The position numbers and the translations under genes were made by a program. A stretch of 64,000 bases of DNA from NCBI GenBank assembly GCA_033485155.1, contig JAWQJJ010000002.1, forward strand, positions 62,001 through 126,000. The letters run 5' to 3'. Every line of letters starts with the position of its first letter. The stretch's first letter is position 1. The DNA comes from Methanomassiliicoccus sp. (GTDB lineage: Archaea > Thermoplasmatota > Thermoplasmata > Methanomassiliicoccales > Methanomassiliicoccaceae). This document shows positions 1 to 64,000 of this stretch, piece by piece. Below the pieces are notes generated by a model. The model ran no database searches. It saw only the letters and a program-made list of their open reading frames with translations, and was not told the DNA's origin.

Positions 1-774
1 ATCACTTATCACTGGGTGAAGGAGATCGAGGCGGCTGCGCCCCAAGCGAGGCTGGTGGATGTGGGCAGGGAGATCACCGCCGCCCGGCTGGTGAAGGACG
101 CCGAGGAGATCGAGGCCATGCGGGAGGCCTGTCGCATCGCCTCTCGGGTCGCAGACAGCATACCTGACCTGGTGAAAGTTGGGATGACCGAGTATGAGGC
201 CGGTGCGGAAATCGGCTATCATATGCAGAGGCTGGGCGCGAGCGGGGTATCCTTCGAGACCATCGCCGCCTTCGGCCCGCCGTCAGCGGAGCCGCACCAT
301 TCCCCCGGGGATGGGCGGCTGAAGGAGGGTGATGTCGCCCTTTTCGACTTTGGGTGCAAGGTCCGCCGGTACTGCTCCGACATTACAAGAACGTTCTTTG
401 CCGGTCATGCCGACGACCGCCTGCTGCGGATGTACGCAGTGGTTCAAGAGGCTCAGCGGCTGGCCATGGGTGCGGTGAGGGCCGGGGTCAACGGACGCGA
501 GGTTGACGCGGCGGCCCGCTCATACATCGACTCAACCGAGTTCAAAGGGTCGCTTATCCACTCGACCGGCCATAGCCTGGGCATCAATGTCCACGATGGC
601 GGAAGGCTCGCCCCCGCCGTCGACATGGTCCTCGAGGAGAACATGGTGTTCACCATCGAGCCGGGAGTGTACGTGCCCGGTGTGGGCGGTATCAGGATCG
701 AGGACGATGTAGTAGTGACCAAGCGGGGATGCGAATCGCTAACCTCCGCGAACAAGGAGCCGAGGGTGATCTGA
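1..774 (+). CDS. pepQ: Xaa-Pro dipeptidase, M24B family (5' truncated by window)
   Basis: Cytosolic metallopeptidase predicted to remove N-terminal residues ahead of proline. The reading frame is open at the left edge, so only the C-terminal pita-bread catalytic domain is present and the N-terminal creatinase-like domain lies outside. The expected metal ligands are visible in order: Asp in FDFGCK, Asp in CSDITRT, His in STGHSLG, Glu in TIEPGVY and Glu in IRIEDD. The GTG at 16 is only an internal candidate start. The stop TGA (772-774) overlaps the next ATG (774) as TGATG, so it is probably co-transcribed and translationally coupled with tldD. Family is clear; exact substrate preference is inferred. 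Confidence 0.9.
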   Translation: MTYHWVKEIEAAAPQARLVDVGREITAARLVKDAEEIEAMREACRIASRVADSIPDLVKVGMTEYEAGAEIGYHMQRLGASGVSFETIAAFGPPSAEPHHSPGDGRLKEGDVALFDFGCKVRRYCSDITRTFFAGHADDRLLRMYAVVQEAQRLAMGAVRAGVNGREVDAAARSYIDSTEFKGSLIHSTGHSLGINVHDGGRLAPAVDMVLEENMVFTIEPGVYVPGVGGIRIEDDVVVTKRGCESLTSANKEPRVI

Positions 775-2150
775 TGGATGACGAGTTGCGGAAGGCCGTA
801 CGGATAATGCAGGACGAGGGCGCCGAGTTCTGCGATGCCAGGTACCAGGACAGCAGGTCGCTGCTCATTGCAGTGTCCAACCATGAGCTGAGGAACATGT
901 CCAACGCTCGCCTGGCAGGCATTGGGCTCAGAGCCCGGATAGGGGGTTCCTGGGGCTTCGCCGCTTCCGCGACCATCGATCGGATGAGTATCGCGGAGAT
1001 GGCCCGGAAAGCAGTGCGAGCGGCCAGGACCGGCGACTGCCCCGGGCGGCCGATCCCCGAGCAGCCATCGAGGACCGGAAGCTTCCGGGCGAAAGCTCGC
1101 ATCCCGCCGGCCAGCGTGCCGATCGAAGAGAAGCTGTCCATGGTCAAGGACCTCGATGAGGCGCAGAAGATCTCGGATAGGATCGTGAACACCAATGCCA
1201 TCTATGCTGAGGGTTTGAGGGCCACCACCCTGGTCAACTCCTTCGGTTCCTCGCTACACTGGGAGGACGAGCGGATCAGGCTCATCGCCAATACCGTGGC
1301 CGCCGACAACGGCCGCATGGAGTCGTACCGCGAGAGCATCGCGGGGACCAGGGGCATGGAGCTGTTGCAGCAGTACGATCTCGCTGAGGTCGGGGTCAAC
1401 ACCGCACGGGAAGCCATCGTCCAGCTGGGGTCGATCAAACCGCCTTCGGGCATGGTCACATGTATCACCGATCCTGAGATCACCGGCCTCCTGGCCCACG
1501 AGGTCATGGGCCACGCCTCGGAGGCGGACGAGATCGTGAAGCGGCGGTCCTTCCTCACCGACCAGGTCGGAAAGGTCGTCGCCAACGAGCAGATCACCAT
1601 GGTTGACGACGGGACACTGGAGGGCGGCTACGGGTCCATCACCTTCGACGACGAGGGGACGCCGTCGTCGCGCACCACGATCATCGAGGACGGCGTATAC
1701 CAGGGATACATGCAAAATCTGGAGACCGGGGCGGAGATGGGGGTGCAATCTACCGGCAATGGGCGGGCTCAGGACTTCGGTCGGCGGATGTGGGTACGCA
1801 TGACCAATACCTTCTTCGAAGCCGGGGAATGGACCCTGGAGGAAATGGTCGAGGACATCAAGTTCGGCATCCTCACCGACAAGTTCGTCAACGGCATGGA
1901 GGATCCCGTGGGCGGGGGCTTCGAGGCCAAGGCCCACCGCGGGTTCCTTATCGAGAACGGCAGGGTCACCAGGCCGCTGAGGGCCATCACCCTCACCGGA
2001 AAGGCTCTTGACATCCTCAAGACCACGGACGCAGTGGGCCGGAAGGTCGGCCACGATGCCGGACAGTGCGGGAAGGGCACCGAAGATTACGTTCCTGTAT
2101 CATCAGGAGGTCCGTACTGTCGCTCCCAGATAATCGCCGGGGGTGATTGA
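774..2150 (+). CDS. tldD: TldD family zinc metalloprotease
   Basis: Catalytic subunit of the TldD/TldE (PmbA) heterodimeric protease, which in bacteria degrades unfolded peptides and matures some RiPPs. The signature HEVMGH (HExxxH, H242, E243, H247) supplies zinc ligands and the catalytic Glu, followed by ASEADE. Length (458 aa) is usual for TldD. An upstream in-frame ATG at 729 exists, but the ATG at 774 is preferred because it follows GGGTGATCT, a match to the archaeal anti-Shine-Dalgarno, and overlaps the pepQ stop. Immediately followed by the partner gene pmbA, so the pair should form one enzyme. Its native substrate is unknown. Confidence 0.93.
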   Translation: MDDELRKAVRIMQDEGAEFCDARYQDSRSLLIAVSNHELRNMSNARLAGIGLRARIGGSWGFAASATIDRMSIAEMARKAVRAARTGDCPGRPIPEQPSRTGSFRAKARIPPASVPIEEKLSMVKDLDEAQKISDRIVNTNAIYAEGLRATTLVNSFGSSLHWEDERIRLIANTVAADNGRMESYRESIAGTRGMELLQQYDLAEVGVNTAREAIVQLGSIKPPSGMVTCITDPEITGLLAHEVMGHASEADEIVKRRSFLTDQVGKVVANEQITMVDDGTLEGGYGSITFDDEGTPSSRTTIIEDGVYQGYMQNLETGAEMGVQSTGNGRAQDFGRRMWVRMTNTFFEAGEWTLEEMVEDIKFGILTDKFVNGMEDPVGGGFEAKAHRGFLIENGRVTRPLRAITLTGKALDILKTTDAVGRKVGHDAGQCGKGTEDYVPVSSGGPYCRSQIIAGGD

Positions 2151-3509
2151 ATGGACATCATCGATCTGGCGCACCGGGCACTCTCCGTGGCTCGGCGAGA
2201 GGGCGCGACCCAGGCCGAGGCCTTTGCCGTCACCTCGGTCACCAAAAGCGTATACGTCGACGACGATCGCATCAAGATCGTGGAAGAGAAGGGGGATCAG
2301 GGGTTGGCCGTGCGCGTCCTCAAAGGTCGCAAACTGGCTCAGGCATCCTCGGCCTGCACGAACGTGGAGGATGCCGAAGGATGCGCTCGAGCGGCATCCA
2401 TGCTGGCCGACCGCTCCCCGGCCTCTCGCACCTATGATCGCTTTCCCCAGCCGACGAGAGCGGGCCTTTCCCCGGCGGCGCGGGATGATCGCATCGCCTC
2501 CCTGGAGGTCGATGAGCTGGTCGAGCTGGTCAGGTCCACCGTGGGCGCCGTGACCGACCGCGGGGCCAAGGTCCCGCGGGGAGTGATGCGCGCTGCAGCC
2601 ACCACCGCCACGGTAATCAACACCAACGGCCTGGAGGTCTCCAATCATGGCACCCTGGTATTTGCCGGCTACGACGCCATGGCGTCGGGGCCGTCTCCCG
2701 GGGAAGGCGTAGGGTCCTTCAACTCCCCCTGGCTGAAGGACTACGATCCTCAGAGGATGGGCGAGAATATCGCTCGTCAGGCCCTCCAGGCTCGGGAGGC
2801 AAAGTCGCTTGAGGGGCCCTTCAAGGCCCCTGTCATGATCTCCCCGGGCGAGCTGGGGGAGATGCTCTCATACTCCGTCGCCTTCGCCCTGAGTGCGGAG
2901 AGCGTCAACAAGCGGCGCAGCCCCTGGGGGTCGATGCAGGACAAGAGCGTGGCCTCGTCCAAGGTCACCCTGGCCGACGACCCCGCGGACCCACGCGGCG
3001 CTCTCTCAGCAGCCTACGACGATGAGGGTGTACCGACCTCGGTGAAGAAGGTCGTGGAGAACGGTGTGCTCAAGACCTTCCTATACGACAGCTACAATTC
3101 CAGTGTGGCCCAGAAGCCACCATCGGGCAACGGCATGCGCCGAGGACCGATCGATGCCCAGTTCCAATTCCTGGGCTCCCCAGGGTGCCGGGCGGTGAAC
3201 CTAGTGCTCAAACCCGGCCTCCGCTCCGCTGAGGAGATAATATCTTCCATGGACGAGGCTGTGGTGGTGGAAAAGTTCGCCTTCCCGACGGTCAATCCAT
3301 ACACCGGGGCTTTCGCCCTGGAAACTCGCCTGGCTCATGTGGTGAGGAACGGGTCGATCGAGGGTCAGATCAAGCACGCGCTCATCGTCGGCAACATCTA
3401 TGATGGACTCAAGAACGTCCTGGAGATCGCCAACGACACCCGGACGGTAGGGGATATGGTCGTCCCGTCGGTGGTGTTCGAGGGCTTCGAGGCGGTGGGG
3501 AGCAAGTGA
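2151..3509 (+). CDS. pmbA: TldE/PmbA family protein, partner of TldD
   Basis: Non-catalytic partner of TldD (452 aa). It shares the two-domain TldD/PmbA fold but has no HExxxH, as expected for the E subunit. It starts with no gap after the tldD stop, with a GGGGGTGATTGA ribosome binding site just ahead, giving strong evidence for a tldD-pmbA operon producing a 1:1 complex. In E. coli this complex trims the microcin B17 leader and CcdA. In archaea it is often only a housekeeping peptidase. A short A-rich stretch follows the stop at 3510-3525. Confidence 0.92.
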   Translation: MDIIDLAHRALSVARREGATQAEAFAVTSVTKSVYVDDDRIKIVEEKGDQGLAVRVLKGRKLAQASSACTNVEDAEGCARAASMLADRSPASRTYDRFPQPTRAGLSPAARDDRIASLEVDELVELVRSTVGAVTDRGAKVPRGVMRAAATTATVINTNGLEVSNHGTLVFAGYDAMASGPSPGEGVGSFNSPWLKDYDPQRMGENIARQALQAREAKSLEGPFKAPVMISPGELGEMLSYSVAFALSAESVNKRRSPWGSMQDKSVASSKVTLADDPADPRGALSAAYDDEGVPTSVKKVVENGVLKTFLYDSYNSSVAQKPPSGNGMRRGPIDAQFQFLGSPGCRAVNLVLKPGLRSAEEIISSMDEAVVVEKFAFPTVNPYTGAFALETRLAHVVRNGSIEGQIKHALIVGNIYDGLKNVLEIANDTRTVGDMVVPSVVFEGFEAVGSK

Positions 3510-3546
3510 GATAGAAAAAAAGAGGTTTAGATGTCGCATCTTCTGT

Positions 3547-5289
3547 TCAAATCAAGCCAGCGACCGGGCCCAGAGCCACGATGCCGCATCCAGTGTGCAT
3601 CGATGTGATGGATTTGACGAGCCGGACAGCGTCCTGGGGAACATACGCCTTGCCGCTCTTCTCGGCATAAATCACCACGCCGGAAAGCTGGTAGGTTTTA
3701 CCCCCTACGTTCAGGAGATCTGAACTGAGCGGCATCGTGGCAATCTCGGCTCCATTCTTGGTCACCACGAGCTCTCGGTTGGTGGTATCGATCGAGACCT
3801 GGGCCCTCATGCCGGAGAACGCGCTACTGGCCTCGTTATAGAGCTTCTGCTCGGCGTTGTTGAGGCTCAATCCCAGTGACCGCTCGGCGACACGGGCCAA
3901 GTCAGTATTGTCCAGGAGGCCGTGGGGGGCTCCTGGACCGTAGGCATACAGCGTCACATCCTCGCCAGTGTGGCCGGTGGTGGTCCATCCGATATATGAA
4001 CGGTTGGACATCATGGGTCCCAGGACATAGTCAAGATCGATGGTCCACTTCTTGTTTGTCTGATCATATTTAGACAGAATACTAGCGACCTCTTTGTCGG
4101 TTAGTTCCAGCCCATAGTATTCAAGTACCTTGGCCTTAACATTGAGATCGGTTACATCAGTTCCCAGGATCTCCATCAGGGCATAGCCGGTACACTTGGC
4201 CTTCTTCAGGGGATCGATCACCGAGGACAATTTCATCTTCGAATAGGTACTGTCCGAATTCTTATTCCCGATTGTCATCCCACCATTGCCATGGTCGGTG
4301 AAGGACATGATCATGGTCTTCCGATCCTGTTTTGCGAAGTCGAGTGCAACCTTGGCCGCATCATCGAACGCCAGCATCTCGCTTATGACTCCCACGGGGT
4401 CATTAGCATGTGAAGACCAGTCGACCTGGCTGCCTTCCACCATCAAGAAGAATCCCCTGGGGTTCTTGCTCAGTATCTCGATTGCCTTATCCGTCATCTC
4501 GGCTATAGACGGCTGCTCAGGGTACAGGAAACGGTCGAAATCATGAGCCATGGCATTAGGGGCGAACATGCCCCAGACCTTGGAGGTTGAGGATGACAAA
4601 CCCTCCATCTGGCTCTTGGTAGTTATGTAGGAGTATCCCCGGGAAACGAGCACCTCGGTCAGGTCGGTGTCATCAGTCCTCATGCCGCCCTCGCCGGTCG
4701 GAAGGAGGTACTGAGAACCACCTCCGAAGACGACGTCTATGTCTTCGTAGACCTGTTGTTCGGCGATTTCGTTGTAGTTGTTGCGGTCAGTGATATGGGC
4801 TGAGAATCCAGCTGGGGTCGCATGCTGAATGTTGCATGTGGCGACAAGGCCAACGGACATCCCCTTGAGCTTGGCGGCTTCCAAGATGGAGGCGACCGGC
4901 TTGTACTGATCATCGGTGGAAGGAACATCCACTCCCGGTATTGTCACCGGGCCGGGGAGTACTCCTACGTACTTGTCGGAGGTCTTATGGCCAGTGGCGA
5001 AAGCCGTGGCAGCAGGGGCGGAATCGGTGATTATTGACTCTCCGCCGTAAGTCCTGACTAGGCCGACCGGCAGCTCATCAAGGGCCATCGACCCTCCCTT
5101 ATACCACCTTGCCAGCGTATAGTGGGTCGAGGACGCCCCATCCGGGATCATCATTATAACATTCTTTGCAGTGCTCTTCTGATCTGACTTTGCTTCAGCG
5201 CCTACCAATGCCGGCGTGGTGACGATCACCAACACCAATATCAGCACCGCTAAAACGGCTCCGTACACCTTCTTACTTCCAAATAGCAA
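3547..5289 (-). CDS. Secreted alkaline phosphatase (PhoA superfamily)
   Basis: Predicted exported phosphomonoesterase of the alkaline phosphatase superfamily. An N-terminal hydrophobic signal segment ends near PALVGAEA. The first metal Asp lies in MMIPDGAS, and the catalytic Ser lies in ITDSAPAATAF (Ser90 from the chosen start), the typical Asp-Ser-Ala nucleophile motif. Later GQVD-like (GSQVDW), FTDHGN and TTGHTGEDV motifs provide further metal ligands. I chose the TTG at 5289 because GGAGGGGGTG lies six bases ahead and the protein then begins directly with the signal peptide. An ATG at 5328 would add 13 Arg/Gly-rich residues. About 580 aa. Probably scavenges phosphate outside the cell. No Pho-box could be identified. 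Confidence 0.9.
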   Translation of the reverse strand: MLFGSKKVYGAVLAVLILVLVIVTTPALVGAEAKSDQKSTAKNVIMMIPDGASSTHYTLARWYKGGSMALDELPVGLVRTYGGESIITDSAPAATAFATGHKTSDKYVGVLPGPVTIPGVDVPSTDDQYKPVASILEAAKLKGMSVGLVATCNIQHATPAGFSAHITDRNNYNEIAEQQVYEDIDVVFGGGSQYLLPTGEGGMRTDDTDLTEVLVSRGYSYITTKSQMEGLSSSTSKVWGMFAPNAMAHDFDRFLYPEQPSIAEMTDKAIEILSKNPRGFFLMVEGSQVDWSSHANDPVGVISEMLAFDDAAKVALDFAKQDRKTMIMSFTDHGNGGMTIGNKNSDSTYSKMKLSSVIDPLKKAKCTGYALMEILGTDVTDLNVKAKVLEYYGLELTDKEVASILSKYDQTNKKWTIDLDYVLGPMMSNRSYIGWTTTGHTGEDVTLYAYGPGAPHGLLDNTDLARVAERSLGLSLNNAEQKLYNEASSAFSGMRAQVSIDTTNRELVVTKNGAEIATMPLSSDLLNVGGKTYQLSGVVIYAEKSGKAYVPQDAVRLVKSITSMHTGCGIVALGPVAGLI

Positions 5290-5426
5290 ACTGACACCCC
5301 CTCCGGCCCATGAACGTGCCCGAGGCATCGTATCATGGGCTGGGCCAGTTATGTTGGTTGGTCACGGACAATACTTGTTTGAAAGGACGATGGTCTCAAT
5401 ATTGTGAGCCAATTCCGGTATTTTCT

Positions 5427-5936
5427 CTACTTATCTGATTTCACCCAGTCCAGACTGGTCTCCATCAGACCGAAGAGCACGTCCCCGCTCTTCCCTGAGA
5501 GCCGGGCACCATAGGGCAGGCAATGGACGGGATCGATGAACTGGTCGGTCTTGAGAGTTCCATTCTCGAGCTGCTCGATGCGCATATAGTGCTCAACCTC
5601 CCGCTCCCCGAAGGGCGTGGTGATTTTATCCTTCCCGAGTCGTTCCCCGTCGTGACGGATCGACCACCCCGCCACTATGCCTCCCAGATCCGAGAGGTCC
5701 AAACCGTTCCACGGGAAGGTGAGCCGGGCCCGGTTCATGAACGGCACGCCCTTGGGCAGGATCTCGACGATGAATTCGTTCTCCTTGACCGCCACGAACT
5801 TGATTCCCAGCGCCCCTTGGACTTTCTTATCCCCTACCGTCCCGGTGACAGAGTAGATCAGGTGATCGCCCTTGTTGATGAGTGCCTTTTCCTTCTTCGA
5901 GGGAAGGAGAGGCATGAGCATGCTCATACCGTGCAT
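5427..5936 (-). CDS. Conserved-looking hypothetical protein
   Basis: 169-residue protein that I do not recognise. It has no signal peptide or membrane segment after a Met-rich start, is predicted soluble, and shows alternating hydrophobic strands (for example LIYSVTGTVG and EFIVEILPKG), suggesting a mainly beta fold. It starts at ATG 5936, four bases after the stop of the cyclophilin-like gene and with GAGTGAGGAA ahead, so the two probably form an operon. The stop codon is TAG at 5427-5429. Codon usage matches its neighbours. Function unknown. Confidence 0.7.
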   Translation of the reverse strand: MHGMSMLMPLLPSKKEKALINKGDHLIYSVTGTVGDKKVQGALGIKFVAVKENEFIVEILPKGVPFMNRARLTFPWNGLDLSDLGGIVAGWSIRHDGERLGKDKITTPFGEREVEHYMRIEQLENGTLKTDQFIDPVHCLPYGARLSGKSGDVLFGLMETSLDWVKSDK

Positions 5937-5940
5937 TTCC

Positions 5941-6390
5941 TCACTCCCGGCGCACCATGACCTTGCGGCGGTCGCTCACAGCCTCGAAGGCGCGAGGGTC
6001 ACCGACCAGCTTACCCACCGGCGTGACCTCGGAAATTGCTTCCGGGGCGTCGCCCTTGGATATGGGGGTCGGCCCGAAGAACACGCACAACGCACGACCT
6101 TCCGGCCAGTACGCGACCTCCCCGGCTTCTAGGATCTTCTTCCCGTTCTCCAGCGGGTTCTTTACCGGGGCCTCGAAGTAGATCTCGCTCCCCCAAGCAT
6201 TAGTGGTAGAATCGAACGGTGCGGCCAACCAAATGGCGTTAGCGGTGTCGCTGTCGTTCAGCTCGACCCAGAAATCGTACTTGTCGATCATGAGGAGGAT
6301 ACGTCTTACCATGTTCTCGTCCGATTGAACGAGCGCCCGATAGTTATCCTTTCCGCCCGGCCTGCAATACTCGAGGTAACTATCAACCAT
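5941..6390 (-). CDS. Cyclophilin-like fold protein (DUF369/Cyclophil_like type)
   Basis: Small (149 aa) protein matching the cyclophilin-like family of archaea and bacteria. Hallmarks are W-x-S/N-E-I-Y-F (WGSEIYFEAPV), GEVAYWPEGRALCVFFGPTP and ISKGDAP. The fold resembles cyclophilin, but prolyl isomerase activity is not established for this family. Start: ATG 6390 is preferred over ATG 6405 because the AT-rich box at 6408-6418 would place transcription initiation at about 6390 on this strand. First gene of a two-gene operon with the 5427-5936 gene, divergent from the V4R gene. Confidence 0.75.
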   Translation of the reverse strand: MVDSYLEYCRPGGKDNYRALVQSDENMVRRILLMIDKYDFWVELNDSDTANAIWLAAPFDSTTNAWGSEIYFEAPVKNPLENGKKILEAGEVAYWPEGRALCVFFGPTPISKGDAPEAISEVTPVGKLVGDPRAFEAVSDRRKVMVRRE

Positions 6391-6404
6391 GACAATTATT
6401 GACA

Positions 6405-6420
6405 TTGGATAAAAATAAGC
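6405..6420. promoter_or_regulatory. Shared bidirectional TATA-like box
   Basis: The AT-rich element GGATAAAAATAAG lies about 26 nt from ATG 6441 on the plus strand and about 24 nt from ATG 6390 on the minus strand. One box could therefore drive two divergent leaderless mRNAs (V4R gene and cyclophilin-like gene). Spacing is seen in sequence; promoter activity is inferred. Confidence 0.5.
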
Positions 6421-6440
6421 CCTTGTCTGTGTATGACCAC

Positions 6441-6956
6441 ATGATCGAGTCCTCCCGTCCGTTCGAGTGGGATGACATCGGGGACCTCTCGGTCGGCCGG
6501 CCGAACCTCGGTGACGTCACCAGCGTGACAGTATTTCGACTGATGCAGTTCTCCATGCGCTATGTCCTGGAAGAGCGCTTCGGGGTCGACGAGACCGATG
6601 CCATGCTTCGACGGGCAGGTAGGCTAGCGGGAAAGGAGTTCGCCGCCACTCAGCTCCATCGCAGCGGAAGCCCGCAGGAGTACCTTGAGGAAGTGGCCAG
6701 TAAGATGATCGATCTCCGGGTCGGAGTGCTGAGGGCAGAGAAGGCGGACTTCGAGCGGATGGAGCTGGTGCTTACCGTGTCCGAGGACCTGGACTGCTCC
6801 GGCGTACCGGTGACCGGGCGCCCCATCTGTTCCTTCGACGCGGGCTTTATCGCCGGGGTCTTCGAGCGCTTCGCCGGGAGGCAGTTCGAGGTCAAGGAGA
6901 TAGACTGCTGGGCTACAGGGGCCAAGCTCTGCCGGTTCACCGTTAGGCCAGCATGA
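6441..6956 (+). CDS. V4R (4-vinyl reductase) domain protein
   Basis: Single-domain V4R protein (171 aa from ATG 6441). V4R domains bind small hydrophobic ligands and are found in bacteriochlorophyll 4-vinyl reductase BchJ, in activators and in many stand-alone archaeal proteins. The conserved C-terminal pattern is present: CSFDAGFIAG, EIDCWATG and KLCRF, with three Cys that may bind metal. The N-terminal half is helical, including FRLMQFSMRYVLEERFG. Start: TTG codons at 6399 and 6423 are possible, but ATG 6441 fits the TATA box at 6408-6418 for leaderless initiation. Ligand unknown. Convergent with ilvC, with a T-run between them. Confidence 0.8.
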   Translation: MIESSRPFEWDDIGDLSVGRPNLGDVTSVTVFRLMQFSMRYVLEERFGVDETDAMLRRAGRLAGKEFAATQLHRSGSPQEYLEEVASKMIDLRVGVLRAEKADFERMELVLTVSEDLDCSGVPVTGRPICSFDAGFIAGVFERFAGRQFEVKEIDCWATGAKLCRFTVRPA

Positions 6957-7022
6957 TCGATGGAGGGTTTTTTATAAATATGTTCATAAAAGAAGAAGGG
7001 GTTTGAGGTAGGTCGAGCGGAA
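6957..7022. terminator. AT-rich intergenic terminator region
   Basis: Between the convergent V4R and ilvC genes is GGAGGGTTTTTTATAAAT (6961-6978), giving a U-run for the plus strand, while CATAAAAGAAGAAGG offers only weak T-content for the minus strand. No strong hairpin seen; archaeal U-rich termination is plausible. Confidence 0.4.
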
Positions 7023-8009
7023 TCACTTCCGCTCGAAGAGCTTGCGGATCTCCTGACCGACCTTCTCGACCTGCTTTTCGGACTCCTCCTTCTCGAGGGC
7101 CTTCATGTTCTTCAGGTCAACGGTCCACTCCTTGGTCCACTCGTCGGCGAACTTGCCGGAGTTGATGTCCTCTAAGATCTGCTTCATGGCCTTGCGGGAC
7201 TCGTCGTTGATGACCTTGTCCCTTCGGGTCAGGCCGCCGTACTCGGCGGTGTTGGAGACGGAGTCCCACATGTGCATCATGCCGCCAGCCTGGATCAGGT
7301 CGACGATGAGCTTCAGCTCGTGGAGCACCTCAAAGTAGGCGATCTCCGGCTTGTAGCCTGCCTTGATCAAGGTCTCGAATCCAGCCTCGATGAGCGCGGT
7401 CACGCCGCCGCACAGGACGGCCTGCTCCCCGAACAGGTCCGAGGTGGCCTCCTCACGGAAGTCGGTCTCCAGCACACCGGCCTTGGTCGACCCTAGGCCC
7501 TTGGCCAAGGCGAGCGCGATCTTCTTGGCGGAGCCGGAAGCGTCCTGCTCCACGGCGATGAGCGACGGCACCCCGAACCCTTCCACGAAGGTCTGCCGGA
7601 CCATGCGGCCGGGGGATTTGGGGGCGACCATGATGACGTCGCAGTGCTTGGGCGGGGCGATCAGCTTGAAGGTGATAGCGAAGCCGTGGGCGAACTCCAG
7701 GGCGGCGCCCTCCTTGAGGTTTGGCGCGATCTGCTCCTTGTATACGCGGGGTTGCACCTCATCGGGCAGCAGGATCATGACCACGTCAGCGCCCTTGACC
7801 GCGGTGGGGATGTCCGCAACCTTCAGGCCGTCGAACTGGGCCTGGTCCCAGGACTCCCCGCCCTTGCGAGCGCCGACCGTCACCTGCATCCCGGAGTCAT
7901 GCAGGCACAGCGCCTGGGCCCGACCCTGGTTGCCGTATCCGATAACGGCTATCTTCTTGCCCCTCAATACGCCGAGGTCAGCGTCGGAATCGTGATAGAT
8001 TTTGGTCAT
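7023..8009 (-). CDS. ilvC: Ketol-acid reductoisomerase
   Basis: Second step of valine/isoleucine synthesis: isomerises and reduces 2-acetolactate or 2-aceto-2-hydroxybutyrate to the dihydroxy acid, using NAD(P)H and Mg2+. 328 aa, the short class I form. The N-terminal Rossmann motif is GYGNQGRAQA. Substrate/Mg motifs include DLFGEQAVLCGGV, and later ELKLIVDLI and SNTAEYG. Third gene of the ilvB-ilvN-ilvC operon on the minus strand, 28 bases after ilvN. C-terminal Lys/Glu-rich helix KEESEKQVEKVGQEI is visible. Confidence 0.96.
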   Translation of the reverse strand: MTKIYHDSDADLGVLRGKKIAVIGYGNQGRAQALCLHDSGMQVTVGARKGGESWDQAQFDGLKVADIPTAVKGADVVMILLPDEVQPRVYKEQIAPNLKEGAALEFAHGFAITFKLIAPPKHCDVIMVAPKSPGRMVRQTFVEGFGVPSLIAVEQDASGSAKKIALALAKGLGSTKAGVLETDFREEATSDLFGEQAVLCGGVTALIEAGFETLIKAGYKPEIAYFEVLHELKLIVDLIQAGGMMHMWDSVSNTAEYGGLTRRDKVINDESRKAMKQILEDINSGKFADEWTKEWTVDLKNMKALEKEESEKQVEKVGQEIRKLFERK

Positions 8010-8037
8010 TTTTACACGCTCAGATGAGCCTATCCGC

Positions 8038-8388
8038 CTAATCCGAACCTTTGTATAAACAATGTTCGGCCGTCTTTCTCATCTCGCCAGCGTTCTTATC
8101 CTGGCTGCAGGCGATGATGTAGTCTGATCCTTTACTGGGGGAAGCCTCCCAGAAGCAGAAGTAGTCCTCGGAGAGATACTCCGCCGACTCGACATCCTGC
8201 AGCGCCATGAGGGCGTGCAGCAGCCGCCCGTTCATGTTCCCGGTGTCCGCCTCAACGATGATGTGGATCTGTCCCTTTCCCCGGGCCATGAACGACTTCT
8301 CGATCTCGATCTTTCTTCTTCCAAGCTCAACCAGGACTCTCTGGAACAGGCCAGGAGAGTCGTTGCCGACTATCTTGATCACTTCCAT
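8038..8388 (-). CDS. ilvN: Acetolactate synthase small (regulatory) subunit, ACT domain
   Basis: Short (116 aa) ACT-domain protein at the small-subunit position between ilvB and ilvC. ACT motif: NDSPGLFQRVLVELGRR near the N terminus, then IHIIVEADTG and residues matching IlvN-like feedback domains. It lacks the full C-terminal half of classical IlvH and instead ends in a Cys-containing tail (YFCFWEAS, IIACSQD). Start: ATG 8388 follows GGTAGGTG, whereas a GTG at 8394 would lie in that ribosome site. It overlaps the ilvB 3' end by about ten bases. Likely gives valine sensitivity to IlvB; the stop codon is TAG. Confidence 0.8.
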   Translation of the reverse strand: MEVIKIVGNDSPGLFQRVLVELGRRKIEIEKSFMARGKGQIHIIVEADTGNMNGRLLHALMALQDVESAEYLSEDYFCFWEASPSKGSDYIIACSQDKNAGEMRKTAEHCLYKGSD

Positions 8389-10079
8389 GTGCACCTACCT
8401 CTTATGACTGCATTGGGGTTTCCGCCCGGGGGAATCATCGGAAGGACGTCCTCCTCGGGATCCATGTGAATATCGATAAGGAAGGGGACTCCCGCATCGA
8501 TGCCGGTCTTGAGCGCCTCCTGCAGTTCGGAGGACCGCTCGACATGCACCCCGTCTGCGCCGTATGCCTGTGCGAGCTTGACGAAGTCGGGATTGTCCCT
8601 AAGTTCCGTGCCGCTGTATCTCCTCTCGGCGAACAGCTTCTGCCACTGCCTGACCATGCCCAGCCAGCCGTTGTTGAACACGCAGACGACCACCGGGAGG
8701 TTCTCGGAGACAGCCGTGGCGAACTCGTGGGAAACCATCTGAATGCTGCCGTCGCCAGCGATGTCGATGACCGCTTTGTTAGGGAAGGCGGTCTTCGCCC
8801 CCAGCGACGCGGGGAACCCGAAGCCCATCGTTCCAAACCCGCCGGAGGTGATGAACTGCCTCGGGTACCGGGCTTTGAAGAAGTGGGCCGCCCACATTTG
8901 GTTCTGTCCCACCTCGGTGCAGACGATGGCGTCCTTGGGCAGGGAACGATTGAGCTCGTAAATGGCGAACTGCGGGAGGACCGGGGTCGATGGGACGTTG
9001 ATCTCGCAGGCGCAGTTCTTAAGGATCTCCTTTATGCGCAGCGACCATGCGGTATCGCCCTTGGTCATCTGCAGCCCCTTGATGATCTGCTGCAGCCCCT
9101 TCTTGGCGTCGCCCACCAGGCGCACCTGGGTTCGCGCCGACTTACCGGCCTCACCGGGATCGATATCGATATGGATCAGTTTCGTGGATATGGGCAGTTC
9201 GGATTGCGCGCCAGAGCTGCGGTCCGAGAACCGGGTGCCAACCGCGAGAATGACGTCGGCCTCCATGAAAGCCTTCCTGGCGGCCTCCTTCCCGTGCATG
9301 CCGATTATGCCCAGCGACAGGGGGTGCTCTTCGGAGATGACGCCCTTGGCCATGATCGTCGTGGTGACCGGTGCCATAAGCATCTCGGCCAGCTGGACGA
9401 CCTCCGGACTGGCGTTGGCCCATATGATGCCCCCGCCCACCAGTAGCAGCGGTCTTTCCGCGGCCCGGAGGATCTTCACCGCTTCGGGAAGGTCATGGAA
9501 GTCCTCCAGAGGGGGCGGCTCGGGGAACTCCCTTCTCATCTCGGCCTCGGGGACCTCGCCCTTCTGGACGTCCGCGGGCAGGTCGACGTGGACCGGCCCC
9601 TTCCGTCCAGAGTTGGCAATGGACACCCCCCTGACGATGGCCTCGGGGACCTCTGACGGGGCCAGGAGGCGGAAGTTGTGTTTGGTGATAGGCATCATCA
9701 TCGAGAATGAGTCGGCCTCCTGGAACGCCTGATTGCCCAGGGCCGTGGTGGCCACCTGTCCGGTCAGGACCAGCATGGGCGACGAATCGACGTATGCGGT
9801 CGCCACCCCGGTGATGAGGTTCGTTGAGCCTGGCCCAGAGGTCGAGGTGCACACCCCGATCTTTCCAGTGGCCCGGGCATATCCGTCAGCCATGTGCGCC
9901 GCGCATTGCTCATGGCGGACCAGCACGTGACGTATGTTCGACGTCAGAATGTCGTCGTACAGGGTGAGGGTCGTACCCCCTGGGTACCCGAACATGACCT
10001 CGACGCCTTCTTTTTCCAGCAGTGTGAGAACGGCCTTTGATCCTCTCAAATAAACATCCCCTACAATGAGCGAGGACAC
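8379..10079 (-). CDS. ilvB: Acetolactate synthase large subunit
   Basis: ThDP-dependent enzyme that condenses two pyruvates (or pyruvate and 2-oxobutyrate), first common step of branched-chain amino acid synthesis. 566 aa. Three domains are visible: N-terminal PYR with the catalytic Glu in VRHEQCAAHMADGYAR, a central FAD-type domain, and the C-terminal PP domain with GDGSIQM and a terminal NN (VFNNGWLGM) binding ThDP-Mg. Start GTG 10079 is about 28 nt from an AT-rich box (TATTGATT near 10106), compatible with leaderless initiation. TTG 10046 would give the family-like beginning RGSKAVLTLLEKEGVEV and is a real alternative. Heads ilvB-ilvN-ilvC. Confidence 0.95.
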   Translation of the reverse strand: MSSLIVGDVYLRGSKAVLTLLEKEGVEVMFGYPGGTTLTLYDDILTSNIRHVLVRHEQCAAHMADGYARATGKIGVCTSTSGPGSTNLITGVATAYVDSSPMLVLTGQVATTALGNQAFQEADSFSMMMPITKHNFRLLAPSEVPEAIVRGVSIANSGRKGPVHVDLPADVQKGEVPEAEMRREFPEPPPLEDFHDLPEAVKILRAAERPLLLVGGGIIWANASPEVVQLAEMLMAPVTTTIMAKGVISEEHPLSLGIIGMHGKEAARKAFMEADVILAVGTRFSDRSSGAQSELPISTKLIHIDIDPGEAGKSARTQVRLVGDAKKGLQQIIKGLQMTKGDTAWSLRIKEILKNCACEINVPSTPVLPQFAIYELNRSLPKDAIVCTEVGQNQMWAAHFFKARYPRQFITSGGFGTMGFGFPASLGAKTAFPNKAVIDIAGDGSIQMVSHEFATAVSENLPVVVCVFNNGWLGMVRQWQKLFAERRYSGTELRDNPDFVKLAQAYGADGVHVERSSELQEALKTGIDAGVPFLIDIHMDPEEDVLPMIPPGGNPNAVIRGRCTWK

Positions 10080-10343
10080 CCAAATCTCTGGATGCCTCTA
10101 CCTAATCAATACTACCACTACGCCCAAGCAACGAGAAATGATGGAGCGGTCCGTGGTAAGCCTTGACATTAGCTACGGGAATCAAAACCATCCTATTTAA
10201 TTATATGTGAATGCGCAAGCCTCCGGGGCGTCTATCGGGCGGAAATACCTGAGCCAGATTGACATTTTTTTGAATGACGAAAACGATAATATCGGACTTT
10301 TCTCACTGCGAATTCCGAAGGGGCACGGTGGTCCGGCCCGCCA
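10080..10343. other. Intergenic region with ilvB promoter
   Basis: 264 bases between ilvB (starting at 10079) and the 3' end of the acyltransferase, both on the minus strand. It contains the probable ilv promoter near 10100-10112 and AT-rich stretches at 10190-10210 and 10263-10300. No convincing gene or RNA seen. Confidence 0.4.
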
Positions 10344-11381
10344 TCATTGCGGCCGGCTCTGCGGCCGTGAGATCAGCTGCTTGGTGAGCCGGTCCACCGA
10401 TCCCTGCACCAGATAACCCACTATGAAGAGGGCGGGGAGGACGATGAGAAGAGCCGTGAGGTACTCCGTCAGTGGGGTCAGACCCGTCCGGCCTAGGACC
10501 GAGCTAATGACGACAAGGGCAGGTCGGTGGAACAGATACACGAAGTACGAGGCGACGGAGCAGGCGGCGAACGCCCTTGCGGCCCATGGGCGCAGGAGAG
10601 GCGCGATGCGCTTTGCGACCAACCATGCCGTTACGGTCCAGCAGACGATCATCACGTTGATGACGGCCATGGAGAAGACCAGGCTCAGGCCGGAGGGACC
10701 GATCCCCTCTCCGATCAGGGGACTCCCGTCCACAATGAAGATGACTAGGGAGGCTATGGCGAGGGCCGCGGGGAAGGTCATGGCATCAGGAGAAGCGCGC
10801 TCCAGCCACCCGCTCTCGCAGGCCACGGCTCCGGCCATGAATACAAAGTAGTAGAGGAAGAACCGGATCTCCAGGAGATCGATTGTGAGACGCATCGCCG
10901 CAAAAGGCAGGAGCGCAACGCACGCCAAGACAATCATGGCCCGGGGGCCGGACGCGGGGCGGATCGCCGCGTAATACACGAGATAGAAGATCAGGATCAT
11001 GCCGATGAACCACAGGGTGGCCATGGGGGTGACCAGCGCCGGGGCCAGCAAGATCTGCAAGCCCGCTACGTGCATTACCATGGTCGGCAGGTCCGGCCGG
11101 GCGACGAGCAGGACGAAGGTCGCCAGTGCCACCCAGTATAGCGGCATGAGGCGGAGGAGGCGGTGGCCCATGAACGAGGCGAGGGAGGTTTGGGTTCGGG
11201 AACGGGTGCTCGAATGAATAAGGTATCCAGAGAGGAAGATGAACAAGCCGTTGCCGAAGACAATGGTGTAAACGGTATACGACTGCAGGCCGGGAACGGG
11301 AAAGTAGTCCGGCAGATGGGTGAGGACGACCAGCACGATGGCCGCGGTCCTCAGGATATCCGCTTCCATCAGGCGTCTCAT
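10344..11381 (-). CDS. Acyltransferase 3 family integral membrane protein
   Basis: 345-aa polytopic membrane protein of the acyltransferase 3 (OafA/ExoZ) family, which acylates sugars or other exported molecules. The N terminus has the family pattern of a helix with Arg/Asp followed by VLTHLPD (conserved His), then NGLFIFLSGYLI, the usual loop before the second helix. About ten hydrophobic segments follow. Stand-alone gene with no adjacent glycan genes, so the acceptor is unknown. The GC-rich C terminus (QLISRPQSRPQ) is cytosolic. Confidence 0.82.
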   Translation of the reverse strand: MRRLMEADILRTAAIVLVVLTHLPDYFPVPGLQSYTVYTIVFGNGLFIFLSGYLIHSSTRSRTQTSLASFMGHRLLRLMPLYWVALATFVLLVARPDLPTMVMHVAGLQILLAPALVTPMATLWFIGMILIFYLVYYAAIRPASGPRAMIVLACVALLPFAAMRLTIDLLEIRFFLYYFVFMAGAVACESGWLERASPDAMTFPAALAIASLVIFIVDGSPLIGEGIGPSGLSLVFSMAVINVMIVCWTVTAWLVAKRIAPLLRPWAARAFAACSVASYFVYLFHRPALVVISSVLGRTGLTPLTEYLTALLIVLPALFIVGYLVQGSVDRLTKQLISRPQSRPQ

Positions 11382-11519
11382 GTGCTCCTCACGAGCGGGC
11401 GAGGGTAGGGCGACTATAGTAGTCTATCGCTAAGAATGGACGAGGCTGTATTCCTTGCCGCCAGGCCCTTTAGCCCCGGGTGCGCGGAAGAGGCACGGCC
11501 AAGCATCTCGTAGGCTACC

Positions 11520-11536
11520 TGGTAAAAAATAAATCC
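11520..11536 (+). promoter_or_regulatory. TATA-like box upstream of GAPDH
   Basis: GGTAAAAAATAAATCC lies about 100 nt upstream of the GAPDH start at 11629. A transcript starting about 26 nt later would carry a leader of around 70 nt. No clear structure was found in that leader. Confidence 0.35.
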
Positions 11537-11628
11537 TGTGATCATATGGTCCTTGTCACTATGCCCGGTCTGGGACCTTAGGGCAGATGGCAGCCATCCC
11601 CGGGGATGGAGCGTATGGAGAAGTCTAC

Positions 11629-12645
11629 ATGAAAGTAAAGGTCGGTATCAACGGCTATGGGACCATCGGCAAGCGTGTGGCTTGCGCGGTGAAGGCCCAG
11701 GATGACATGGAGATTGTAGGGGTCACCAAGACCAGGCCGTCCTACGAGGCCAGGCTGGCGGGTATGGAAGGCTTCCCTCTGTACACGGCCACCTCCGATC
11801 AGGTGGCGACTTTCGAGAAGGACGGGATTAAGGTCGCAGGCACCATAGAGGACCTGCTGGGCAAGGTCGACATAATCGTCGACGCCACCCCCGGGGGCGT
11901 GGCCGAGGACTACAAGGCGCTTTACGAGAAGGCAGGGGTCAAGGCAATTTTCCAGGGAGGGGAGGACCATGGCCTGGCAGGAGTGTCGTTCAACGCCTTC
12001 GCCAACTACAATGAGGCATGGGGCGCCCAGTACGCCAGGGTGGTGTCGTGCAACACCACCGGCCTGGTGCGCACCCTTTATCCACTGGACAAGGTGTTCG
12101 GGCTGGACAAGGTCTCCGCCACCATCGTCAGGAGAGGCGCGGACCCCGCGGACAACAAAGGCTCTGCCCTCAACTCCCTGGAACCGTCTCTCAAGCTACC
12201 GACACACCACGGCCCGGATGTCCAGACGATCATGCCGTGGCTCAACATCACCACCATGGCGGTTAAGGCCCCGACCACTCTGATGCACGTCCACTGTATC
12301 GTGGCCGACATCCGGAAGAAGGCCAAGGACCAGGATGTCCTGGCGGTGTGGGATAACGTCCCCCGGGTCAAGTTCGTCAGCGGCAAGGACGGCATCAAGA
12401 GCACCGCAAACATCATGGAGCTGGGGAGAGACCTCAAGCGCGAACGCGGGGACTTCATGGAGATTGTGGTGTGGCAGGATGGGGTCAAGGTCGTGGGCAA
12501 TACCCTGTACTACTACCAGGGCGTGCACCAGGAGAGCGATGTGGTCCCGGAGAGCATCGACTGCATCCGATCGATGATGAAGCTCGAGCCTGATGGCATG
12601 AAGTCGATCAAGAAGACCGACAGGAGCCTGGGTATCGGGAAGTGA
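11629..12645 (+). CDS. gap: Glyceraldehyde-3-phosphate dehydrogenase, archaeal type II
   Basis: Phosphorylating NAD(P)-dependent GAPDH of the archaeal class, interconverting glyceraldehyde-3-phosphate and 1,3-bisphosphoglycerate in glycolysis/gluconeogenesis. 338 aa. Rossmann motif VGINGYGTIGKRV at the N terminus and catalytic Cys141 in SCNTTGL, both diagnostic of the archaeal type. Start: ATG 11629 begins MKVKVGINGYG as in family members. An upstream in-frame ATG at 11587 would add 14 atypical residues. Together with pgk and the GfcR-like regulator elsewhere in the window this covers part of central carbon metabolism. A symmetrical terminator follows. Confidence 0.96.
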   Translation: MKVKVGINGYGTIGKRVACAVKAQDDMEIVGVTKTRPSYEARLAGMEGFPLYTATSDQVATFEKDGIKVAGTIEDLLGKVDIIVDATPGGVAEDYKALYEKAGVKAIFQGGEDHGLAGVSFNAFANYNEAWGAQYARVVSCNTTGLVRTLYPLDKVFGLDKVSATIVRRGADPADNKGSALNSLEPSLKLPTHHGPDVQTIMPWLNITTMAVKAPTTLMHVHCIVADIRKKAKDQDVLAVWDNVPRVKFVSGKDGIKSTANIMELGRDLKRERGDFMEIVVWQDGVKVVGNTLYYYQGVHQESDVVPESIDCIRSMMKLEPDGMKSIKKTDRSLGIGK

Positions 12646-12671
12646 AAAAGGCCGCCCGCGGCCGCTTTTTT
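12645..12671. terminator. Bidirectional hairpin terminator
   Basis: AAAAA, then GGCCGC (12650-12655), a CC loop, GCGGCC (12658-12663), GC and TTTTTT (12666-12671). The flanking A and T runs make it symmetrical, able to end both gap (plus) and the convergent terC (minus). A factor-independent-style hairpin is uncommon in archaea but the sequence is unambiguous. Confidence 0.7.
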
Positions 12672-12700
12672 GACCACGGGGCGGATGGCCGTCCTCCTCG

Positions 12701-13786
12701 TTACTTTTCCATTTCTTCCAGTTTTTTCAAGCCTGGGCAGGACGTTTCCTCGCTCTGCACGCCGCCCTCTTCCGTCGAGTCCAGCTGCCTGAGCGCGGGA
12801 CAGGACGGTTCCTCCGGACGCTGCGCTTTCAGCTCCTTCGACTGCCCCTCGATCCTCCGGTTCCGGATCAACGACGCCCCGACGGCCGCCCCCAGGATGA
12901 GCACGATGACCACCAGCGACACGAGCACATCTATGTGGTAGATGTCAGAGACGAGCATCTTGACGCCGACGAAGGTCAGGATCCCTGCCAGACCATACTT
13001 CAGGTAGCAGAAGGCGTTCATGATGTGCGAGAGCGCGAAGTACATGGACCTCAGGCCGAGGATGGCGAAGGCGTTGGAACTGAACACAATGAATGTGTCG
13101 GTCGTGATGCCCAGGATGGCAGGTATGGAGTCCACGGCGAACATTATGTCCGTGGTCTCCACCACTAACAGGGCGACGAGCATGGGGGTCGCCCACAGAG
13201 CCATTTTGCCCTTTGTGTTGGGCTTGCGGACGAAGAACTTGTCGCCCTCATAGTCCTTGGTGACCGGCATGAGCTTGCGGAAGGCGCGGACCATGATGTT
13301 CCTGTCCGGCTCCACTTTCTTATTCTCTTCCTTCCCCGTGACCATCCTGATCCCGGTGAAGATCAGGAACGCGCCAAAGATGTAGAGGACCCACGAGAAT
13401 GCGGTGACCAAGGCTACACCTGCCAGGATGAATAGCATGCGGAACACCAGCGCCCCGAGGATGCCGTAGAAGAGCACTTTGTGCTGATCCTTGGTGGGCA
13501 CGCAGAACGAGGCGAACACCAGGACGAACACGAACAGGTTGTCCACGCTCAACATGAGCTCCATGAGGTAGCCGGTGGTGAACTCCAGGCCCGCCTGGGA
13601 CCCGATCCAAGTATATACTCCGAAGTTAAAGGCAATGGCGACGCTGATGAACAGGGCGACCTGAAGGAGCGCCTCCCGGGGCCTGATCACATGGGCCTTG
13701 CGGTTGAACACCCCCAGATCCAGAACAAGCATCGCAGCGATGACTGCAAAAAATATGATCCATTCCAATGCGGCCGTATCGGTCAA
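12701..13786 (-). CDS. TerC family integral membrane protein
   Basis: 361-aa polytopic membrane protein of the TerC/Alx family, linked in bacteria to Mn2+ or other metal efflux and tellurium resistance. Family motifs: LDLGVFNRK in the first helix, ELMLSVDNLFVF (acidic residue pair in the membrane) and later VETTDIMFAVDSIPAILG, a second acidic repeat. I chose TTG 13786, preceded by GGAGGG at good spacing; GTG 13846 would add 20 residues. The hydrophilic C-terminal tail contains a duplicated Cys-Pro motif (SCPALRQL and SCPGLKKL), unusual for the family. Convergent with gap. Confidence 0.85.
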   Translation of the reverse strand: MTDTAALEWIIFFAVIAAMLVLDLGVFNRKAHVIRPREALLQVALFISVAIAFNFGVYTWIGSQAGLEFTTGYLMELMLSVDNLFVFVLVFASFCVPTKDQHKVLFYGILGALVFRMLFILAGVALVTAFSWVLYIFGAFLIFTGIRMVTGKEENKKVEPDRNIMVRAFRKLMPVTKDYEGDKFFVRKPNTKGKMALWATPMLVALLVVETTDIMFAVDSIPAILGITTDTFIVFSSNAFAILGLRSMYFALSHIMNAFCYLKYGLAGILTFVGVKMLVSDIYHIDVLVSLVVIVLILGAAVGASLIRNRRIEGQSKELKAQRPEEPSCPALRQLDSTEEGGVQSEETSCPGLKKLEEMEK

Positions 13787-13926
13787 TTGGTTCCCTCCAA
13801 GAAAGGCCAGGTCTGCACCTGTCCATCCCGGTACATCCGTCCTCACAAGTTGCTTGGTGTATTTAGGTTATTCCTATCCATTTCGCACAAATGCTGGTCG
13901 TCCACGAGGACGGGAGGTACGCTGGC

Positions 13927-14667
13927 CTAGTCCATCGGATCGTTCAGGCCCTCGTCCCCGTAGCCTGCGTCCTCGAGCGCACGCAGCATTGCCGCTCTCT
14001 CCTTGCGGTCGGCTGTCCGTATCGCCGTCTGCTCCAAGGTGTATAAAGAATGGCACGCCGGGCAAAGGGTCTTGAGGTTCCCCGGATGATCGGAGCCCCC
14101 GTTGGACCGGGCGATGATGTGGTGCACCTCCAGCGACTCCCATCGATACCCGCCCTTCCCGCGGCGGAGCTTGGGGTCGAACACCTTGCGGCGGCGGGCA
14201 CCGAAGTCCACACCACAGTCCTGGCACCGGTAACGGTCCCGCCTCAGTATGGCTGGCTGTAACCGTTGCCAAACGAGCCGGCGGATGAGGGGGGTGGTAC
14301 CCTCCTCGTAAGGAGGAACGGTAGTCCCGTCCTTGAAGAAGCGGTGTCCCTCTGGAAGCTCCCTCCGCAGCCGGGCGAGCGCGCTCTTGGTGGCGCTCCA
14401 AGCCTCGCACAGCTGCTGGGAGTTCGAGCCATTGCGGTGCCGCCCCTGGCAGTGGGGGCAGGAGACCATGGCCGCTTTTTCCTTCATGGCGGTCCACTCC
14501 CGGAACGGACACACCGCGGCGAGCGACGCCGTGCACCTGGCCGGCCGCCCCTCCTCCTCGCCGCGGAACACCAGGGCCGGGCCCTCCTCCAGGTTGAGCG
14601 AGGACTCAAGCCAGCAAAAGCTCTCCTCCTCCGGCCGTAGCCGGTGGCAGCAGGGTAGCATCCTCAT
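13927..14667 (-). CDS. HNH endonuclease domain protein
   Basis: Protein of about 246 aa with a C-terminal HNH nuclease module: CQDCG (first Cys pair), VHHIIARSNGGSDHPGNL (the His-Asn core) and LCPACH (second Cys pair), as in McrA/HNH proteins. The N-terminal half has extra Cys/His motifs (PCCHRL, SCPHCQGRH) that may form another zinc site and recognise nucleic acid. Start ATG 14667 lies about 28 nt downstream of a TATA-like CATTTATGCC (minus strand), fitting leaderless initiation; the upstream ATG 14733 is less likely. Not part of an obvious mobile element. Stop codon TAG. Role unknown: restriction, repair or homing-type activity are all possible. Confidence 0.8.
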   Translation of the reverse strand: MRMLPCCHRLRPEEESFCWLESSLNLEEGPALVFRGEEEGRPARCTASLAAVCPFREWTAMKEKAAMVSCPHCQGRHRNGSNSQQLCEAWSATKSALARLRRELPEGHRFFKDGTTVPPYEEGTTPLIRRLVWQRLQPAILRRDRYRCQDCGVDFGARRRKVFDPKLRRGKGGYRWESLEVHHIIARSNGGSDHPGNLKTLCPACHSLYTLEQTAIRTADRKERAAMLRALEDAGYGDEGLNDPMD

Positions 14668-14733
14668 CCGGCCCTCTATGGCACGGCGCCGGCATAAATG
14701 TGGCCACTGGTACAGGCGGTGGGAGGGTCGCAC

Positions 14734-15036
14734 CGTCAGGTGTTCGATCCGCGGAACATTGCAGCCTGGATGACTATGCGTTCTGGATGGAGCCGGCTAT
14801 ATGGCCAACGAGAGTGGCAGTATCTCAGTCGGAGGGCATATTGCGCCTAATGGCGCTCGGAGGGCAGATGAAGAACGTTTCGCTCCTCAAGATCGACCGC
14901 TTCCCATTGCACGGTCCGTCATTCGGCGGCATCGTCGCGGACGGAAGGGGAGGGGCGATGAGATGGGTAGCTGCCTTCACATGAGGGCGATTTCGCTATG
15001 CACCGTCCATCTCTTGGAGTATGGTTCCAGGCCCGA
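14734..15036. other. Intergenic, nothing recognised
   Basis: About 300 bases upstream of the HNH gene and downstream of the response regulator. GC-rich with no supported gene on either strand. Only the HNH promoter near 14690-14702 overlaps its edge (14691-14700). Confidence 0.4.
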
Positions 15037-15810
15037 TCAAGCGTGGATCGGCCCATGATATCTCGCCTGATCGGAGATATCCCAGTATCTGGTCAGACAT
15101 GCTGGTCCGTCCTCGAGCTCCACGTGGATCTCGTTGATCATGGCCTTGAACCGCGAGCCGTTGACCCGCTGCACCGGCATTACGTGGATGAAATTGGTGG
15201 TGCTCCTGAGCTCCAGCTTCAGCAACCTGTCCAGGACCTCATCGCGCATCTCGGGCAGGGCCCAGGCGAGCGATGGCTCGTCCATCATGTCATCCACCCG
15301 CTTGAATCCGAATAGGTGAGCGCAGTCCATGTTGGCGTGCACGAGCATACCAGAACGGAACAGGGATGTTGCTCCAAGAGAATCGTACACCACCGTCTGC
15401 GGGCTCTGGCCTCGCCTGGTAAACTTACGTTCCAGCTCTTGCTTCTGCGAGAGCTGTATCAAAGTACTTCTCAGGTTCTTGAACGCGGCCATTCCATCAA
15501 CCCCCCTCTGGATGTAGGAGTTCGCACCGTTGTTCACCGCTTCCCTAATCACCTCTTCCCTCCTGCTACAGGTAAGGAAGATGAACGGGGTCTGGTCCCC
15601 CCCTTTTCGAAGCGTTTTCAGGAAATCGATCCCATTCATCTCCGGCATGTAGTAATCGGAAAGGATGGCATCGAACCTCTGCTTTTTCAGCACTTCGAGG
15701 GCTGAGGGGGCCGAGGTTACCGGAGTCACTTTGATCGAGCCGCCTTCGCCAAGGAACGTTTTTGTCAGATACAGTAGCTCTTCATCATCATCTACGCACA
15801 ATATGTCCAT
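15037..15810 (-). CDS. Response regulator with receiver domain and PAS-like C-terminal region
   Basis: 257-aa two-component receiver protein. REC domain at about 1-120: acidic pair in CVDDDE (D7-D9), phosphoacceptor Asp52 in LSDYYMPEMNG, and Thr80 in FIFLTCS. The conserved Lys at the end of the fifth strand appears replaced by Arg102 (YIQRGVDG). The C-terminal half (about 150-245) looks PAS-like (MLVHANMDCAHLFGFKRVDDM) but has no DNA-binding or kinase motif. Such REC-PAS proteins are common in methanogenic archaea and may signal to other proteins. No kinase gene is adjacent; the only one in the window is at 59.5 kb. An AT-rich promoter lies at 15838-15856. Confidence 0.82.
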   Translation of the reverse strand: MDILCVDDDEELLYLTKTFLGEGGSIKVTPVTSAPSALEVLKKQRFDAILSDYYMPEMNGIDFLKTLRKGGDQTPFIFLTCSRREEVIREAVNNGANSYIQRGVDGMAAFKNLRSTLIQLSQKQELERKFTRRGQSPQTVVYDSLGATSLFRSGMLVHANMDCAHLFGFKRVDDMMDEPSLAWALPEMRDEVLDRLLKLELRSTTNFIHVMPVQRVNGSRFKAMINEIHVELEDGPACLTRYWDISDQARYHGPIHA

Positions 15811-16188
15811 TGAGTGCTTCCCCTGTGGAAATATTATTATTTCAAAATATATAGATTTGCGTTGTATAACAGTGGCGAAGATTCTCTGAATTCTTCAAGG
15901 GTCGCATATGGCCCATGCTTCCATGACATCATATCGTATTCGTTCGATGGTCCCTATCCACGATGCCAGTTGCTGGGAGGCTCAAGCACAGACCGGAGCA
16001 CGAACGGCCAGGTGTATGGGAACAGAGGAGTAGTCTCCGGAGTAGAGATGGAGCCCATACGCACTCACATCTGGGACGAAAGCCGTAGCAGTAAGGTTGG
16101 GCGCGAGATCGATTATTATCAACCGTGATGATTAAAAAATATATTTTGTACGTAATATTTATCTCCTGACGTTCATGATTCTCGTGTC
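15811..16188. other. Intergenic promoter region between divergent genes
   Basis: Holds AT-rich promoter-like stretches at both ends: 15838-15856 (minus strand, response regulator) and CGTAATATTTATC at 16151-16163 (plus strand, about 31 nt before ATG 16189). The middle has no supported gene. Confidence 0.45.
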
Positions 16189-16488
16189 ATGGGAAATGGC
16201 TGCTCCCGATGCCAGGAGATCATCGCTTGGCTTCAGGATCGGGAGAAGGGTCACAGCATGGTTTGCCCGATTTGCGGGAGGTATTACACAAAAGGAAGGC
16301 GCTGGGTGGTCGGGGAATACGGTGACCCGGTGAACGAGGCATGGCAGCATAGCGTCCGTCAAGCATACTGCACGACATGTGGCTGGAAAGGTTCGATGAA
16401 GGATGCCGCTTTGCTCGAGGACGATCGCTCCCCATTCCGATGTCCCTCGTGCGGAGGTCTCGTCACGAATAGAAGGGATAAAGAATGA
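16189..16488 (+). CDS. Small zinc-ribbon protein with four CxxC motifs
   Basis: 99-aa protein with four CxxC knuckles: CSRC near residue 5, CPIC near 26, CTTC near 63 and CPSC near 85. The spacing suggests two zinc ribbons joined by a Trp-rich linker (RRWVVGEYGD). No other domain. Rubredoxin-like or nucleic-acid-binding roles are possible, but nothing in the sequence decides. Start ATG 16189 lies just downstream of the TATA-like box at 16151-16163, so a very short or no leader is expected. Stands alone. I do not recognise the family. Confidence 0.65.
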   Translation: MGNGCSRCQEIIAWLQDREKGHSMVCPICGRYYTKGRRWVVGEYGDPVNEAWQHSVRQAYCTTCGWKGSMKDAALLEDDRSPFRCPSCGGLVTNRRDKE

Positions 16489-16640
16489 AAAATGCGGCTT
16501 GCACTGGACGATTCTGAAAAGAGCGGAAGAATAATCTCGATACGCTTGATGTGAAAGTTGGAGACGGTGGAACTTCTATTCATCAGGAGATTTGCATAAT
16601 TGTTGAAATTGATCGATACGAATGAAGTTCATGGACCGTG

Positions 16641-16660
16641 CGGGAAAAGCTTTAAACAGG
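16641..16660 (+). promoter_or_regulatory. Promoter of candidate ncRNA
   Basis: GGAAAAGCTTTAAACAGG resembles a BRE plus TATA box centred near 16653. Initiation about 26 nt downstream falls at about 16678-16680, directly before the structured region. Confidence 0.5.
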
Positions 16661-16677
16661 TATAATGGGTTTCGATA

Positions 16678-16785
16678 ACCTAAGCCTCCCTACTGGCCTA
16701 AGTGGATTTGAGGGAATCTATGGGCAACAAGGATGAGCGTCCTTGCGGCACAGCTACCAATAGGGAGGCTGTATGGTCATTTTTT
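16678..16785 (+). ncRNA. Candidate structured non-coding RNA (novel)
   Basis: An outer stem pairs 16683-16696 (AGCCTCCCTA, one mismatch, TGG) with 16757-16770 (CCA, mismatch, TAGGGAGGCT). Inside it are two hairpins: 16703-16708 with 16715-16720 (TGGATT/AATCTA, one G-U pair), and 16728-16733 with 16740-16745 (perfect CAAGGA/TCCTTG, loop TGAGCG), which can extend with GC/GC across an internal loop. A TATA-like promoter precedes it and TTTTTT (16780-16785) follows. No ORF fits. It is not a tRNA, and I could not match it to RNase P, SRP RNA, or a C/D or H/ACA guide. It could be a free sRNA or a cis element upstream of pgk (257 nt away). Confidence 0.6.
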
Positions 16786-17042
16786 AAGGCCTTAAATAAA
16801 ACTATTGCCTAAATGCAGTTGGAATTAGATCGGCATTCTGTCTCCATTAGAAAACAGGAAAACTCCTGATCAGCAATAATTGAGCTTATGGCACATTGAG
16901 GATTATGCGCTCACCCGCTGCCCTGGTTAGCAGGCAGTAGTGAATGCCCGATGTCCCTGCCAGCAATGATGCAGGGAGAAAAGGTTATTTCAATCATGCA
17001 ATATGGTGGTCACACCGCCAGTCCAAGCTAGCAGGGATCACG
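16786..17042. other. Leader region upstream of pgk
   Basis: 257 bases after the ncRNA U-run. Holds AT-rich stretches at 16786-16805 and 16878-16905 that may contain the pgk promoter, and a small inverted repeat with CCCTGC / GCAGGG arms (16956-16961 and 16972-16977). No gene supported. Confidence 0.35.
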
Positions 17043-18263
17043 ATGAAGCTGTTCAACACGCTCGATGATTTTGAGTTCCAGAACAAGACTGTACTGTTGC
17101 GGGTGGATATCAACTGCCCCCTGGCCAAGGACACTCTGGAGATCGAGGACGACAATCGCATACGGCAGATCATTCCCACCGTCAGGGAACTCCTGGACCA
17201 AGGGGCCAAAGTCGTCATCATCGCTCACCAAGGGCGGCCGGGAGACTGGGACTTCGGGCCCCTGGACAAGCATGCCGTACACCTATCCAAGTACCTAGGG
17301 AAGCAGGTGCGGTACATCGACGACATCGTCGGTGAGGTCGCGGTCAACGAGATCCGATCTCTCACCCCAGGTAACGCCATACTGCTGAAGAATGTGCGTG
17401 AGCTGCCGTACGAACAGGAGAAGAAGAGCATGGACGAGCACGCCAGATGCGAACTGGTCACCGTGCTCGCCCCTCTCGCCGATTACTACGTAAATGACGC
17501 CTTCGCCACCGCCCATCGCTCCCAGTGCTCCCTGGTCGGCTTTCCCAAGGTACTACCTTCGGCGGTGGGCAGGCTCATGGAGAAGGAGCTCAACGCCCTG
17601 CAGTCAGTGTTCGACGACCCCGGGCATCCCTCCGTGTTCATTCTGGGAGGGGCGAAGTTCGGCGACTCTATAAAGGTCATCGAGCGGCTGCTAAAAAGTG
17701 GCACGGCGGACTGGGTCATCCTCGTGGGGCTCAGTGCCAACGCCTTCCTGACAGCCCGGGGGATCAAGCTGGGTGCGCCTTCCACCAAGATCCTGGAGGG
17801 CGAGCTAACGCCGGAGACCCTGGAGGCAGCCAAGGTTCTGTTCAAGGAGCATGGGGAACGCATCCTCCTGCCGTTCGACGTGGCGGTGGAGATCAACGGT
17901 CAGAGGAGGGACATGATGGTCGGCGATCTGCCCATCGATGTCCCCATTTTCGATATCGGCAAGTTTTCGATGACCAAGTTCGCCAAGGTGCTGGCCCCGG
18001 CGAGGACGATCTTCATGTCCGGCCCCGCCGGGCTCATCGAGAAGGAGCAGTTCTGCCTCGGGACCAGGGAGATGATGAACGCCATGGTCCACTCCAAGGC
18101 GTTCACGCTCATAGGCGGAGGGCACACCGTGGGGGCGGCCGAGCGATTCGGCCTGGCGGAAAAGTTCTCTTATGTTTCGACCGCCGGCGGGGCCCTGGAG
18201 ACCTTCATCCTGGGCAAGCCCCTGCCGGCGATCGAGGCCCTGAAGCAGTGCAAGAAGGCTTAA
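17043..18263 (+). CDS. pgk: Phosphoglycerate kinase, archaeal
   Basis: Interconverts 1,3-bisphosphoglycerate plus ADP and 3-phosphoglycerate plus ATP. 406 aa, normal length. The N terminus MKLFNTLDDF followed by KTVLLRVDINCPL is the archaeal PGK signature. Further motifs are AHQGRPGDWDF (substrate Arg region), FILGGAKFGDSIKVI and the nucleotide loop FMSGPAGLIEKE, ending with GGGHTVGAAERFG. Start ATG 17043 matches family starts; an ORF beginning at 16944 would add 33 poor residues. Convergent with the lysine operon, with the two stop codons overlapping by three bases at 18261-18263/18260-18262. Confidence 0.96.
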   Translation: MKLFNTLDDFEFQNKTVLLRVDINCPLAKDTLEIEDDNRIRQIIPTVRELLDQGAKVVIIAHQGRPGDWDFGPLDKHAVHLSKYLGKQVRYIDDIVGEVAVNEIRSLTPGNAILLKNVRELPYEQEKKSMDEHARCELVTVLAPLADYYVNDAFATAHRSQCSLVGFPKVLPSAVGRLMEKELNALQSVFDDPGHPSVFILGGAKFGDSIKVIERLLKSGTADWVILVGLSANAFLTARGIKLGAPSTKILEGELTPETLEAAKVLFKEHGERILLPFDVAVEINGQRRDMMVGDLPIDVPIFDIGKFSMTKFAKVLAPARTIFMSGPAGLIEKEQFCLGTREMMNAMVHSKAFTLIGGGHTVGAAERFGLAEKFSYVSTAGGALETFILGKPLPAIEALKQCKKA

Positions 18264-19411
18264 AGCACCTTCGACATCCGCTCCAGCGCCTCCTCGAGCC
18301 TCGGCACCGACTGAGTCAGGGCCATGCGCACGAAGCCCTCTCCGTTCTCCCCGAACCCGATGCCTGGAGTCACCACGATGCCAGCCTCTAGCATGCGGTT
18401 GGCAAACTCGATCGAGCTGCCCCCGACGTTGAAGAACAGGTAGAAAGTCCCCTTGGGCAGCTTGATGTCGAACCCCAGGTTCCGCAGGCCGCGGACCATG
18501 ACGTCTCGGCGCTCCTGGTACACCTTCACGTTCGCTTCGACCATGGCTGGCCTCTGCCGGCCGGTGTATTCGCCCAGGGCCACGGCGGCGGCCTTCTGGA
18601 TGAACTTTGGGGCTCCGGAATCGATCTGCGACTTGACCTTCTTCAGGCCAGCGACCAGCTTGGCGTCGCCGACCGCATACCCCAGTCGGTACCCGGTCAT
18701 GTTAAACGTCTTCGACAGCGAGCCGAACTCGATGGCTCCCCTGCCGAGCTCCAATATGGACGGTGCGATGTAGTCGTCGAAGGTCATTTCCGAGTAGGCG
18801 TTGTCGTAGCACAGAATGGTCTCGGTCTCCTCACACCAGCGCAGGGCCTCCTTGAGGAACTGCGTTGTGGCCGTGGCTCCGGTGGGGTTGTTGGGGTAGT
18901 TGAGGAACAGCATCTTGGCGTCCGAGGGCAGTGCGTTCAGGTCGGGCAGGAAACCGTCCTTCTCGTACAGGGGGACCTTGACCGGCTGGGCGTCGCACAG
19001 GAGGGTCGCCCCCTGGGCGTAGACCGGGTATGCGGGGTTCGGGCACAGTACTCGGTCCCGAGGATTGACAAAGGCCCGGGCAATGTTGGCCAAGCCCTCC
19101 TTGCTGCCCAGGAGGATAGCGACCTCTCGGTCGGGGTCGAGGTCGACGCCGAAGCGCCGGGCGTACCACTCGGCGATGGCGACCCTGGTGTCGCGCTCCC
19201 CCCCGGACGAGGGGTAGCGGTGGTTTTCAGGGTCATCCAGCTGTCTCTTTATCTCCTCGACCAGGGGCTGGGGCGTCGGCAGGTCGGGATCCCCGATGCC
19301 GAGATCGATGATGTCCAGGCCCTCGGCCTTCTTTCTGTCGACCTTCTCCTCGATCTCCGCGAACAGATAGGGCGGGATCTTCTTCAAACGGTCAGCGAAC
19401 TCGCTTGACAT
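18260..19411 (-). CDS. dapL: LL-diaminopimelate aminotransferase (DapL-type class I aminotransferase)
   Basis: PLP aminotransferase (383 aa) predicted to convert tetrahydrodipicolinate directly to LL-DAP with glutamate. Fold type I motifs: LGIGDPDLPTP at the N terminus, NYPNNPTGA, CYDNAYSEM, and the PLP Lys in GSLSKTFNMTGYRLGY. Last gene of the lrp-dapA-dapB-lysC-lysA-dapF operon. No succinylase, acetylase, DapE or Ddh gene is present, so context points to the one-step DapL route rather than a general aminotransferase. By sequence alone it could be another aspartate-type aminotransferase. Confidence 0.85.
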   Translation of the reverse strand: MSSEFADRLKKIPPYLFAEIEEKVDRKKAEGLDIIDLGIGDPDLPTPQPLVEEIKRQLDDPENHRYPSSGGERDTRVAIAEWYARRFGVDLDPDREVAILLGSKEGLANIARAFVNPRDRVLCPNPAYPVYAQGATLLCDAQPVKVPLYEKDGFLPDLNALPSDAKMLFLNYPNNPTGATATTQFLKEALRWCEETETILCYDNAYSEMTFDDYIAPSILELGRGAIEFGSLSKTFNMTGYRLGYAVGDAKLVAGLKKVKSQIDSGAPKFIQKAAAVALGEYTGRQRPAMVEANVKVYQERRDVMVRGLRNLGFDIKLPKGTFYLFFNVGGSSIEFANRMLEAGIVVTPGIGFGENGEGFVRMALTQSVPRLEEALERMSKVL

Positions 19412-19424
19412 GCTCTCACCTTCA

Positions 19425-20255
19425 TCAGATATCTATCTCGCCCTGGAACACGCGGGTGGCAGGGCCGGTCATCCGGACCATGGACAGGTCCTTCATAACG
19501 TTGATCGTAAGGTCGCCTCCGGGTAACCGGACCTTGACGTCGGAACCGAGGGGGGCGATGCCCTTCAGCCCGGCCGCCACCGCGGTGGCGCAGGCCCCGG
19601 TGCCACATGCCTGGGTCCATCCCGCCCCTCGCTCGAACACCGTGACGTCGAGGTAGCCGTTCCTCGGCTGGACGAACTCCACGTTGGTCTTCCGGGGGAA
19701 CAGATGATGGGAGTGGACCTTCGGTCCGAGCTCCCGGACCTCGTCGTCGGAGAACGGCTGGAAGATGATGAAGTGGGGGTTCCCCATGCTCACCGCTGTC
19801 CCGCGTATGCTCAGGCCGTCGATCTCGATATCCCGGTCCACGAACCGGCCCTCGCACCCCATAGGGATGTCCCGGCAGTCCAGGCGCGGGGCACCCATAC
19901 CCACCGAGACCTCGGTGGCCTCGTTGGCTGAGGCGGCGACATCGACCTCCTTCATTCCGGCCAGGGTGTTGATGCGCATTCTCCGGCGAGGGGAGAAGGA
20001 GAAATCGTACAGATGCTTGGCGACGCAGCGAATGCCGTTGCCGCACATCTCCGCCTCGCTCCCGTCGGAGTTCATGATCTTCATGTACGCGTCGGCCTCC
20101 TTGTCCGGACGGACATAGAGGATGCCATCCCCGCCGATACCGGTCCGGCGGTCGCATAGTGCCATGACCGCGTCCGGGGAGGCCGGGGCCTTCCGGTCCC
20201 GGTCCTCGAACAGGATGAAGTCGTTGCCCAGGCCATGGTACTTCCAGAAGATCAC
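19425..20255 (-). CDS. dapF: Diaminopimelate epimerase
   Basis: PLP-independent racemase converting LL-DAP to meso-DAP. 276 aa. The two catalytic Cys are in the classic motifs SEAEMCGNGIRC and ACGTGACA, and the N terminus has the family pattern FWKYHGLGNDFIL. Start GTG 20255 overlaps the lysA stop (GTGA), showing coupling. Fifth enzyme gene of the lysine operon, just before dapL. Confidence 0.96.
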   Translation of the reverse strand: MIFWKYHGLGNDFILFEDRDRKAPASPDAVMALCDRRTGIGGDGILYVRPDKEADAYMKIMNSDGSEAEMCGNGIRCVAKHLYDFSFSPRRRMRINTLAGMKEVDVAASANEATEVSVGMGAPRLDCRDIPMGCEGRFVDRDIEIDGLSIRGTAVSMGNPHFIIFQPFSDDEVRELGPKVHSHHLFPRKTNVEFVQPRNGYLDVTVFERGAGWTQACGTGACATAVAAGLKGIAPLGSDVKVRLPGGDLTINVMKDLSMVRMTGPATRVFQGEIDI

Positions 20256-21511
20256 AGCATCAGCCTCGAGGGGATCCGCTGGTTGCGCATGAGGTCCTCG
20301 ATCGTCTCTCTCTCACGGATGAGGTTGACCGTTCCCTTGTGGACTAGGACCTCGCGAGGAAGCGGGCGCATGTTGTAGTTAGAGCTCATGGAGAACCCAT
20401 AGGCACCAGCATCGTACACGCCAATAACGTCGCCCTCTTCCACCTTGGGCAGAAGACGGTCCTTGGCCAGGTGGTCCCCGGACTCGCATATCGGGCCGAC
20501 GATGTCATAGGTGACCTCCCCAGGCTGGTCAAACTTGTTGGCCACCGCTACATGGTGGAAGGAGCCGTAGAACGCTGGACGCACTAGCGTGTTCATCCCT
20601 GCGTCCACCCCTGCGTAATTCTTGTCCGGGGTTTCCTTAACATCCACCACGGTGGTCAGGAGAACTGTAGCATCGGCGATGATGTATCTCCCGGGCTCAA
20701 GCACGATTGTCTTGGCCGAAGTGCCGCTCTTCACCAGTGAAGTGATCTTCTCCGCCAGCAGGTCGAGATCCATGGCATGATCCTCCGGATGGTAGGGGAT
20801 GCCGATCCCGCCGCCGATGTCGACAAAGTCCAGGTGCAGGCTGAGCTCCTTCTCCAGCCGCTGCACGATGGACACCAGGACCTCGGTGGCCTGTACGAAT
20901 GGCTCCACCACCTGGACGCCGGCCCCGATGTGGCAATGGAGCCCCTTGGGGCGGAAGCCCAGCTGGATGGCCTCGGCGTACGCCGCCACGATGCGGTCCT
21001 TGGGAATGCCAAACTTGGTCGACCTCGCCCCGGTCACCACTTTCTCGTGGTGGCCGGCTCCCACCTCGGGATTCACCCGGATGGAGATTGGCAGGTTGGG
21101 ATCGATCAAGGCCAGGCGCTCTAGTTCGGAGAACGAGTCCACGTTGATCGGCACTCTAAGCGCAGCCACCGCTTTCAGTTCGGCAGTGGACACGTTGACG
21201 CCGGTGTACATGATGCGGTCCGGGCTGTAACCAGCGCGAAGGCAGGCCTCTACCTCGCCGATTGACACGGCATCGATGCAGCACCCCTCTTGCTCCAGGA
21301 TGCGCAGTATCGATAGGTTGGTGTTTGCCTTGCAAGCATAGTTGATCCTGGTGGGCATGTGCTTGTGAAATGCGTCGAACACCGCGCGGTAGTTGCTGCG
21401 AACAGCATCCTCGTCGGTCACATAGACCGGGGTGCCGTACTTCTTCACGATATCGGTCGCCTTCACGCCCCCGATGAGCATCTGTCCATCCTCGCACTCG
21501 AATTTTCTCAT
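20252..21511 (-). CDS. lysA: Diaminopimelate decarboxylase
   Basis: PLP enzyme (alanine racemase-like TIM barrel plus beta domain) that decarboxylates meso-DAP to L-lysine. 419 aa. PLP Lys in INYACKANTNLS, His/Gly motifs in LHCHIGAG, IGGGIGIPY, the phosphate loop region LEPGRYIIADA, and the active-site Cys loop GPICESGDHLA. Start ATG 21511 is favoured by AGGTGACTGAT just ahead; a GTG at 21520 overlaps lysC. Terminal biosynthetic step, inside the operon between lysC and dapF. Confidence 0.95.
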   Translation of the reverse strand: MRKFECEDGQMLIGGVKATDIVKKYGTPVYVTDEDAVRSNYRAVFDAFHKHMPTRINYACKANTNLSILRILEQEGCCIDAVSIGEVEACLRAGYSPDRIMYTGVNVSTAELKAVAALRVPINVDSFSELERLALIDPNLPISIRVNPEVGAGHHEKVVTGARSTKFGIPKDRIVAAYAEAIQLGFRPKGLHCHIGAGVQVVEPFVQATEVLVSIVQRLEKELSLHLDFVDIGGGIGIPYHPEDHAMDLDLLAEKITSLVKSGTSAKTIVLEPGRYIIADATVLLTTVVDVKETPDKNYAGVDAGMNTLVRPAFYGSFHHVAVANKFDQPGEVTYDIVGPICESGDHLAKDRLLPKVEEGDVIGVYDAGAYGFSMSSNYNMRPLPREVLVHKGTVNLIRERETIEDLMRNQRIPSRLML

Positions 21512-21512
21512 A

Positions 21513-22868
21513 TCAGTCACCTATGAACGTTCCGTGAATGCTCCTTACCACGTCTAGCGCCTTTTCACTGGGCACGACGAAGTTGAGGGCGACGTCGGAT
21601 GCGCCCTCGGATATCATCTCGATGTTGGCCCCTATGTCAGCCACAGCGGAAAACACCTTGGCCGAGACGCCGGGCATGTTCAGCATGTTATCCCCCACGC
21701 AGCAGATGAGCGAAACGTTCCCTTTCACCGTCAGCTTCTCCACCTGCTGCTCGTCCAGTGAATCGATCCTCTTGAGCACCTCATCCACCGACGGGGTCGG
21801 TATGACCATCGCCAGTGTGGACAGTGAGGTCGAGACTGCATATGTGTTCACCGCTGCATCGGAGATGGCTCCCACCAGCCTTGAGATGAGGCTTGGCTGG
21901 TAGACGATCTCCGACGAGTACACTTTCACGATGGAGAGGTCGCACTTGACCGCCACTGACCTGAGCATGTCCCCCCCGTTGCTCTTCTGCCCCCGGATCA
22001 TTGTGCCCGGGGCGTCAGGGTTGAAGGTATTCTTCACCATCAGCGGGATACCTTTCCTTCTTACAGGCTCCACGGTGCGGGGGTGCAGGACCTTGGCCCC
22101 GAAGTACGCCAGCTCAGCCGCCTCGTTGTAGTCCATCTCACCGATACACTTAGCTGAGGGCACCGCCCGAGGATCGGCAGTCATGAAGCCGTTGACATCG
22201 GTCCAGATCTCGCAGCAGTCCGCGTCGATGCCGTAGGCGACGACGCTCCCTGAATAGTCGGACCCGCCCCTTCCGAAGGTCATGGGGCGACCCCGTTCGT
22301 CGCAGCCATAGTAACCGGTCAGCACCGGGGTGGCCTCCTCCTCAAGCAGCGGGAGCACGTTGTTCCGCAGGTTGCGATGGGTGGCGTCAAGATCGGCCGA
22401 GCCGTTGCCCGGGGTGCCCAAGGCAATGATCCCCGCTTTCTCCGAGGTCAGGGGGATGCCGTCGATGCCCTTGGACCGCAATATGTATGCCAGGGTGAGG
22501 GACGAAAGACGCTCGCCCCACGAGGAGATGGCGTCGTCGAGAATGGGGTCGGCGGCCACCTTCCAACGGGCTATCAGCGCCCTGCGCAGCCCGTCCAGGC
22601 TGGAGTCCAGCGCCTCCCCGTACTCGGCGAACAGCCCGGGGTCCAGGATCACTTTGGCGCTGGAGGAGTACCTGCCCTTCAGGCCGGATACAACTTCGTC
22701 CACCGGAGGGCGGTCCCTGATGCTCCCGATGAGCGAGTTGGTCACCCCGGACATGGCCGAGACGACCACGATCTTCCTCCCATCGTCCCTTCCGATAATG
22801 GAGGCCGTCCGCTCCATGGCGTCCACGCTCCCCACGCTGGTACCCCCGAACTTCATGACCTTGATCAT
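21513..22868 (-). CDS. lysC: Aspartate kinase
   Basis: Phosphorylates aspartate, the entry to lysine, threonine and methionine synthesis. 451 aa. Amino-acid kinase domain begins MKFGGTSVGS and contains FGRGGSDYSG. Two C-terminal ACT domains (about 300-450) should bind the feedback amino acid (for example SLICCVGDNMLNMPGVSAKVF). Start ATG 22868 follows GGAGGAGGTTTTG and overlaps the dapB stop as ATGA. An in-frame start at 22925 would add 19 residues inside dapB. Aspartate-semialdehyde dehydrogenase, the next enzyme, is not in the window. Confidence 0.95.
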   Translation of the reverse strand: MIKVMKFGGTSVGSVDAMERTASIIGRDDGRKIVVVSAMSGVTNSLIGSIRDRPPVDEVVSGLKGRYSSSAKVILDPGLFAEYGEALDSSLDGLRRALIARWKVAADPILDDAISSWGERLSSLTLAYILRSKGIDGIPLTSEKAGIIALGTPGNGSADLDATHRNLRNNVLPLLEEEATPVLTGYYGCDERGRPMTFGRGGSDYSGSVVAYGIDADCCEIWTDVNGFMTADPRAVPSAKCIGEMDYNEAAELAYFGAKVLHPRTVEPVRRKGIPLMVKNTFNPDAPGTMIRGQKSNGGDMLRSVAVKCDLSIVKVYSSEIVYQPSLISRLVGAISDAAVNTYAVSTSLSTLAMVIPTPSVDEVLKRIDSLDEQQVEKLTVKGNVSLICCVGDNMLNMPGVSAKVFSAVADIGANIEMISEGASDVALNFVVPSEKALDVVRSIHGTFIGD

Positions 22869-23644
22869 AGTCCCAAAACCTCCTCCATTGAATGAATGCG
22901 TCCGTCCTGCCTTCCCGCGACCCATCGTATTGCCATCACGCAGCCCTCGGCGAACGCTTCCCTCGAGTGGGCCCGGTGCGTGAGCTCGATCCTCTCCTTC
23001 CGGCCGGCGAACATTACTGTGTGTTCCCCGACCACATCGCCAGCGCGAACGGCATGTATGCCAATCTCCTTACCCCGTGCCCCGACCATCCCCTCGCGGC
23101 CGCAGACCATGCGGTCGATGCCTGCAGCCTGGGATATAATTTCGGCCGCCCGGCGAGCGGTGCCCGAGGGCGCATCCTTCTTCAGGTTGTGGTGGACCTC
23201 GATGATCTCAACATCGTAACCAGGCAGAGCGCGGGCAAGGTTCTCGCAAGTCTTGAAGAACACGTTTACCCCGACCGAGAAGTTGGGGGTCAGCACGGCC
23301 GCCCCACCGTTTGCTTGCAGTGATGTCTCCAGCGCCGCGATCGCATCCTTCGATAAGCCGGTGGTCCCGATCACCATGTTCAGACCCTTACGCCGCGCCT
23401 TCGGCAGGTTGGCCTCGGCGGCGGCCGGGACCGTGAGGTCGACATACACGTCGGCATCCCTCACCGCCTCTTCCAGGCGGTCCGCCCCGATGATCTCCTT
23501 TCCCGACGCCAGCCTAAGGCCCACGCTCTCGCTGCCCGCCGACACCACTCCGCCCGCCAATTCCATGTCGGGCTGTTCCGCCACCAGTTCGCACACCAGC
23601 CGGCCGAGCCTGCCGGTGGCGCCGCCCACAACCACCCGGATCAC
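22865..23644 (-). CDS. dapB: 4-hydroxy-tetrahydrodipicolinate reductase
   Basis: NAD(P)H-dependent reductase of lysine synthesis, 259 aa. N-terminal Rossmann motif VVVGGATGRLGRLV and the DapB signature EVHHNLKKDAPSGTA, which carries the catalytic His-His-Lys and substrate-binding Ser-Gly-Thr. Also IGTTGLS for dinucleotide binding. Start GTG 23644 with GAGGTGATCGG ahead, nine bases from the dapA stop. Operon position between dapA and lysC supports the assignment. Confidence 0.95.
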   Translation of the reverse strand: MIRVVVGGATGRLGRLVCELVAEQPDMELAGGVVSAGSESVGLRLASGKEIIGADRLEEAVRDADVYVDLTVPAAAEANLPKARRKGLNMVIGTTGLSKDAIAALETSLQANGGAAVLTPNFSVGVNVFFKTCENLARALPGYDVEIIEVHHNLKKDAPSGTARRAAEIISQAAGIDRMVCGREGMVGARGKEIGIHAVRAGDVVGEHTVMFAGRKERIELTHRAHSREAFAEGCVMAIRWVAGRQDGRIHSMEEVLGL

Positions 23645-23653
23645 CCGATCACC

Positions 23654-24526
23654 TCAGATCAGATTATAGTCGGCCAGCACGCCCTTGAGGACGTTGAGGT
23701 GCTCCGCGCTCATGTCGCACAGGGGCAGGCGGAACGGTCCCGCTGGCCTGCCCATGAGCCGGACCGCGGTCTTGACCGGTATGGGATTGGTCTCAATGAA
23801 CAGCGCGGACAGCAGGGGCATGAGCTCCTTGTGGATGCGCCTTCCCTCCGGTCCGTCCCCGTCGAGCATGGCCTGGACCATAGCCAGCATCTTCCCTGGC
23901 ACGATGTTGGAGGCGACCGAGATCACGCCCCTCGCTCCTACTGCCATCGCCGGTACGGTCATGCCGTCGTCCCCTGAGAGCACGGTGAAGTCCTTGGGCG
24001 CCTTGGCGGCAATTGCGGCGATCTGGTGTATGTCCCCCGAGGCCTCCTTCACCCCCATGATGCTGGGTATCTCCGCCAGGCGCAGCATGGTTCCCGCGGT
24101 GATGTTGGACCCAGTGCGGCTTGGGATGTTATACACTATGGTGGGGATGTCCACCGCGGCATCGATTGCTTGATAGTGCTTGATGATGCCCGCCTGGGTA
24201 GGTTTGATGTAGTATGGCGATACTGAGAGCACGGCGTCCGCGCCCAGGTCCTTAGCACCCTTGGTGAGGTGGATCGCCTCGGCGGTGGCGTTGGAGCCGG
24301 TGCCGGCGATGATCTTTGATTTCTTGGCTTCGTCGATGACGATGCCGATGACCTGGAGGTGCTCATCATGGTCCAAGGTCGCCGATTCGCCTGTCGAACC
24401 GCAGGGGACCAGCATGCGGATGCCGGCATCCTCCTGGAGCCTGACCAGCTCGCGGAGCCCCACCTCGTCGACCCCTCCGTCCTTCAGCATCGGGGTGACG
24501 AGGGCAGTGCCACAGCCAGAGAACAC
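23654..24526 (-). CDS. dapA: 4-hydroxy-tetrahydrodipicolinate synthase
   Basis: Schiff-base class I aldolase fold, 290 aa, condensing pyruvate with aspartate semialdehyde. N-terminal GCGTALVTPM, substrate motif CGSTGESATL, Tyr in IVYNIPSRTG and the Schiff-base Lys in IMGVKEASGD match DapA rather than NAL or KDG aldolases. Begins immediately after the lrp stop, so the two are co-transcribed. First enzyme gene of the operon. Confidence 0.95.
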   Translation of the reverse strand: MFSGCGTALVTPMLKDGGVDEVGLRELVRLQEDAGIRMLVPCGSTGESATLDHDEHLQVIGIVIDEAKKSKIIAGTGSNATAEAIHLTKGAKDLGADAVLSVSPYYIKPTQAGIIKHYQAIDAAVDIPTIVYNIPSRTGSNITAGTMLRLAEIPSIMGVKEASGDIHQIAAIAAKAPKDFTVLSGDDGMTVPAMAVGARGVISVASNIVPGKMLAMVQAMLDGDGPEGRRIHKELMPLLSALFIETNPIPVKTAVRLMGRPAGPFRLPLCDMSAEHLNVLKGVLADYNLI

Positions 24527-24527
24527 C

Positions 24528-24995
24528 TTAGACCCCTCCGAAATGCTCCTTGAGGATCAGGCGGGTCCTCGTCGATTGAACGTTGTCGAACCTCCTGATG
24601 CGCTCGATGATCTCATTGAGCTGAGGAGATGAGGTCACATCTATGATGGCCACGACGTCCTCCTCCCCGGTTACTTCGAACACTTCTGATACGCCCTCGA
24701 ACCGCGCGATTTTGGCGCTGACGTCCGATGTGTTCACGTTCACGTTGATTTTGATCTCGATGATGGCTTTGACGTTCTTGCTGCTCGTCTTGATGGTGAA
24801 GGATTGGATGATCCCATCATCCACCAGCTTCCGTACCCTGCTGCGTATTGTGCCCTCCGATACCTTGAGCTGGTTGGCGATGTCCACAAAGGGCCTGCGC
24901 GAGTCCTTCTTAAGGATCTCGATGATCTTCTCGTCCAAATGGTCGATCACGGGTTTCACTCCTCCTGATATGTTTCCTACGAATTCCTTAGGCAT
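24528..24995 (-). CDS. Lrp/AsnC family transcriptional regulator, probable lysine operon regulator
   Basis: 155-aa Lrp/AsnC protein. N-terminal winged HTH (about 18-70: LDEKIIEILKKDSRRPFVDI, then VSEGTIRSRVRKLVDDGII) and C-terminal RAM effector domain (about 75-150: VSEVFEVTGEEDVVAIIDV). It is the first gene of the seven-gene lysine operon, so autoregulation and lysine response, as for Sulfolobus LysM, are a reasonable inference. A TATA box (TTTTATAA, minus strand, 25017-25024) lies about 26 nt upstream of ATG 24995, indicating a leaderless transcript. Effector not shown by sequence. Confidence 0.88.
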   Translation of the reverse strand: MPKEFVGNISGGVKPVIDHLDEKIIEILKKDSRRPFVDIANQLKVSEGTIRSRVRKLVDDGIIQSFTIKTSSKNVKAIIEIKINVNVNTSDVSAKIARFEGVSEVFEVTGEEDVVAIIDVTSSPQLNEIIERIRRFDNVQSTRTRLILKEHFGGV

Positions 24996-25016
24996 TTTGA
25001 TGATACCATAGGTGTC

Positions 25017-25026
25017 TTATAAAATT
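25017..25026 (-). promoter_or_regulatory. TATA box of the lysine operon
   Basis: AATTTTATAAG on the minus strand, centred about 26 nt ahead of the lrp ATG at 24995. This placement would give a leaderless mRNA. Confidence 0.55.
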
Positions 25027-25124
25027 AATTGCGGGAGGATGAGGCCTAGGCGAAAATATCCGGAGAAGCGGGCGTTCTTCCCCTAATCTACGCTAACTAT
25101 GTATTATAAGGTTGACCTGGGTCG

Positions 25125-25164
25125 ATACGATAATCGTATTTCACTAATAGTTTTCGTAGTGAAA
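25125..25164. promoter_or_regulatory. Two adjacent inverted repeats
   Basis: A perfect palindrome ATACGAT-A-ATCGTAT (25125-25139) is followed by TTTCACTA (25139-25146) and its complement TAGTGAAA (25157-25164). They lie between the lrp promoter and the 3' end of the DUF5788 gene, beside a T-run on the minus strand (25162-25167). They could be operators of the lysine operon or hairpins that end the upstream transcript. Confidence 0.5.
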
Positions 25165-25176
25165 AAAGGCGGCCGT

Positions 25177-25626
25177 TCACCTGACCTTCTCCACGAACCG
25201 CTTCCATCGCCGAGCGTCCTCCACTCGGGTCATCAGGGCATGGCGCTTCAGCTCCGCGTCTTTGCCCGAGGCGGTGCGCAGCTCGTCCACAGCCCGGAGG
25301 TAGGAGCGAGCCTCGTTCATCAGCTCGCAGGCCTGGGTTCTGGTGACGTCTCCTGTCTTGATCTCGGTCTCGATCTCCTTGACCTGCTGGTCAAGCATCT
25401 GGGCCAGGCGGGCGACGTCTTTACGCTCCTGGTCAGAGGGGGACTCGCTCATGATGAACCTGAACACCACATCCCGGAGGGGGACCGAGCGATTCTCGAG
25501 CCGGATTTCCTGGGGAATCATCTCTCCGACCCAGAAAAGTAGGGAGTGGATGCGGGAGACGATCTTGGCACGGTCTTCCTTGGTTAGGGCGGCCGAGCCT
25601 TCGCAGACATCCCGCGTCTCGACCAT
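25177..25626 (-). CDS. DUF5788-like archaeal protein
   Basis: 149-aa helical protein, possibly the archaeal DUF5788 family (recognised from memory, not verified). It contains FWVGEMIPQEIRLENR, PLRDVVFRFIMS and a long helical C-terminal half with many Arg/Glu, likely coiled. No catalytic motif seen. ATG 25626 is preferred over an upstream ATG (25662), as it follows the stop of the GfcR-like gene by one base. Co-transcription with that regulator suggests a linked role; function unknown. Confidence 0.6.
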   Translation of the reverse strand: MVETRDVCEGSAALTKEDRAKIVSRIHSLLFWVGEMIPQEIRLENRSVPLRDVVFRFIMSESPSDQERKDVARLAQMLDQQVKEIETEIKTGDVTRTQACELMNEARSYLRAVDELRTASGKDAELKRHALMTRVEDARRWKRFVEKVR

Positions 25627-25627
25627 G

Positions 25628-26269
25628 TCAGTGGTAGGGGAAGGAGTGCAGCGGTCCACCACCCAGTATGGTCCCGCCCATGGACCTCGCCCGGATGAGG
25701 CCCCTCATCGGCACCCCGCCGATCTCGTTCCTGCTGCTCTTATTCACGATGACCACCACAAGGATCGGTTCTCCCCCGGCCTGCCGGACATCCTTGATGG
25801 CCTCGTCCACGGTAGCTCCGGTAGTGATGACATCGTCGATTATCACGGTGCGCTTTCCAGCGATGGACGCGTAGTTAGCGGAGATGGATCCGCCGGCCTT
25901 CCCCCGTTCGATGGGCGGCTTGTACACCGCCAGATCAAGCCCCAGGCGCTCCGATATGTAGGTGGCGAAGGGGACCCCGTTCAGCGCGATGCCCAGCACC
26001 GCCTGTGCGTCCCCGCCCGTCTTGCCTAGCTCCTCGATGATGATGTCGGTGAGGATGTCGCTCATCAGGGCGATGCGCGTCCCGCTGACCCCCAGGGTGC
26101 GCCACCCGATCTTGACGTCGCTGGGCGGCAGCCCGCCGTCCTCCCCCTGCTCGATCAGGTACTGCACTGTGTCCACCGATACGTGCAGCTCGTCGGCGAT
26201 GTCCCTATCGCTGAGGCCCTTCTCGTTCAGCTCCCTTGCTTGCCTGGCCAGTTCCTTGACGTCAACCAT
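25628..26269 (-). CDS. gfcR: GfcR-like transcriptional regulator (HTH plus orotate PRTase-like domain)
   Basis: 213 aa. An N-terminal HTH (about 1-45: LNEKGLSDRDIADELHVSV) is fused to a type I phosphoribosyltransferase domain with the PRPP loop VIIDDVITTGAT (about 150-162). This architecture matches archaeal PyrE-like proteins, one of which, GfcR of haloarchaea, controls glycolytic enzyme genes. Here the gene sits in the same region as gap and pgk, but direct regulation is not shown. It could alternatively be a purine-responsive PRTase regulator. ORF is co-transcribed with the DUF5788-like gene. Confidence 0.78.
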   Translation of the reverse strand: MVDVKELARQARELNEKGLSDRDIADELHVSVDTVQYLIEQGEDGGLPPSDVKIGWRTLGVSGTRIALMSDILTDIIIEELGKTGGDAQAVLGIALNGVPFATYISERLGLDLAVYKPPIERGKAGGSISANYASIAGKRTVIIDDVITTGATVDEAIKDVRQAGGEPILVVVIVNKSSRNEIGGVPMRGLIRARSMGGTILGGGPLHSFPYH

Positions 26270-26311
26270 GCTCTCAGTATCTGAGAACGCTCCGGTCAGA
26301 TAAATACATGG

Positions 26312-27202
26312 TCACCGTCTCCCCCGGACCAGCGCCCAAAGTGCTCGGTTGACCGGCATCTCCAGACCCTTCGATTCGCCAGCGCGGACGAGAGCGCCGT
26401 TGATCTCTTCGATTTCCGTCCGTTTCCCCCGCTCGATGTCCTGGAGCATGCTGGAGCGGTTCCCGGCGGTGGTCCGGATGACCTCCTGGACTCGGTCGAA
26501 AAAGTCTCCGTCCCCCAGGGTGATGCCGTTAGCCTCGGCCGCTTTGGCCCCTTCCGCGCATGCCGCCCGGGACAGCTGGCGAAGGCCGTCGTCGCGGAGA
26601 AGGGCCCCGTTCTCCTTGCCCACTAATGCAGTGATGGGATTAACGGCCGCGTTGATCACTGCCTTAGCCCATACCTCGGACATGATATTGGCGGAGATGT
26701 GGGCGGGCACCCCGCACTCGGTCAGCAGGGAGCCGAGGCGCATGGAATGGCCGTGCTGGCCCACCGTGGAGCCGATCATCACCTCCCTGAGGCCGGAGAC
26801 CTGGACCTCGCCCGGGGCCAGACAGTTTGCTCCCAGCACCGGGACCCCGATCAGCGCCCGCGAACCATAGGCCCGAACCAGCTTCTCGGCGTTACCCAGG
26901 CCATTCTGCACCGATACTACCAGGGTGTGTCCTGCGACCAGCGGGGTTACCTCCCGCACCGCGGCGTCGGTGTCATACGCTTTCACCGTGATGAGCACCA
27001 CATCCTGGCTGCCCAGCCCATAGACGTCCTCCCTGGCCGTGGGGCGGAAGACTCCTTCTACTGTGCCCCTGAGCCTCAATCCGTCCCCCTCTACGGCCCG
27101 GACATGCTCCCTCCGGCCGATCAGTGTCACCTCGTGACGGGTCGACAGCAGCCCGCCCAGCAGGCTGCCCACCCCGCCGGCCCCGAACACCACGATCCTC
27201 AT
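26312..27202 (-). CDS. panE: 2-dehydropantoate 2-reductase (ketopantoate reductase)
   Basis: NADPH-dependent reductase of the PanE/ApbA family, 296 aa, making pantoate for coenzyme A. N-terminal Rossmann motif RIVVFGAGGVGSLLGG, conserved VSVQNGLGN, catalytic Lys region EVWAKAVINAAVNPITAL and a C-terminal helical domain with GNRSSMLQDIERGKRTEIEEINGA, all typical. Start ATG 27202 overlaps the end of the endonuclease V fusion gene (stop at 27199) as ATGA. An in-frame start at 27286 would add 28 low-quality residues. Archaea also make pantoate with ketopantoate hydroxymethyltransferase, not seen here. Confidence 0.9.
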   Translation of the reverse strand: MRIVVFGAGGVGSLLGGLLSTRHEVTLIGRREHVRAVEGDGLRLRGTVEGVFRPTAREDVYGLGSQDVVLITVKAYDTDAAVREVTPLVAGHTLVVSVQNGLGNAEKLVRAYGSRALIGVPVLGANCLAPGEVQVSGLREVMIGSTVGQHGHSMRLGSLLTECGVPAHISANIMSEVWAKAVINAAVNPITALVGKENGALLRDDGLRQLSRAACAEGAKAAEANGITLGDGDFFDRVQEVIRTTAGNRSSMLQDIERGKRTEIEEINGALVRAGESKGLEMPVNRALWALVRGRR

Positions 27203-28149
27203 GACGATGACCTCCTCACCAGACCGGCGAGGTCGTGCGCCCGCTGCAGGGGGGCGGGTATGCCCTTGACCAGCAGGCGTTCGCATAGGGCCACCGCCGT
27301 CCCTAGGGACACTCGGTGGCCGACCGAGACGTAAGTCATTTTCGTACCGCTTCCGATGCGGTATCCTCTTACCTCACCGTCGAGGATGATGGGAGCCCTA
27401 CCATCAACGGCCTCCGAGGCCTTACCGACCAGGCCGCTCTTGGCCGCGCCCACTGTGGGTACGTCCATCAAAACTCCGATGTGCGAGGCGATCCCTGCCC
27501 CCCGGGGGTGTAGGGCCCCATGGCCGTCGATCAGATAAATGGTGTTCGCCCTCTTGGTGATGAGGGGGCGTAGGACTGGGAGCTCGCGGAACGACAGGTA
27601 TGTAGGGACATAGGGAAAACGAACAACGCACTCTGTCGTTCTTTCCTCGATCGTATCGCCGGTGGAGGCGTCGTGGACAGACAGGGCCGCGAAGGCCTGG
27701 TGTCCGGAATATGAGACATCCAGCCCCGCCACGTAACGAAGGGGGTCGAAATCATCATAGTCGATAACCTTGGCCCTGATCGTCTCCTGCTCCGCCCTCA
27801 TGGAGGCGAACAGGGCGTCGACGTGAAAGTCGGTGAACCTGATGGCCTCTATATCTCTCACCATCCCGCCGACTACCGTCACCCCCTCGGTTGACAGCAC
27901 CCATGCCGCCCTCTCTCCCGCTTCGCCCGAGGGCCCGAGCCGTCCAGTAGCGTGGACGACACGATGGGTCGGCGTGCCCGGGAGGGCCGGGTAGCGGGAT
28001 AGAACCTCCCCCACCGCTCGGGAGGCCACCCTGTCGCCCAATGCCGAAGCAATGTCTCCGAAGGTGGAGACCATGCCTGGTGGTATTTGGCCGACCGCCC
28101 TGTGGACTAGGGAGACCATGTCGGGACCCTCGCAGGCCGCATCTAGCAT
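27199..28149 (-). CDS. Alkyltransferase-like / endonuclease V fusion protein
   Basis: 316-aa DNA repair fusion. Residues about 11-85 resemble the DNA-binding domain of O6-alkylguanine methyltransferase (IPPGMVSTFGDIA, AVGEVLSRYP, HRVVHATGRLG), but the active-site PCHRV is PTHRV here (Thr61 for Cys), the pattern of alkyltransferase-like (ATL) proteins. Residues about 120-310 form endonuclease V: AGLDVSYSG (Asp144), PTYLSFREL (Glu189), LIDGHGALHPRGAGIASHIGV (Asp208, His210, His214). AGT-EndoV fusions are known in Ferroplasma. A TATA-like GGTATTTACC (28171-28180) is 26 nt ahead of ATG 28149. Probably nicks at deoxyinosine, with the ATL module helping lesion recognition. Confidence 0.85.
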   Translation of the reverse strand: MLDAACEGPDMVSLVHRAVGQIPPGMVSTFGDIASALGDRVASRAVGEVLSRYPALPGTPTHRVVHATGRLGPSGEAGERAAWVLSTEGVTVVGGMVRDIEAIRFTDFHVDALFASMRAEQETIRAKVIDYDDFDPLRYVAGLDVSYSGHQAFAALSVHDASTGDTIEERTTECVVRFPYVPTYLSFRELPVLRPLITKRANTIYLIDGHGALHPRGAGIASHIGVLMDVPTVGAAKSGLVGKASEAVDGRAPIILDGEVRGYRIGSGTKMTYVSVGHRVSLGTAVALCERLLVKGIPAPLQRAHDLAGLVRRSSS

Positions 28150-28192
28150 CGGTCGGGAGACCCACTCCCCGGTATTTACCGATTCCCGGGTC

Positions 28193-28648
28193 TCACTCCA
28201 GGAAGGTAAACCGCCTGACTATCCTACTCTCCGCCCAGCGCTTGCCCAGCCCCAAGTACCGACCGGCCTTAGACAGAGCGATCCCGATTAGCGCGAATAT
28301 ATAGATCACGTGCTCGTCGACGATGGGATTGTTCGCCGGCGGAAAGTTCGACAGCCACAGCAGGGCGAAGAACAGGGAACCACCGACCGCGGCGATCTTG
28401 AGCCCGATCCCCAGCAACAACGCCATTCCCAGCAGGATCAACGCGGCCATGAAGACGGCGTCCACGAGCACATTATTGGCCAGGGCGGAGAAGGAGTCGC
28501 CGAACAGGCCCCCCGTCCCGAAGTTGAGGTAGCCGGTGGTAGGTGATACGCCATCGATCCAGCCCTGACCCGGTGGGGTGGCGAAGCCCAGACCCAGGAG
28601 CTTATCGAAGAATGCCCATACCAGCATCCAGCCCAGGATGAAACGCAT
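28193..28648 (-). CDS. DoxX-like membrane protein
   Basis: 151-aa protein with four predicted hydrophobic segments (about 1-15, 55-75, 78-98, 108-125). N-terminal FILGWMLVWAFFDKLLGLGFAT matches DoxX/thiosulfate:quinone oxidoreductase small-subunit-like proteins. Start ATG 28648 preferred to GTG 28654. Stands alone. Function in redox or lipid-linked processes is only suggested by family. Confidence 0.7.
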   Translation of the reverse strand: MRFILGWMLVWAFFDKLLGLGFATPPGQGWIDGVSPTTGYLNFGTGGLFGDSFSALANNVLVDAVFMAALILLGMALLLGIGLKIAAVGGSLFFALLWLSNFPPANNPIVDEHVIYIFALIGIALSKAGRYLGLGKRWAESRIVRRFTFLE

Positions 28649-28756
28649 GGCCACTCAGGCCCATATGTCACGTTCATGTCCCAACAACGACTTCTTGGGG
28701 AGCATGCTCCGCTATCTAATCCGAGAATAGATGAATATATACTGTGGACGTAGCTG

Positions 28757-29077
28757 TCATCGGTAGCGGATCTCGATCATCTTGATACCGGAGGTGGTCG
28801 AGAAATAGTGCTCCTCGTTGCCCTCCATGAGCAGGATGTCCCCCTGGCGGAAGGTCAGGGTATCCGTACCATTGGTGACCGTTCCTGAGCCCTCGATGAT
28901 ATAGTTTGCCTGCTTGAGAGGATGCCTGTGGGGCTTCTGCGGAACGACCGAGTTGGGCTCGATATATCTTACACCGAGGAGGAAGTTCTCCTCGTCCAGC
29001 AGATCGCACGCATGCACGAACCCTTTCTGACCGGCCCTCTTCTCGCAGCCGATATCCTCCTCGTGGGTCAGCCTCAT
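28757..29077 (-). CDS. Cupin domain protein
   Basis: 106-aa single-domain cupin. Two cupin motifs are visible: PHRHPLKQANYIIEGSGTV (His metal ligands) and FRQGDILLMEGNEEHYF. The ATG at 29077 overlaps the nitroreductase stop (ATGA), so both proteins are made together. Substrate unknown; a small metal-dependent dioxygenase, isomerase or binding protein are all possible. Confidence 0.8.
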   Translation of the reverse strand: MRLTHEEDIGCEKRAGQKGFVHACDLLDEENFLLGVRYIEPNSVVPQKPHRHPLKQANYIIEGSGTVTNGTDTLTFRQGDILLMEGNEEHYFSTTSGIKMIEIRYR

Positions 29078-29574
29078 GGCCGCACGCCATACCGATTGAG
29101 GTACAGTAGCTCTTCCGATGGCTTTCGGGGACGGGCGTCGGGATCCTCATCCGGATATCCCAGCGTCAAGCACGCCATGACCTCTTTCCCGGGAGGAACC
29201 TGAAGAAGGGCGCCCACCTGAGCTTTGTCGAAGGCCCCGATCCAACAGGTACCTAGGCCCTTGTCATGGGCAGCCAGGGTAATATGGTCGAGCATGATGG
29301 TCGCATCCACCCGGCTCCACTTCTGGGCCGGATCTTCGATGGCGACCAGGAACACGGAGCATTCCTCCACGAACTTCTGGTTTTTGCACATCGGGACAAG
29401 CTCCGCCCGTACTTTGGGGTCCTTGACCACGATCATCTCCCAGGCCTGGCGGTTGGCGGCTGAGGGGGCCAGGCGGGCAGCCTCCAGGACCTCCTTGAGC
29501 TCGGCGTCCGGGATCTCCTTCCTCTTGTACCTGCGAATGCTCCTCCGCGTCCTGATCGCTGTTGAGACGTCCAT
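29074..29574 (-). CDS. Nitroreductase family FMN protein
   Basis: 166-aa nitroreductase-like flavoprotein. N-terminal TRRSIRRYKRKEIPD (FMN phosphate Arg cluster), LAPSAANRQAWEMIVV and IMLDHITLAAHDKGLGTCWIGAF are diagnostic. Single domain, expected to be a homodimer using NAD(P)H. ATG 29574 preferred to GTG 29580. Co-transcribed with the cupin gene. Physiological substrate unknown. Confidence 0.88.
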   Translation of the reverse strand: MDVSTAIRTRRSIRRYKRKEIPDAELKEVLEAARLAPSAANRQAWEMIVVKDPKVRAELVPMCKNQKFVEECSVFLVAIEDPAQKWSRVDATIMLDHITLAAHDKGLGTCWIGAFDKAQVGALLQVPPGKEVMACLTLGYPDEDPDARPRKPSEELLYLNRYGVRP

Positions 29575-29651
29575 CTGCACAACCTGCGGTATCTGAGAAT
29601 GGACTCGAGGTTAGAAATATGTTGGTGAAAAGAAAGGGGGAAGGGGTTTGC

Positions 29652-31187
29652 CTAGGGCGTGGGGGAGCCGTTCTTGACGGTCACCACACTCTGGGGGAAC
29701 GGAATCTCGATGCCCTCCTTGTTGAAACGGTCGTACACTGCCTGGCGGACCTCGGAGGCGACCCTCCACATGCTCTTTATGTCCACCCAGTACCACAGCT
29801 TGAAGTCCACCGAGGAATCGCTGAATTTGCTCAGGCGGACATATGGCATCTGTCCCTCCTGCTTGATCACGTCCGGATGCTTCATGGCAATGTCGAGAAG
29901 CAGTTCCTTGACCCGGTTGAGGTCGGTTCCGTAGGCGACCCCGATCTCGCAGTTCATGGAGCGGTGGTGGTCTGGGCGGGAGTAGTTCACGACCTTCTTG
30001 TTGACCACATCGTTGTTGGGCACAACAATGATCTCGTGGTCCGCGGTGTTGTACATCGTGGTCGAGCGGAGGCCGATCTTCCTGACCTCGCATATCTCCC
30101 CCGATTCCAGCTCGACGATGTCGCCGACCTTGAACGGACGGTCGAGGAGCAGTTGCATCCCCGCGAAGAGGTTTCCCAAGGTCTCCTGGACTGCGAAGGC
30201 TACTACCAGTCCGATGACCCCCATTCCCGCTACCAGCAGGGTGACGTCCACTCCCAGGATGCCGAGCACGGTCACCACTCCGACGAGGGGAATGACGATG
30301 ATGCCGACCTTCTGGAGCAGAGGTATGAGGACATCATCGATCTCCGTGTCGGTCTTGGTGGCCCACCTCTGGGCGTAGAAGATCACCACCCGATCGAATA
30401 TCTGGAAAGCGGTATAGGCGACGACGAGGACGACCACCACCTCGTACATCTGCATGATGGTGAAGTGCCAGTCCTGGGATATGTCGAGGATGGCGAGGGA
30501 GTCCACCAGTCCGAAGGTGACTATCAGGGCGAAGATGGGCATCCTGGTGATCTCCAGGATGCGATCGTCCAGGTCGGTCTTGGTCTTCTTGGTGAACTGG
30601 TGAATGATGGGGTCGACGATGAAGTAGATCGCCGAAGCGATGACCACCCATAGCAGAACGGTGATGATAAACGACCACCAGACATTGCCGAACGGCTCGG
30701 GCAGAGTATTATCCCAGATCCCGAAGATCTTGTTGCCGCTGGACTCGAACAGGGCGGTCACATGAACGTTCGCCACCTTGGAAACCTCCAGCGCCTGGGT
30801 CGGAGTTTCAAGGTTGGTCAGGGTGAGGTTGACGTACACAGGGAAGTCGGTGCTCGAGGCCGACCGGTCGGCGGTGACCGTCAGTACGACCTGTCTGCTC
30901 CCCCCGGGGTTCAGGGCGGTGTAGTTCTGGTTGATGTCCACGGTGACGTCGTTCGGCGCCACGCCCGAACCGTCCACTCCGATATCCGCATCGGCCTCTA
31001 TCAGATAGGGGACGGTGTCGTTGTTGTAGACGACCCATGTGAAGGACACCGAATGGGAGGCCTCATCGATCTTGTCATAGCCTTCATGCACATCGACGAC
31101 ATTTATGCCCTGGGCCGCCGCCGAGGGGGCCAGAAGAAGGGCGATGAGCATGATGGAAAGGAAAGAAAGGACAACGCTCTTTCTCAT
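29652..31187 (-). CDS. MscS family mechanosensitive channel with N-terminal extracellular domain
   Basis: 511 aa. A signal peptide ends near APSAAAQG, then an ectodomain of about 130 residues rich in beta strands and Asn/Thr, similar to invasion/NEW3-type beta sandwiches (NPGGSRQVVLTVTADRS). Four to five membrane helices follow. The pore/TM3-beta domain is clear in VTLLVAGMGVIGLVVAFAVQETLGNLFAG and LLLDRPFKVGDIVEL, then RKIGLRSTTMYNTADHEIIVVPNN. Releases osmolytes under tension. The secreted N-terminal domain is less usual in MscS. Confidence 0.9.
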   Translation of the reverse strand: MRKSVVLSFLSIMLIALLLAPSAAAQGINVVDVHEGYDKIDEASHSVSFTWVVYNNDTVPYLIEADADIGVDGSGVAPNDVTVDINQNYTALNPGGSRQVVLTVTADRSASSTDFPVYVNLTLTNLETPTQALEVSKVANVHVTALFESSGNKIFGIWDNTLPEPFGNVWWSFIITVLLWVVIASAIYFIVDPIIHQFTKKTKTDLDDRILEITRMPIFALIVTFGLVDSLAILDISQDWHFTIMQMYEVVVVLVVAYTAFQIFDRVVIFYAQRWATKTDTEIDDVLIPLLQKVGIIVIPLVGVVTVLGILGVDVTLLVAGMGVIGLVVAFAVQETLGNLFAGMQLLLDRPFKVGDIVELESGEICEVRKIGLRSTTMYNTADHEIIVVPNNDVVNKKVVNYSRPDHHRSMNCEIGVAYGTDLNRVKELLLDIAMKHPDVIKQEGQMPYVRLSKFSDSSVDFKLWYWVDIKSMWRVASEVRQAVYDRFNKEGIEIPFPQSVVTVKNGSPTP

Positions 31188-31240
31188 CGACGGGCGGAAC
31201 GTGTGCCAGCTAATTAATCTTCGCTGAAAATTTGGAAGAA

Positions 31241-31252
31241 GGATATTTATTC
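31241..31252 (+). promoter_or_regulatory. TATA box of prepilin peptidase gene
   Basis: GGATATTTATTC about 26 nt ahead of ATG 31274 supports leaderless initiation at that codon. Confidence 0.5.
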
Positions 31253-31273
31253 ACCACAGGACTGCCCAGCTTC

Positions 31274-32158
31274 ATGGATTGGATGCCCCTCCTCAAGGTG
31301 ACCATCGCCATGGTCGCTCTGGTCCTCGCCGCCCGGGCGGACTGGCGGACAAGGGAAGCCTCGGACGCTTACTGGATCATTATCGGGGGAACGGGCATGG
31401 TCTTCCTAGTGGCCCAGGTGCTCCTCGACGGGGAGGACCTTCAGTATCTGATCATCCTTCTGCCCATCGCCATCTTCTTTGCCGATATCTTCTGGGAGCG
31501 TAAGGGCATCTTCGAGGACGGGGTGAACGTGCTACCTCTGGCGCTATACCTTGTGGGGTTCGCGGTGCTCGGTTGGATGGTTTTCGAGTTCAACGCTCAG
31601 CTGTACTTCTGGGAGCTCATGATCATACCCATAATGTTCCTCGTGTTCATCCTGCTCTACCAGTTCGATGTGATAAAGGGCGGGGCGGACGCCAAGGCGC
31701 TCATCGCGCTGACCATCATGTTTCCCACTTATTTCCAGCTCGGCCCCTTCCCGTTGATAGCTGTCCCCTTTGAAACGGCACAGTTCATGCTGCCGTTCCC
31801 ACTCCTGGTTCTGTTCAACGCGGCCCTCCTCACACTGGCAGTGCCGGTGTTCCTGCTCATCCTCAACTCCTCCAGGCGCCAGTTCCGATTCCCCGCCATG
31901 CTCTTCGGTTACGTCATGCCGATCGCCGAGGCGCGGGAGAAATATGTCTGGCCCATGGAGCGGGTCGAGGACGGGCAACGCAAGCTCCGTCTCTTTCCGG
32001 GTCCGGCGGAGGACACCGCCAACGAGCTGGACGCACTCGCTGCGACCGGAGCCCAGGCGATTTGGGTGACTCCCAAGGTGCCCTTCCTGATTCCCATCAC
32101 CGCCTCGCTCGCGTTCTCGGTCGTGGTGGGGAACCTGCTGTTTCTCTTCCTGGGCTGA
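31274..32158 (+). CDS. A24 prepilin/preflagellin peptidase
   Basis: About 294 aa, polytopic aspartic peptidase that trims class III signal peptides of archaellins or pilins. The two catalytic Asp sites are visible: ADWRTREASD in the first cytosolic loop and KGGADAKALIAL (the GxHyD-like motif) later. At least seven hydrophobic segments. ATG 31274 is favoured over TTG 31232 because of TATA box placement. No pilin gene is nearby. Its last 62 bases overlap the convergent HhH-GPD gene. Confidence 0.85.
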   Translation: MDWMPLLKVTIAMVALVLAARADWRTREASDAYWIIIGGTGMVFLVAQVLLDGEDLQYLIILLPIAIFFADIFWERKGIFEDGVNVLPLALYLVGFAVLGWMVFEFNAQLYFWELMIIPIMFLVFILLYQFDVIKGGADAKALIALTIMFPTYFQLGPFPLIAVPFETAQFMLPFPLLVLFNAALLTLAVPVFLLILNSSRRQFRFPAMLFGYVMPIAEAREKYVWPMERVEDGQRKLRLFPGPAEDTANELDALAATGAQAIWVTPKVPFLIPITASLAFSVVVGNLLFLFLG

Positions 32159-32789
32159 AGGAGCAATCGTCGTGGAGCGTACAGGCCTCGCATCGAGGCC
32201 TGGTCCGGCAGGTGCTACGGGCATGCTGGACGAACAGGGCGTAGTATTTGGCATATCCTGCCGGGTCTGGTTCCAGGCGGCATTCCAAGAACCTCTGGAC
32301 CTCGATATAGTCCCGGGAATCGATCATCCCCAGCCGTCCGAGGGTCCGTGAAACGTACTTGGCGGCGACGAAGCATGGCCTCCCGGCGGCGAAGAGGAGG
32401 ATGGCGTCAGCGGTCTCGTTGCCGATGCCCCGTATGGACAGCAGCTCTTTCCTCGCCTTCTCCGTCTCCTTGGTCAGGAGGCCTCGGGGATCCGACGCGT
32501 ATCTCTCCCTGATGTGAGTGGCCAGGGCCTTTAAGCTCCTCGCCTTCTGGCGATAGAATCCTGCTGGACGGAGGAGGGTCTCAAGCTCTCCGATAGGCAG
32601 GCGGTCGATGCCCTCCACGGTCATCAGCCCTCGCTTCTTCATCTCGTCCAGAACCTTCTCCGCGCTCTCCCACACCGTCTGCTGGGTCAGGATGGCGCCG
32701 ACCATGACCTCCCAGGGCGAATCGGCGGGCCACCAGTCCTCTACGTCGTAGGCAGACTCGAGGCGGTGGAGGAGATCCTCGACTTCCAA
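32097..32789 (-). CDS. Endonuclease III-like HhH-GPD protein with FeS cluster, catalytic Asp missing
   Basis: 230-aa base-excision-repair glycosylase homologue. The helix-hairpin-helix is LLSIRGIGNETADAIL (about 117-131) and the C-terminal [4Fe-4S] Cys are C194, C200, C203 and C209. EndoIII's lyase Lys is replaced (GIGNETA has Asn/Glu), typical of monofunctional or Mig-type relatives. The catalytic Asp normally in FVVDxY is Ala143 (FVAAKY). Activity is therefore uncertain. TTG start at 32789 with GAGGTGATCGG ahead. Last gene of thiL-radical SAM-HhH operon. The 3' end overlaps the prepilin peptidase. Confidence 0.82.
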   Translation of the reverse strand: MEVEDLLHRLESAYDVEDWWPADSPWEVMVGAILTQQTVWESAEKVLDEMKKRGLMTVEGIDRLPIGELETLLRPAGFYRQKARSLKALATHIRERYASDPRGLLTKETEKARKELLSIRGIGNETADAILLFAAGRPCFVAAKYVSRTLGRLGMIDSRDYIEVQRFLECRLEPDPAGYAKYYALFVQHARSTCRTRPRCEACTLHDDCSFSPGRETAGSPPRPRTRARR

Positions 32790-32793
32790 CCGA

Positions 32794-33843
32794 TCACCTC
32801 AGCAGCCGCTTCCGCCGCCCCTCGGACTGCTCCACTTCTCCCTTCCGTTGCACCATGTACAGGTCCTGACCGCAGATGGGGCAGTGTCCCTCCCTGGCCT
32901 CCACTCGCATGACCCCGAACCCATGGCGTTCGGCGATGAGGTGGTGGCACTTCGGGCAAACGGTATCCTCGCCATGGGGCAGGGCGACGTTACCGAGGTA
33001 GATGAACTGCAGCCCCGCTTCCCTGCCCGCGTCGCGCGCCATCTCCATCGTCGATATCGGGGTGGGGAGCTTGTCGGCCATCTGGTAGTCGGGATGGAAC
33101 CGGGTGAAGTGCACGGGGACACGAGGGTCCAGGTCGACCACCCATTCGGAGAACCTCCTGATCTCGTCCTTCTCGTCGTTCTCTCCCGGGATGATCAGGT
33201 AAGTAAGCTCGATATGGATGCCCAGCTCATGGGCCAAGGTGGTCGCGTCAAGCACCGGCTGCAGAGGCGCCTTGCAGATCTTGTCGTAGAAGTGCTCGGT
33301 GAACCCTTTGATATCGATGTTCATCGCGTCCAGCCTGCCCGCAAGCTCCCGGAGGGGGTCCTCTTGGATGTAGCCGTTGGTCACATATACAGTAAACATC
33401 CCCTTTTCCTTGGCCGTTCCCATGGCATCGTATGTGAACTCATGCCAGATGGTCGGCTCGTTGTAGGTGAAGGCGATTCCCCGGCAGCCACTGGAGAGAG
33501 CGACCTCGGAGACATCCCCCGGTTCCATCTCCCGTAGGACGAATTCGCTGAGCGAGGCCATGGAGATAGTGTAGTTCTGACAATGCCTGCACCTAAAATT
33601 GCATCCGACGCTCCCCAGTGAGAGAACATCCTCGCCAGGGTAGAAGTGGAACAGGGGTTTCTTCTCGATCGGGTCGATGTTCACCGACGACACCTTGCCA
33701 TAGTTCATGCTATACAGCTTACCGTCGCGGTTCTCCCGTACTCCGCAGATCCCTCGCCGCAGGGGACTGATACTGCAGGAATGCGGGCACAGTCGGCACC
33801 GTATCCTTTCCCCTTCTGACTCCCAGAACCTGGCCTCATGCAT
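32794..33843 (-). CDS. amrS: AmmeMemoRadiSam system radical SAM enzyme
   Basis: About 349 aa. An N-terminal Cys-rich stretch CRLCPHSCSISPLRRGICGV is followed by the radical SAM motif CNFRCRHCQN (CxxxCxxC) and a C-terminal zinc ribbon (CPKCHHL, CPICGQ). This matches the radical SAM member of the AmmeMemoRadiSam trio; the Memo and AMMECR1 partners are not nearby. Start: ATG 33843 sits 5 nt after GGTGATC; the GTG at 33852 is within that ribosome site. Co-transcribed downstream of thiL. The target of the system is not well known. Confidence 0.88.
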   Translation of the reverse strand: MHEARFWESEGERIRCRLCPHSCSISPLRRGICGVRENRDGKLYSMNYGKVSSVNIDPIEKKPLFHFYPGEDVLSLGSVGCNFRCRHCQNYTISMASLSEFVLREMEPGDVSEVALSSGCRGIAFTYNEPTIWHEFTYDAMGTAKEKGMFTVYVTNGYIQEDPLRELAGRLDAMNIDIKGFTEHFYDKICKAPLQPVLDATTLAHELGIHIELTYLIIPGENDEKDEIRRFSEWVVDLDPRVPVHFTRFHPDYQMADKLPTPISTMEMARDAGREAGLQFIYLGNVALPHGEDTVCPKCHHLIAERHGFGVMRVEAREGHCPICGQDLYMVQRKGEVEQSEGRRKRLLR

Positions 33844-33848
33844 GTAGA

Positions 33849-34805
33849 TCACCTGAAGTGCTCATAGCCCCTGGTGTCAAGCTGAACTACCTCATCGTCC
33901 TGGATTAATAGGTTGTCCCGTCCGGTGACCAGGCCGATGACGTGCAGTCGTCCCTTCAACTTTTCCCTCAGTTCATCGTATGCGTCGGGGTCCAGAGTGA
34001 AGATCAGCTCATAATCGCCGCCGAAGTGCATGATCAGGTCCTGTACCGGGACCCCGCTCTCGGCGGCCACCCTCTCCACGTCCTCTCCTCGAGGAATGGA
34101 GCACCACCGGACCTCGAACCCTACGCCGCTCTGCCTGGACAGCTCGCCAATCGAGAATGCAAGCCCGTCGGTGATGTCCATGCATGAGGTGACCTTTCCG
34201 GATGAGGAGAGGATCATTCCTTCCTTGGTCCGGGGCTGCGGCTCCAGCAGGGCTTTTATCGAGCGGGGGGCGTAGATACCGTTCTTGATGGCGAGGTACC
34301 CCGCGGCCGCCGAACCCATCGGCCCGGTCACCGCCACCAGATCCCCTTCCTTCGCCCCTCGGCGCAGGAGGACCTTGTCCTTGTCCACAAGGCCGATCGC
34401 CGTGCCGGCGATAACCATCTCCGTGCCCTCTTTGGTGTCCCCGCCCAGGAGGTCGGCGCCGACGAAGCGACAGCAATCCATCACCCCCCGGCTGATGCCC
34501 TGGAGGTCCTCGAAGGGCATGTCCCGGGGGAGCACATGAGCCACCACCAATCCGGTCGGACGGGCCCCCATGGCGGCGATGTCGCTGAAGTTGACCGCCG
34601 CGGCAAACCAGCCGATCTGCCACTTAGTCATCCCCGGGGGGAGGTGGGAGGCCCGGGCGACCACATCGGTGGAGATCACGAGGAACTGTGGACCGATGTC
34701 CACGACCGCGGCATCATCCCCCGGTCCCACCGCAGCGGAGGTCTCCATCCCCTCGAGGAGGAGCGTGATGACGGCCTTCTCTCCCAGGTCGGCAAGGGTC
34801 TTCAT
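33849..34805 (-). CDS. thiL: Thiamine-monophosphate kinase
   Basis: PurM-like ATP-dependent kinase (318 aa) making thiamine diphosphate from thiamine phosphate. N-terminal GPGDDAAVVDI (Mg/ATP site), VISTDVVARASHLPPGMT and NFSDIAAMGARPTGL, GGDTKEGTE and FGGDYELIFT are ThiL motifs. Start ATG 34805 (MKTLADLGEKAV) is typical; an ORF beginning at 34913 would overlap the divergent methyltransferase and is not family-like. First gene of a three-gene operon. Confidence 0.93.
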   Translation of the reverse strand: MKTLADLGEKAVITLLLEGMETSAAVGPGDDAAVVDIGPQFLVISTDVVARASHLPPGMTKWQIGWFAAAVNFSDIAAMGARPTGLVVAHVLPRDMPFEDLQGISRGVMDCCRFVGADLLGGDTKEGTEMVIAGTAIGLVDKDKVLLRRGAKEGDLVAVTGPMGSAAAGYLAIKNGIYAPRSIKALLEPQPRTKEGMILSSSGKVTSCMDITDGLAFSIGELSRQSGVGFEVRWCSIPRGEDVERVAAESGVPVQDLIMHFGGDYELIFTLDPDAYDELREKLKGRLHVIGLVTGRDNLLIQDDEVVQLDTRGYEHFR

Positions 34806-34879
34806 GATCCTGACAGCGACATACGGCCTATTAGCCTTTTTTCGCCTCCCGAAGGCCACGATATTATCTCGGGACAACG

Positions 34880-35575
34880 ATGCCATCCGGCATGAGTACT
34901 GGCAACTCCACACCCCACCTGCCCGAGGACTACGATGCCCAGATAAGGAAGACCATACCGTACTATGACTCCTTCCGCCAGGAGATCATCAATCTGGTCA
35001 GCGCCCTGGGTGTCCCACCCAAGGTCTGGCTGGACACTGGCTGTGGCACCGGGTCGATGGCCCGGCTGGTGCTGGACCGTTTCCCCCATACCAAATTGAT
35101 ATTGGCCGATCCCTCCGAGGACATGCTCAAGGTGGCCAGGAGACGGTTGGAGGGCGAGGACCGGGTTCGGATACTTCGACCGATGCCGACACAGGACCTG
35201 CCAGGCGAGCTGGACGACACACCCGACCTGATAACAGCCGTTCAATGCCACCATTACTTGTCGCGGCAGGAGAGGATGAGAGCGGTGAGGGCCTGCTTCG
35301 ATCTGCTGCCCTCGGGCGGAGCGCTCATCACCTTCGAGAACGTGCGCCCCCTGACCGCCGCCGGAACGGAGGTCAGCAAGAGGGCCTGGCACGACTTCCT
35401 GGTAGCCAACGGCAGGTCTCCGGAGGAAGCCTCGTCCCACCTCGCGCGGTTCGATACGGAGTATTTCCCTATCACTGTGGAGGAGCACCTCGATCTGCTG
35501 AGGAGCACAGGTTTTCGAACAGTAGAGGTCCTGTGGATGTCGTACATGCAGGTCGGACTGTACTGCATCAGGTAG
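34880..35575 (+). CDS. Class I SAM-dependent methyltransferase
   Basis: 231 aa. Rossmann-type SAM motif VWLDTGCGTGSMARLVLDRF (about 50-69), motif II/III DPSEDMLKVARRRL and DLITAVQCHHYL. The substrate is not evident. Two start codons are possible (34880, 34892). The TATA-like GATATTATC near 34860 is about 26-30 nt upstream. Divergent from thiL. Terminated before the larA unit. Confidence 0.75.
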   Translation: MPSGMSTGNSTPHLPEDYDAQIRKTIPYYDSFRQEIINLVSALGVPPKVWLDTGCGTGSMARLVLDRFPHTKLILADPSEDMLKVARRRLEGEDRVRILRPMPTQDLPGELDDTPDLITAVQCHHYLSRQERMRAVRACFDLLPSGGALITFENVRPLTAAGTEVSKRAWHDFLVANGRSPEEASSHLARFDTEYFPITVEEHLDLLRSTGFRTVEVLWMSYMQVGLYCIR

Positions 35576-35755
35576 CCGCATCGCGGTGGGCAATTACGGT
35601 AATGTCCGGCCCCTGGGCCTAATGCGGCTCCCTTGACCTCGAGCGAAACGATTTTCGTAGGCTGCATCCGGACTCTGGCGGGATACAACCGGGACCGTGT
35701 CAGATTCTATCGAAGTTTCAAATATTGGGTCCATTATTCCAACACGGTCCGAGTC

Positions 35756-36997
35756 ATGAGGCTTACTATCCCGTACGGAAAGGACGAGAAACAGTATCTG
35801 AACCTGCCAGAGGAGAACTTTGCCGGAAAGATATATCCCAAGGACGTCGAGGTGGGAGATGAGCGCGGGGAGCTGCGCAGGGCCCTGGATCACCCGGTGG
35901 CCGGGCCCAGCCTGGAGAAGTTCCTGGAGGGGGGGAAGGACATTGTATTTATCGTCAACGACGGGACCAGGCCGACGCCCACCTGCAAGGTGCTGGACGC
36001 CCTGGCCGAGCGGATGGACCTGACCAAAGCACGGTATCTTATCGCCACCGGCGACCATCGCGCTCCGACCGAGGACGAGTATCGCTTCATATTCGGCAAG
36101 CAGCTGGATCCATTGCGTTCCCGTATCCACAGTCACAACGCGAGGCAGGACAAGTGTGTCCTCCTGGGGACCTCCAAGAACGGCACGGAGATGCTGGTCA
36201 ATGAGATGGCGGTGAACGCGGACCGCCTGGTAATAATCACCTCGGTGGAGCCGCATTACTTCGCCGGTTACACTGGCGGCAGGAAGTCGTTCCTGCCGGG
36301 GGTGGCGGCGAGGAAGACGATCGAGCAGAACCATAAGCTGGCCATGAAGCAGGAGGCCCAGGCTCTGGTGCTCGAAGGCAACCCCGTCCACGAGGACATG
36401 ATGGACGCACTGAAAGTGGTCAAGGACAAGCCCATCTTCGCCATACAGATCGTCCTGGACCGTCACCAGAACATTTATAGGGTGGAAGCAGGAGACCTGC
36501 ACGCCTCCTTCACCCAGGCAGTCAAGTGGGCCAACGAGGTGTTCTCGGTCAGGATCGAGCAGAAGGCGGACATCGTCGTATCCATTGCCCCCTACCCCAT
36601 GGACGTCGACCTTTATCAGTCACAGAAGGCCTTGGACAACGGGAAATGGGCGCTGAAGGAGGGGGGCACGATAATCATGGTGTCTAAGTGCCGGCAGGGG
36701 ATAGGTCACGATACATTCCTCCAGCAGCTGTCCCTCTCTGATGACCCCCGCAAGGTGCTGGAGAACCTGGCCAAGGAGTATAAGCTGGGGTATCACAAGG
36801 CGGCCAAGATGGCCGAGATCGCGGTGTGGGCCGACGTGTGGGCCGTCACCGACCTCGACCCTGAGCTGCTGAGAAAGGCCAACATCCGGCCGTTCGCCAC
36901 CGTCCAGGAAGCGGTGGACGCCGCGCTGGCCAAGAACAAGGACGCAAAGGTACTGATCAACATGGACGGTAGCATCACCGTTCCCAGGGTGGATTGA
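35756..36997 (+). CDS. larA: LarA-family nickel-pincer racemase
   Basis: 413-aa LarA (DUF2088) protein that interconverts 2-hydroxy acid enantiomers such as lactate using the nickel-pincer cofactor. All four key residues line up with Lactobacillus LarA at a constant offset: His101 (ATGDHRAP), His167 (EPHYFAGY), Lys177 (GGRKSFLPG), which carries the cofactor, and His193. Start ATG 35756 begins MRLTIPYG, typical of the family; an earlier in-frame start at 35633 is unlikely. No larB, larC or larE lies nearby. The hdrD-like gene follows after one base, then folP, a tight operon. Confidence 0.88.
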   Translation: MRLTIPYGKDEKQYLNLPEENFAGKIYPKDVEVGDERGELRRALDHPVAGPSLEKFLEGGKDIVFIVNDGTRPTPTCKVLDALAERMDLTKARYLIATGDHRAPTEDEYRFIFGKQLDPLRSRIHSHNARQDKCVLLGTSKNGTEMLVNEMAVNADRLVIITSVEPHYFAGYTGGRKSFLPGVAARKTIEQNHKLAMKQEAQALVLEGNPVHEDMMDALKVVKDKPIFAIQIVLDRHQNIYRVEAGDLHASFTQAVKWANEVFSVRIEQKADIVVSIAPYPMDVDLYQSQKALDNGKWALKEGGTIIMVSKCRQGIGHDTFLQQLSLSDDPRKVLENLAKEYKLGYHKAAKMAEIAVWADVWAVTDLDPELLRKANIRPFATVQEAVDAALAKNKDAKVLINMDGSITVPRVD

Positions 36998-36998
36998 A

Positions 36999-38102
36999 AT
37001 GGCCGACAAGATCGACGCGAAGAACCTTGAGGAGATAAAGAAGGAGATGATGACCTGCACGATGTGCGGGTTCTGCAAGAGCGTGTGCCCCGCGTTCGAG
37101 GACATCGGTTGGGACCCCGGGGTAGCTCGAGGACGGGTCATCCTCTCGTACGGCCTCATGCAGGGCGACATCCCGGCCGACGAGTCGGTGGTAGAGGCGC
37201 TCTACCAATGCACGACGTGCAAGGACTGCGAGCGCCGGTGCCCCTCCAAGGTCAAGGTCGTGGAGGTCGTTGAGCGAGCCCGCAAGGATATCGTAAGGTC
37301 CGGGACCATGCTGCCCAGCCATCGCAAGGTCGTCGATAACATACTGAAGTACGGCAACCCCTACGCCGAGAGCCGCTCGGTGCCGGAGGTCTTCGGCGAG
37401 GAGCCGCGGAAGGCCAAGCTGGGATACTTCATAGGCTGCACCTCCGCCTACCGCAACCCCTCCGCGGCCAAGGCCACAATCTCCATAATGAAGAAGCTGG
37501 GAGAGGATTACACCCTGCTGAACGAGTCCTGCTGCGGCAGTGTCATGGGACGAGTGGGCTGGAACGAGGAAGACGTGGTGGCGCAGATGAAGAAGAACGT
37601 TGACGCCATCGCCGCTCAGGGTGTCGAGGAGGTCATCTTTTCCTGTGCTGGCTGCTACCGCATGTTCAAGGAAGAATATCCCCGCTTCATCGAGGTCCCG
37701 TTCAAGGTGCGCCATGTCTCGGAGTATCTCGCGTCCAAGGATCTCCGGCCGGCCCGGTTGGAAAAGAAGATCACCTATCATGACCCATGCCATCTGGGAC
37801 GCCACTCCAAGGTGTACAAGGCTCCCCGCGAAGTCCTCGCCAAGATCCCCGGAGCCCAGTTCAAGGAGATGCCCCGTAACTCGGAGACCGCCCGGTGCTG
37901 CGGGGGCGGAGGCGGGGTTCGCTCTGCCTTCCCCGACCTGTCCGGCCAGATCGCCGCGAAGCGGGTCGACGAGGCCGCCTTCGCCGATCTCCTGGTGACC
38001 ACCTGTCCGTTCTGCGTGAACAACCTCCGGGTGGGCAAGGATATCTCGAAAGCCAAGGTCGAAGTCGTGGACCTGGTAGAGCTGATCGAGCAGCTGCTCT
38101 GA
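36999..38102 (+). CDS. HdrD-type (Fe-S) oxidoreductase
   Basis: 367 aa. N-terminal ferredoxin domain with two [4Fe-4S] motifs (C20-C23-C26-C30 and C71-C74-C77-C81), then two CCG domains: ESCCGSVMGRVG with FSCAGCY, and HDPCHLGR with ARCCGGGGG and TCPFC. This is the HdrD/GlpC architecture. In methanogens HdrD reduces the CoM-CoB heterodisulfide; here the larA neighbour instead suggests a hydroxy-acid oxidation partner. The specific substrate is inferred only. Tightly spaced with larA (one base) and folP. Confidence 0.8.
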   Translation: MADKIDAKNLEEIKKEMMTCTMCGFCKSVCPAFEDIGWDPGVARGRVILSYGLMQGDIPADESVVEALYQCTTCKDCERRCPSKVKVVEVVERARKDIVRSGTMLPSHRKVVDNILKYGNPYAESRSVPEVFGEEPRKAKLGYFIGCTSAYRNPSAAKATISIMKKLGEDYTLLNESCCGSVMGRVGWNEEDVVAQMKKNVDAIAAQGVEEVIFSCAGCYRMFKEEYPRFIEVPFKVRHVSEYLASKDLRPARLEKKITYHDPCHLGRHSKVYKAPREVLAKIPGAQFKEMPRNSETARCCGGGGGVRSAFPDLSGQIAAKRVDEAAFADLLVTTCPFCVNNLRVGKDISKAKVEVVDLVELIEQLL

Positions 38103-38103
38103 A

Positions 38104-39252
38104 ATGATCTTCCGCCTCAGGTCCTTCCGCTCCCCCGATGAGGTCCGCGGGGAGCTCTCCCGCCTCAAGATGGACGCTCCCCCCTCCCTGCGGGGATCCA
38201 GAAGCCTAGGACTGTTCATAGAGGGCCGGTCCGGGGAGCTGGAGGATATCTGTCGACAGGCCAAGGAGCACGGGATCGAATGTTCCTTTTCCATTCGAGG
38301 CAGCCATCCTCGAGTCTGCCTGCTCGGAGGCGTCGAGGACCTAATGGCCCGGGCCGAAGAGATGCTCGGTCCGGACCTCGACACATGCTTCCGCTATCAC
38401 CGGTCCAACGATGCCCCTGCGGTCTCCCTACCCGGCGGCCGGCTCACCTTCGAGCGCCCCCTGGTCATGGGCATTCTGAACGTGACCCCGGACTCATTCT
38501 CCGACGGCGCCCATGCGTCCACGGAGGCCAGAGCACTCAGGGCGCTGGCGATGACCGAGGAAGGGGCAGACATAATCGACGTGGGCGGAGAGTCCACCCG
38601 ACCGGGAGCAACCTCGGTGTCACTTGATGAAGAGCTGAGGCGAACGGTGCCGGTGATCGCGGAGATAGCGGAGCGCACCGATGTCCCCATCTCCATCGAC
38701 ACCATGAAGCCGGAGGTGGCCAGGAGGGCCATCGAGGCGGGGGCGCGGATAATAAACGACGTCTCCGGGCTGCGGTCCAGGGAGATGGTTGAGGTCGCCT
38801 CGGAAGCTGGCGTCCCGGTCATTCTCATGCATATGCTGGGCGAGCCCCAGACGATGCAGCGGACCGTCGGGCGGGACAGCTACGATGATGTCATCAGCGA
38901 CGTCATGTGGTTCTGGGAGGAACGGATGGAGGCAGCGGAACGCTTGGGACTGCCCCGGGGGCAGGTAATCCTCGACCCAGGCATCGGTTTCGGCAAGCTG
39001 GCCGAGCATAACCTGGAGATACTGGAGCGAACCAGGGAGTTGCGGTGCAGCATGCGCCCGCTGCTGATCGGGGCCTCCAGGAAAGGTTTCGTCACCCGGA
39101 TCGCCGGCGACACCGTGGAACGTCGGGCGGGCGGCAGTGTGGCCGCCGCCACGGTAGCGGTCATGAACGGCGCGAGCATCGTCCGGGTGCACGAGGTCCC
39201 AGAAACAGTGGGAGCGGTGCGTTTCATCGACGGTCTGAGACGCTCTAGATAA
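38104..39252 (+). CDS. folP: Dihydropteroate synthase with N-terminal extension
   Basis: 382 aa. A C-terminal TIM barrel (about 115-380) carries all DHPS motifs: MGILNVTPDSFSDG, DVGGESTRPGA, SIDTMKPEVA, NDVSGL, ILDPGIGFGK, GASRKGF. It would join a pteridine with p-aminobenzoate or a related arylamine in folate or methanopterin-type synthesis. The first ~110 residues are an extra alpha/beta domain seen in archaeal homologues. Starts two bases after the hdrD stop. The larA-hdrD-folP order is unexpected for a pterin gene. Its last eight bases overlap the convergent zinc-ribbon gene. Confidence 0.88.
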   Translation: MIFRLRSFRSPDEVRGELSRLKMDAPPSLRGSRSLGLFIEGRSGELEDICRQAKEHGIECSFSIRGSHPRVCLLGGVEDLMARAEEMLGPDLDTCFRYHRSNDAPAVSLPGGRLTFERPLVMGILNVTPDSFSDGAHASTEARALRALAMTEEGADIIDVGGESTRPGATSVSLDEELRRTVPVIAEIAERTDVPISIDTMKPEVARRAIEAGARIINDVSGLRSREMVEVASEAGVPVILMHMLGEPQTMQRTVGRDSYDDVISDVMWFWEERMEAAERLGLPRGQVILDPGIGFGKLAEHNLEILERTRELRCSMRPLLIGASRKGFVTRIAGDTVERRAGGSVAAATVAVMNGASIVRVHEVPETVGAVRFIDGLRRSR

Positions 39253-39439
39253 ACGAGACGATCCAAAGAAGGACGAGGGCGGCCACCGCGATGATGTAAA
39301 ACAGCTTCATCCTGGTGCTACTGTGCTTCTCCTTGACCTTATGAGCAATCATGCAATCATCGGAGCAATAGTCCTTGTCCTCGGAGATGGGATCGTCGCA
39401 GTAAAGGCAGTGCTTGTGCGGAGGCAGGTGGACAGGCAT
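39245..39439 (-). CDS. Small zinc-ribbon membrane protein (DUF2116-like)
   Basis: 64 aa. N-terminal zinc ribbon HCLYCDDPI and YCSDDCM (two Cys pairs with extra His) and one C-terminal membrane helix (about 45-63). Matches short archaeal DUF2116 proteins. Role unknown. Convergent with folP, with overlapping ends. Confidence 0.8.
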   Translation of the reverse strand: MPVHLPPHKHCLYCDDPISEDKDYCSDDCMIAHKVKEKHSSTRMKLFYIIAVAALVLLWIVSFI

Positions 39440-39631
39440 GCTGACCTCGCTATACCCGGACGCGATTTAATCCTTTACGTTCACTCGATCGGAAGGACTA
39501 AGGTCCAAGAGCATACCGGTAGGGCGGCATCCGCTTTTCTTTCATCTACTATCGCCGTCAAAGCCTCTCTGAACGAAGCCTCCGTCGGTGGGGCCCAGGA
39601 TTTATCTATGGATAACCTTTACCGGGCTCTC

Positions 39632-40024
39632 ATGTGGAAGGTTCTTGGAGTGGAGACGATCATGATCAACGCTGATGATGTGTGGGCCGACCGCCTCGTC
39701 GCGCTTTCCCAGCGGAGGAAGGACGGCCCCCGCTTCAGGGAGCTTTTGGAGAAGGCTGACATCCGGTACTTCTTCGACACTATCAGGGAGATCCACGTGT
39801 TCTATCTCAAGTTCCCAACCACCGTGACCCTAGAGGATCTAGAGTTTGCCAAGGGGTTCATCCTGAAGCTCTACGCTGCAGCCAAGGTGCCGGTCGTGGA
39901 GTTCGACGGAGAGGCCCAGCGCGCCTCCGTGGCCATGACCTCCGAGGAGGATGTGGAGGACCACAAGGGCAGGAACAATTGGTGGGAGAACAAGGACGAG
40001 CAGGAAGAGCGTCTGTCCATTTAA
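39632..40024 (+). CDS. Hypothetical protein, about 130 aa
   Basis: I do not recognise this family. The protein from ATG 39632 (MWKVLGVETIMINADDVWAD) has mixed alpha/beta character, no membrane segment, and an acidic, Glu-rich C terminus (NKDEQEERLSI). An earlier ATG (39608) would add eight residues. The AT-rich ATTTATCTA at 39599-39607 is about 28 nt before ATG 39632, so leaderless initiation there is plausible. Ends before the trpD-like gene (convergent). Confidence 0.6.
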   Translation: MWKVLGVETIMINADDVWADRLVALSQRRKDGPRFRELLEKADIRYFFDTIREIHVFYLKFPTTVTLEDLEFAKGFILKLYAAAKVPVVEFDGEAQRASVAMTSEEDVEDHKGRNNWWENKDEQEERLSI

Positions 40025-40034
40025 GAAAAAAGGT

Positions 40035-41153
40035 TCAGGCGGGGATATCCGCCCGGGACATCAGTTCGTTGAACCGCCCCTCGCCCATGGTCGGATCGGA
40101 GCTCTGGGCTCTGATCCAGTCCTGAAGCTTCTTCACTGCCCTGCCGTCATCGAGGATTGATCTAGCCCTTTCCACTCCATCCTTCAAGGAGTCAGCGTGC
40201 CCCATCATGTACAAGATGGGCGCGGCATTTAGGCAGACGATATCCCGCCGGGGGCCCGCTTCTTCACCTCTCAGCAGCCGGAGCAGCTTCAGTGCCTCCA
40301 GCTCCCGATCCCCGGAGGTGAGCAGTTCCTCTTCTCTAGCCAGCTCCAGGCCGATCGCTGAGGAGTCGATCGTGTAGCTGGTGATGGTCCCGTGGCGGTC
40401 AAGCTCCATCACTTTGGTCGGGCCGAGGGTGGACATCTCATCCATGCCCTTGTTTCCGACTGCGTTTAGACCATGGAAAACGACGGCCTGATGATATCCC
40501 ATCTCCTTCATGGTCTCCAGGGTCGGGGTGAGCATGGCTTCGGAGTACACTCCCCTGACTCCGTAGCGGGGCAGGGCGGGATTGGCCAGCGAACCGGCGA
40601 TGTTGAGGATCGTGCCGAACCTGATCTGCGAGAGGATGCGACCGAGCGCAGTAGGGTGCACCTTGGGGGACATCCCGTTGAACAGGCCAATGCCGGCCTT
40701 CTCGATGCTTCTTTTCACTATCGCCGCATCGCATTCGACATCCACGCCCAGGGCCTCGACGATATCCACCGTCCCGCAACGGGATGTGATAGCTCTGGCT
40801 CCGTGCTTGGCCATGATGATGCCGTCGGCGGCTGCCACGATGGAGGCGGCGGTGGAGATGTTGAACGTCTTGAGGGTGTCCATACCGGTACCGCAGTTAT
40901 CAACCAGTGGGGAGGTGACGCTGGGGGTGACCTTGATGGTGTCGATCTCGTAGATCGCCTCCCAGCTGCCCGCGATCTCCTGCGGTGTGGCGCCCTTGGC
41001 GGTGATCGCCGCCAGGAACGCTCCCTGCTGAAGATCAGGCTGCTCGTTGAGCAGCACCTGTCGGAACATGTCCTTGGCCTGGGCCCGGGAGATGTCCTTT
41101 CCCCCAATGAGGTCGTTCACCATCGCGCCGAATGTCCTGAGCTTCTCTTCCAT
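40035..41153 (-). CDS. TrpD-like nucleoside/anthranilate phosphoribosyltransferase family
   Basis: 372 aa with the TrpD fold. PRPP motif GTGMD (usual GTGGD) within VDNCGTGMDTLKTFNISTA, KHGARAITSRCGTVDIVEALG (usual KHGNR...SGSAD) and GMDEMSTLGPTKV (metal Asp-Glu kept). The substitutions in both PRPP motifs mean the substrate may not be anthranilate. There is no trp operon here. It follows the alcohol dehydrogenase gene by four bases, suggesting a pathway role rather than tryptophan synthesis. Ribosome site GGTGATGAT precedes ATG 41153. Confidence 0.78.
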   Translation of the reverse strand: MEEKLRTFGAMVNDLIGGKDISRAQAKDMFRQVLLNEQPDLQQGAFLAAITAKGATPQEIAGSWEAIYEIDTIKVTPSVTSPLVDNCGTGMDTLKTFNISTAASIVAAADGIIMAKHGARAITSRCGTVDIVEALGVDVECDAAIVKRSIEKAGIGLFNGMSPKVHPTALGRILSQIRFGTILNIAGSLANPALPRYGVRGVYSEAMLTPTLETMKEMGYHQAVVFHGLNAVGNKGMDEMSTLGPTKVMELDRHGTITSYTIDSSAIGLELAREEELLTSGDRELEALKLLRLLRGEEAGPRRDIVCLNAAPILYMMGHADSLKDGVERARSILDDGRAVKKLQDWIRAQSSDPTMGEGRFNELMSRADIPA

Positions 41154-41157
41154 ATCA

Positions 41158-42195
41158 TCACCTTGTTAGGTCATCGATAACGCACTTGAGCGCCTGGCGC
41201 TCCTCGATCGATCTGAACGCCTCCTCGATGGAACCGAGCGGCATCCGCCGCGTTATCAAGGGACGGAGGTCGATCCCACCTTTCGCCAAGATCCCGATGG
41301 CCTTAGCGTCGCTGGCGCTGGTGCATCCATAGGCTCCCACCAGGGAGAGCTCCCGATAGTGTAGGAGATTGAGGTCCACCGTCTCCCGTGGGTCGTCCCT
41401 TGGAAGTCCGGAGAACGCGCAAATCCGGCCTCGAGGGGCCATTGCTCTGAGCAGCCGATCATCCACTCGTACCATGGGCGTGGCAAGGATGGCTACATCC
41501 GCTCCCCGGCCCCTGGTCCACTCAAGGATCGCCTCTAAGGCGTCCTCTCCTTCTGGGTCCGACACCCTCTCGGCTCCCATGCGCAGGGCCAGCTCCCTCC
41601 GGCTCCCGTCCGGCTCGACGACAAATGCCGGAGCACCGGACCTCGCGGCGAGGGCGGCATGCATCAATCCCATGGGCCCTCCGCCGAAGATGGCCACGTG
41701 GTCTCCCGACTTAACCGCGGCCATGTCCTGACCGTGCACGCAGCACGCCAGTGGTTCGGTAAGGGCGGCAACCGCAGGGTCCATACACTTCGGTACCCGG
41801 TTCACGCCGTGGCCAGCGATGATCTCCGCGGGAACGGCCATTCGCTCGGCGAATCCTCCGTCGCGGTTGAAGCCGAGGATGCCCTGGCTGGAACACATAT
41901 TGTCCTGACCTTTGAGGCAGGAAGGGCATCGACCGCAGGCGATACCCGGCCACACCTGGACGAGGTCACCGATGGCCAGCATTGATGAGTCTGAGATCTC
42001 CACCATGCCCACCACCTCGTGGCCTAGCACCCGGGGATATGACAGGTCCCTCTGTCCCACCCTGGCCATCTTGATGTCGGTCGGGCATACCGCGCAGGCC
42101 GATACCCTGATGACCGCTCCGCCGGGAGGGCAGGTAGGCTCATTTATCTCAACCACTGCCAGGTCCTGGGGTCCACGTAGCACGGCCGCTCTCAA
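41158..42195 (-). CDS. Zinc-type alcohol/polyol dehydrogenase
   Basis: About 345 aa medium-chain dehydrogenase. Catalytic Zn Cys in ACAVCPTDIK and HEVVGMVE, the structural Zn Cys cluster CGRCPSCLKGQDNMC, and the Rossmann loop AIFGGGPMGLMHA. I place the start at TTG 42195 (RAAVLRGPQDL, like many family N termini), because the TATA within the operator at 42208-42230 lies about 26 nt upstream. A TTG at 42210 is the other option. Upstream member of a pair with the TrpD-like gene and likely under control of the repeated TTGGAT-N5-ATCCAA dyad. Substrate unknown. Confidence 0.8.
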   Translation of the reverse strand: MRAAVLRGPQDLAVVEINEPTCPPGGAVIRVSACAVCPTDIKMARVGQRDLSYPRVLGHEVVGMVEISDSSMLAIGDLVQVWPGIACGRCPSCLKGQDNMCSSQGILGFNRDGGFAERMAVPAEIIAGHGVNRVPKCMDPAVAALTEPLACCVHGQDMAAVKSGDHVAIFGGGPMGLMHAALAARSGAPAFVVEPDGSRRELALRMGAERVSDPEGEDALEAILEWTRGRGADVAILATPMVRVDDRLLRAMAPRGRICAFSGLPRDDPRETVDLNLLHYRELSLVGAYGCTSASDAKAIGILAKGGIDLRPLITRRMPLGSIEEAFRSIEERQALKCVIDDLTR

Positions 42196-42207
42196 CCGAT
42201 CAACCTT

Positions 42208-42230
42208 CAATTGGATGATATATCCAATTG
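42208..42230. promoter_or_regulatory. Operator dyad 1 (CAATTGGAT-N5-ATCCAATTG)
   Basis: Perfect 9-bp inverted repeat with a 5-bp spacer around GATAT. On the minus strand it contains a TATA-like GGATATATC about 26 nt before the dehydrogenase start 42195, so a bound repressor would block initiation. Confidence 0.7.
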
Positions 42231-42281
42231 CTTCGGGCAGGAAGAAGAGGACTATTTATGGGTTTCCCGTGGTAGATGATA

Positions 42282-42300
42282 GTTGGATTATAGATCCAAC
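42282..42300. promoter_or_regulatory. Operator dyad 2 (GTTGGAT-N5-ATCCAAC)
   Basis: Perfect 7-bp inverted repeat, same TTGGAT-N5-ATCCAA core as dyad 1, 72 bp away, lying just after the ferredoxin-domain gene. The regulator is not identified in the window. Confidence 0.7.
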
Positions 42301-42321
42301 AATATCTGGGTAATGGATAAA

Positions 42322-43026
42322 TCAGGCCTCGTCCTTCATTAGGACGCCAGTCCTGCTGATGGTATAAGAGGCCACAGGCACCTTACTCCCCGCCCGTTTG
42401 CGGGCTTCGTTCACGAGCCGGTTCATTTGTCCACAGCAGGGGACCTCCATATGAATGACCGTGACATCTTTGATGGCGTTCGACGACAGGATCGCCGCCA
42501 GTTTTTCGATGAACTCTCCATTGTCGTCAAGCTTGGGGCAGCCGATGACTGTGGTGCGGTCCCGTATGAAGCTGGGGTGCATGGACGCGAAGGCGAAAGC
42601 TGTGCAGTCCCCGGCCAACAGCAGGCGGGCATCCTTGAAGTACGGTGCATCGGGGGATACAAGCCTCATCTGGATTGGCCAGTTGGTGAGCTCCGATCCC
42701 TCTCCGGCCGGAGTGATCGGCCCGGCCGCAGGCTTCATGACCATAGGAATCGCGGAGGGACAGACGCATTCCGAGGCCTTCCTCGTCGTCGCAACATGCA
42801 TCTTGGCGGCCTCCTCGTCGAAAGGTTCGGCCTCTCGCTCCACGATACTCAGGGCGCCTCGAGGGCACTCACCCAGACAGGCACCGAAACCATCGCAGAA
42901 GAGATCTCTGACCACCTTTGCCTTGCCCTCACGGATCTCCACTGCCCCCTCTGCGCAGGCCTCCACGCACCGGCCGCAACCGTCGCATTTGGATTCGTCG
43001 ATCTGGATGATCTTGCGAACCGCCAT
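42322..43026 (-). CDS. Ferredoxin-domain (4Fe-4S) iron-sulfur protein
   Basis: 234 aa. An N-terminal 2[4Fe-4S] ferredoxin module (CDGCGRCVEAC and CDGFGACLGECP) is followed by a domain with HMEVPCCGQMNRL and TVIGCPKLDDN (additional Cys) that resembles proteins common in anaerobes. Likely an electron carrier or redox adapter. It is upstream of and on the same strand as the alcohol dehydrogenase, separated by about 125 nt that contain both operator dyads. Exact partner unknown. Confidence 0.8.
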   Translation of the reverse strand: MAVRKIIQIDESKCDGCGRCVEACAEGAVEIREGKAKVVRDLFCDGFGACLGECPRGALSIVEREAEPFDEEAAKMHVATTRKASECVCPSAIPMVMKPAAGPITPAGEGSELTNWPIQMRLVSPDAPYFKDARLLLAGDCTAFAFASMHPSFIRDRTTVIGCPKLDDNGEFIEKLAAILSSNAIKDVTVIHMEVPCCGQMNRLVNEARKRAGSKVPVASYTISRTGVLMKDEA

Positions 43027-43187
43027 TGTATCGCCGTCACTGAATGTTCTCGTCCTCCAAATAAAGACCGCCTAATCCGCTTCGTAAATCCGCCGACCTA
43101 CCGTCGAGGGCAGGCCAGCTATTTTTATTCTCACCTGGAATAGTATCATATAGTCGCCGGAGCGCATTGAAACGCGAGGTATCGATT

Positions 43188-44057
43188 ATGCAGGACCGAC
43201 CATATCCTCAGGGGAATGAGAAGGTGAAGTGGGTGTCCACCGCATGGCTGGAGGACCATCTAGACGACCGGATGCTCATCGTTGACGCCCAGCCCAACAT
43301 CCACGATTACATAGCCGAGCACCTGCCGGGGGCCGTCTTCCTCAACGAGGAGTTCCTGAGGGCGGCAAAACGAGGACTGTGTGGCCAGTTCATGTGTCTC
43401 AAGGCGGTCGAGCCGTACTACCAGCGGGCCGGGGTCCGTAATGATACTCCGGTGCTGGTGTATACTGGCAAGGGGGCCGTGAAGGGCTGGGGAGACGGGC
43501 TGGAGCAGACCATGATGGCCTATGGCCTCACGAGGTATGGCCACGACCACGTCTATATCCTAGACGGTGGGATGGATAAGTGGAAAACAGAAGGCCGGCC
43601 GCTCTCCCAGGAGTTCCCCAAGCGGGAAACGGGCAACTTCAAGGGAGAGACCAGGGACTATTTCATTCCCTACAAGGATTTCGTGGAGACCAAGGACCGC
43701 GACGATGTAATCCTGCTGGATGCCCGCCCCTCGGCAGTGTACGAGGGCAAGGGGCCGTGGAGAAAGGGCGGGCACATCCCCGGAGCGGTAAACCTTCCTT
43801 GGGCCAGCCTGATGTCCCCGGACAACACCCGCCTGCTGAAGTCCAAGGGGGAGATCGAGGATAGGGTGGAGCAAGTCGGGGCGACCAAGGACAAGATGGT
43901 CATCTGCTCCTGCGGGACGGGTCGGGAGGCGACCAACGAGTTCAACCTCTTCAAGTGGTACCTTGGATTTCCGCGGGTCAAGCTGCACGAGGGTGCCTTC
44001 ACCGAGTGGACCTCGTATCCAGACAATGCAACGGTAATGGGCAAGAACCCCCGGTGA
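43188..44057 (+). CDS. Two-domain rhodanese-type sulfurtransferase
   Basis: 289 aa, tandem rhodanese domains as in thiosulfate or 3-mercaptopyruvate sulfurtransferases. The second domain carries the active-site loop ICSCGTGREAT with Cys242 (Cys240 nearby). The first domain (about 1-130) is degenerate (VYTGKGAVKG). ATG 43188 has GAGGTATCGATT ahead. Moves sulfane sulfur; donor not known. An AT-rich box lies about 60 nt upstream. Confidence 0.88.
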   Translation: MQDRPYPQGNEKVKWVSTAWLEDHLDDRMLIVDAQPNIHDYIAEHLPGAVFLNEEFLRAAKRGLCGQFMCLKAVEPYYQRAGVRNDTPVLVYTGKGAVKGWGDGLEQTMMAYGLTRYGHDHVYILDGGMDKWKTEGRPLSQEFPKRETGNFKGETRDYFIPYKDFVETKDRDDVILLDARPSAVYEGKGPWRKGGHIPGAVNLPWASLMSPDNTRLLKSKGEIEDRVEQVGATKDKMVICSCGTGREATNEFNLFKWYLGFPRVKLHEGAFTEWTSYPDNATVMGKNPR

Positions 44058-44443
44058 AGCCCAGAAAGAGCGGACGCATGGTCTCATTACGCCCTGCGTC
44101 TCGCCACCTTTGCCCATAGCTCAGAGAGATGCCCTGCCCTTATGGGATTCCTCGATCCTAGGACTGGGAGGGCCCTCGTTTTCGGCAAGAAGCTCCCAGG
44201 CCACCTTGTTGTATGACCTAGTGGCACGATTTCGAGCAGGTGTTTCGCCCTCGACTCATGGTGGCGTTCATTCATGTGCCAGAGCGCAGCTCCTCCATTT
44301 CCCCTGGTGGGACGAGGTGGTCCTTATACCTTGGTCCAGGGAAAGACAGGCAGACGTTTATCGCCCTTTGGCGTGCCCCATCGGTCGTTGGCGAAGGAAT
44401 GACGGCGAAAGGTCCATAACGTCCCCTTTCCGTTACCCCGCCC
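44058..44443. other. Intergenic, nothing recognised
   Basis: About 385 bases. I found no supported gene, tRNA or repeat. A stretch at 44113-44125 superficially resembles the 5' end of a tRNA but no cloverleaf follows. Confidence 0.4.
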
Positions 44444-44719
44444 GTGCAGGACTGGCTCTTTGTGGGTCTTGTGGCGGGACTGCTGACCACTATAGGGTTC
44501 GTTCCCCAGATCGTCAAGAGTCTGCGCACGAGAAGGATGGATGAGGTCTCGTTCCTCATGCCTCTCCTCCTGAGCGCGGGTATGCTTCTATGGCTCATCT
44601 ACGGCTTGATCAAAGGAGATCCTGCCATCATCCTGTGGAATGCCATCGCCCTCGCCTTGAACACTGGCCTGGTCGGCCTCAAGGTCCATTATTCCAGGAG
44701 CGGCACGAGGAATGCCTGA
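44444..44719 (+). CDS. SemiSWEET-type (PQ-loop) transporter
   Basis: 91 aa with three membrane helices, the minimal SWEET/PQ-loop unit. The PQ motif lies in TTIGFVPQIVKSLRTRR; such proteins dimerise to pass small sugars or other solutes. Start GTG 44444. Monocistronic. Confidence 0.82.
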   Translation: MQDWLFVGLVAGLLTTIGFVPQIVKSLRTRRMDEVSFLMPLLLSAGMLLWLIYGLIKGDPAIILWNAIALALNTGLVGLKVHYSRSGTRNA

Positions 44720-44985
44720 TCCTCTACTGTTACATCGCCTTGCCATGGGGCCCCGCCAGCAAAGGTGGACAGGCTGGATCAGTCCCGCTCCCCATTCTCA
44801 GGTGATGGGCCCACCTCAATTATTCCCATAGGAGCAACATGGCCTTCGTTCGAGATGGCGGCTGCTCCCCAGCCCAGTGGGCCCCGGCAGCCTCGTAATG
44901 GAGCATTGCGCAGTTAGCGGGGACCGCATCGACCAATCGAGCCATAAGATGTAGTTGGATCAAAAAAGGAGAAAAAGGAAGGAGT
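44720..44985. other. Intergenic with terminator-like T-rich end
   Basis: No gene seen. On the minus strand near 44959-44986 the sequence TCCTTTTTCTCCTTTTTTGATCC lies just after the GH5-like gene stop, a likely archaeal U-rich terminator. Confidence 0.4.
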
Positions 44986-47079
44986 TTACTTCTTGCGGAT
45001 CCAGTGATGCTTGGCCACCGTTTCCTTCACATGCTTGAATGCGTCAAAGGCCTGGGCTTTCACCGAGACCACCAGCTCGAAGCCCCTAGCCTTTACCATA
45101 TTGAACAGGTAGAGGCAGAGCTCCTTGATGAGCTTGCGGTCAGGGTAGTTCATCCCCTTCAGCAGTCTCAGGGTGGTGACGACGAAGTCCTTCACCATCC
45201 GGGGGTCGGGCAACCTTAATCCTTCGGCGTGACGCCGGGAGTACACACCCCTGCGGTTCATGGTATAGTAGCCAACGAGGCCAATCATCGAGGCACATAT
45301 CAAGCCCACGATCATCAGGACCGAGTTGGTCGTACCATAACCCACGGCGCCGGCTATGGACTGTCCGGGGGCAGCGCCCGGTGCTGTTGTGTTGTCGTTG
45401 ATGTCCAGGCCATAGGTGGTGTTCAGCACAGTTCCCTTCTCACTGGTCAGAGTAAGGGTGATCAGATGCTGACCATCACCGAAGGTATGGTTCGGAGACA
45501 ATTCCGTCGAGGACGTACCGTCGCCGAAGTCCCACCGCACCGAGGATACGTTGCCATCGGACAGCTCGGCAGTGTAGGCGAAGTCGTAAGCGTTGGAACT
45601 GACCTCCACGGGCGTTATCTTCGCGGTGCCCTTCTCGGGATCGCTTGCGATCTGAAGGGTGTAGCTCTGCTGCACCGTCTGACCGTTGACATCCATGGTC
45701 AGGGCAACGGTATAGTTGCCGGCCTCTCCTGCTATACCTTTGACGACCGAGTCGTCCTCATCATATATCAGGAAGTCAGCGTCGGTTGCCATCTTGATGG
45801 TGCCCTTAGCATTGGTGGTGATGTTGTACTCGTAGAGCGAACCGACCTTATCCTTTTTAGAGGGGGATGAGGTGAAGTCCAATTGGAGGGAAGAGGCGAC
45901 CGAGGAGTCGCTCCCGGCGTAATCTCCCTTCCAGTTAGTCGGTTTCTCGGCGACGGATGCGCTTGACACGCCGCTGCTGTATGGGTACCCGGAGGTACCA
46001 GTCAGCACCATCGAGGTGATGGCCTGGCCCCCGGCGGACCAGATGGCCTTCTCCCCGAAGGTGTACCGGACCAAGGGATACACGCCGTTATTGGCGAGCT
46101 CGCCCCATAGCAGCGGTTTGTCCACCGCCCTTGCCCACTCCTCGGGAAGAGCGAAGTTGGCGGTATCGGAGTTCGAGCCATAGTAGTGCCGGTGCAGGAT
46201 CTCGAAGCCAGTGTCCCCGGTGGAGAGATTGAAGTCCTCCTGGGTCATGCCGAACAGGTTCCCGAAGCCCGCCACACCCATGGTGCGGGGGTGGGAGCTG
46301 ACATCGGCGGTGGCGTCGGCCACAGCGTTCTCCCAGGTGTTGAACCTCACCTTGTCACCGTGCCAATAGTAGCTGTTGACGTTGTTGTGGTCAGGCTCAT
46401 TGAACACATCGTACATCGCGATCGAGTTCTCCTTCTCCAGCTCCACCATATTCGACTTACAGTAGTCGATGTAGTTGGCGAAGGCGGTGGATGAAGGGTC
46501 GAACACGCTGCCCGATCCATAGTAGTCGTAGGTAGGATATTCCTGAGCACCGGCTAGGACGAAGCACAACCAAACCCCGTTGGCCTGAGCATAGTAAGCC
46601 ATGGTGTGGAGTAGGTCGAAGTACTCTTCCTGGTGGTTCTTCCAGGCATCATACTGGTGCTCGGTTCCCCAGGTATCCCCGGCGCCAATGCGCACGAGGT
46701 TGACACCGTAGTACTTCATCTGGGCAAAGTACTGGTTCCAGAAGGCGTCCGCAGAGTCATGCGGGGAGACCGGGATATGGTTCCCGGTATCCGGCGCGTT
46801 GAACACCGACGTCCATCCGGCAACATTGGTCTTGCCGTCAATGTACGCCTCGATTGCGAATGCCAAGGCCGTGGTATCGACCACGCCGTAGAACTGGTGG
46901 CTCGGCTTCTTGCCGTCCACAAGGATGTCAGGGCCGGATACGGTCACCCTCCCTATGCTGTTTATGCTGTCGGGAGCAGCGGCCGAAGAGGTCGGAATGT
47001 TGGACAACAGCACCAATCCCGGCAATAGCAAAGCCATCACCGCAAGTGCTGCCGCTAGTTTTGGTATTTTTCTTTCCAA
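44986..47079 (-). CDS. Secreted/anchored GH5-like glycoside hydrolase with PKD domain
   Basis: About 697 aa. N-terminal signal helix (ALAVMALLLPGLVLL, cleaved or anchored), then a TIM-barrel glycosidase of GH5 type: acid/base Glu in YDVFNEPDHNN and nucleophile Glu in LLWGELAN. A PKD domain follows (VRWDFGDGTSSTE), then a membrane helix (LMIVGLICASMIGLVGYYTMN) and a basic cytoplasmic tail of roughly 80 residues. Start: TTG 47079 is preferred over TTG 47121 because of GAGGGATG ahead. Probably degrades or remodels a surface polysaccharide; the long inside tail is unusual for such an enzyme. Confidence 0.8.
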   Translation of the reverse strand: MERKIPKLAAALAVMALLLPGLVLLSNIPTSSAAAPDSINSIGRVTVSGPDILVDGKKPSHQFYGVVDTTALAFAIEAYIDGKTNVAGWTSVFNAPDTGNHIPVSPHDSADAFWNQYFAQMKYYGVNLVRIGAGDTWGTEHQYDAWKNHQEEYFDLLHTMAYYAQANGVWLCFVLAGAQEYPTYDYYGSGSVFDPSSTAFANYIDYCKSNMVELEKENSIAMYDVFNEPDHNNVNSYYWHGDKVRFNTWENAVADATADVSSHPRTMGVAGFGNLFGMTQEDFNLSTGDTGFEILHRHYYGSNSDTANFALPEEWARAVDKPLLWGELANNGVYPLVRYTFGEKAIWSAGGQAITSMVLTGTSGYPYSSGVSSASVAEKPTNWKGDYAGSDSSVASSLQLDFTSSPSKKDKVGSLYEYNITTNAKGTIKMATDADFLIYDEDDSVVKGIAGEAGNYTVALTMDVNGQTVQQSYTLQIASDPEKGTAKITPVEVSSNAYDFAYTAELSDGNVSSVRWDFGDGTSSTELSPNHTFGDGQHLITLTLTSEKGTVLNTTYGLDINDNTTAPGAAPGQSIAGAVGYGTTNSVLMIVGLICASMIGLVGYYTMNRRGVYSRRHAEGLRLPDPRMVKDFVVTTLRLLKGMNYPDRKLIKELCLYLFNMVKARGFELVVSVKAQAFDAFKHVKETVAKHHWIRKK

Positions 47080-47121
47080 TAGGCATCCCTCTCTGTTTCG
47101 ACAGAGCTGTATTCCGACCAA

Positions 47122-47276
47122 AACGGGGATATTTGAAGAGGTTTTGCATTTGATTATCTGTTATGATAATCATTAATTATGATTAGCCAGATTAATTTTT
47201 ATTTTTGATAATTATCACGAATTTCCACTCTTCAGCGACAATTCTATGAGCCTGGGCAGCTATATTTGATAGAGTG
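47122..47276. promoter_or_regulatory. AT-rich divergent promoter region
   Basis: Very AT-rich stretch with TATA-like CAAATATCC (minus, about 47128-47136) for the glycosidase, and further AT-rich elements before the divergent SDR gene. Confidence 0.4.
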
Positions 47277-48146
47277 ATGAAAGGGAGGACCGTAGCGGTC
47301 ACCGGTGCGACATCGGGGATCGGCAGGGCGACCGCGGAGGCCTTGTCTCGGATGGGCGCATCCTTGATATTATCGGGCCGCAGCGAGAAGAGGCTGTCAG
47401 CCATCGGGGAGGACATCGGGCGGGAGACCGGGTCTGTCCCCATACTCCTGCCGGCTGACCTCTCGTGCATGGACGAAGTGAGGCGACTGGCGGCGGAGAT
47501 AAGAAGAAATGCATCCCGGCTGAATGTCCTTATCAACAACGCCGGTACGATCGTGGGGGACCGTCGGCAGACAACGGATGGTCATGAGTACACCTTCGCC
47601 CTGGACCACCTAGCGCCTTTCCTTCTGACAAACCTTCTGCTAGACCTGCTCATCTCATCGGCCCCGTCAAGGATAGTCACCGTGAGCTCGTCCGCACATC
47701 ACTTCGGCCGGATTCACTTCGACGACATAGGGATGGAACATGGGTACACACCCTTCATGGCTTATGCTCAAGCCAAGCTCGCAAATGTTCTGTTCACCTA
47801 TGAGCTGGCGCGACGACTGGGGGGGACTGGCGTCACCGCCAACTGTTTAGATCCTGGGCCTGTGCGAACCAGGTTCGGCAATGAGGCCACCGGTCTGCTA
47901 CGGATCGGCCTTGTGGTCATCAGGCCGTTCGAACTGAGCCCGAGCAGGGGGGCACGGACCTCCATCTTTCTCGCTTCCTCTCCCGAGGTGGCGGACGTCA
48001 CCGGCCGATACTTCGTTCGACGGCGCCCTCGTCGCTCCTCATCCTCGTCCTACGATAGAGAGGTGGCGCGTAGACTATGGGCGATCAGCGCCGACCTGGC
48101 CGGTCTGGACGGACGGCCGGGACCGGAGCGGAGTAAGCATCTTTAA
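47277..48146 (+). CDS. Short-chain dehydrogenase/reductase
   Basis: 289 aa Rossmann SDR of the retinol-dehydrogenase-like type. Cofactor motif TGATSGIGRA, NNAG in LINNAGT, Ser in TVSSSAHHFG and the catalytic YAQAK. C terminus Arg/Ser-rich (RRRPRRSSSSSY). ATG 47277 preferred to GTG 47274. Substrate unknown. About 30 nt before the next gene, possibly same transcript. Confidence 0.85.
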   Translation: MKGRTVAVTGATSGIGRATAEALSRMGASLILSGRSEKRLSAIGEDIGRETGSVPILLPADLSCMDEVRRLAAEIRRNASRLNVLINNAGTIVGDRRQTTDGHEYTFALDHLAPFLLTNLLLDLLISSAPSRIVTVSSSAHHFGRIHFDDIGMEHGYTPFMAYAQAKLANVLFTYELARRLGGTGVTANCLDPGPVRTRFGNEATGLLRIGLVVIRPFELSPSRGARTSIFLASSPEVADVTGRYFVRRRPRRSSSSSYDREVARRLWAISADLAGLDGRPGPERSKHL

Positions 48147-48179
48147 TAGCGGACCCGCCGATTGCCTAAACGGGAGCAA

Positions 48180-48548
48180 ATGAACAAGCTGCTGAGCGGC
48201 CTGATCACAGTTCTGGCCATATTCCTCATCCTATTGGGGGGCCTATTCATCATCGCCGGGGAGATCGAGAACATCGCCATAGGGGGGGTCATGGTGCTGG
48301 TGGCCGCATTACTGCTATTCTACATCTATAAGGTCGAGAGGATCGAGGCGGCCAAGCCCAAGCTCATCAACCAAACGTTCAACGTCCAGATGGGGGGCTC
48401 GGGTAAGATGGAGCAGAAGCAGCTGACCTGTCGGCAGTGCGGGGCTCCACTGGAGGACAAGGACCTCCGGGTGGTCCAGGGAGGTGTGATGGTAAAGTGC
48501 CCGTACTGCGGCACGGTCTACGCACTGGAGGAGGCTCCCAAATGGTAA
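48180..48548 (+). CDS. Small zinc-ribbon membrane protein
   Basis: 122 aa. Two N-terminal membrane helices (about 4-22 and 33-51) and a C-terminal zinc ribbon CRQCGAP and CPYCGTVY (about 83-115), cytosolic by the positive-inside rule. It lies just upstream of, and its end overlaps, the DUF2207-like gene start at 48542, so it is likely co-expressed with the Cys-tail protein. Function unknown. Confidence 0.7.
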   Translation: MNKLLSGLITVLAIFLILLGGLFIIAGEIENIAIGGVMVLVAALLLFYIYKVERIEAAKPKLINQTFNVQMGGSGKMEQKQLTCRQCGAPLEDKDLRVVQGGVMVKCPYCGTVYALEEAPKW

Positions 48549-50215
48549 GTCTGCGCTCCATTCTCATTGGGAGCATCACTCTCACTCTGTTTATCTCCAT
48601 CATCGTAATGCCAGGAGGACCTGCGGGCTCGGCATCGGCAGAGGACTACTCGTTCTCTGTAGCGGAGGAGCGGGTGAATGTTACTATCATGCAGGACGGG
48701 AGCGTGGACCTCGACTACAAGTTCATGTTCACCGACGTCGGGTACCTCGATGGTGTTGACATCGGGATGCCCAACAGCGACTATGATCTGTCCACGGCCA
48801 CCGCGCATGTCGTAGTCGGCGGGGAGGAACGCACGATCACGCCGACGGCTTCGCCATACGTGTCACCGGGCGTCGCGGTCAATCTAGATCAGGCGACCAT
48901 CGACACATTGCGGAACGGAGGCTCCTTCACCTTATATTTCCATATAAATAATCGGCACATGGTTTACGCCGATCCCAACAACGACAGCATGGCTGGGGTG
49001 GCCTTCACCCCTACATGGTTCAGTGACCAGTATCAGATCGGGAATACTGAGATCCTGAACGCGTCAGTCATCCTACCGGCCGGACTGACCGACCTATCCC
49101 AGGCGACCTGGCTGCGGAACCAGCCCTTTGATGGAAGGTATTTCGACAGCAACATCGGGCGAGGGGTGGTGACCTGGGAGGCCACCGATGTCAGCCCTCA
49201 AGACATGGAAGGTGGAGCATTCGACGTGGGGGCCGGGTTCCCCAAGGCCTTCGTGCAGACCTACTACGACCCGTCCACCGATCCCAACCTCAATAATGGA
49301 GGAGGCGACTTCTTCGGGGACCTTGGAGCGCTGACCTGTCTCCTCCTACCACTGATGTTCGTGGCCTTCTTTATCCTCATCATCTTCTCCGCGGTCCGTA
49401 GCGCAGCCAAGCGGCGGGAGGACTATTTCGATCCCAAGCTCAGCGTCGTGGGGGCCGGTCCGCGCCGGGACCTCACCGCTGTGGAAGCTGCCGTTATCAT
49501 GGAGCGGCCGCTCGAGGACATCGCCACCATGATCCTCTTCGGGCTCATCAGGAAGGGGAAGGTGAAGGTGCTTTCGGAGACTCTCCCCATGCACCTCCAG
49601 AAGCTAGACGGCACCGGAGAGCACGATTACGAGACAGCATACCTCAACGCCATCCGGCCCGATGGGACGATGGACCGCAACCACCTGAGGGGGTGTCTCG
49701 TGGGGCTGATCAAGAACACCTCCAAAAAGGTCGAGGGGTTCGATTTCGCCGCCACCAAGAGCTACTACTCCGCCATAGTGGAAAAGGCCTGGAAGCAGGT
49801 CACGGATGCCAAGACTCCCGAGGAGATCGCCGCTGTCCTCAATGAGCGGAACGATTGGATGATGATCGACAGGGACTACGAGGGAAGGATGAGGAGACAG
49901 GTGATCCCCCTGCCGATCCTCATAGGCCATCCCTATCCCGGGACCGGCTCGAGGGTGCCTGGGTTTCCTTCATCGTCCGGTGGAGGCAACATCGCCTCGG
50001 ACTACGTGAACAAGGTGAAGTCCACCAGTAGCAACCTTGTCAACGACATCAAAGGGCTGGCCAAGCAGGTCGTGCCCTCCACCAACCCCATCCCGGTAAC
50101 CTCGACCTCGGCCTCCCGGGGAGGCTTCGGAGGGACTGGAGGGTTCAGCGGGGGCGGGCACAGCTGCGCTTGCGCCTGTGCCTGCGCTTGCGCCTGTGCC
50201 GGAGGTGGCCGGTAA
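48542..50215 (+). CDS. DUF2207-like membrane protein with C-terminal (Cys-Ala)6 tail
   Basis: 557 aa. A signal peptide (about 1-36) and ectodomain (about 38-255) are followed by one membrane helix at LPLMFVAFFILIIFSAVR, then a cytoplasmic region with DLTAVEAAVIMERPLEDIATMIL. The far C terminus is Gly-rich and ends in GGGHS, six CA repeats (Cys at 542, 544, 546, 548, 550, 552) and GGGR. The tail is encoded by an exact 18-bp tandem duplication (50165-50200). The stop overlaps the ATG of the radical SAM gene (TAATG), and the GGAGGTGG encoding the terminal Gly residues is also its ribosome site. The tail is likely a substrate for that enzyme. Resemblance to DUF2207 is by overall layout. Confidence 0.8.
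   Translation: MVSLRSILIGSITLTLFISIIVMPGGPAGSASAEDYSFSVAEERVNVTIMQDGSVDLDYKFMFTDVGYLDGVDIGMPNSDYDLSTATAHVVVGGEERTITPTASPYVSPGVAVNLDQATIDTLRNGGSFTLYFHINNRHMVYADPNNDSMAGVAFTPTWFSDQYQIGNTEILNASVILPAGLTDLSQATWLRNQPFDGRYFDSNIGRGVVTWEATDVSPQDMEGGAFDVGAGFPKAFVQTYYDPSTDPNLNNGGGDFFGDLGALTCLLLPLMFVAFFILIIFSAVRSAAKRREDYFDPKLSVVGAGPRRDLTAVEAAVIMERPLEDIATMILFGLIRKGKVKVLSETLPMHLQKLDGTGEHDYETAYLNAIRPDGTMDRNHLRGCLVGLIKNTSKKVEGFDFAATKSYYSAIVEKAWKQVTDAKTPEEIAAVLNERNDWMMIDRDYEGRMRRQVIPLPILIGHPYPGTGSRVPGFPSSSGGGNIASDYVNKVKSTSSNLVNDIKGLAKQVVPSTNPIPVTSTSASRGGFGGTGGFSGGGHSCACACACACACAGGGR
50165..50200 (+). repeat. Perfect 18-bp tandem duplication encoding the Cys-Ala tail
   Basis: Two identical copies of TGCGCTTGCGCCTGTGCC encode CACACA twice. 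A perfect match at the DNA level suggests recent or maintained slippage that changes Cys number. Confidence 0.85.
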
Positions 50216-51555
50216 TGTCCCTGGGACGCCGCTGGGCCGAGCTGACCGGCAAAGGCCTTCCTCAAGGGGTGTGGAAATTCGATGGACAGGGGCCGCTGGC
50301 CCACCATCGCTTCCACCTGCGGGTGGACTCGAACCAGAAGGGCATGCTGATAATCGACGCGGCTCACCTGGTGAAGCTGAACGGTACCGCCCTGGACTAT
50401 GTCCGTTGCCTGCTGGAGGGCCGCTCCGAGGAGAGCATGTATAGCTACATGTCCCACCGCTACAAGAACCTCGATCGGGCCACCGCCTCGAGCCACTATG
50501 TGCTCATCAGGGAGCAACTGGAACAGTTCCTCCGAGGAGATGCTGATGTAGTTAACATCATCGGCTCCGACCAGCCTACCAAGGGTGCGGACGATTATCC
50601 CGCTCCGTACCGCATGGACCTGGTCCTCACATATAGGTGCCAGAACAGTTGTGGTCATTGCTATAACGAGCCGCGTGAACTCACAGAGCTGAGCGCCGAG
50701 CAGTGGCACCGGATTATCGCCCGGACCTGGAAATTGGGTATCCCGCACATAATCTTCACCGGGGGTGAGCCGACCATGGTACCTTTCCTCGGCGACCTCA
50801 TAGCGCGCTCCGAGGAATACGGGCAGGTGACCGGACTGGTGACCAACGGCCGCAACCTGCAGGCCCCCGGGTACCTCAACGGCCTGGTGACCAAAGGCCT
50901 GGACCATGTACAGATCACCGTGCTGTCGCACCGCGAGGAGGTCCACGACCGTCTCGCCGGGTGCGCAGGGGCCTGGAAGGAGACCATCGAAGGATTGAAG
51001 ATGGCGCTCAAGGAAGACCTCTATGTCAGTACCAACACCACTATCATGTCCTCGAACCTGGAGGATATGGAAGGGACCGCCAGGTTCCTCCTCGACCTCG
51101 GGGTGAAGAACATCTCGTTCAACAGCATCATCCGATCAGGAAAAGGGGTGGGCACGAACGGGGTGGACTGTGCGGCCCTGGAGAAGACCCTGATCCGGAT
51201 GAAGGAGCTCGTCGAAGGAGCAGGAGCGAGGATCATCTGGTTTACGCCAACTCCTTACTGCGAGCTAAACCCCGTGAACCTAGGGCTGGGCATCAAGCAA
51301 TGCACCGCCTGCTCTCTGAATATGGCTGTGGAGCCGGACGGAACAGTACTGCCCTGTCAAAGCTACTATCGGCCGCTGGGCAACATCCTGAGGGACCAGT
51401 GGGCGAACATCTGGAATCACGAGCTGTGCAAGGAGATCAGGAGCCGGGGGTTCCTGGACGAAGAATGCTCGAAATGCGCCATGGTGGACACCTGCGGCGG
51501 CGGATGTCCTCTTGCCAGGGAGCACGGGGACTACTCCTGCCTCAATGTACATTGA
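50215..51555 (+). CDS. Radical SAM/SPASM enzyme with PqqD-like N-terminal domain
   Basis: 446 aa. Residues about 45-110 look like a PqqD/RRE peptide-binding module (KLNGTALDYVRCLLEGRSEE). The radical SAM core has CQNSCGHC (C142, C146, C149) and TGGEPT. The C-terminal SPASM-type region has many Cys (349, 363, 366, 381, 405, 418, 421, 427, 431) for two auxiliary clusters, as in enzymes that put thioether links or other bonds into RiPP precursors. Start ATG 50215 overlaps the upstream stop with GGAGGTGG as ribosome site, so it is coupled to the Cys-Ala protein. This context indicates that the tail is the target. Confidence 0.88.
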   Translation: MSLGRRWAELTGKGLPQGVWKFDGQGPLAHHRFHLRVDSNQKGMLIIDAAHLVKLNGTALDYVRCLLEGRSEESMYSYMSHRYKNLDRATASSHYVLIREQLEQFLRGDADVVNIIGSDQPTKGADDYPAPYRMDLVLTYRCQNSCGHCYNEPRELTELSAEQWHRIIARTWKLGIPHIIFTGGEPTMVPFLGDLIARSEEYGQVTGLVTNGRNLQAPGYLNGLVTKGLDHVQITVLSHREEVHDRLAGCAGAWKETIEGLKMALKEDLYVSTNTTIMSSNLEDMEGTARFLLDLGVKNISFNSIIRSGKGVGTNGVDCAALEKTLIRMKELVEGAGARIIWFTPTPYCELNPVNLGLGIKQCTACSLNMAVEPDGTVLPCQSYYRPLGNILRDQWANIWNHELCKEIRSRGFLDEECSKCAMVDTCGGGCPLAREHGDYSCLNVH

Positions 51556-52300
51556 TCGCCCGACCGGCCTTCCTGGCGAGGGCGAAGAACACTGGGTTGA
51601 ACTGTATCAACGAACCGTCAGCCAAGGCCTCGTCCCATGCCTTCCTGGCACCTTCCAGGCCGGTATCCTCGGCCATCGAGATGAGAGACCGCCACTCCTC
51701 TTCCGCTCCAACCCTCGTGCTTTCTATCGTCCACATGCTGGAATGGACGCCAGTCACCGGTCGCAGCCTGCTGCGGATGAAGGTCTCCTGTAGCCGGCGT
51801 CCCATCCCCGGATCAGCTCCCTGATGCTCCAATGTGCGGACGAACGATTCGTCCACCCTTGTCACGCCGGGAGGATAGGAGATGCGGCCCAGGTGGTCCG
51901 GCTCGGCGAGACAGACGATCCAATCTCTGGAAACCCTAGCCATCTCTCTGATCACACTCACCGGGTCGGCGACCCACATGAGAAGGAAGGAGCAGTAAAC
52001 GACATCGAACTCCCCATCTTCGAACGGCAGCTCCTCGGCCCTCGCCACCAGCGCCCTTTGCCCCCGGCCCACGGCCCTGCCGACCATCTCCCGGTCGATA
52101 TCGATGCCTAGCACGTCAAGGTAGGGGGACAGCAGTTCCATCACCAGGCCGGGACCGCAGCCGACGTCTAGCGCGGTCGGCCGGCCCGCTCCAGAGGAAT
52201 GGTCCTCCAGGATCATCGTCCGCAGGAGCCAGGTCCATGAATCGCCCAGCCAGGCCCTTTGACGGACCAGTTGTTCCTCGGATACCGGTCCGGTGCTCAC
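51542..52300 (-). CDS. Class I SAM-dependent methyltransferase
   Basis: 252 aa. SAM-binding LDVGCGPGLVMELLSPY, IDIDREMVGRAVGR and FDVVYCSFLLMWV. GTG 52300 is the preferred start, about 26 nt from a TATA-like CCATTATTC (minus strand, centred near 52327). An upstream ATG (52417) is possible. Its 3' end overlaps the convergent radical SAM gene by 14 bases. A role in the same modification pathway is possible but not shown. Confidence 0.75.
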   Translation of the reverse strand: MSTGPVSEEQLVRQRAWLGDSWTWLLRTMILEDHSSGAGRPTALDVGCGPGLVMELLSPYLDVLGIDIDREMVGRAVGRGQRALVARAEELPFEDGEFDVVYCSFLLMWVADPVSVIREMARVSRDWIVCLAEPDHLGRISYPPGVTRVDESFVRTLEHQGADPGMGRRLQETFIRSRLRPVTGVHSSMWTIESTRVGAEEEWRSLISMAEDTGLEGARKAWDEALADGSLIQFNPVFFALARKAGRAINVH

Positions 52301-52507
52301 GATGGGTGGAGGGTTTGAGCGAGAATAATGGTTTGGTTGAGAGGGTGGATAAGCGCCGAACGAACTAGCCCGAGTCTCCCGCCCGAGACGATCGAGGCCC
52401 GAGGACACAATCTTCAAAGCAGGACGGTAGCATCATCGCGTGTCCCGTCGCCCAGATTGGTCATATTAATAAACCATCGGGTGCGATTGATTCGATGAGG
52501 AAACGTC

Positions 52508-53836
52508 ATGGACAGCGGAAAGCCTCCAAGCGCGTTCGTTATTAACATGGAGATCAACGGCCTGGGCATCGCCCGGACACTGGGTAGGAGAGGAATACCG
52601 GTGTTCGGCGTCGACCACCGATCCAGCCTGCCAGCGATGCGTTCCAAGTTCGTCCATCCCCTTATCTGCCCGGACCTGCTGAAGCAGCCAGAAGCATTCA
52701 TGGAGGCGCTAATGGAAGCAGGGGAGCAGCAAGACGAGAAGCCCGTGCTGTTCCCTGCCTCAGACCCCGCCGTCCTGTTCTTATCTCGGAACCGCAGCAA
52801 GCTGGAGACGCGATTCGAGTTCATCCTTCCATCCGAGAAGGTGGTGGAGGCCATGGTCAACAAGCGCCTCCAGTATGAGGAGGCCAAGCGTCTGGGCATA
52901 CCCATGACCGAGACGTTCTATCCGAGAACGATGGATGATGTCGAGGATGGAATGCGGCGGCTGCGCTTCCCCGCGTTCATCAAGCCCCTGTACTCGCACC
53001 TGTGGAACCCCATCTTCGGCAACAAGGGCTTCGTGGTCAAGGACGCGGTAGAACTACGAGAGAAGATGCGCAAGGTGTTCGAGTCCGGCCAGGAGGTCAT
53101 GGTGCAGGACATAATCTGGCCACCGGGCAAGGACCTGTTCAATGCGGGAGCGTACATCGGCCGCGGTGGATACGTATCGCCCATCGTAACCTGGCACAAG
53201 ACCCGGCAATACCCTCCCAATTTCGGGGTGGGATCCCTCCTGACGAGCTGTCACCAGCCCGAGGTGGCCGAGCTGGGGATGAAGTTCATGAACGGACTGG
53301 ATTACAAAGGTATCGCCTCGGTGGGATTCAAGAGGGACGAGCGGGACGGCAGGTGGAAGCTGATAGAGCTCAACGCCCGCACCTGGATGGGCCACGAGGT
53401 TTCCGATGGTGCGGGAATGCCGCTGGTGTACCTGCAGTACCTGGACCTGACTGGACAGCCCAAGCCGGAGCTGAAGGACTTTCGTGATGGGGTCAGATGG
53501 TGGGACGGCCTAATGGATGTGGACTCGTTCTGGCGCCTGCACCGGAGGGGGGAGCTGACGGCCTCCCAGTGGATCCGCTCCTGGCTTGGTTCGGACATAT
53601 GCTCGCACTATGCTCGTGACGATCCCATACCTGTACTCCGTCGATATGCCTATGGTGTGAAGCTTGTCAAGCTGTTCGTCGACCTTCTAAGGATGAGGGC
53701 CGATGAGGACGACGTAATGGTCCAGCTGAAAGGTTTCGATGCCGGCGCTTCCCGTTCGGTACCCCTCTCTCCATCAGACGTTGACAGGGATAAGAAGGAG
53801 CCGGTGGAGACCTTGGATATGCTGGCCTCCAAGTGA
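52508..53836 (+). CDS. ATP-grasp family protein
   Basis: 442 aa ATP-grasp fold, resembling carbamoyl-phosphate synthase-type or sugar-peptide ligases of surface-glycan loci. N-terminal FVINMEINGLGIARTLGRRGIPVFGVD, central FPAFIKPLYS and a C-terminal metal site around LIELNARTWMGHE. Probably ligates an amino or carboxylic group to an exported glycan or peptide; substrate unknown. Preceded by an AT-rich CATATTAATAAACC (about 52464-52476). A decayed homologous 3' end lies just downstream. Confidence 0.75.
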   Translation: MDSGKPPSAFVINMEINGLGIARTLGRRGIPVFGVDHRSSLPAMRSKFVHPLICPDLLKQPEAFMEALMEAGEQQDEKPVLFPASDPAVLFLSRNRSKLETRFEFILPSEKVVEAMVNKRLQYEEAKRLGIPMTETFYPRTMDDVEDGMRRLRFPAFIKPLYSHLWNPIFGNKGFVVKDAVELREKMRKVFESGQEVMVQDIIWPPGKDLFNAGAYIGRGGYVSPIVTWHKTRQYPPNFGVGSLLTSCHQPEVAELGMKFMNGLDYKGIASVGFKRDERDGRWKLIELNARTWMGHEVSDGAGMPLVYLQYLDLTGQPKPELKDFRDGVRWWDGLMDVDSFWRLHRRGELTASQWIRSWLGSDICSHYARDDPIPVLRRYAYGVKLVKLFVDLLRMRADEDDVMVQLKGFDAGASRSVPLSPSDVDRDKKEPVETLDMLASK

Positions 53837-53865
53837 GCGGCACATCTCGGAAACGATGGGCCAGC

Positions 53866-53892
53866 CTTTTTTTATTATTGATCCCATCATCC
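53866..53892. terminator. T-rich terminator downstream of ATP-grasp gene
   Basis: CCTTTTTTTATTATTGATCCC, with GATGGG (53856-53861) and CCCATC (53882-53887) as possible long stem arms. Confidence 0.4.
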
Positions 53893-53910
53893 AGCTAAAT
53901 TCTAGTCTTT

Positions 53911-54219
53911 TTGGTGGATGAGGCTCAGGAGGAACACATCCGCCGAAGTGCTTTGTACTCTATCCCTGTGAAGATCTATGTCCATTGCACCCCGGCCGAT
54001 CTCCCACTCCTCTTCCGCCGGCAAGGTCTCGGTGGCGAACTTGCGAAAATGACCTATAACCTTCTTAAGATGGAGGCCGATGAGGACGCTGTGGCCAAAT
54101 CGCCGGGCAAGGTCGATCTCCCTCTCCATCAAAGAGGATCTTGGGCCCCATCAAGGCGATGGAGCCAAGGGCAGGAACCGGAGAGCGACATAACACTTTC
54201 CATGTTAGGATTGAGGTGA
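53911..54219 (+). pseudogene. Decayed C-terminal fragment of a second ATP-grasp gene
   Basis: A short open frame whose part LAKMTYNLLKMEADEDAV matches LVKLFVDLLRMRADEDDV of the upstream ATP-grasp protein (11 of 24 identical in the wider block, no gap), in the same orientation and preceded by an alignable FRR/LRR. The rest of that gene is missing, so this seems a remnant of a duplicated or replaced copy. Alternatively it is a small separate gene; no start signal favours this. Confidence 0.55.
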
Positions 54220-54241
54220 TTTCATAGGTCTAGTACGAGGG

Positions 54242-55672
54242 GTGGCCAAGAACTCATTGGCTATGGGAATGGTCCAGTTCGTTAGCCAGGTCAGCACGCT
54301 CATCCTAGCGATGGTTTTGAACATAAAACTGGGCAAAGCCTATGCGGACTACACTGCGGCATTCTCCCTGGTAACGGTCCTGTTCCTGATTGCCGACCTC
54401 GGTCTGGGAACTAAGATGGTGATCGATGTGGCCAGGAACCGGGAGATCGCCAGCAAGAAGTTGACCTCCATCCTGTTCATCCGCGGTACGTTAGGATTCA
54501 CGGCCGTGGTCATGACCCTAGCTTTCGTCGTGTTCTCGAAGCCACCATCCGAGGCGGCCTTCGCGTATATCATCGTCGCTCTGTCCACTGCCCTAGGCTG
54601 GATGGCTCAGACTTTCACATCGATGTTCACCGCGTTCGAGAAGATGTACTATGTTTTCATGACCTATCTGGTGGAGCGTATGTTCACCGTCCCTGTGTCC
54701 ATAGCCCTTGTCTACCTTGGCTATGGTTTAGAGACAGTGGTCTTGGTATTGCTCATCGGCAACATCCTGTACGTCGCCCTCTCCTACGTCGTCTGTACTC
54801 GCCTCATCGTCCAGCCGTCCCGGGAGTTGAACCTTAAGGATGTAAAAAATGATCTCAAGGGCTGCGCTCCCTTTGCCATCAACGTCGCCTTGGTCAGCAC
54901 CCTCTACTCGATCAACGCGTTCCTATTATTGTCGATAGTGTGGGGGATGGCGGACTACGATGCCGGCGCAGCGGCCAGCAATACCTATACCATCGCCTTT
55001 GGGCTGGTCGCCGCTCTGATTGCCGTACCCACGGTGTTCAGGACTGCACTCCTACCTGTCATCACCAGGCTCTTCGGCTCCTCCAAGGAGATGACCAAGC
55101 TCGCTCAGCAGAAGATCATGAAGTACATGTACAGTCTGGGTCTTCCCATGACGCTAGGCGGAATGGTCCTGGCCGATGAGATAATCAACCTGCTTTTCCC
55201 GGGTCACCCTGAGTCCGCCGTCGTTCTCCAGATCCTCCTCCCGGTGCTCGCAATATCATACTTCGGCACGGGACAGGGAAGCCTTTTGGCGGCGGCCGAC
55301 CTGATGCATCTGAGCACAATTTCATCAGTGGCTGGCGCTGTAACAAATCTAGCCATCTGTTTCCTTGCTATCCCCATCTGGGGCCCGTCCGGAGCAGCCC
55401 TGGCGTTCACCGCCGCCACCCTCGTGACCAATGTCATTAGCCACTATTACATGAGCAGGCGGGTGGTCCACCTAAGGGTGACCGATATAATCCTCAAGCC
55501 GACCATGGCTGGAGCAGGGATGACTCTAGTGTTGCTTATCATTCCCGGCAACAACCTTTTCCTCTCGATCGTCGTCGGCATGGTCGCCTACTTCGGGCTA
55601 CTCTATCTGCTCAAGGCAATCGACCAGGATGACATCGATATCTTCCGAAAAGCGCTGAAGAAGGGAGCATGA
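54242..55672 (+). CDS. Polysaccharide/lipid-linked oligosaccharide flippase (Wzx/MATE-like)
   Basis: 476 aa with about 12-14 membrane helices. N-terminal VAKNSLAMGMVQFVSQVSTLILAMVL is typical of polysaccharide_synt exporters. Probably flips lipid-linked glycans for surface or protein glycosylation and may act with the ATP-grasp enzyme. GTG 54242 is the most plausible start, although the GAGGTGAT at 54214-54221 sits about 20 nt upstream of it. No glycosyltransferase lies next to it. Confidence 0.85.
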   Translation: MAKNSLAMGMVQFVSQVSTLILAMVLNIKLGKAYADYTAAFSLVTVLFLIADLGLGTKMVIDVARNREIASKKLTSILFIRGTLGFTAVVMTLAFVVFSKPPSEAAFAYIIVALSTALGWMAQTFTSMFTAFEKMYYVFMTYLVERMFTVPVSIALVYLGYGLETVVLVLLIGNILYVALSYVVCTRLIVQPSRELNLKDVKNDLKGCAPFAINVALVSTLYSINAFLLLSIVWGMADYDAGAAASNTYTIAFGLVAALIAVPTVFRTALLPVITRLFGSSKEMTKLAQQKIMKYMYSLGLPMTLGGMVLADEIINLLFPGHPESAVVLQILLPVLAISYFGTGQGSLLAAADLMHLSTISSVAGAVTNLAICFLAIPIWGPSGAALAFTAATLVTNVISHYYMSRRVVHLRVTDIILKPTMAGAGMTLVLLIIPGNNLFLSIVVGMVAYFGLLYLLKAIDQDDIDIFRKALKKGA

Positions 55673-55878
55673 GGCGATCTCAGATATTGAGTAGCGGAAC
55701 CAGAGTACCACCTGCGGGCGTGTGGTCAGGAGGATCCGGCAATGATGCTGCCATTGATACTATTCGGCCACGCGGACGAAAATCGTTTATCGGTCCTCTT
55801 TAGGGTAGGAGCTATCGAGCGCCATCAGATACGACAGGCACGACAGCACCAGTTACCGCGAAGCAGATCGGAACAACG

Positions 55879-56124
55879 GTGCGGGCCATAGGGGAAGCGG
55901 GCCTTGCCACCGAGGTTTGGGGCCCGATAAGCATCGGGAAAGAGGCTGACGTCTGCTTTTTCGGCTATCATGGGGCTCCCCTGGCTGTTAAGGCGTACTG
56001 CCCTACCGCACCTCCCACAAGGGAGGGACGCCCATCAAGTATCTGTTCGAGGGCATTCAGGTTGACCGCACTAGCTACTCGGCCTGGATGCAGTTGGGGG
56101 CTATGAAGGGGGCCCTGAGGCACT
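55879..56124 (+). pseudogene. Frameshifted RIO-type kinase fragment
   Basis: The frame from 55879 reads ISIGKEADVCFFGYHGAPLAVKAY, the RIO/ATP-binding motif (GKEADVY..AVK with the invariant Lys). It shifts at about 56000 (TACTGCCCTAC), where a neighbouring frame continues YRTSHKGGTPIKYLFEG as in RIO proteins, down to a TGA near 56124. Only part of the kinase remains, no metal-binding catalytic loop is seen, so it is a broken gene fragment. Confidence 0.65.
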
Positions 56125-56291
56125 GAGAGCATTCTTCCGCAGATATCGCCTCCTTGGACGTCCATCACGAGGTCACAACACTGATCCGGGAGATGGGCCG
56201 CTGAGAGGTGCTCGGAGAACGGAGAAGGGCATTGACTCGGCCTCCCCCGCCATGGCGCCTGACCTTATGCATGGTACGGGGGAGCAATGAT

Positions 56292-56310
56292 TAATACACG
56301 GAGTGTATTA
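56292..56310. promoter_or_regulatory. MarR-type operator (TAATACAC-N3-GTGTATTA)
   Basis: Perfect 8-bp inverted repeat with 3-bp spacer (GGA), overlapping a TATA-like TGTATTATC and about 26-35 nt ahead of the marR start. This is the expected place for an autoregulatory operator. Confidence 0.75.
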
Positions 56311-56343
56311 TCTGCCGATTGAACTACTCACCGAGGTTTGACC

Positions 56344-56838
56344 ATGGAACGTGAGGAACGTTTGAACGCCCTGGCGGTGGACGTCTTCCAGACGATACCT
56401 GTCCTTTATCGCAGAATCCTGAGGCCGGACGCTTCAGGGATGAGCCCCTTCTCTCCGCCCATCTCGGTTCTGGTGATTGTCAAGAAAAGAGGCCCCGTTT
56501 CGATGACCGCCATCGCACAGGAATTATCTTACTCCAAGCAGAACCTCACTAAAATAGTCGATCAGCTGGTGCAGGAAGGTCTCGTGGACAGAACACCTGA
56601 CCCCACGGACCGCCGGGTGCTCTTGATTCAGCTGACCGATGGTGGCAGGGAGCTCATGGCCGCCCGCCGCAGGGCGATGAAGGATCGACTCAAGCAAGAT
56701 CTATCTCACCTGACCGATGCTGAGTTGGAGGAGCTCCACGATACATTCGAGAGGGTCAAGGAGGCCCTTCCGATGCTGTTGCCGGGGAAGGAAGAGGTAG
56801 TGAAGGGGCCTGAAACCAGGAGGCAAGGGGAACGCTGA
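56344..56838 (+). CDS. MarR family transcriptional regulator
   Basis: 164 aa winged-helix regulator. HTH: VSMTAIAQELSYSKQNLTKIVDQLVQEGLV followed by the wing DRTPDPTDRRVLLIQLT. C-terminal dimerisation helices. ATG 56344 chosen; the TTG at 56338 is an alternative. Controls itself and the ABC exporter genes 8 bases and further downstream, by the operator at 56292-56310. Ligand unknown. Confidence 0.9.
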   Translation: MEREERLNALAVDVFQTIPVLYRRILRPDASGMSPFSPPISVLVIVKKRGPVSMTAIAQELSYSKQNLTKIVDQLVQEGLVDRTPDPTDRRVLLIQLTDGGRELMAARRRAMKDRLKQDLSHLTDAELEELHDTFERVKEALPMLLPGKEEVVKGPETRRQGER

Positions 56839-56846
56839 CGGCTCCG

Positions 56847-57650
56847 ATGGGCCCGGGACCGGAAGCCGTCAAGGTCGAGGGGTTGACTCGACGGTTCGGT
56901 AAGTTTACTGCGGTGGAATCGCTGGACCTTACTGTCCACGAAGGGGAGGTGTTCGGACTATTGGGACCGAACGGGGCGGGCAAGACGACGACCATCAAGA
57001 TGCTCACTACCCTCCTTCCCCTGACCTCGGGGAGGGCGTTCATCGAAGGCATCGACATAGCCAGGAGACCCTCCTCGGTCAGAAGGGTGATCGGCTACGT
57101 CCCCCAGATGCTCTCTGCCGATGCCAGCCTGACCGGACTCGAGAACCTAATGATCTTCGGTAAGCTGTACGACGTCCCGCCGGACCAGCTTAGATCGAGA
57201 GCCCGGGAAGCCATCGAGAGGATGGGATTGTCCGAGTTCGGCGACAAGCTGGTGCGCACCTACTCCGGCGGCATGATTCGTCGCCTGGAGATAGCGCAGT
57301 CGACGCTACACCGGCCGAAGGTGCTCTTCCTTGACGAGCCGACCATCGGCCTAGACCCCTTAGCCCGGCGGGCGGTGTGGGAGATGATAGCCGGCCTGCG
57401 CCAGGACTATGGCACGACCATATTCCTAACCACGCACCTGATGGACGAGGCTGACGCCCTATGCGGTCGAATAGGCATTATGCACAAGAGCAAGCTGGAG
57501 ATCCTGGGGACCCCTAAGGAGCTAAAGGATGCAGCCGGGGCTGATACCCTGGATGATGCCTTCATCCATTTCACCGGACGAACGATCGAAACCGGAGGTA
57601 ACTACCGTGACATCCAACGCGAACGCCAGACCGCACGACGCCTCGGCTGA
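56847..57650 (+). CDS. ABC transporter ATP-binding protein (DrrA-like)
   Basis: 267 aa. Walker [12 protein letters not shown]-loop VPQML, signature YSGGMIRR, Walker B VLFLDEPT and H-loop TTHLMDE. Family DrrA/daunorubicin-type exporters with a single permease partner. Part of the marR-ABC-permease operon, so it likely exports a toxic or regulatory compound that MarR senses. Confidence 0.9.
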
Positions 57651-58458
57651 CCACATGGCCCTGGAGGCAAAAGGTCCGATCACATACCTCGGATCTTTCC
57701 TCAAGAAGGCTCTGGTCATTACCGAGCTGGAGGCGCTTAAGCTGCGGCATGACCCCTCCGAGCTGCTCACGAGGGCTATCCAGCCGGTGCTATGGCTGCT
57801 GGTCTTCGGCGAGGTGCTCACCCAGGTGCGGGCCATTCCCACAGGCGACATACCGTACATCGACTTCATGACTCCAGGGGTGCTGGCCCAAAGCGTCCTA
57901 TTCATTTCCATCTTCTACGGGATATCGATAGTGTGGGAACGTGATCTGGGCATTGTCCAGAAGTTCCTGGCTTCTCCCGCTCCCCGGACCGCAATCGTCG
58001 CGGGCAAAGCCCTTTCCGCCGGCCTCCGCAGTCTGTCCCAGGCGCTGATCGTGTTTATTCTCGCTCTGCTCATCGGGGTTTCTGTCATCCTCAATCCCCT
58101 GAACCTTCTGCTCGTCGTCCTAGTCGTGCTCCTAGGAGCGGCGATATTCTCGACCTTGTCCTTGATTATCGCCTGCATGGTAAAGACCAGGGACAGGTTC
58201 ATGGGCATCGGCCAGATGATCACCATGCCCCTGTTCTTCGCCAGCAATGCGATCTACCCCATCTCCCTGATGCCCGATTGGCTGAAGCTCATCGCCTATG
58301 TGAACCCCCTGACCTATGTGGTCGATGCGCTGAGGGGACTGATGGTAGTGGGCGGGGTGAGCGAGTACGGCATCCTAACCGACCTAATTATCCTGGTGGC
58401 GGTGGCCGCTGCCCTGATAGGCATCGGTGGACGGCTCTATGCTCGGGTGGGGCAATAA
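57607..58458 (+). CDS. ABC-2 type transporter permease
   Basis: 283 aa, about six membrane helices. [10 protein letters not shown] terminus, then LLTRAIQPVLWLLVFGEVL and FMTPGVLAQSVLF, with the DrrB-like QMITMPLFFASNAIYPISLMP. GTG 57607 is favoured by GGAGGTAACTACC ahead; it overlaps the ATPase gene by 44 bases. The start of an upstream frame at 57529 would be less likely. Partner of the ATPase. Confidence 0.88.
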   Translation: MTSNANARPHDASADHMALEAKGPITYLGSFLKKALVITELEALKLRHDPSELLTRAIQPVLWLLVFGEVLTQVRAIPTGDIPYIDFMTPGVLAQSVLFISIFYGISIVWERDLGIVQKFLASPAPRTAIVAGKALSAGLRSLSQALIVFILALLIGVSVILNPLNLLLVVLVVLLGAAIFSTLSLIIACMVKTRDRFMGIGQMITMPLFFASNAIYPISLMPDWLKLIAYVNPLTYVVDALRGLMVVGGVSEYGILTDLIILVAVAAALIGIGGRLYARVGQ

Positions 58459-58460
58459 GA

Positions 58461-58919
58461 TCAGGAAGATCCTTGGCGCTCATACTTCGAGCTCTCGATC
58501 CGCTCCTCCAACATTTCCTTCTCGGTCTTGACCTTCTCCGTCTCCCCCGTCCCGACGGGCCAAGTGACTGGATCGTTCACTTTGGTATGCATCATGCTGC
58601 TCTTCCCGCATGCTGGGCACTTCATCAACTTCAGTGATCCGACATGCACTAGGGTCGGGTGCCAGGGGGTTTCAAAGACCACTCCGCACTTTGGGCATTT
58701 TGCTCTCACGGTAAGACCTCGAGGTCTCGCATCATTACTTGCGAATATAACCATAGCCGCTTGGATCGTTGGGGGCGCCACTATGGCGAGGCATAGGAAA
58801 GCGCCAATAGTCCCCAGGACAGCGGCCAGGACCGTAATCCGGGAATGTTTGTCGTTCCACGTCTTACGGGGCTTGCCATTGTTCCCGGTCGTTTCCATCT
58901 CAACCTTTATGCTCTCCAT
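58461..58919 (-). CDS. Zinc-ribbon membrane protein
   Basis: 152 aa. One or two hydrophobic segments (about 28-60), then a zinc ribbon with AKCPKCGVVFE and MKCPACGKSSM (two CxxC), and a charged C-terminal helix (ETEKVKTEKEMLEERIE). Starts at ATG 58919 with GAGGTGCG ahead, next to a degraded small gene. Convergent with the ABC permease. Function unknown. Confidence 0.7.
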   Translation of the reverse strand: MESIKVEMETTGNNGKPRKTWNDKHSRITVLAAVLGTIGAFLCLAIVAPPTIQAAMVIFASNDARPRGLTVRAKCPKCGVVFETPWHPTLVHVGSLKLMKCPACGKSSMMHTKVNDPVTWPVGTGETEKVKTEKEMLEERIESSKYERQGSS

Positions 58920-58928
58920 CTTCGCACC

Positions 58929-59232
58929 TCAGAAGTAATAGGTCACTAGGGCCAGAGCAGCGAAGATGAAAACAGCCCGTACAGCAACAGCGCTTCCTCG
59001 GTGAGCTTCCAGAGGATTAGGCAACCTACGGCCACGGCTGGAAAATGTAGGTGATGATCGGAGCACCCACTCTTATCTCCTTATCCGAGGTCGCGGCCGA
59101 TGCCGTGTCAGTCACAAAGCTAACAGCCAGAACCATCATGACGAGAATGAGGATGGCGGCTGGCACGATGCGGGCGCGGAGATCCTTGAGCTTACTCCGA
59201 ACCCTCTTGGCGATGTTCCTAAGTTCGGACAT
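58929..59232 (-). pseudogene. Frameshifted small membrane protein
   Basis: From ATG 59232 the frame gives a helix (IVPAAILILVMMVLAVSFV) and ends at TAG after IFQPWP. A second frame continues AVAVGCLILWKLTEEALLLYG, and a third ends with AVFIFAALALVTYYF and TGA at 58929-58931. The three pieces would make one two- or three-helix protein, so two frameshifts, or sequence errors, are probable. Confidence 0.5.
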
Positions 59233-59550
59233 CGCCAGAGAGGAATAGTTCAGAGGTATCCTAGCGTTGCGCTAGTGCTTATCTCGAAACCCCTTTTTAT
59301 ATTGATAATGAGAGATTTTGCATAAATGATCATGGCGGCCTAGATCCGTATCGCTTGGATGGGGCACAGTCCGAGCCGTGTCAGATGACAGCAATAAACA
59401 CCTTTGAGTAATATGGCGAAGAAAATCAAGGAGGATACAACCATCCACATCGAATATTTTCCAGACATATAAGGACTATTGATATGAATCCTTATCAATA
59501 ATATAAATAAGCCAGTAAGGTATATAGGCCCCATCAGCGATTTTTATTAG
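59233..59550. other. Intergenic promoter region before sensor kinase
   Basis: Contains a small palindrome CTAGCG-TTG-CGCTAG (59261-59275), AT-rich promoter-like stretches near 59293-59304, and GGTATATAGG (59519-59528) about 26 nt before the kinase ATG. No gene supported. Confidence 0.45.
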
Positions 59551-61335
59551 ATGGATAATAAGTTCAAGGTTGTTACAATCGTTATTTTAACCATTTTAGC
59601 CCTGACCTTGACACTCATTTTTAATTTGATTGGGACCACTTCAATATTGCTCAGTTTATTCTTCTTCGTTCCCATTATCCTCTCTGCCTATTGGTTCAAT
59701 TATCATGGGGTCTCCACATCCCTGGTCCTTGTTGCTGTGCTCATTGGCACAGATGTCTATACTGGCCAAGAAAGCCTCCTTATTGACGACCTCCTACACG
59801 CCGTTACGTTCGTTGGCGTTGCAGTTATTATCGCCATCTTGAGCACCAGAATTAGAAGGAGTGTGGATGCTCTCACTGAAGTAAAGAGAATCATGAGAGG
59901 AAGCGAATCAAGTTATCGCTCAGTGGTGGATCACATCAGCGAGGGTCTGTTCATCTATGATTTCTCCGGAAAACTACTAGACTGCAACGAGCGGGCCTGC
60001 CTGATGGTTGGCTATAATCGAAGCGAATTACTCAGTATGAACCTCGGGGCAATTAATGGGCAGGATGACAAACAGCTCATGGAAGAGCGCATATCTCTGC
60101 TGATGGAACTAGATAACATCGAGTTCGATGGAGAATTGATCTCGAAGAAGGGAGAACATCATTCCGTCAGTTTCGTCGCCAGTCTGGTCTCCACCGAGGG
60201 TGCGGGAAAGGTCCAGAGCATCGTGCGAGATATCTCCTGGCGAAAGGAGGCTGAGGAGGAGATCCGTTCGAGCCGCGATCAGCTAGCGGAAGCTCAACGT
60301 ATCGCACATTTAGGAAGCTGGGATTGGAATTTAGAAGATAATAAGCTCGTATGGTCTGAAGAGGCTTATAGGATATTCAAGAAGGATTCCAACGAGTTCA
60401 TCCCCACCTACGAGCGTTACAAGGCGTTATTGGATCCGTCTGATAAGGCCTTCGTTGAAAGTGAAGTGCAGGCTGCCTTAGATTATAAGCGCCCCGTGGA
60501 CATGATATACCATATTATTCTGGACGATGGAACGAGGAAGACCGTTCAACAAATGGGTAAAGTGACCTTCGATGACAAAGGAAATCCAATCCGTATGGAT
60601 GGGATAGTGCAGGACATTACCGACCGAAAGCGTATCGAGGACGCTCTGCGCCAAGCGAATATGAAGCTCAACTTGATGAGCAACATCACCAGGCATGACA
60701 TGAGGAATGTCATAATGACCATTGATGGTTATCTGGAACTCGCTTCCATGCCAAAAAATGAACAGAAGAGAAATGAGTTAATATCGAAGGCTCAGGCTAG
60801 CCTAGAGCATTTGGATCGTTTGGTCCAGTTCTCCAAGGATTACCAAGACATCGGTGTACAAAGCCCACTTTGGAATGATATATCATCCATCCTACGAAAG
60901 TACGAGCATCTGGTCAAAGGAGCTGGTCGAGAACTGGAGATAGATACCGACGGCCTGGAGATATTCGCCGATCAGATGCTTGAGAAGGTCATCCTCAACC
61001 TGATCGATAACTCGCTCAGGTATGCGGATGGGGCATCCAGGATTCACTTCTTTGCAAAGAGCACTGAGGCGGAACTAGTCCTCATATGCGAGGATGATGG
61101 CCCTGGAGTAGTAGAAGCTGAAAAAGAACAGATATTCGAAAAGGGGTTTGGAAAAAATACGGGTTTAGGCCTATTTATGGTCCGAGAGATCTTAGGAATA
61201 ACGGAGATTGCTATCAAAGAGAATGGTAGGCCTGGAATGGGGGCAAGGTTCGAGATGCATATCCCCCCTCATGGATACCGCTACGCCGTAGATTTTACCC
61301 AAAGACAGACCACTATGGAGGGAGTTGAAGAGTAG
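59551..61335 (+). CDS. PAS-domain sensor histidine kinase
   Basis: 594 aa. Three or four N-terminal membrane helices (about 7-100), a PAS domain (about 120-235: VDHISEGLFIYDFSGKLLDCNERA), a second PAS (about 245-365), the H-box TRHDMRNVIMTIDGYL (His382) and ATP-binding N, G1 and G2 boxes (VILNLIDNSLRYAD, EDDGPGV, GLGLFMV). Leaderless start likely (TATA about 26 nt ahead). Base composition is visibly more AT-rich than neighbours, hinting at transfer. No response regulator next to it. Confidence 0.9.
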   Translation: MDNKFKVVTIVILTILALTLTLIFNLIGTTSILLSLFFFVPIILSAYWFNYHGVSTSLVLVAVLIGTDVYTGQESLLIDDLLHAVTFVGVAVIIAILSTRIRRSVDALTEVKRIMRGSESSYRSVVDHISEGLFIYDFSGKLLDCNERACLMVGYNRSELLSMNLGAINGQDDKQLMEERISLLMELDNIEFDGELISKKGEHHSVSFVASLVSTEGAGKVQSIVRDISWRKEAEEEIRSSRDQLAEAQRIAHLGSWDWNLEDNKLVWSEEAYRIFKKDSNEFIPTYERYKALLDPSDKAFVESEVQAALDYKRPVDMIYHIILDDGTRKTVQQMGKVTFDDKGNPIRMDGIVQDITDRKRIEDALRQANMKLNLMSNITRHDMRNVIMTIDGYLELASMPKNEQKRNELISKAQASLEHLDRLVQFSKDYQDIGVQSPLWNDISSILRKYEHLVKGAGRELEIDTDGLEIFADQMLEKVILNLIDNSLRYADGASRIHFFAKSTEAELVLICEDDGPGVVEAEKEQIFEKGFGKNTGLGLFMVREILGITEIAIKENGRPGMGARFEMHIPPHGYRYAVDFTQRQTTMEGVEE

Positions 61336-61370
61336 GACGATGTGATCACTACTTTCACTTCAAGCTTCAT

Positions 61371-61476
61371 CTACCTTGTAACTTCGTTGATTGAATGTCT
61401 GATTTTTTTTATATTGTATTCTTCCAAGGAGATTTCTGCGACATAGCTATTGGTCACTCCAGAGATGAGTTTTCCC
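61371..61476 (-). pseudogene. Relic 3' part of ribbon-helix-helix protein (copy 2)
   Basis: ISGVTNSYVAEISLEEYN resembles LGVPKSSVAEIALEEYF of the copy at 61532-61728. Also at DNA level GAATGTCTG is shared. It has no RHH beta strand in front, so it is a truncated remnant. Confidence 0.55.
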
Positions 61477-61531
61477 CCTGGTATGGGAAAGAGGAGCAAG
61501 TTCAGTAGGTTAATTCTATGATGCCTAAGAA

Positions 61532-61728
61532 TCATCTCCCTTTGTTTCGCATTTTATTAATATCGAATGTCTGGCTTTTCGAGAAATATTCCTCTAAAGC
61601 AATCTCTGCAACACTACTCTTGGGCACTCCAAAGATGCGATAATCTTTTCCAACCTCTCAGCCTGCTTAGGTGATATGCGGATTTGTAAAACCACTACAT
61701 CGCCCTTGGCCTTTTGATTGGAGATCAA
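61532..61728 (-). pseudogene. Frameshifted ribbon-helix-helix (CopG-like) protein (copy 1)
   Basis: From TTG 61728 (with GGGAGGT ahead) the frame gives VVVLQIRISPKQAERLEKII, the strand plus first helix of an RHH DNA-binding domain. A single-base shift at about 61631 is needed to continue GVPKSSVAEIALEEYFSKS, the second helix. This is the antitoxin-like RHH fold; no toxin gene was recognised. Confidence 0.65.
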
Positions 61729-61864
61729 AGCTTACCTCCCAGTTTTGTTCTTGCCAAAGGAAGAAGTATAACAAACTCGGCCGGTTTCTTCGATGATTTC
61801 CCTGGCTCTCGAGTATTGGAGAGGGCTAGGAAAAGGGGGAGTGAAACGAAAGAGGCGAGGACCG
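61729..61864. other. Intergenic, nothing recognised
   Basis: Short stretch with no supported gene. The ribosome site of the RHH relic is at its left edge (61734-61740). Confidence 0.3.
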
Positions 61865-62155
61865 CTAGGAGTCGGATAAATGCAAGCAGCCAGGGAAGCC
61901 TTCGAAATTTAGAACCCCCTGAACCCGCTTCCTAGCGCCCCTAGGCCGGTTTCCGACCCTCGCCCTTGTGGCAGCTAGCCTATCGGCGTTGACGAAGCCT
62001 GAGACCGGAACGAAGCTCTTACAACGGGCGCAGCTGTCGCAGCTATCGCCCGTACAACGCTCCGTCATCGTGGTACAGGCGTCGATCTCCTTACCGTCGC
62101 CATCGGCCTTGATGCAGAAGTCACAACAGTCATTGAAGATCAGTTCTACGCTCAG
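61865..62155 (-). CDS. Cys-rich hypothetical protein, no canonical start
   Basis: About 96 codons of minus-strand frame with clustered Cys: NDCCDFCIKADGDG, DACTTMTERC and GDSCDSCARC, likely zinc-binding. No ATG, GTG or TTG precedes it; a CTG at 62155 sits six bases after GGAGGTGG and overlaps the upstream stop as CTGA. Either a rare CTG start or a frameshifted extension of the preceding small gene. Confidence 0.45.
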   Translation of the reverse strand: MSVELIFNDCCDFCIKADGDGKEIDACTTMTERCTGDSCDSCARCKSFVPVSGFVNADRLAATRARVGNRPRGARKRVQGVLNFEGFPGCLHLSDS

Positions 62156-62346
62156 AGGCCCACCTCCCGGCGTAGCGGATAGAGGGGGTTTCGGCAGGGT
62201 CCGTTGTGAGGTATGCCGCAGAGTGGGCAATCCGGAACAGAAGTTATGGCAAGCCCGCTAGAAGCAAGGAGTGATTTCATCCTCTCAACTTGCTCCCTGA
62301 GTCCTTCGCCAGTATCCGAAATTTGAGAAAAGGAGTTATACCTCAC
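62152..62346 (-). CDS. Small zinc-finger hypothetical protein
   Basis: 64 aa from GTG 62346. An N-terminal helix (LREQVERMKSLLASS) is followed by a CPLCGIPHNGPC zinc motif and a basic end. Divergent from the hydantoinase gene by 60 bases. ATG 62280 is an alternative start. I do not recognise the family. The next Cys-rich frame begins at its stop. Confidence 0.45.
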   Translation of the reverse strand: MRYNSFSQISDTGEGLREQVERMKSLLASSGLAITSVPDCPLCGIPHNGPCRNPLYPLRREVGL

Positions 62347-62406
62347 CAGGCGCTTGCCGCCAGTCGGCGAGATCTCGCTAGGCAACCTCGGAAGTGACGA
62401 TTCGGA

Positions 62407-64000
62407 ATGACCATCGACGTTAGCAACGGCATCATTTATGGGTTGGGGATCGACACCGGCGGCACCTATACCGACGCAGCGATACTGGACCTCCGCACTA
62501 AAAAGGTCCTGTTCAAGGCCAAGGCCCGCACAACTCATCACCAGCTGAGCATCGGGCTGGGAGAAGCCATCGACAATGTCTTGGATGCCTTCGGGTCGCG
62601 GTCGTTCGACCCCAGCCTGGTGGGGGTGTCCACGACCCTTGCCACCAATTCCATCCTTGAAGGCAAAGGGGGCCAGGTAGGCCTCATCGGTCTGGGCTGG
62701 AAGCCACAGGACGGGTGGGACCTGGGCGCCAGTATCCAGAGGTTCGTCGGAGGAGGCCATGACGTCAGAGGCCGGTCCGTCGGTCTCTTGGATGTCGAAG
62801 GCATCGAAGCGGCGGCCCGGGATATGAAGGGACGGGTTGATAGTGTGGTCGTGTCCGGCCTGTTCAGCGTTCACAACCCCTATCATGAGATCGAGGCAGG
62901 GAAGCTCGTAGGCCAGCGACATGGCATTCCCACCGTCCTAGCTCATCAGCTCACCGGGGAACTGGGGATTCATGAGCGCACAGTGACAGCAGTGCTCAAC
63001 GCTCGCCTGATCCCCGTCCTCCAGGACTTCCTCTCCCGCGTGGAAGGCATCCTTGCCGACCGCCAGATAGCCGCCCCGGTGATGGTATTCAAGGGGGACG
63101 GAACGTTGATGAACATGCGCACGGCGATGGAACGACCGGTGGACACCATCCTGTCCGGCCCGGCGGCCAGCGCCATGGGCGGAGGGGTGCTCGCGGGTAT
63201 CGACGACTGCGTGGTGGTGGATATGGGAGGCACTTCGACCGATATCGCGGTATTGGAGAACGGCGTGCCGAAGGTCACCTCGGAAGGCTCTATGGTCGGT
63301 CAGTGGAGGACCAGGGTAGAGGCTGTAGACATGTGGACAACCGCCTTGGGCGGCGACTCTGAGGTCCGGGCAGGGAGGACCACCAAACTGATCATCGGAC
63401 CTGAACGGGTGGTCCCGCTATGTTTCGCCTCCCAGGAGCATCCTGGGCTGATAGCCAAGATGTCCGCGTTGAGTGAAGCGCGGTTCCTAATTGCACCGCC
63501 CCAGCAACACCGTCTGTCGCCCTCGGAGGATCGCATCGTCGCCTTTCTGCGGAAGAACGGTCCCACGACTCCTGGAGAGCTCAAGAGAGAGATGGAAGAC
63601 ATCATCCTGCTGGACTCGCACCTCCGGGACCTTCGGGCCAGAGGCATAGTACAGGGCATCGGCCTAACCCCGACCGACGTCCTCCATGCCTGCGGTGTTT
63701 TCATCAGGGGCGATCGGGAAGCATCCCGGGTCGGCGTCCGCCTCTACGCCAGCGTGCTAGGGATAGAAGATGACGAGCTTATCCAGGAGGTCATGCGTTC
63801 GGTCACCGCTCGCATCGCCGATGAGGTGATGCACAAGCTATTGTCCGATGAATTGGGGGCACTGCCCGACTCGCCATCGTTCAAGGGTGTCATGGACCTT
63901 ATTACTGGTCGAAGGTGCTGCCCGACGATAAGCCTCAAAGCCCAGGTGAATCGCCCCATCGTCGGGCTGGGCGCTCCGGCTAGGGTCTTCATCTCACCCC
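62407..64000 (+). CDS. Hydantoinase/oxoprolinase family protein (3' truncated by window)
   Basis: 531 codons visible, running off the right edge. ASKHA-fold ATPase: N-terminal GLGIDTGGTYTDAAILD (phosphate-1), central TLATNSILEG, IPVLQDFLSRVEGIL, VMVFKGDGTLM and the phosphate-2 motif VVDMGGTSTDIAVLENG, all typical of HyuA/oxoprolinase. Would hydrolyse a cyclic amide with ATP, but the family is broad. ATG 62407 follows GGAAGTGACGATTCGGA. Whether a HyuB gene follows cannot be seen. Confidence 0.88.
   Translation, partial: MTIDVSNGIIYGLGIDTGGTYTDAAILDLRTKKVLFKAKARTTHHQLSIGLGEAIDNVLDAFGSRSFDPSLVGVSTTLATNSILEGKGGQVGLIGLGWKPQDGWDLGASIQRFVGGGHDVRGRSVGLLDVEGIEAAARDMKGRVDSVVVSGLFSVHNPYHEIEAGKLVGQRHGIPTVLAHQLTGELGIHERTVTAVLNARLIPVLQDFLSRVEGILADRQIAAPVMVFKGDGTLMNMRTAMERPVDTILSGPAASAMGGGVLAGIDDCVVVDMGGTSTDIAVLENGVPKVTSEGSMVGQWRTRVEAVDMWTTALGGDSEVRAGRTTKLIIGPERVVPLCFASQEHPGLIAKMSALSEARFLIAPPQQHRLSPSEDRIVAFLRKNGPTTPGELKREMEDIILLDSHLRDLRARGIVQGIGLTPTDVLHACGVFIRGDREASRVGVRLYASVLGIEDDELIQEVMRSVTARIADEVMHKLLSDELGALPDSPSFKGVMDLITGRRCCPTISLKAQVNRPIVGLGAPARVFISP

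Follow-up and report, generated by a model that had tools for sequence, protein, structure and literature searches.

An 88-nt intergenic element in the genome of Methanomassiliicoccus sp. very probably belongs to a real RNA family, since scattered and differently spelled copies of it retain a paired main stem, and it probably represents a small RNA gene family that has not been described before. The element occupies positions 16683-16770 of the window (the whole 64,000-nt stretch of DNA that was analysed) and is more than a product of chance, as its multi-copy conservation and the covariation of its closing stem, P1, demonstrate. Its fold, its multiple copies, the covariation of P1 and the conservation of its core were all established by computation. 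It is likely transcribed from the minus strand, opposite to the direction first proposed from the sequence alone; the minus strand and its promoter are supported but not proven, while transcription itself, the masking of ribosome binding sites and the targets are what we infer.

Folded from P1 to P1′, the 88 nt give z-scores of −3.95 on the plus strand and −4.95 on the minus strand, with none of 200 shuffles as good, and the whole 145-nt interval folds just moderately better than its shuffles (z −2.15). Model R3, which was partly built from the window copy, matches 16688-16765 on the minus strand with an E-value of 9e-17 in the window. Each of the sequence features described in the sequence-only reading is present: a 10-bp perfect outer stem (AGCCTCCCTA/TAGGGAGGCT, 16683-16692 with 16761-16770), a 3-bp extension TGG/CCA across one C·A mismatch (16694-16696 with 16757-16759), a perfect 6-bp hairpin with loop TGAGCG (CAAGGA-TGAGCG-TCCTTG, 16728-16745), a second enclosed hairpin (GGATT/AATCT, 16704-16719), a TATA-like sequence (CTTTAAAC, 16650-16657) and TTTTTT (16780-16785). 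The last two are present as sequences, their roles as promoter and terminator being separate claims that are taken up below. In the preferred orientation, the features are as follows.

16683-16770, minus (preferred reading): structured RNA element, 88 nt, with the minus-strand fold and R3 match given above.
16756-16770, minus: P1 5′ arm, AGCCUCCCUAUUGGU, forming 15 uninterrupted pairs with 16683-16697, G·U included, and covarying in relatives.
16683-16697, minus: P1 3′ arm, GCCAGUAGGGAGGCU, identified by pairing, own-arm preference and covariation.
16728-16745, minus: P3 hairpin, CAAGGA-CGCUCA-UCCUUG, in 5/5 intact copies, without double changes.
16720-16727, minus: conserved linker UUGCCCAU between P3 and P2, complement of AUGGGCAA (alignments A4 and A5).
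16704-16719, minus: P2 hairpin with pyrimidine-rich loop CCCUC, the complement of the Shine-Dalgarno-like GAGGG.
16780-16785, minus: A6 (the U-run of the sequence-only reading), a putative AT-rich stretch from TATA box to start.
16793-16801, minus: probable TATA box, TTTTATTTA, ending 22 nt before P1, a placement shared by six P1 copies.
16645-16657, plus: BRE/TATA-like sequence of the sequence-only reading, AAAAGCTTTAAAC.

Searching the rest of the same genome revealed two further intact, unlinked copies and two remnants.

C1:286397-286488: c2, intact copy.
C2:397455-397550: c3, intact copy.
C7:352-411: c7, remnant with P1 and P2 retained and P3 missing.
C10:62435-62517: c10, remnant with P3 and linker retained and P1 missing.

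The c10 remnant (L050:9036-9118) overlaps or adjoins the 3′ end of a gene for a PAS-domain histidine kinase/response regulator. Models built from the own-genome copies identified one copy each in two genomes of the same genus, G005 (contig C54) and G001 (contig C59), so that the intact set comprises five sequences (window, c2, c3, G001 and G005), three of them from one genome. Three of the seven genus genomes carry the family, and it appeared in nothing else that was searched; the remaining four, including three with a completeness of 97% or more, gave no significant match. Single weak matches were seen in G009 (E 0.7) and on contig C47 of G005 (E 2.4). Model searches of 147 genomes of the order and 400 of the class returned, beyond the three genus genomes, just weak matches (E 0.03-1), and those inspected resemble chance matches in coding sequence. 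An exact pattern scan of the GTDB species collection gave no match to the strict pattern and 29 to a looser one, among which L071, the G001 record, alone scored with the model, and the viral contigs, phages and plasmids searched held chance matches only.

P1 differs in sequence among all intact copies while its pairing is retained. Double-sided changes occur in all nine modelled pairs (20 cells) and 96-98% of cells in the P1 alignment stay paired, with a covariation of 0.635 against 0.198 in shuffles (0/500 reaching it) and at most 0.19 when the partners are slid; across analyses the values are 0.59-0.64 against 0.17-0.20 shuffled and below 0.2 slid. These figures come from five intact copies whose P1 arms were aligned by hand with N letters as spacers, and because the arms were hand-placed an independent arm-swap control was added, in which each 5′ arm was combined in turn with all 3′ arms and the duplex energies were computed. 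In six of six P1 copies the own 3′ arm was, on the minus strand, the best partner for the 5′ arm (own arm versus strongest arm of another copy: c2, −37.6 versus −29.1; c7, −26.5 versus −16.3), and the c10 remnant, which has lost P1, showed no own-arm preference. The relatives therefore carry the compensatory changes whose absence, according to the sequence-only reading, would have spoken against an RNA. P2 and P3 hardly vary and, being nearly invariant, are uninformative on covariation; it is through P1 that the element displays the compensatory, helix-retaining changes of a structured non-coding RNA. In c3 (L003:1495-1591, minus) an alternative 8-bp hairpin, GGUAUGCC-UCCGACC-GGCAUACC, competes with P1, which may reflect a possible switch or chance.

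The apical core is kept as the hairpin CAAGGA/UCCUUG, the linker and, in most copies, a loop with CCCUC or CCUCC. All five intact copies, and c7 too, conserve P2, whose loop reads CCCUC, CCUCC or CCCCA. Among positions that are unpaired or paired only weakly, conservation on the minus strand is highest in a segment that reads UUGCCCAU-AGAUUCCCUC in the window, the reverse complement of a Shine-Dalgarno sequence, spacer and AUG.

The element matched no known family. Rfam 15 at gathering scores gave no match in the window, tRNA, SRP RNA and RNase P RNA included; permissive Rfam scans, run on the element itself and on the loci of c2, c3, G001 and G005, gave nothing credible, and ARAGORN found no tRNA. 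Box C (RUGAUGA) and box D (CUGA) are absent from both strands of 16683-16770, so a C/D box sRNA was rejected, and an H/ACA layout (ANA box 3′ of the closing stem, pseudouridylation pocket, kink-turn) was not seen by eye on either strand. Brief literature searches turned up no published account of RNAs of this sort from Methanomassiliicoccus or its order. Together with the paralogues and the covariation, the negative Rfam result, which the sequence-only reading had named as a check on itself, supports the proposal of a folded intergenic non-coding RNA outside known families.

Being nearly palindromic, the element cannot be assigned to a strand from its structure alone. The same RNA family could be transcribed from the plus strand, as first proposed, with a BRE/TATA element at 16645-16657, a start near 16680 and termination at the U-run at 16780-16785, a reading that we regard as unlikely. 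The plus-strand TATA box at the proper position scores well in the window (p 0.0145) and in that copy alone: it is poor in c2 and c3, and a TATA-like box at that position is absent in G001 (score −7.4) and G005. On the minus strand, a TATA-like box ends 16-25 nt before P1 in six of six P1 copies. The combined p for TATA placement over the six copies is 0.0007 on the minus strand versus 0.07 on the plus strand, the plus-strand value owing mostly to the window copy; scoring used a generic archaeal weight matrix of our own making, and since the copies are not independent these p values serve as guides only. A sigma-70 promoter scan is irrelevant to an archaeal host. Copies c2 and G001 have TAGTTTTATYAA in common despite a diverged spacer between box and P1, and other copies carry an A-rich tract at a similar position on the minus strand.

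Other evidence is divided between the strands. The P1 mismatches in the window and c2 are C·A on the plus strand but G·U on the minus strand, where the P1 of c2 reaches 22 pairs with one bulge. Against the minus strand, the P2 stem is more stable on the plus strand, c3 has a better P1 there (−30.7 versus −26.5), U6 follows the stem in the window and c2 with U-rich tracts after P1 in other copies, and no terminator consistent across copies was found on the minus strand. Plus-strand transcription would, however, leave the conserved block past the U-run without a role, and this, together with the change of C·A to G·U in P1 and the shared TATA-like boxes, is why the minus strand is favored. The own promoter proposed on the plus strand has thus found little backing, the U-run taken for the RNA end is probably an A-rich stretch between the minus-strand TATA box and the start, and strand, promoter and terminator as first proposed are probably wrong. 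Within 16645-16657, the palindromic AAAGCTTT, shared with c2 alone, could alternatively lie at the 3′ end of the minus-strand RNA. A nearly palindromic RNA gene judged by eye may be placed on the wrong strand, and relatives can correct this.

Our preferred explanation is a stand-alone non-coding RNA gene in a small dispersed paralogue family of one Thermoplasmatota genus. Minus-strand transcription would proceed from the TATA box at about 16793-16801 with a start near 16770, giving a transcript in which a long variable P1 (~10-22 bp) would present a conserved apical domain made of P3, the linker and P2 with its CCCUC or CCUCC loop. In trans, the linker and the pyrimidine-rich loop would pair with initiation regions of target mRNAs and so block ribosome binding, with P1 acting as a scaffold whose pairing, but not sequence, would matter. 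We give this explanation as a whole, a stand-alone minus-strand sRNA of a dispersed paralogue family acting in trans on translation initiation, slightly less than an even chance. An RBS-masking antisense RNA was proposed since the plus-strand resemblance to a Shine-Dalgarno sequence and AUG is not a conserved ORF; masking as such, argued by analogy, is possible but doubtful. A multi-target repressor of translation initiation, in which drifting complementary stems would present the complement of a complete Shine-Dalgarno-spacer-AUG from several paralogues per genome, is decidedly unlikely.

Genome-wide target searches with a 19-mer, a 22-mer and a 13-mer found no strong target, the best complementarity outside the family having three mismatches in 19 nt. 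This level is reached by the start of a DUF169 gene (G000:C1:988-1006, minus; L111 near 1500), compared with the plus-strand core and with its AUG in register, where predicted pairing runs across Shine-Dalgarno sequence and AUG at −27.6 kcal/mol. As this site was selected from a genome-wide search, and as one of 89 control ORF starts in the window reaches −28.3 (mean −15.2, sd 4.2), the DUF169 start is a candidate target and only a lead. The lack of a strong mRNA target also fits a minus-strand protein-binding or structural RNA, whose apical domain would bind a protein or sequester a regulator without antisense pairing to mRNA. We judge this unlikely as well; conservation centred on the apical junction, with P1 varying freely while paired, is in its favor, but no known protein-binding motif was recognised and no partner gene accompanies the copies from locus to locus. 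The protein-binding and antisense readings are equally unproven.

The genes next to the element are unlike in every copy and convergent in several. They are pgk and a small zinc-finger-like gene in the window, a corrinoid-binding protein gene at c2, an acetolactate decarboxylase gene in G005, and genes for hexapeptide and Ig-domain proteins in G001. The same type of gene does not stand downstream of all copies, as a riboswitch or other cis-acting leader would demand, and such differing neighbors favor a stand-alone RNA over a riboswitch. In the window, the RNA lies within ~2.3 kb (14734-17042) separating an HNH gene from pgk, a stretch that also holds a response-regulator gene and the small zinc-finger-like gene. 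This stretch looks specific to the genome of the window: G006, G004 and G003 lack it and have an HNH-like coding region (homology by sequence reading) directly upstream of pgk. Although position 16944 could open the pgk ORF, relatives resemble it only from near 17043 on, where the true start likely lies.

Such a lineage-specific context, the several unlinked copies with truncated remnants (c7 and c10) and the patchy occurrence within the genus could also be produced by a dispersed palindromic DNA repeat, MITE-like or a recombination product, with no RNA function. In MITEs, the terminal inverted repeat sequence is the conserved part. The family resembles MITEs in being short, dispersed and palindromic with truncated copies, but here the arms differ from copy to copy while remaining complementary and the centre is conserved; terminal inverted repeats conserved in all copies are not seen, and no transposase occurs among the neighboring ORFs scanned. 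A comparison aimed at a target-site duplication resolved no clean empty site, as the region upstream of pgk differs wholesale from relatives. We consider a DNA repeat improbable.

The statement in the sequence-only reading that there is no ORF holds only loosely: the minus-strand core, read on the plus strand, looks like a Shine-Dalgarno sequence and AUG at the head of a frame of 30 codons (16720-16812), but the other copies keep neither its reading frame nor its length. A plus-strand leader peptide or small protein (GAGGG/GGAGG, spacer, AUG at 16720; MGNKDERPCGTATNREAVWSFFKALNKTIA) is very improbable, for although G005 and G001 have a well-formed GGAGG-spacer-AUG, viral-contig gene starts resemble the motif and the copies of one genome read MGNKDERP, MGSKDERP, MGNKDKCP and MGNKSKRP, the frames span 30, 17, 8, 8 and 22 codons, that of G005 is one base short and shifted, and there is no conserved downstream gene to regulate. 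Small ORFs on either strand were likewise rejected, their frames not being conserved among copies, and a 430-aa ORF of G001 that starts inside the element, without a match in Pfam, looks artefactual.

Characterised archaeal trans-acting small RNAs are few. The present family is compact and multi-copy, its stem covaries, its core is conserved and it probably has its own promoter, which makes it a concrete, testable candidate in a genus of Thermoplasmatota. In bacteria, sRNAs such as those with C-rich loops in Staphylococcus aureus carry a pyrimidine-rich loop resembling an anti-Shine-Dalgarno sequence. The window RNA has a similar loop, though in another domain of life, on a weak 4-bp stem and with a target that is predicted only. 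In Methanosarcina mazei, sRNA162, which is built of three stem loops, uses an unpaired linker of 39 nt as its contact region to mask a ribosome binding site and start region, and it has a homologue, sRNA171 (PMC3510493). Unlike in sRNA162, one long P1 here closes a two-hairpin apical domain, and the function is putative. Like sRNA162 and sRNA171, the family is archaeal, small and structured, with homologues only in close relatives; it is a lineage-restricted archaeal small structured RNA without an Rfam match, of a kind already known but probably new as a family.
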